From positions 1 through 10,043 of the forward strand of contig JALSRY010000529.1 in the NCBI GenBank assembly GCA_026984555.1: 10,043 nucleotides of DNA. The letters run 5' to 3'. This document shows, piece after piece, positions 1 to 10,043 of the stretch (positions are counted from its first letter, which is position 1; each line of letters starts with the position of its first letter). The DNA is from Phycisphaerae bacterium (GTDB lineage: Bacteria > Planctomycetota > Phycisphaerae > UBA1845 > Fen-1342). The notes under the pieces were generated by a model. That model saw only the letters and a program-made list of their open reading frames with translations, had not been told where the DNA came from and searched no databases. A program made the position numbers and the translations under genes.

Positions 1-1186
1 AGACCACCTCGTCGCGCATCGAATCACCCGCAGGTTGGCCGTCGACCAGCAGCACGCGCAGCGCCGCCCGCACCGGCAACACCACCCGCCGCACGTCGTC
101 GGCCACCAGCCCATCCGCCGGTTCGAGCGTCGCCGTGACGACGGTCTCGCCCTCGTCGGGCACGGTCAGTTCGACCGAAACGGTGCGGCGTGCGCCCGGC
201 TCGATGGGTTCGATGAGAACGGGCGGCAACGTGGTTTTCCCGTAGGCGACGCGCAGACGAGCGCCCTTGAGCGGGCGTTGCGCGTAATTGGTGACCCATG
301 CGCGGAGTTGGGCGGGCATGCCGGCGATCGTGTGCGGCCGCAACGTCGCGATATCCTCGATGGCCGCGTTGTCGCGTGGCCCGCGTCCGAGCGCGATCAG
401 CATCACCCGCAGTCGGCCCGACGCCACCCGCGTCAGCGGTGCGAACCAGCCGCCGGCGGGGGTTGCGGCGTGCGTCGCACTGTCGCCGGCGGTGTCTGCC
501 GCGTCCCGGCGTGCGAGCCATTCGCTGCGCTGAAAATCGGAAAACATGTAGACGTCGCAGCGTTGGCTTGGGGCCGTGGCATCGATCCGCCGGACGATGG
601 CCGCCACGACGCGGGCCGGGTCTGACCGCCGGCTCGTTACCCGCAGTCGCGCCAACCGTTCGCGTAATGTTCCCCACGACTCGACGTCGAGTGTCTGCGC
701 GTCGGCCAGCGGCCGCTCCGGCGCCGACGTGCGGATCAGCGTGACCGGATCGCCCGGCGAGCCGTCGTGAATCCATTGCAGCAACCGCGTCGTGGCGTCG
801 CGCAGCAACGCAAAATCCTGTTGCGTTCCCGCGCGGAACGCGAGACTCGCGGAATCGTCGAGCACCACGATGCGGTGTACGCGTCCGCGCCCCCCCAACA
901 ACGACGCCACCAGCCCGGGACGCACAAACGGGCGGGCCACGAGCAACGCCAGCAACAACATCGCCAGGCAGCGTAGCGCGAGCAGGAGCCACTGCTCGAA
1001 TCGCACTCGGCGGCGGCTCTCACGCTCAGCCTGGAGCAAGAACCGCATCGCCCCCCATTCGAGGCGTCTGTGCCGCCGCCGCGACAGGTAATGGATGATG
1101 ATCGGCAGCGCGACCAGTCCCGCCCCGCCCAGCAAAGCGGGATGCACGAACCAGGCTGCAAGGAGTTGACCGCCGGCGAACAGCAA
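1..1186 (-). CDS. BatA-like VWA-domain membrane protein (partial, C-terminus off the left edge)
   Basis: The visible 395 codons form an open frame running off the window. With the TTG start at 1186, residues 13-34 read as the conserved BatA N-terminal membrane motif (FVHPALL, then PIIIHYL), followed by the basic stretch SRRRHRR and LEWGAMRFLL. A second membrane helix lies at about 66-84. A von Willebrand factor A-like domain follows, with the metal-site motif DDSAS at 110-114 and the planctomycete-type motif MFSDFQRSEW around D217. A beta-rich part ends near LRVLLVDGQP. Proteins of this family are inner-membrane anchored with an extracytoplasmic VWA domain and usually sit with MoxR-type ATPases; the exact role is unknown. 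No MoxR gene is visible here. The start is uncertain: TTG 1186 has GGAGAG four bases upstream and gives a compact N-terminus. An in-frame ATG at 1285 would add 33 residues of doubtful quality. Family call fairly sure, start unsure. Confidence 0.82.
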   Translation of the reverse strand, partial: MLFAGGQLLAAWFVHPALLGGAGLVALPIIIHYLSRRRHRRLEWGAMRFLLQAERESRRRVRFEQWLLLALRCLAMLLLALLVARPFVRPGLVASLLGGRGRVHRIVVLDDSASLAFRAGTQQDFALLRDATTRLLQWIHDGSPGDPVTLIRTSAPERPLADAQTLDVESWGTLRERLARLRVTSRRSDPARVVAAIVRRIDATAPSQRCDVYMFSDFQRSEWLARRDAADTAGDSATHAATPAGGWFAPLTRVASGRLRVMLIALGRGPRDNAAIEDIATLRPHTIAGMPAQLRAWVTNYAQRPLKGARLRVAYGKTTLPPVLIEPIEPGARRTVSVELTVPDEGETVVTATLEPADGLVADDVRRVVLPVRAALRVLLVDGQPAGDSMRDEVV

Positions 1187-1190
1187 GCGT

Positions 1191-1196
1191 CTCTCC
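1191..1196 (-). promoter_or_regulatory. Ribosome binding site supporting a TTG start
   Basis: On the minus strand GGAGAG lies four bases before TTG at 1186. It is the best Shine-Dalgarno match near the conserved N-terminal membrane motif and is why I prefer TTG over the ATG at 1285 or the GTG at 1147, neither of which has a well-placed site. Confidence 0.4.
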
Positions 1197-1404
1197 GTCC
1201 ACGAACGTTCCCCGGGGTCATGTGTGCCGCCACGCACGCCCGGAAACCAAACGACGGGTCCGCGTCCGGCCGCAACGGCCCACATGCCCCGAACCAGTAT
1301 CGGAGTTTAGCCGCGAACCGTCGAGCCGGCGGGCGCGTTCGGCACCGAATCCTCCATGTCCCACCAAGCTTCCCACTGGCAGCAAACGAAACGCCATCCG
1401 TTGC

Positions 1405-1433
1405 TTGACATCCACGGTAGGCCGCGTTACAAG
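1405..1433 (+). promoter_or_regulatory. Sigma70-type promoter for the cysteine-rich/thioredoxin gene pair
   Basis: A perfect -35 box TTGACA at 1405-1410 is followed, after exactly 17 bases, by TACAAG at 1428-1433, which matches four of six bases of the TATAAT consensus. Transcription would begin near 1440, leaving a leader of roughly 90 bases before ATG 1529. It is the clearest promoter-like match I noticed in the window, standing out because the surrounding DNA is GC-rich. The call rests on consensus matching only. Confidence 0.55.
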
Positions 1434-1515
1434 ACACTTCTGCCTGGGAGATTGTCGCAATGTCCCACGCCTCACATATCGCGTCATGTTCGCCTCATGC
1501 TGCATGCCGCGCTAT

Positions 1516-1520
1516 GGAGG
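1516..1520 (+). promoter_or_regulatory. Strong ribosome binding site that fixes the start at 1529
   Basis: GGAGG is placed eight bases before ATG 1529, which is ideal spacing. An in-frame upstream ATG at 1460 also has GGGAG nine bases ahead, but using it would put 23 polar residues before the signal peptide, so 1529 is preferred. Confidence 0.7.
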
Positions 1521-1528
1521 TTTTCTCA

Positions 1529-2278
1529 ATGCTACGCTATCGTGGAGTTTCCCTGCCCCTCATCGTTGCCGCGTTTCTCTTCCTCCCGCTCCTTACCGCC
1601 AGCTCCTGCCCACGCCGCCCCCCAATCGGCACCTGCTTGCAGCCCGGGCCCACGACCGTTTGCCCGACGGCATGCAAACGCCTGGAGAATTGCCACTCTT
1701 GCTGTGCCTACAAATGGGGCCAGCGCGCCCCCGGCAACGCTGGACGCGATCGCTGTGATACCTCATGCGAGAAGAAGTTTCTGGTCTATCCGAAGGCTCC
1801 CCTGCCCTGGGTGCTCGCCGCCCCTGATCCCGGTCCTGCTGGAATACACCAACCCGCCATCCCGTCTGCCTCGCTCCCCACTGTCCGACCGGTGGGGACC
1901 CACACGAACGCTACAACCGACAATCTGCCATGTGAACGCACCGGCGTGTTCCGGGATATTTTCGCCCATGTACCATCCTTCTTCGATACGCAAGATATGC
2001 GTGCTTTCGTCTGTTGGCTCGACGAAGACGACCGCGCTCGACTCCTTGAGGACATCCTCTTGCACCAAGGTGACGTTGACCAACTAACTGCCGATGATTA
2101 CGCGTCACTGATGGAGTGGGTAAACACAAATACTCAGGACCTTCTTGATATGCTTAATACTTATGGAGAGCTTGACGGAGACCCCAACGACGTCTTTCCG
2201 GCGTACCGGAATCTCTTTCTCGATCAACTGTGGTTTGACTATCGTCAGGGTGCGTATGACGAGTGGATCATGGAGTAA
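1529..2278 (+). CDS. Cysteine-rich exported protein, possibly a lipoprotein, of unknown function
   Basis: This 249-residue protein is not one I recognise. Residues 1-26 are a clear Sec signal (basic start LRYR, hydrophobic core from 7 to 22), ending in TASSC at 23-27. That fits the loose lipobox pattern but not the strict L-A-G-C form, so lipidation at C27 is possible and not certain. Cysteines fall at 27, 36, 45, 49, 55, 58, 59, 76 and 80, including two CX3C pairs (45/49 and 76/80) and a CX2CC. If C27 is lipidated, eight remain in this block, enough for four disulfides or a metal site. A proline-rich linker (about 88-122) leads to an acidic, probably helical C-terminal half (about 140-249) rich in Asp, Glu and aromatic residues, with two more cysteines at 135 and 162. 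The gene is AT-richer than its neighbours (26 of 60 bases GC at 2101-2160). Its stop runs into the start region of the thioredoxin-like gene, so the two are likely co-translated and may act together in the periplasm. Confidence 0.75.
   Translation: MLRYRGVSLPLIVAAFLFLPLLTASSCPRRPPIGTCLQPGPTTVCPTACKRLENCHSCCAYKWGQRAPGNAGRDRCDTSCEKKFLVYPKAPLPWVLAAPDPGPAGIHQPAIPSASLPTVRPVGTHTNATTDNLPCERTGVFRDIFAHVPSFFDTQDMRAFVCWLDEDDRARLLEDILLHQGDVDQLTADDYASLMEWVNTNTQDLLDMLNTYGELDGDPNDVFPAYRNLFLDQLWFDYRQGAYDEWIME
2272..2275 (+). promoter_or_regulatory. Ribosome binding site inside the end of the upstream gene, with a TAATG overlap
   Basis: GGAG overlaps the last codons of the cysteine-rich gene. The stop TAA (2276-2278) shares its last A with an ATG at 2278, and a second in-frame ATG lies at 2287. 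The spacing is two bases to 2278 (too short) and eleven to 2287 (acceptable), so 2287 is chosen. Either start implies translational coupling of the two genes. Confidence 0.55.
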
Positions 2279-2286
2279 TGAGCGCC

Positions 2287-3825
2287 ATGTCTCGCACAGT
2301 CGCCCTTCTTGCTGGACTTACGCTCCTGGTCCCCGCGGCAACCGTCGCAGCCGATAGTGTCCCCGCCACGATCCGTCTCGGGCGCTACTCGATCGGCGGA
2401 GCGGCATGGTTCAACGTCGATCAACCCTTGCGAACCTATGATCTGGCACGACGCCCCGTACTGGTTGTCTACTGGGCCACATGGTGTCCACATTGTCTGC
2501 GCAACGTTCCGCTCATCAATACCTTGGAGCACATGTACGCCGACCGTGGCCTGGTGATTATTGCCGTAACCCAGGAACCCGCGACTGTGGTCGCATCCTA
2601 TGTGAAAGCCTACCAGATCCGCTATCCGGTCTGCGCGGGCGCCCCCGCTCGGTATTGCGAGGGGATACCCAGCGTTCCCCATTTTCTACTTTTTTCCGCA
2701 ACCCACACCCTGTTGCGCCAGGGATCCCCTCAAGACGTCGTTCGCGCGCTACATGTGCTCATGAAAACTCACGAGTACAATGTAACGCACGCCCTCACGC
2801 GCCCGGGCACCACCTCAACGCGTCCCGTCGGCTGCTCTTGGGCTCCGGGACGCGGTCCCGGCAATCTCGCCAAAGCCGTGGGCACGATTACGGATTCTAT
2901 ACAACACAGAATAGCGTTGGACGCTTCTGCATTGAAGCGAGTATATGATTTCTACTGGCTCAGCCTGCCAGCCAACGGCCAGCCCGGTGATTCCGAATTG
3001 CGATCGATGGCGAACACCGCGCTGCTCACAATGTTTGCTGCGGCCCGAGACGTGCAGGACACAAAGGCCCTCGATTCCATTCGCGCGGAAGTGCTCAAGA
3101 GGTTGCAGTCGCCCAGCCCATTGTGGTCTGACCGCGCTGCAATGGCGCGGTATACTACATATGTATTTCCCGAAGGCAACGCCTCTGCACTGCGGGCCTT
3201 GCGCGCGGAACTAAGAAAGGAAAAGAATCCTCTTGTAAGGTACTATCTCACAGTAGCTCTGGAAACGCTTGATCCTTCTGTACCGCGACAGGAAGATCCT
3301 CCTTCGGAGATAACAAGATACCAGCAACGATACCGAACCGCAAGAGCATCATGGCTTGCTCGACTCAATGGAATGCCGCCCGAGTGGTCCGATTATGACC
3401 GGTTCGTCAGCAACATAGTTATGCCTGCATACAACGCATCCCGCTACGACCCGAATCTGCTGCGCAAGCTAGAGCGACTCTACTACCAGCATCAGGGTGA
3501 AACACCTGCGGATGTGTTGTTTCGCTACGATCTCCTTCAACTCCTGGGCTCTATCATCGGCAGGTTTGGTGAACGGTTACCGGAAGCGGAACGCCGACCA
3601 ATCGGCACATTCGTACTTTCTTTGCTGTCTGGCGAACCCGATATACATTGGGAACTACGGCAAAGTGCATTGTTTGCAGTTCGCGCCGAGCTCTTCGACG
3701 CGTCGGCAAGAAAGCAGGCTGTGGCCTACCTTAAGCGCTGGCTCCGTAAGGAAGATGTGCGTATTGTGCGCGCGAGTATGCAGGCAGCGATTCTTGAGCT
3801 GGAACATCCAAATCCTGGCGGATGA
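2287..3825 (+). CDS. Exported TlpA-like thioredoxin with CPHC active site and helical (HEAT-like) C-terminal tail
   Basis: The product has 512 residues. Residues 1-22 form a Sec signal peptide, with likely cleavage after TVAA. Residues about 30-165 form a thioredoxin fold of TlpA/AhpC-TSA type: strand VLVVYWATW, active site C67-P-H-C70, strand LVIIAVTQE, and a probable cis-proline at V130-P131 followed by HFLLF. CPHC is the active-site sequence of the oxidase DsbA, whereas TlpA and ResA reductases usually carry CxPC, which hints at an oxidising role. Three further cysteines lie at 116, 124 and in the motif VGCSW. The remaining 300-plus residues are mostly helical. HEAT-like pairs appear near 300-330 (ALRALRAELRKEKNPLVRYY) and over the last 60 residues. 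Typical TlpA-like proteins are under 200 residues, so this is a fusion. Codons such as ATA, AGA, AGG and CTA are common, unlike in neighbouring genes. The start could also be 2278. The thioredoxin call is firm; direction of redox chemistry and substrate are inferred. Confidence 0.8.
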   Translation: MSRTVALLAGLTLLVPAATVAADSVPATIRLGRYSIGGAAWFNVDQPLRTYDLARRPVLVVYWATWCPHCLRNVPLINTLEHMYADRGLVIIAVTQEPATVVASYVKAYQIRYPVCAGAPARYCEGIPSVPHFLLFSATHTLLRQGSPQDVVRALHVLMKTHEYNVTHALTRPGTTSTRPVGCSWAPGRGPGNLAKAVGTITDSIQHRIALDASALKRVYDFYWLSLPANGQPGDSELRSMANTALLTMFAAARDVQDTKALDSIRAEVLKRLQSPSPLWSDRAAMARYTTYVFPEGNASALRALRAELRKEKNPLVRYYLTVALETLDPSVPRQEDPPSEITRYQQRYRTARASWLARLNGMPPEWSDYDRFVSNIVMPAYNASRYDPNLLRKLERLYYQHQGETPADVLFRYDLLQLLGSIIGRFGERLPEAERRPIGTFVLSLLSGEPDIHWELRQSALFAVRAELFDASARKQAVAYLKRWLRKEDVRIVRASMQAAILELEHPNPGG

Positions 3826-3845
3826 ACTGTGCCGGGCGTCGTGCT

Positions 3846-4856
3846 TTACCTCGTAATCTGGCAGATGGCGTATGCCGCGGCGACCTGGACGCGCGCGTCG
3901 TGCTCGCCGGCGGCGAGCTTCTCCAGCAGCGGAAGGGCCTTGTTCTGACGCATCGCGCCGAGCGCGAGGGCGGCGTTGACGCGGATTTGCATCGTCTCGT
4001 CGTCGTTCTGGCCGGTTCGACGCAAGGACTCCGCCGCCAGTGCGTAGCCGGCCCGGTCGCCGAGTCGGGCCAGCGCCCGCGCCGCCAACAGGCGGATCTG
4101 CACGTAGGTTTGTTTGTCGTCGAGCAACCGGTGCAATGCCGCCCGCGCCCGCGGCGCCGCCAGGCGGTCCAGCGTTTGAAGCGCGATCAGCCGCGAGGTG
4201 ATATCGCTTTGCGTGTAGTAAATGAGGGCGTCGATCGATTCGTCGTCGCCGAGCATCGCCATCGCGGAAACGATGTGTACCTGGACGTAGGAGACCTTTT
4301 CCCGCCGCAGCGCGAGCTTGAGGCGTTTGAGCGCTTTCTTTTCGCCGAGCTTGCCGATGAGGTACGCGGCGTCGGCCCGGACCTTTTCGTCGGGGCTGTT
4401 GGTGAGGGCCGTCACGAGAACGCGGGCGGCCCCGGTCTTGCCACAGCGATAGTCGGCATAAGCCGCCCCGATCCGCACGTGGGCATCGGGCTCCTTGAGC
4501 AGTCGGCGGATCACGGGCAACGAGGCCCGATCGCGGACATCCCCAAGAGCCACGAGCCCGGCATAACGCACGAGCTTGGAATCGGCCGCCGCCGCAGCGC
4601 GAAACAGCTCGACGCTGTGTTGGGGATCGACGTCCACCAGCGCTTCGATGGCGTTGGCCCGGACGATGGGGTCGTCCACTTCGGCCGCCGTCCGTAACAG
4701 CGTAAGCGCCCGCCGGGCCAGCGGTACGGCGTGTGTGGGCGAGACCTGCGCCGCGGGGGCTTGGCAGCCGGAAAGCAAGACCAGCAAACCGACGGCCAGC
4801 CGCGAGGCCACCGGGTATCGGTATCCATGCACTCCAACCGCTGCTATGCGCGTCAT
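3846..4856 (-). CDS. HEAT-repeat lipoprotein
   Basis: The 336-residue product starts with a lipoprotein signal: hydrophobic core at about 20-28 and lipobox L28-S-G-C31, with Q at +2, which by the Lol rule of Gram-negative bacteria favours the outer membrane. From about residue 45 to the end it consists of tandem HEAT/PBS-lyase-type helical pairs. Repeated features are V+A/AA+AL or AYLIGKLG-like second helices and a conserved Asp/Arg turn (for example DPIVRANAIEALVDVD, DEKVRADAAYLIGKLG, DARVQVAAAYAICQI). HEAT arrays are protein-binding scaffolds, so the likely role is an envelope scaffold with an unknown partner. The start is well fixed: ATG 4856 follows AGGAGG at eight bases. It abuts the stop of lnt with no intervening base, so the two genes form an operon, which makes sense because Lnt completes the acylation of lipoproteins. 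The stop lies 20 bases from the stop of the convergent thioredoxin-like gene. Confidence 0.85.
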   Translation of the reverse strand: MTRIAAVGVHGYRYPVASRLAVGLLVLLSGCQAPAAQVSPTHAVPLARRALTLLRTAAEVDDPIVRANAIEALVDVDPQHSVELFRAAAAADSKLVRYAGLVALGDVRDRASLPVIRRLLKEPDAHVRIGAAYADYRCGKTGAARVLVTALTNSPDEKVRADAAYLIGKLGEKKALKRLKLALRREKVSYVQVHIVSAMAMLGDDESIDALIYYTQSDITSRLIALQTLDRLAAPRARAALHRLLDDKQTYVQIRLLAARALARLGDRAGYALAAESLRRTGQNDDETMQIRVNAALALGAMRQNKALPLLEKLAAGEHDARVQVAAAYAICQITR

Positions 4857-6860
4857 TTACGAAACCTCCTGGCCCGCCGCGCGTCCCTGGAACCACTGGG
4901 CGACTCGAGCCCGCGCAGCCAGAATCCAGCGTGTGATGATCGCTCCGGCCCAGAGCGCGGCACTGAGCACGACGCACGTGATGGCAAACCAGTCGCCCCA
5001 GCGCCCGTAGAAGCTGGTCCGCTGGTCGATCTTCAGCGCGGCAATGCGATAGCCGATGATCCCCGGTCCGGTCAAACGACCGTGTTTCTCGACCATGTTG
5101 TACAAGCGGCCGGACGGATCGATGAAGCCGCTGATGCCCGTGTTCACCGACCGGGCGATCGCAACGCGGTTTTCGACGGCCCGGAAGATGCAAATCGCGA
5201 GATGCTGAGGCAGCTCGGCGCTGTGCTGAAACCAGCCGTCGTTGCTGACGTTGACCAGGAAATCGGCCCGTCGCCCGCCGCCACGTTCCCAGGCGAAACG
5301 CCGAATCAAGGCGGGCACCGTGTCTTCGTAGCAGATCGGCGTGCCAAAACGCCACGTCTTGCCGCCGACCTCGAGCGGAAACACCGTGCACTCGGTCCCC
5401 GACCACAACGAATACTCGATCTTGCCGCCGTTGCTGAACGGGCTGAGCCGGTTCAGCCAGCGGTACAGCCAGTGGAGGTCGATCCCCCACACGCGCGTGT
5501 TCCGAAACGGCACCACCTCGCCGAACGGCACGAGGTGGATTTTGTCGTAGCGTACGCGGCGTTGTCGGCCGTCGGGGTTGTACACCAGCACCGAGTTGTA
5601 GCGCTTGATTCGCGGGTACGCCTGCTCCGGCGACACGTCCACCGACACCGCCCCCACCAGCACCGTCACCGGCGGGCCTCCCTCCGGAGGCAGGCGCGGC
5701 AGGCGAATCCGGGGTTGCCCGCGGGATTCGCGCGGGTTCAGGGCGTTCTCGAACGATGCGATGATCCGGTTCACTTCCGGGTAGTCCCCCCGCGCGAAGG
5801 CCGAAATAGCCTGGTGGCACATTTTTCCGTACGGCCACGTCCCCGCCGGCAGTTCCTCGCTGTCCTGCGGCGGCCGTTCGAGGAAGCCAATGTTCTGCGT
5901 CGCCGACCAGGCCGTTTCGGGAAACGCGATCAGGTCCGGTTTCTCGCGGGCCGCCTGGGCCGCCAGCGTCAGGTAGCGGGCGAAAATGACGTATTCGTCT
6001 TCGCTGTACGGCGGCGTACTGCTGAGAGGGAAATCCTCCTGGATCACGGCGACGCGTGGCCCATCGCGAAACTCCTCGCGTTTGAGCCGATAGCGCCCGT
6101 ACAGGAAGTCCCCCGCGAGCAGGACGATCAACACGACGCTGCCGACCGCCGGATTGAGCCAGCTACGCCGGTGTCCCACCATCGGCCACCAGCGCAGGAT
6201 CCATTCCACGATCACCGCGTTGACCATCACCGCCAGAAACGTGACCCCCCACGCTCCAACGAGGTCACATACCTGGATGAATGCGATGTGGCGTGAAAAC
6301 GCGTGGGCCAGGTAGAGCCAGGGGAAACCCGTCATGACCCAGCCGCGGAGAAACTCGCAAGCCACCCAGACGACGGGCAAGGTCCAGATCGGTGAGATGC
6401 CCGCCCGCCGACCCGTCCGCACCGCCCACGCCGCCAGGGGCCAGTACAACCCCAGGTAGATCGCCAGCGCCACGTATCCCAGCCCCGTCACCGGCTCCAG
6501 CCACGTCAGGTTCACCAGGAAGAACAAGCTCCCCAGCAAGAAACTACCCCAGTGGACCAGCCACGGCCGCTCCACCCGGCAGACGGCAACCGTCCACGGA
6601 ACCAGCCCCACCAGCGCCAGCGGCCACCAGCTCCGCGGCGGAAACACCAGCGACAGGCACACCACGCTCACGCCCGACAGCCCGACCATCAAGGCCACGT
6701 CGGGTAACAGCCCCCGCACCGATCGGCGTCTCGCCGACAGCTCCGCCACACGCGGCTGGCCTCCGCCGGCCGCACGTTCCGCGGCGCTGACGCTCCGCTC
6801 ACCTGCCGTGTTGTCGCTCGTACCTCTGGCGTGCATCCGCGCATTTCTACCCCCGATCAT
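4857..6860 (-). CDS. lnt: Apolipoprotein N-acyltransferase (Lnt)
   Basis: Lnt transfers a third acyl chain from phospholipid to the N-terminal cysteine of diacylated lipoproteins in the inner membrane. The N-terminal half has about six hydrophobic membrane segments, and a last one follows near the C-terminus (WFAITCVVLSAALWAG). Between them lies the nitrilase-like catalytic domain. All triad elements are present: Glu315 in FPETAW, Lys440 in YDKIHLVPFGE and Cys510 in PICYED, with the family motif VNVSNDGWF downstream. Numbering assumes ATG 6860, giving 667 residues against about 510 in E. coli. The extra length lies in a polar N-terminal extension of about 50 residues and in the stretch between Glu and Lys (125 residues, against 68 from E267 to K335 in E. 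coli). The start is uncertain: GTG 6890, ATG 6860 (weak AGG ahead) and ATG 6836 are all in frame and precede the first helix. It is first in an operon with the HEAT-repeat lipoprotein gene. Confidence 0.95.
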   Translation of the reverse strand: MIGGRNARMHARGTSDNTAGERSVSAAERAAGGGQPRVAELSARRRSVRGLLPDVALMVGLSGVSVVCLSLVFPPRSWWPLALVGLVPWTVAVCRVERPWLVHWGSFLLGSLFFLVNLTWLEPVTGLGYVALAIYLGLYWPLAAWAVRTGRRAGISPIWTLPVVWVACEFLRGWVMTGFPWLYLAHAFSRHIAFIQVCDLVGAWGVTFLAVMVNAVIVEWILRWWPMVGHRRSWLNPAVGSVVLIVLLAGDFLYGRYRLKREEFRDGPRVAVIQEDFPLSSTPPYSEDEYVIFARYLTLAAQAAREKPDLIAFPETAWSATQNIGFLERPPQDSEELPAGTWPYGKMCHQAISAFARGDYPEVNRIIASFENALNPRESRGQPRIRLPRLPPEGGPPVTVLVGAVSVDVSPEQAYPRIKRYNSVLVYNPDGRQRRVRYDKIHLVPFGEVVPFRNTRVWGIDLHWLYRWLNRLSPFSNGGKIEYSLWSGTECTVFPLEVGGKTWRFGTPICYEDTVPALIRRFAWERGGGRRADFLVNVSNDGWFQHSAELPQHLAICIFRAVENRVAIARSVNTGISGFIDPSGRLYNMVEKHGRLTGPGIIGYRIAALKIDQRTSFYGRWGDWFAITCVVLSAALWAGAIITRWILAARARVAQWFQGRAAGQEVS
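4865..4870 (-). promoter_or_regulatory. AGGAGG ribosome binding site embedded in the last codons of lnt
   Basis: The perfect minus-strand AGGAGG lies within the Gln-Glu-Val end of lnt, eight bases before ATG 4856, which follows directly on the lnt stop TAA. The arrangement favours reinitiation or coupled translation of the lipoprotein gene. Confidence 0.75.
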
Positions 6861-7090
6861 GCGGCCTGACCAGCCACCGGCGGAAAACACACCCCGGGAA
6901 GCGGTCTCACGGCATCGCGGAATCCGATCTCCGGGCCCGTTCCGATGTAGAAAGCAGACGTCCGGCCCGCCGAGAAACCTTGCCGCGCGCCGTAGCCGCG
7001 GTGGGATGCTTCGCCTACGATGGGTCGCGGCTTCGTGAAAGCCAGCGCGACACGACCCATGCAGATCGGTAGCCCATTACATCGGACCTT
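6861..7090. other. Divergent intergenic region between lnt and mgtE
   Basis: This 230-base spacer must hold the promoters for both directions, but I could not pick out a convincing -35/-10 pair on either strand. Its right end contains an inverted repeat, described separately. The left 30 bases could be coding if lnt starts at GTG 6890. No RNA gene or M-box-like conserved pattern was recognised. Confidence 0.5.
7020..7060 (+). promoter_or_regulatory. Inverted repeat in the mgtE leader
   Basis: ATGGGTCG at 7020-7027 is perfectly complementary to CGACCCAT at 7053-7060. Inside it, GGCTT (7029-7033) can pair with AAGCC (7039-7043). A competing pairing is GTCGC (7024-7028) with GCGAC (7047-7051), which shares bases with the outer stem. 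The structure ends 30 bases before the mgtE start and could be an operator or an RNA switch. Function is inferred from position only. Confidence 0.3.
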
Positions 7091-8425
7091 ATGACACCTG
7101 CGGAAATCAGAACGGAACTCCTCCTGGCCGAGGAGTTATATGAAGCCTGGCCACTGCTCTCGACGAGCGACCGTGTGGAAGGCTTCAACATGTTGCCGCG
7201 CGACGAGGCTGAAGACCTCTTCGAGATGCTCGACGCGCGCGACCAGCTCGAACTGCTCCGGCACCTCAGCCCGCGCGAGCAGCGGATCTGGATGCGTCTG
7301 CTGGCTCCGGACGACGCGGCGGACGTGATCCAGGAAACCGACGACGAAACGGAACGCCGGCGACTGCTCGACCTGCTCGACGAACCGACGCGCAAGGAAG
7401 TGCTGGCGCTGCTGGCCTACGCGGAGGACGAGGCGGGCGGGCTGATGAACCCGCGTTTCGCCCGCCTCCGGCCGGACATGACGGCGGACGCCGCCATCAG
7501 TTACCTTCGCCGCCAACGAGAAAAGCAGGTCGAGACGATCTACTACGCGTACGTGCTCGACAACGACCAGCGGCTGCTGGGCGTCGTCTCATTGCGTGAC
7601 CTGGTGACGGCCACCCCCGATGCCCGCATTTCCGACGTGATGAACACCGACATCGTCAGCGTCGGCGAACAGGAGGACCAGGAAGAACTCGCCCGCCTGT
7701 TCGCGGAACACGACCTGACCGCGATTCCCGTCGTGGACGACCAGGGCCGGATGAAAGGTGTCGTCACGGTGGATGACATCGTGGATGTGGTCCGCGAAGA
7801 AGCCACCGAGGACATGCAGAAAATCGGTGGTACCGAAGCCCTCGAAGGCCCTTACCTCCAGGTCGAGCTGCCCCGGTTGTTCCGCGCGCGGGTTCCGTGG
7901 CTCGCGGCCCTGGTCGTGCTCGAGTTCGGCAGCGTACTCACGATGAGCGGCTTCGAGGAAACACTGCACAAGGTGTCGTTGCTGGCGCTGTTCATCCCGC
8001 TGATCGTCAGTTGCGGGGGAAACTCGGGATCGCAGGCCTCGACGCTCGTGGTCCGGGCGATGGCGCTCGACGAGGTTCGGCTGCGCGACTGGTGGCGGGT
8101 GATGCGTCGCGAGCTCGCCACGGGAGGGTTGCTCGGGCTGACGCTGGGGTGCATCGGCGCCGCCATGGCCTACGCCTGGATGACCGCCGCCGAGGGTTCG
8201 GGCGCTCCGCTCCACGCTCCGATCGCGCTGACGGTCGGCGGTGGCATCGTCGGTGTGGTCTTGTGGGGAACGACCGTGGGCTCGATGCTGCCGTTTATCC
8301 TGCGTACGGTGCACGTCGACCCGGCGTGCGCGTCGGGTCCGTTCGTGGCGACACTCGTCGACGCGACCGGCATGATCCTCTATCTCGGTATCGCCACGCT
8401 GGTCATGCACGAGGCCCTGGCCTGA
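7091..8425 (+). CDS. mgtE: MgtE-family magnesium channel
   Basis: The 444-residue product matches MgtE in length and full domain order. MgtE is an inner-membrane Mg2+ channel gated by intracellular magnesium. The cytoplasmic N domain (about 1-125) has the usual acidic superhelical repeats (LPRDEAEDLFEMLD, LAPDDAADVIQE). Two CBS domains follow: one beginning near GGLMNPRFARL, and a second with DVMNTDIVSV, then IPVVDDQGRMKGVVTVDDIVDVV. The C-terminal membrane domain (about 268-444) contains the conserved CGGNSGSQAS motif after the second helix and VDATGMILY near the end. Its D424 corresponds to the pore aspartate (D432 in Thermus thermophilus). Nothing appears missing. ATG 7091 has only a weak site (GGA four bases ahead), but the N-terminus lines up with the family. 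It is on the same strand as skp but 98 bases away, so they may be separate units. Confidence 0.96.
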   Translation: MTPAEIRTELLLAEELYEAWPLLSTSDRVEGFNMLPRDEAEDLFEMLDARDQLELLRHLSPREQRIWMRLLAPDDAADVIQETDDETERRRLLDLLDEPTRKEVLALLAYAEDEAGGLMNPRFARLRPDMTADAAISYLRRQREKQVETIYYAYVLDNDQRLLGVVSLRDLVTATPDARISDVMNTDIVSVGEQEDQEELARLFAEHDLTAIPVVDDQGRMKGVVTVDDIVDVVREEATEDMQKIGGTEALEGPYLQVELPRLFRARVPWLAALVVLEFGSVLTMSGFEETLHKVSLLALFIPLIVSCGGNSGSQASTLVVRAMALDEVRLRDWWRVMRRELATGGLLGLTLGCIGAAMAYAWMTAAEGSGAPLHAPIALTVGGGIVGVVLWGTTVGSMLPFILRTVHVDPACASGPFVATLVDATGMILYLGIATLVMHEALA

Positions 8426-8430
8426 CCGGC

Positions 8431-8452
8431 GGCGCCCTTGTGATCGGGCGCC
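8431..8452 (+). terminator. Hairpin just after mgtE, possible terminator
   Basis: GGCGCCC (8431-8437) and GGGCGCC (8446-8452) form a perfect seven-pair GC stem with an eight-base loop, five bases after the mgtE stop. No run of T follows, so it is not a canonical intrinsic terminator. It could instead be an attenuating or mRNA-stabilising stem. Confidence 0.35.
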
Positions 8453-8510
8453 AGTTGGGGACAATGCTCCCACGAATGATTTCGCGGCCGCGGGCCGCCT
8501 GGTTCAATGT

Positions 8511-8515
8511 GGAGG
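8511..8515 (+). promoter_or_regulatory. Ribosome binding site of the Skp/OmpH gene
   Basis: GGAGG sits eight bases before ATG 8524. It excludes much longer in-frame extensions that overlap mgtE and places the start at the beginning of a signal peptide. Confidence 0.7.
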
Positions 8516-8523
8516 AACGGCGA

Positions 8524-9153
8524 ATGAAACGCATGGGGCTGATGGGGTTGCTGGCGGTCGCCGCCGGTGCCGGAATGCTCGCCGCCGTCTCGGGGCTGCA
8601 CGCCCAGGGGCGGAGCGGCGTCACGGGGCGAATCGTCTGCGTCGACGTGGTCAAGGTGTTCGACGAGTACGAACGGCAGAAGGATCTTTCCGACGAGATG
8701 CACAAGCTCCAGGAAGACCTCAAGGCCGAATCGCAAAAACGGCGAGAACGCATCGACAGCCTCCAGCAGACGCTCGATGCGATGAACACGGCCGACCCCA
8801 CGTACACCAAGAAAATGCAGGAGATGCTCCAGTTGCAGATCGACTACAAGAACTGGACCGATCTCATGCAACTCGGCATGGCCCGCGAAGTGGGAGTCTG
8901 GACGCAGCGCATCTACAACGAAATGCTCGCGACCATCCAGCAGACCGCCCAGCAGAACGGCTACGCGATGGTGTTCTACAAGGAGATGCCGCAGTTCCAG
9001 ACCAACGAACCCGACGCGCTCAAGAACGAGATCCGCATGCGCAAGCTGATCTGGGCCGCCGATGCCACCGACATCACCCAGACGATCATCGATCGGCTCA
9101 ACGAGAAGTACCGCAAGGAGCCCAAGACGCAGATGATCCAGCTCACGCCGTGA
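8524..9153 (+). CDS. skp: Skp/OmpH-family periplasmic chaperone
   Basis: The 209-residue product has a Sec signal peptide (KRMGLMGLLAVAAGAGML core) with likely cleavage after LHA at residue 27. The mature protein opens with the family strand IVCVDVVKVFDEYERQ, followed by a long charged coiled coil (about 50-140, rich in Lys, Glu and Gln). The chain then returns through TIQQTAQQNGYAMVFYK to the conserved tail DITQTIIDRLNEKY. This is the jellyfish-like Skp architecture, which as a trimer holds unfolded outer-membrane proteins in the periplasm for delivery to the BAM complex. It is somewhat longer than E. coli Skp (161 residues). It lies 163 bases ahead of lpxD, the same order as in the classical skp-lpxD cluster, but mgtE and not bamA precedes it. 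Family call is confident; the client proteins are inferred. Confidence 0.88.
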   Translation: MKRMGLMGLLAVAAGAGMLAAVSGLHAQGRSGVTGRIVCVDVVKVFDEYERQKDLSDEMHKLQEDLKAESQKRRERIDSLQQTLDAMNTADPTYTKKMQEMLQLQIDYKNWTDLMQLGMAREVGVWTQRIYNEMLATIQQTAQQNGYAMVFYKEMPQFQTNEPDALKNEIRMRKLIWAADATDITQTIIDRLNEKYRKEPKTQMIQLTP

Positions 9154-9247
9154 GCCGACCGCCGCCCCGAGGCGAGCGGTTCTGATACGGGTGGATGCCG
9201 GTGCGTGCGGTCGGCGGAGACTTTGCCACGTAGCGCGGACGCCGAAA

Positions 9248-9265
9248 GCCGCGGGCGGGCGCGGC
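9248..9265 (+). other. GC hairpin in the skp-lpxD spacer
   Basis: GCCGCG (9248-9253) pairs with CGCGGC (9260-9265) around a six-base loop. A competing pairing joins GGACGCCG (9237-9244) to CGGCGTCC (9262-9269). No T-run follows, so termination is doubtful; it may only reflect GC richness, or it may adjust expression between skp and lpxD. The rest of the 163-base spacer shows nothing else. Confidence 0.25.
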
Positions 9266-9306
9266 GTCCACGCCAACCGGAACGAGACGGGATTTCTGCA
9301 AGCCGC

Positions 9307-9310
9307 GAGG
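9307..9310 (+). promoter_or_regulatory. Ribosome binding site supporting the GTG start of lpxD
   Basis: GAGG is six bases before GTG 9317. No ATG lies in frame near the conserved N-terminus, so this site and the LTVAELARQLGA motif just inside the protein set the start. Confidence 0.55.
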
Positions 9311-9316
9311 ACACCA

Positions 9317-10043
9317 GTGGTTCGCAACACGGAATCGCAACCGTTGACCGTCGCCGAACTCGCCCGGCAACTCGGCGCGAGCGTAATCGGAGACGAAACA
9401 CGCGTGGTGCGCCGCGTCGCCACGCTCGAAGAAGCCGGCGAAGACGCGCTTTCGTGGCTCGGTGACGCGAAGTATGCCCAACATCTCCGGCATACCCGCG
9501 CGGCGGCCGTGCTGGTTCCAGAAAACGTGTCGGAGGTCTCGCCCGGGGCGACGCTGCTGGTCGTGCGCGACCCGGACATCGCGATGTGCGACGCCCTGCG
9601 GCTTCTGGGGCCGGGACCGGAGCAGGTGCCGCCGGGTATCCACCCGACCGCCGTAATCGCTCCCGGAGCCGAGATCGAGCAGCCGGCGATCGGACCGCTC
9701 GTCACGGTCGGCCCGGGAAGCCATATCGGTCCCGGTACGCAGCTCCACGCCGGCGTGCGAATCGGGGCGAACGTACGGATCGGCCGCGACTGCGTACTCT
9801 GGTCGGGGGTGGTCGTCCGCGAGCGCTGCACGCTCGGCGACCGGGTGACCGTGCACGCCGGCACGATCATCGGCGCCGACGGGTTCGGCTATCACACGCG
9901 GCGAGGGCGGCACGTCAAGATACCCCACATCGGGGGCGTGGCGATCGAGGACGACGTCGAGATCGGGGCGAATTGCTGCATCGACCGCGCCCGCAGCGGC
10001 GTAACCCGCATCGGCCGCGGAACCAAGATTGATAACCTCGTGC
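9317..10043 (+). CDS. lpxD: UDP-3-O-acylglucosamine N-acyltransferase LpxD (partial, C-terminus off the right edge)
   Basis: LpxD adds the second acyl chain to UDP-3-O-acyl-glucosamine in lipid A synthesis, in the cytoplasm, using acyl-ACP. The 242 visible residues show the N-terminal uridine-binding domain (LTVAELARQLGASVIGD, then ALSWLGDAKY and AAAVLVPENV). From about residue 105 comes the left-handed beta helix of hexapeptide repeats (HPTAVIAPGAEI, IGPGTQLHAGVRIGANVRIG). The LpxD signature HAGTIIGADGFGY lies at 180-192, followed by KIPHIGGVAIEDDVEIGANCCIDR. The window ends at KIDNLV, just before the region that carries the catalytic histidine (His239 in E. coli), so that residue cannot be checked. 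The start is GTG 9317 with GAGG ahead. It follows skp on the same strand, which is a common pairing in Gram-negative bacteria. Confidence 0.95.
   Translation, partial: MVRNTESQPLTVAELARQLGASVIGDETRVVRRVATLEEAGEDALSWLGDAKYAQHLRHTRAAAVLVPENVSEVSPGATLLVVRDPDIAMCDALRLLGPGPEQVPPGIHPTAVIAPGAEIEQPAIGPLVTVGPGSHIGPGTQLHAGVRIGANVRIGRDCVLWSGVVVRERCTLGDRVTVHAGTIIGADGFGYHTRRGRHVKIPHIGGVAIEDDVEIGANCCIDRARSGVTRIGRGTKIDNLV

Follow-up and report, generated by a model that had tools for sequence, protein, structure and literature searches.

Two adjacent genes of a Phycisphaerae bacterium, coding for a cysteine-rich exported protein (P0001) and for an exported thioredoxin-fold protein with a helical tail (P0002), appear to form a dedicated envelope module of two proteins, P0002 being the one that would bind and hold (fold or escort) its cysteine-rich partner; in this reading we place middling confidence. 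Cysteine-rich ORFs lie directly upstream at 27 of the 32 testable loci of the family characterized by a thioredoxin domain plus a helical tail, and 20 of these 27 paired loci lack the CxxC motif. Judged from the sequences, it is probably binding rather than chemistry that holds the pair together, the chemistry being second and dispensable. The two genes are contained in a stretch of 10,043 nucleotides, here called the window. The rest of the window is ordinary and comprises BatA-like, HEAT and OmpH-like genes along with lnt, mgtE and lpxD, the last of which is cut by the window's end. Among the papers listed by literature searches, none has a title or an opening of the abstract that describes such a cysteine-rich/thioredoxin-helical pair.

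The two genes and their products

The features of the two genes are the following, all on the forward strand:

1516..1520, +, GGAGG, probable ribosome-binding site for P0001, located 8 bases upstream of its ATG at 1529 (sequence reading)
1529..2278, +, P0001, cysteine-rich exported protein of 249 aa with a hydrophobic N-terminus (ORF reading and relatives)
1529..1609, +, signal region of P0001 with the possible lipid-acceptor Cys27 (TASS-C; by-eye reading)
1607..1768, +, cysteine block of P0001, residues 27-80: Cys27 plus residues 36, 45, 49, 55, 58, 59, 76 and 80 (alignments and model)
1928..2248, +, helical C-terminal domain of P0001, residues 134-240 (relatives and model)
2276..2280, +, TAATG, stop of P0001 overlapping the start of P0002 (sequence reading)
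2278..3825, +, P0002, exported thioredoxin-fold protein of 515 aa with a helical tail and a hydrophobic N-terminus (ORF, Pfam and AlphaFold2)
2371..2769, +, ResA/TlpA-type thioredoxin domain of P0002, residues 32-164 (Pfam, AlphaFold2 and structural matches)
2485..2496, +, CPHC active site of P0002, residues 70-73 (WCPHC 69-73; sequence and alignment column)
2632..2634, +, third cysteine of P0002, residue 119 (alignment column)
2677..2679, +, cis-proline position of P0002, residue 134 (alignment column)
2857..3804, +, all-helical, probably HEAT-like tail of P0002, residues 194-509 (AlphaFold2 and profile matches)

The ORF confirmed the nine cysteines that the preliminary description had placed between residues 27 and 80 of a secreted protein. 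P0001 has 11 cysteines in total, the other two being residues 135 and 162, and at least nine within 54 residues correspond to a P of about 2e-8 when a background of 1.2% cysteine is assumed. The modelled protein consists of an N-terminal signal, the cysteine block with helices at residues 52-63 and 71-85, a low-confidence linker and the helical C-terminal domain. Cys27 is preceded by a lipobox-like TASS-C, a putative motif read by eye; more typical lipoboxes were read in the same way in the relatives L039, L041 and L058, and in several relatives a hydrophobic stretch is followed by GC. P0001 of the window is probably lipid-anchored, as far as this motif indicates, and, because Cys27 sits at it, the block proper is formed by eight cysteines. 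P0001 matched no family of Pfam or NCBIfam at cut-off, nor did the cysteine block match any Pfam family, and a plasmid search with P0001 gave no match.

The eight cysteines of the block are invariant in all ten cysteine-block proteins of alignment A4. Among 18 short relatives (alignment A9), conservation is complete in four cysteine columns and reaches 90% in three others, and the pattern frays in the short forms, with L099 and L111 missing several cysteines. Long and short proteins have the block in common, with an hhalign probability of 94.5 and an E-value of 8e-8.

The TAATG junction and the exported thioredoxin-fold protein with a CPHC site, both reported in the preliminary description, were recovered in the sequence and by Pfam; the helical tail that it had mentioned agrees with the AlphaFold2 model, which places the thioredoxin domain at about residues 32-164 and gives helices alone from residue 194 to 509. 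P0002 scored above the cut-offs of three Pfam families, AhpC-TSA (35.2 bits, cut-off 26), Redoxin (33.8 bits, cut-off 26.6) and Thioredoxin (25.2 bits), while the best NCBIfam model was NF002854 ResA, with 45.5 bits, below its cut-off of 170. Similarly to the ResA/TlpA-type thioredoxins (PF00578, PF08534), P0002 has an exported thioredoxin domain with a WCxxC site, and the structures that it matches best include 4nmu and ResA entries as well as 3c71, a ResA engineered to carry CPHC. Unlike ResA/TlpA, the family has a helical tail, about 315 residues long, is accompanied by a cysteine-rich partner gene and includes a branch devoid of CxxC. P0002 resembles DsbA in the CPHC at its active site, a motif found in none of the other 31 members; in contrast to DsbA, its helices come after the thioredoxin domain and are not inserted within it, and no DsbA row was obtained for P0002 in Pfam or NCBIfam at E-values up to 1.

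The tail is probably HEAT-like. HEAT_2 scored 10.8 bits with the tail of P0002, against a cut-off of 27.7, and 17.2 bits with L100, and the relative P0011 bears a precomputed PF13646 assignment; the tail profile gave weak matches to an alphaRep (E 0.14) and to a phycocyanobilin lyase (E 0.37). A Foldseek row for the helical chain 4c0d had an E-value of 8e-4, with a TM-score of just 0.17.

Conservation of the pair across genomes

Among 5.8 billion proteins, each of the two proteins has, besides itself, one close relative, P0003 (57% identical to P0001) and P0005 (50% identical to P0002), and these two share one contig of 2693 bases; two further weak thioredoxin matches were found for P0002. A search of 61 related genomes found the two genes next to each other in G032, G036 and G037, and the profile of the cysteine-rich protein added G109, G094 and others. 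Two further profiles, A3, built on the helical tail alone, and A7, built on the CxxC-less proteins, were run across the order, in 114 genomes. Of these, 21 contain the family, and by our count 17 have a complete visible pair; no family member was found in G001, an 89% complete genome that is the second from the window's genus.

The 27 paired loci out of 32 are the sum of 26/31 obtained with a fixed neighbour rule and of the contig carrying P0003 and P0005. The rule called for an ORF of 45-330 aa on the same strand, positioned between a 90-base overlap and 450 bases upstream, and with at least 7 cysteines within 60 residues; the gene start was picked by hand at each family locus, and in the controls the longest ORF defined it. 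The preliminary description had made its proposal depend on homologues of the two genes being found together elsewhere, and at these loci they do adjoin. Of the 22 loci detected by the A3 or A7 profiles only, 18 are paired as well. The 32 loci do not include G090:C139, where the contig begins inside the gene, G086:C221, a fragment with a stop at a contig end, and the tail matches of G093 and G107, which score about 20 bits. By the same rule, a cysteine-rich neighbour was found at 2 of 67 ordinary thioredoxin loci, and of these two positives one (L129) is G041, a member of the family, and the other (L135) is an ORF that lacks the pattern of the block. The control set comprised 71 loci, 68 of them with a thioredoxin ORF and 67 tested, with at least one duplicate (L013/L133); matches in the order whose score with the CxxC-less profile was about 40 to 80 bits were treated as ordinary thioredoxins, and those among them that became loci served as controls.

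Pairing persists between proteins that are 16-30% identical, across differing genomic contexts and through duplications. The pairwise distances of the cysteine-rich proteins correlate with those of their thioredoxin partners, with r 0.67 and a permutation p of 0.0002 over 27 pairs, a correlation that is formally not separated from shared species history; r is 0.79 (p 0.007) for the seven pairs with CxxC and 0.69 for the 20 pairs without it, or 0.54 when one near-identical pair is left aside. Since genomes with multiple pairs are included (G071, G094, G037, G089 and G032), the correlation is less likely to stem from shared species history alone. When 29 neighbourhoods of differing length were compared all against all, no third gene family occurred in more than 3, and the other shared neighbour families are mostly those of G032 and G036, two genomes within one genus.

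Five loci are unpaired, namely one copy in G032, G090:C137, G011:C7, G004 and G005; the G032 copy is accompanied by a remnant of the cysteine-rich protein without the block, and the other four have no cysteine-rich neighbour. Thus, the thioredoxin-tail protein can persist alone. These five loci would suit a shared operon alone, in which two proteins of unrelated functions are merely transcribed together; however, the retention of the pair at such low identity, in varied contexts and through duplications, together with the correlated distances, makes this the least probable of the explanations considered. The thioredoxin protein is in turn not the sole neighbour of the cysteine block, because in G009, G026 and G080 the block adjoins a different exported helical family without thioredoxin. 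In the order, the short cysteine profile gave 22 matches; 19 are known pairs, partly the profile's own rows, and three have no visible thioredoxin partner.

The family also varies in copy number, with tandem copies in G032 and G089 and four copies in G071, and one member, G037:C4, has a short tail and an overall length of 379 aa. Such tandem and multiple copies, the strong divergence, the patchy distribution and the decayed cysteine-rich partner in G032 could be seen as traits of an envelope effector with its holder or immunity protein, in which the cysteine-rich protein would be a secreted disulfide-rich peptide acting on other cells and the thioredoxin-helical protein would keep it harmless or display it. 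This is very improbable, since both products appear to be exported, several of the long forms appear to be lipid-anchored, and the genes are found without the context of such a system.

Beyond the order, 392 genomes of the phylum were sampled. The tail profile gave five weak extra genomes (E 1e-5 to 7e-4) and the cysteine profile one weak extra genome, while the CxxC-less profile matched at least 127 genomes, the best match among those listed reaching 71.9 bits in the thioredoxin part, and some of its matches having less than 30 bits in the tail. Outside the order, where scoring was limited to 5 to 7 candidates per genome, weak members can be missed; within the order, scoring extended to up to 17-19 per genome.

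Branches with and without CxxC

CxxC is present in nine of the 32 members, as CPHC (the window only), CSYC, CPSC and CSVC in one each, and as CAPC in five. The remaining 23 members lack the motif, and 20 of them retain the cysteine-rich neighbour. The cis-proline Pro134, Trp44 and Arg416 are each found in all 32 members; as a counterpoint to a role in binding, the cis-proline may be kept for fold stability alone. Residue 119 is a cysteine in eight of the nine CxxC members and a glycine in all 23 CxxC-less ones.

The CxxC members form one side of a branch with support 100/99, or 99/94 when the active-site columns are omitted. When the two full-length trees are midpoint-rooted, both group the CxxC-less L106 and L180 with the CxxC members, a position of the root that implies two losses of CxxC. 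In a tree of the thioredoxin domain that included 14 ordinary thioredoxins out of 33 candidates, the 23 CxxC-less rows lie on one side of a branch (95/99); in this tree no branch has the 14 outgroup rows alone on one side, and L178 is very long. CxxC was lost once or twice, depending on the root.

The partner differs between the two groups. All seven paired CxxC loci have a long form of 193-280 aa with a helical second domain, and in six of them the gap between the genes is -1 to 60 bases, the genes being overlapping or close; all 20 paired CxxC-less loci have a short form of 52-107 aa without that domain. The shortest length of 52 aa is that of the first G089 pair, where the ORF as read begins within the block. 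After the likely lipid cysteine comes an even number of further cysteines, 10 or 12, in each of the five long forms where that residue is clear; it is not clear in two further long forms, and the short forms give mixed, often odd counts.

These even counts suit disulfides, and in this they speak against a reductive or metal-related role, in which P0002 would be a TlpA/ResA-type reductase fed by DsbD that keeps the cysteines of P0001 reduced for metal binding or redox signalling. The ResA-type domain, the CAPC site of five of the nine CxxC members and the frequent occurrence of DsbD_TM (19 of 20 family genomes tested) would agree with such a role, but VKOR occurs in all 20 of those genomes and the CxxC-less partners have no reductase site; we consider it improbable. 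The 20 genomes come from the 21 of the family, G086 not being included. The presence of both VKOR and DsbD_TM means that disulfides can be made and reduced without P0002, and the window's genome encodes a VKOR of its own as a fusion with a CPAC-bearing DsbA-like domain.

Binding and chemistry in the proposed module

The preliminary description had compared the CPHC site with that of DsbA and suggested that P0002 may form or shuffle the disulfides of P0001. What endures of that proposal is the conserved pair; its oxidase part is weakened by the restriction of CPHC to the window, by the absence of CxxC from most of the family, by a thioredoxin domain of ResA/TlpA rather than DsbA type and by the VKOR-DsbA-like fusion already present in the genome. 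Moreover, a CPHC graft in AfTrx3 had a potential of -221 mV, compared with -89 to -124 mV for DsbA (PMC4395160). For this reason CPHC is no proof of an oxidase.

Dedicated oxidase-substrate pairs are known, such as DsbL/DsbI for arylsulfate sulfotransferase (PMC6067686), and the present pair is similar to it in that a thiol oxidoreductase is tied to one presumed client in a conserved neighbourhood. With this precedent, P0001 and P0002 could be a dedicated pair of substrate and catalyst, P0002 oxidising or shuffling the disulfides of P0001 in the window's branch, and catalysis would be the point of the pair. The CxxC kept in nine of nine members of that branch, the third cysteine that accompanies it in eight, the eight invariant cysteines of the partner, the CPHC of the window and the overlapping or close genes are all consistent with this view. 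We nonetheless regard it as rather unlikely, given that no relative has CPHC, that the fold is of ResA type, that an oxidising potential is not set by CPHC alone, and that, unlike in the DsbL/DsbI pair, most members have lost the catalytic motif and, with few exceptions (20/23 retained), not the presumed client.

The loss of CxxC from 23 of the 32 members, together with a cis-proline in all of them and a neighbour still beside 20 of the 23, is best explained by binding of that neighbour. In thioredoxin folds, the loop that carries the cis-proline holds the substrate cysteine in place beside CxxC by hydrogen bonds of the backbone (PMC13269488). In the module that we favour, the P0001 and P0002 genes would be co-translated; P0001 would be exported, its eight-cysteine block forming a disulfide-braced helical hairpin, and P0002 would bind it specifically through the cis-proline groove and the helical tail, so as to hold, fold or escort it. 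In the window's branch, where CxxC and Cys119 are present, disulfide exchange with P0001 is likely for that reason, and P0002 probably also exchanges the disulfides of its partner during folding, by oxidation or shuffling, with VKOR as the general oxidant. The catalytic cysteines are missing from the larger branch, whose partners are short and lack the second domain; the pair was kept all the same. Weighing against the module are the five unpaired loci, the occurrence of the block beside a helical family that has no thioredoxin domain, the fraying pattern and often odd cysteine counts of the short forms, and the patchy distribution. Physical contact, the disulfide state of the block, use of the groove and redox action in the window's branch are each what we infer from these comparisons.

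Other systems offer partial parallels. Chlamydial OmcA is lipid-modified, and the C-terminal domain of both ERp29 and Drosophila Windbeutel is helical. P0001 is like OmcA, a small protein (PMC2811131), in being a cysteine-rich envelope protein, a likeness by description only. ERp29 and Windbeutel are thioredoxin-fold proteins without CxxC that escort clients (PMC7506106), and the CxxC-less branch shares with them the arrangement of a thioredoxin fold followed by a C-terminal domain; the analogy is functional and does not imply kinship. In contrast to these escorts, which are proteins of the eukaryotic ER, P0002 itself has CxxC.

More tentatively than the module itself, we propose an envelope system specific to this order, in which a fold normally belonging to disulfide enzymes now serves as a non-catalytic, stoichiometric clamp on one dedicated cysteine-rich peptide and the cis-proline groove was kept as a peptide-binding site after the loss of the cysteines; the two branches, one redox-active with a long lipoprotein and the other redox-dead with a short peptide, would show the pair with and without chemistry. 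The results point to a cysteine-block domain for which no Pfam family was found, and to a bacterial family in which client pairing and catalysis seem to have been separated by nature. As the same pair occurs with and without CxxC, whether thioredoxin-fold proteins recognise their clients apart from the chemistry becomes testable, and so does the role of the cis-proline groove without cysteines.

Surroundings of the pair, and VKOR

Repeats reading PFPSLPFPSLPFPS are found immediately upstream of several cysteine-block genes (genomes G071 and G037; loci L110, L176, L177 and L178); they may be repetitive at the DNA level or encode low-complexity protein sequence. The window gene for P0002, the exported thioredoxin-fold protein with a helical tail, is followed by a convergent gene, which did not recur beside the pair in an all-against-all comparison of 29 neighbourhoods:

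3846-4856, (-) strand, HEAT-repeat protein with a lipoprotein-like N-terminus

VKOR is present in all 20 genomes tested among those carrying the family of thioredoxin-plus-helical-tail proteins; in the window's own genome it is encoded as a fusion:

L236 714-2132, VKOR joined to a DsbA-like domain that carries CPAC

Cysteine proteins in other arrangements

In the second tandem pair of G032, the cysteine protein has shrunk to a remnant of 114 amino acids and the cysteine block is gone, while its CAPC thioredoxin partner appears intact:

L038 7175-7663, remnant cysteine protein

A relative of the long cysteine protein in G056 (L059 5160-5771) lacks the first cysteine of the block, and no adjoining thioredoxin gene was seen at this locus.

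A small cysteine-block protein also adjoins members of a different family of exported helical proteins, which are about 420 amino acids long and devoid of a thioredoxin domain; this family is perhaps a second partner type for the same block. The loci, from G009, G026 and G080, are:

L062 2930-6091
L227 102-2028
L228 1474-3141

Cysteines of members without the canonical CxxC

One unpaired member of this kind (G011:C7, L105 3505-4620) contains a C-x2-C (C45, C48) a few residues ahead of the usual site. Inspection by eye of alignments A5 and A7 revealed, in many CxxC-less members, a single cysteine at a common position of the helical tail (F...CD.L); this residue could form a mixed disulfide with the cysteine partner.
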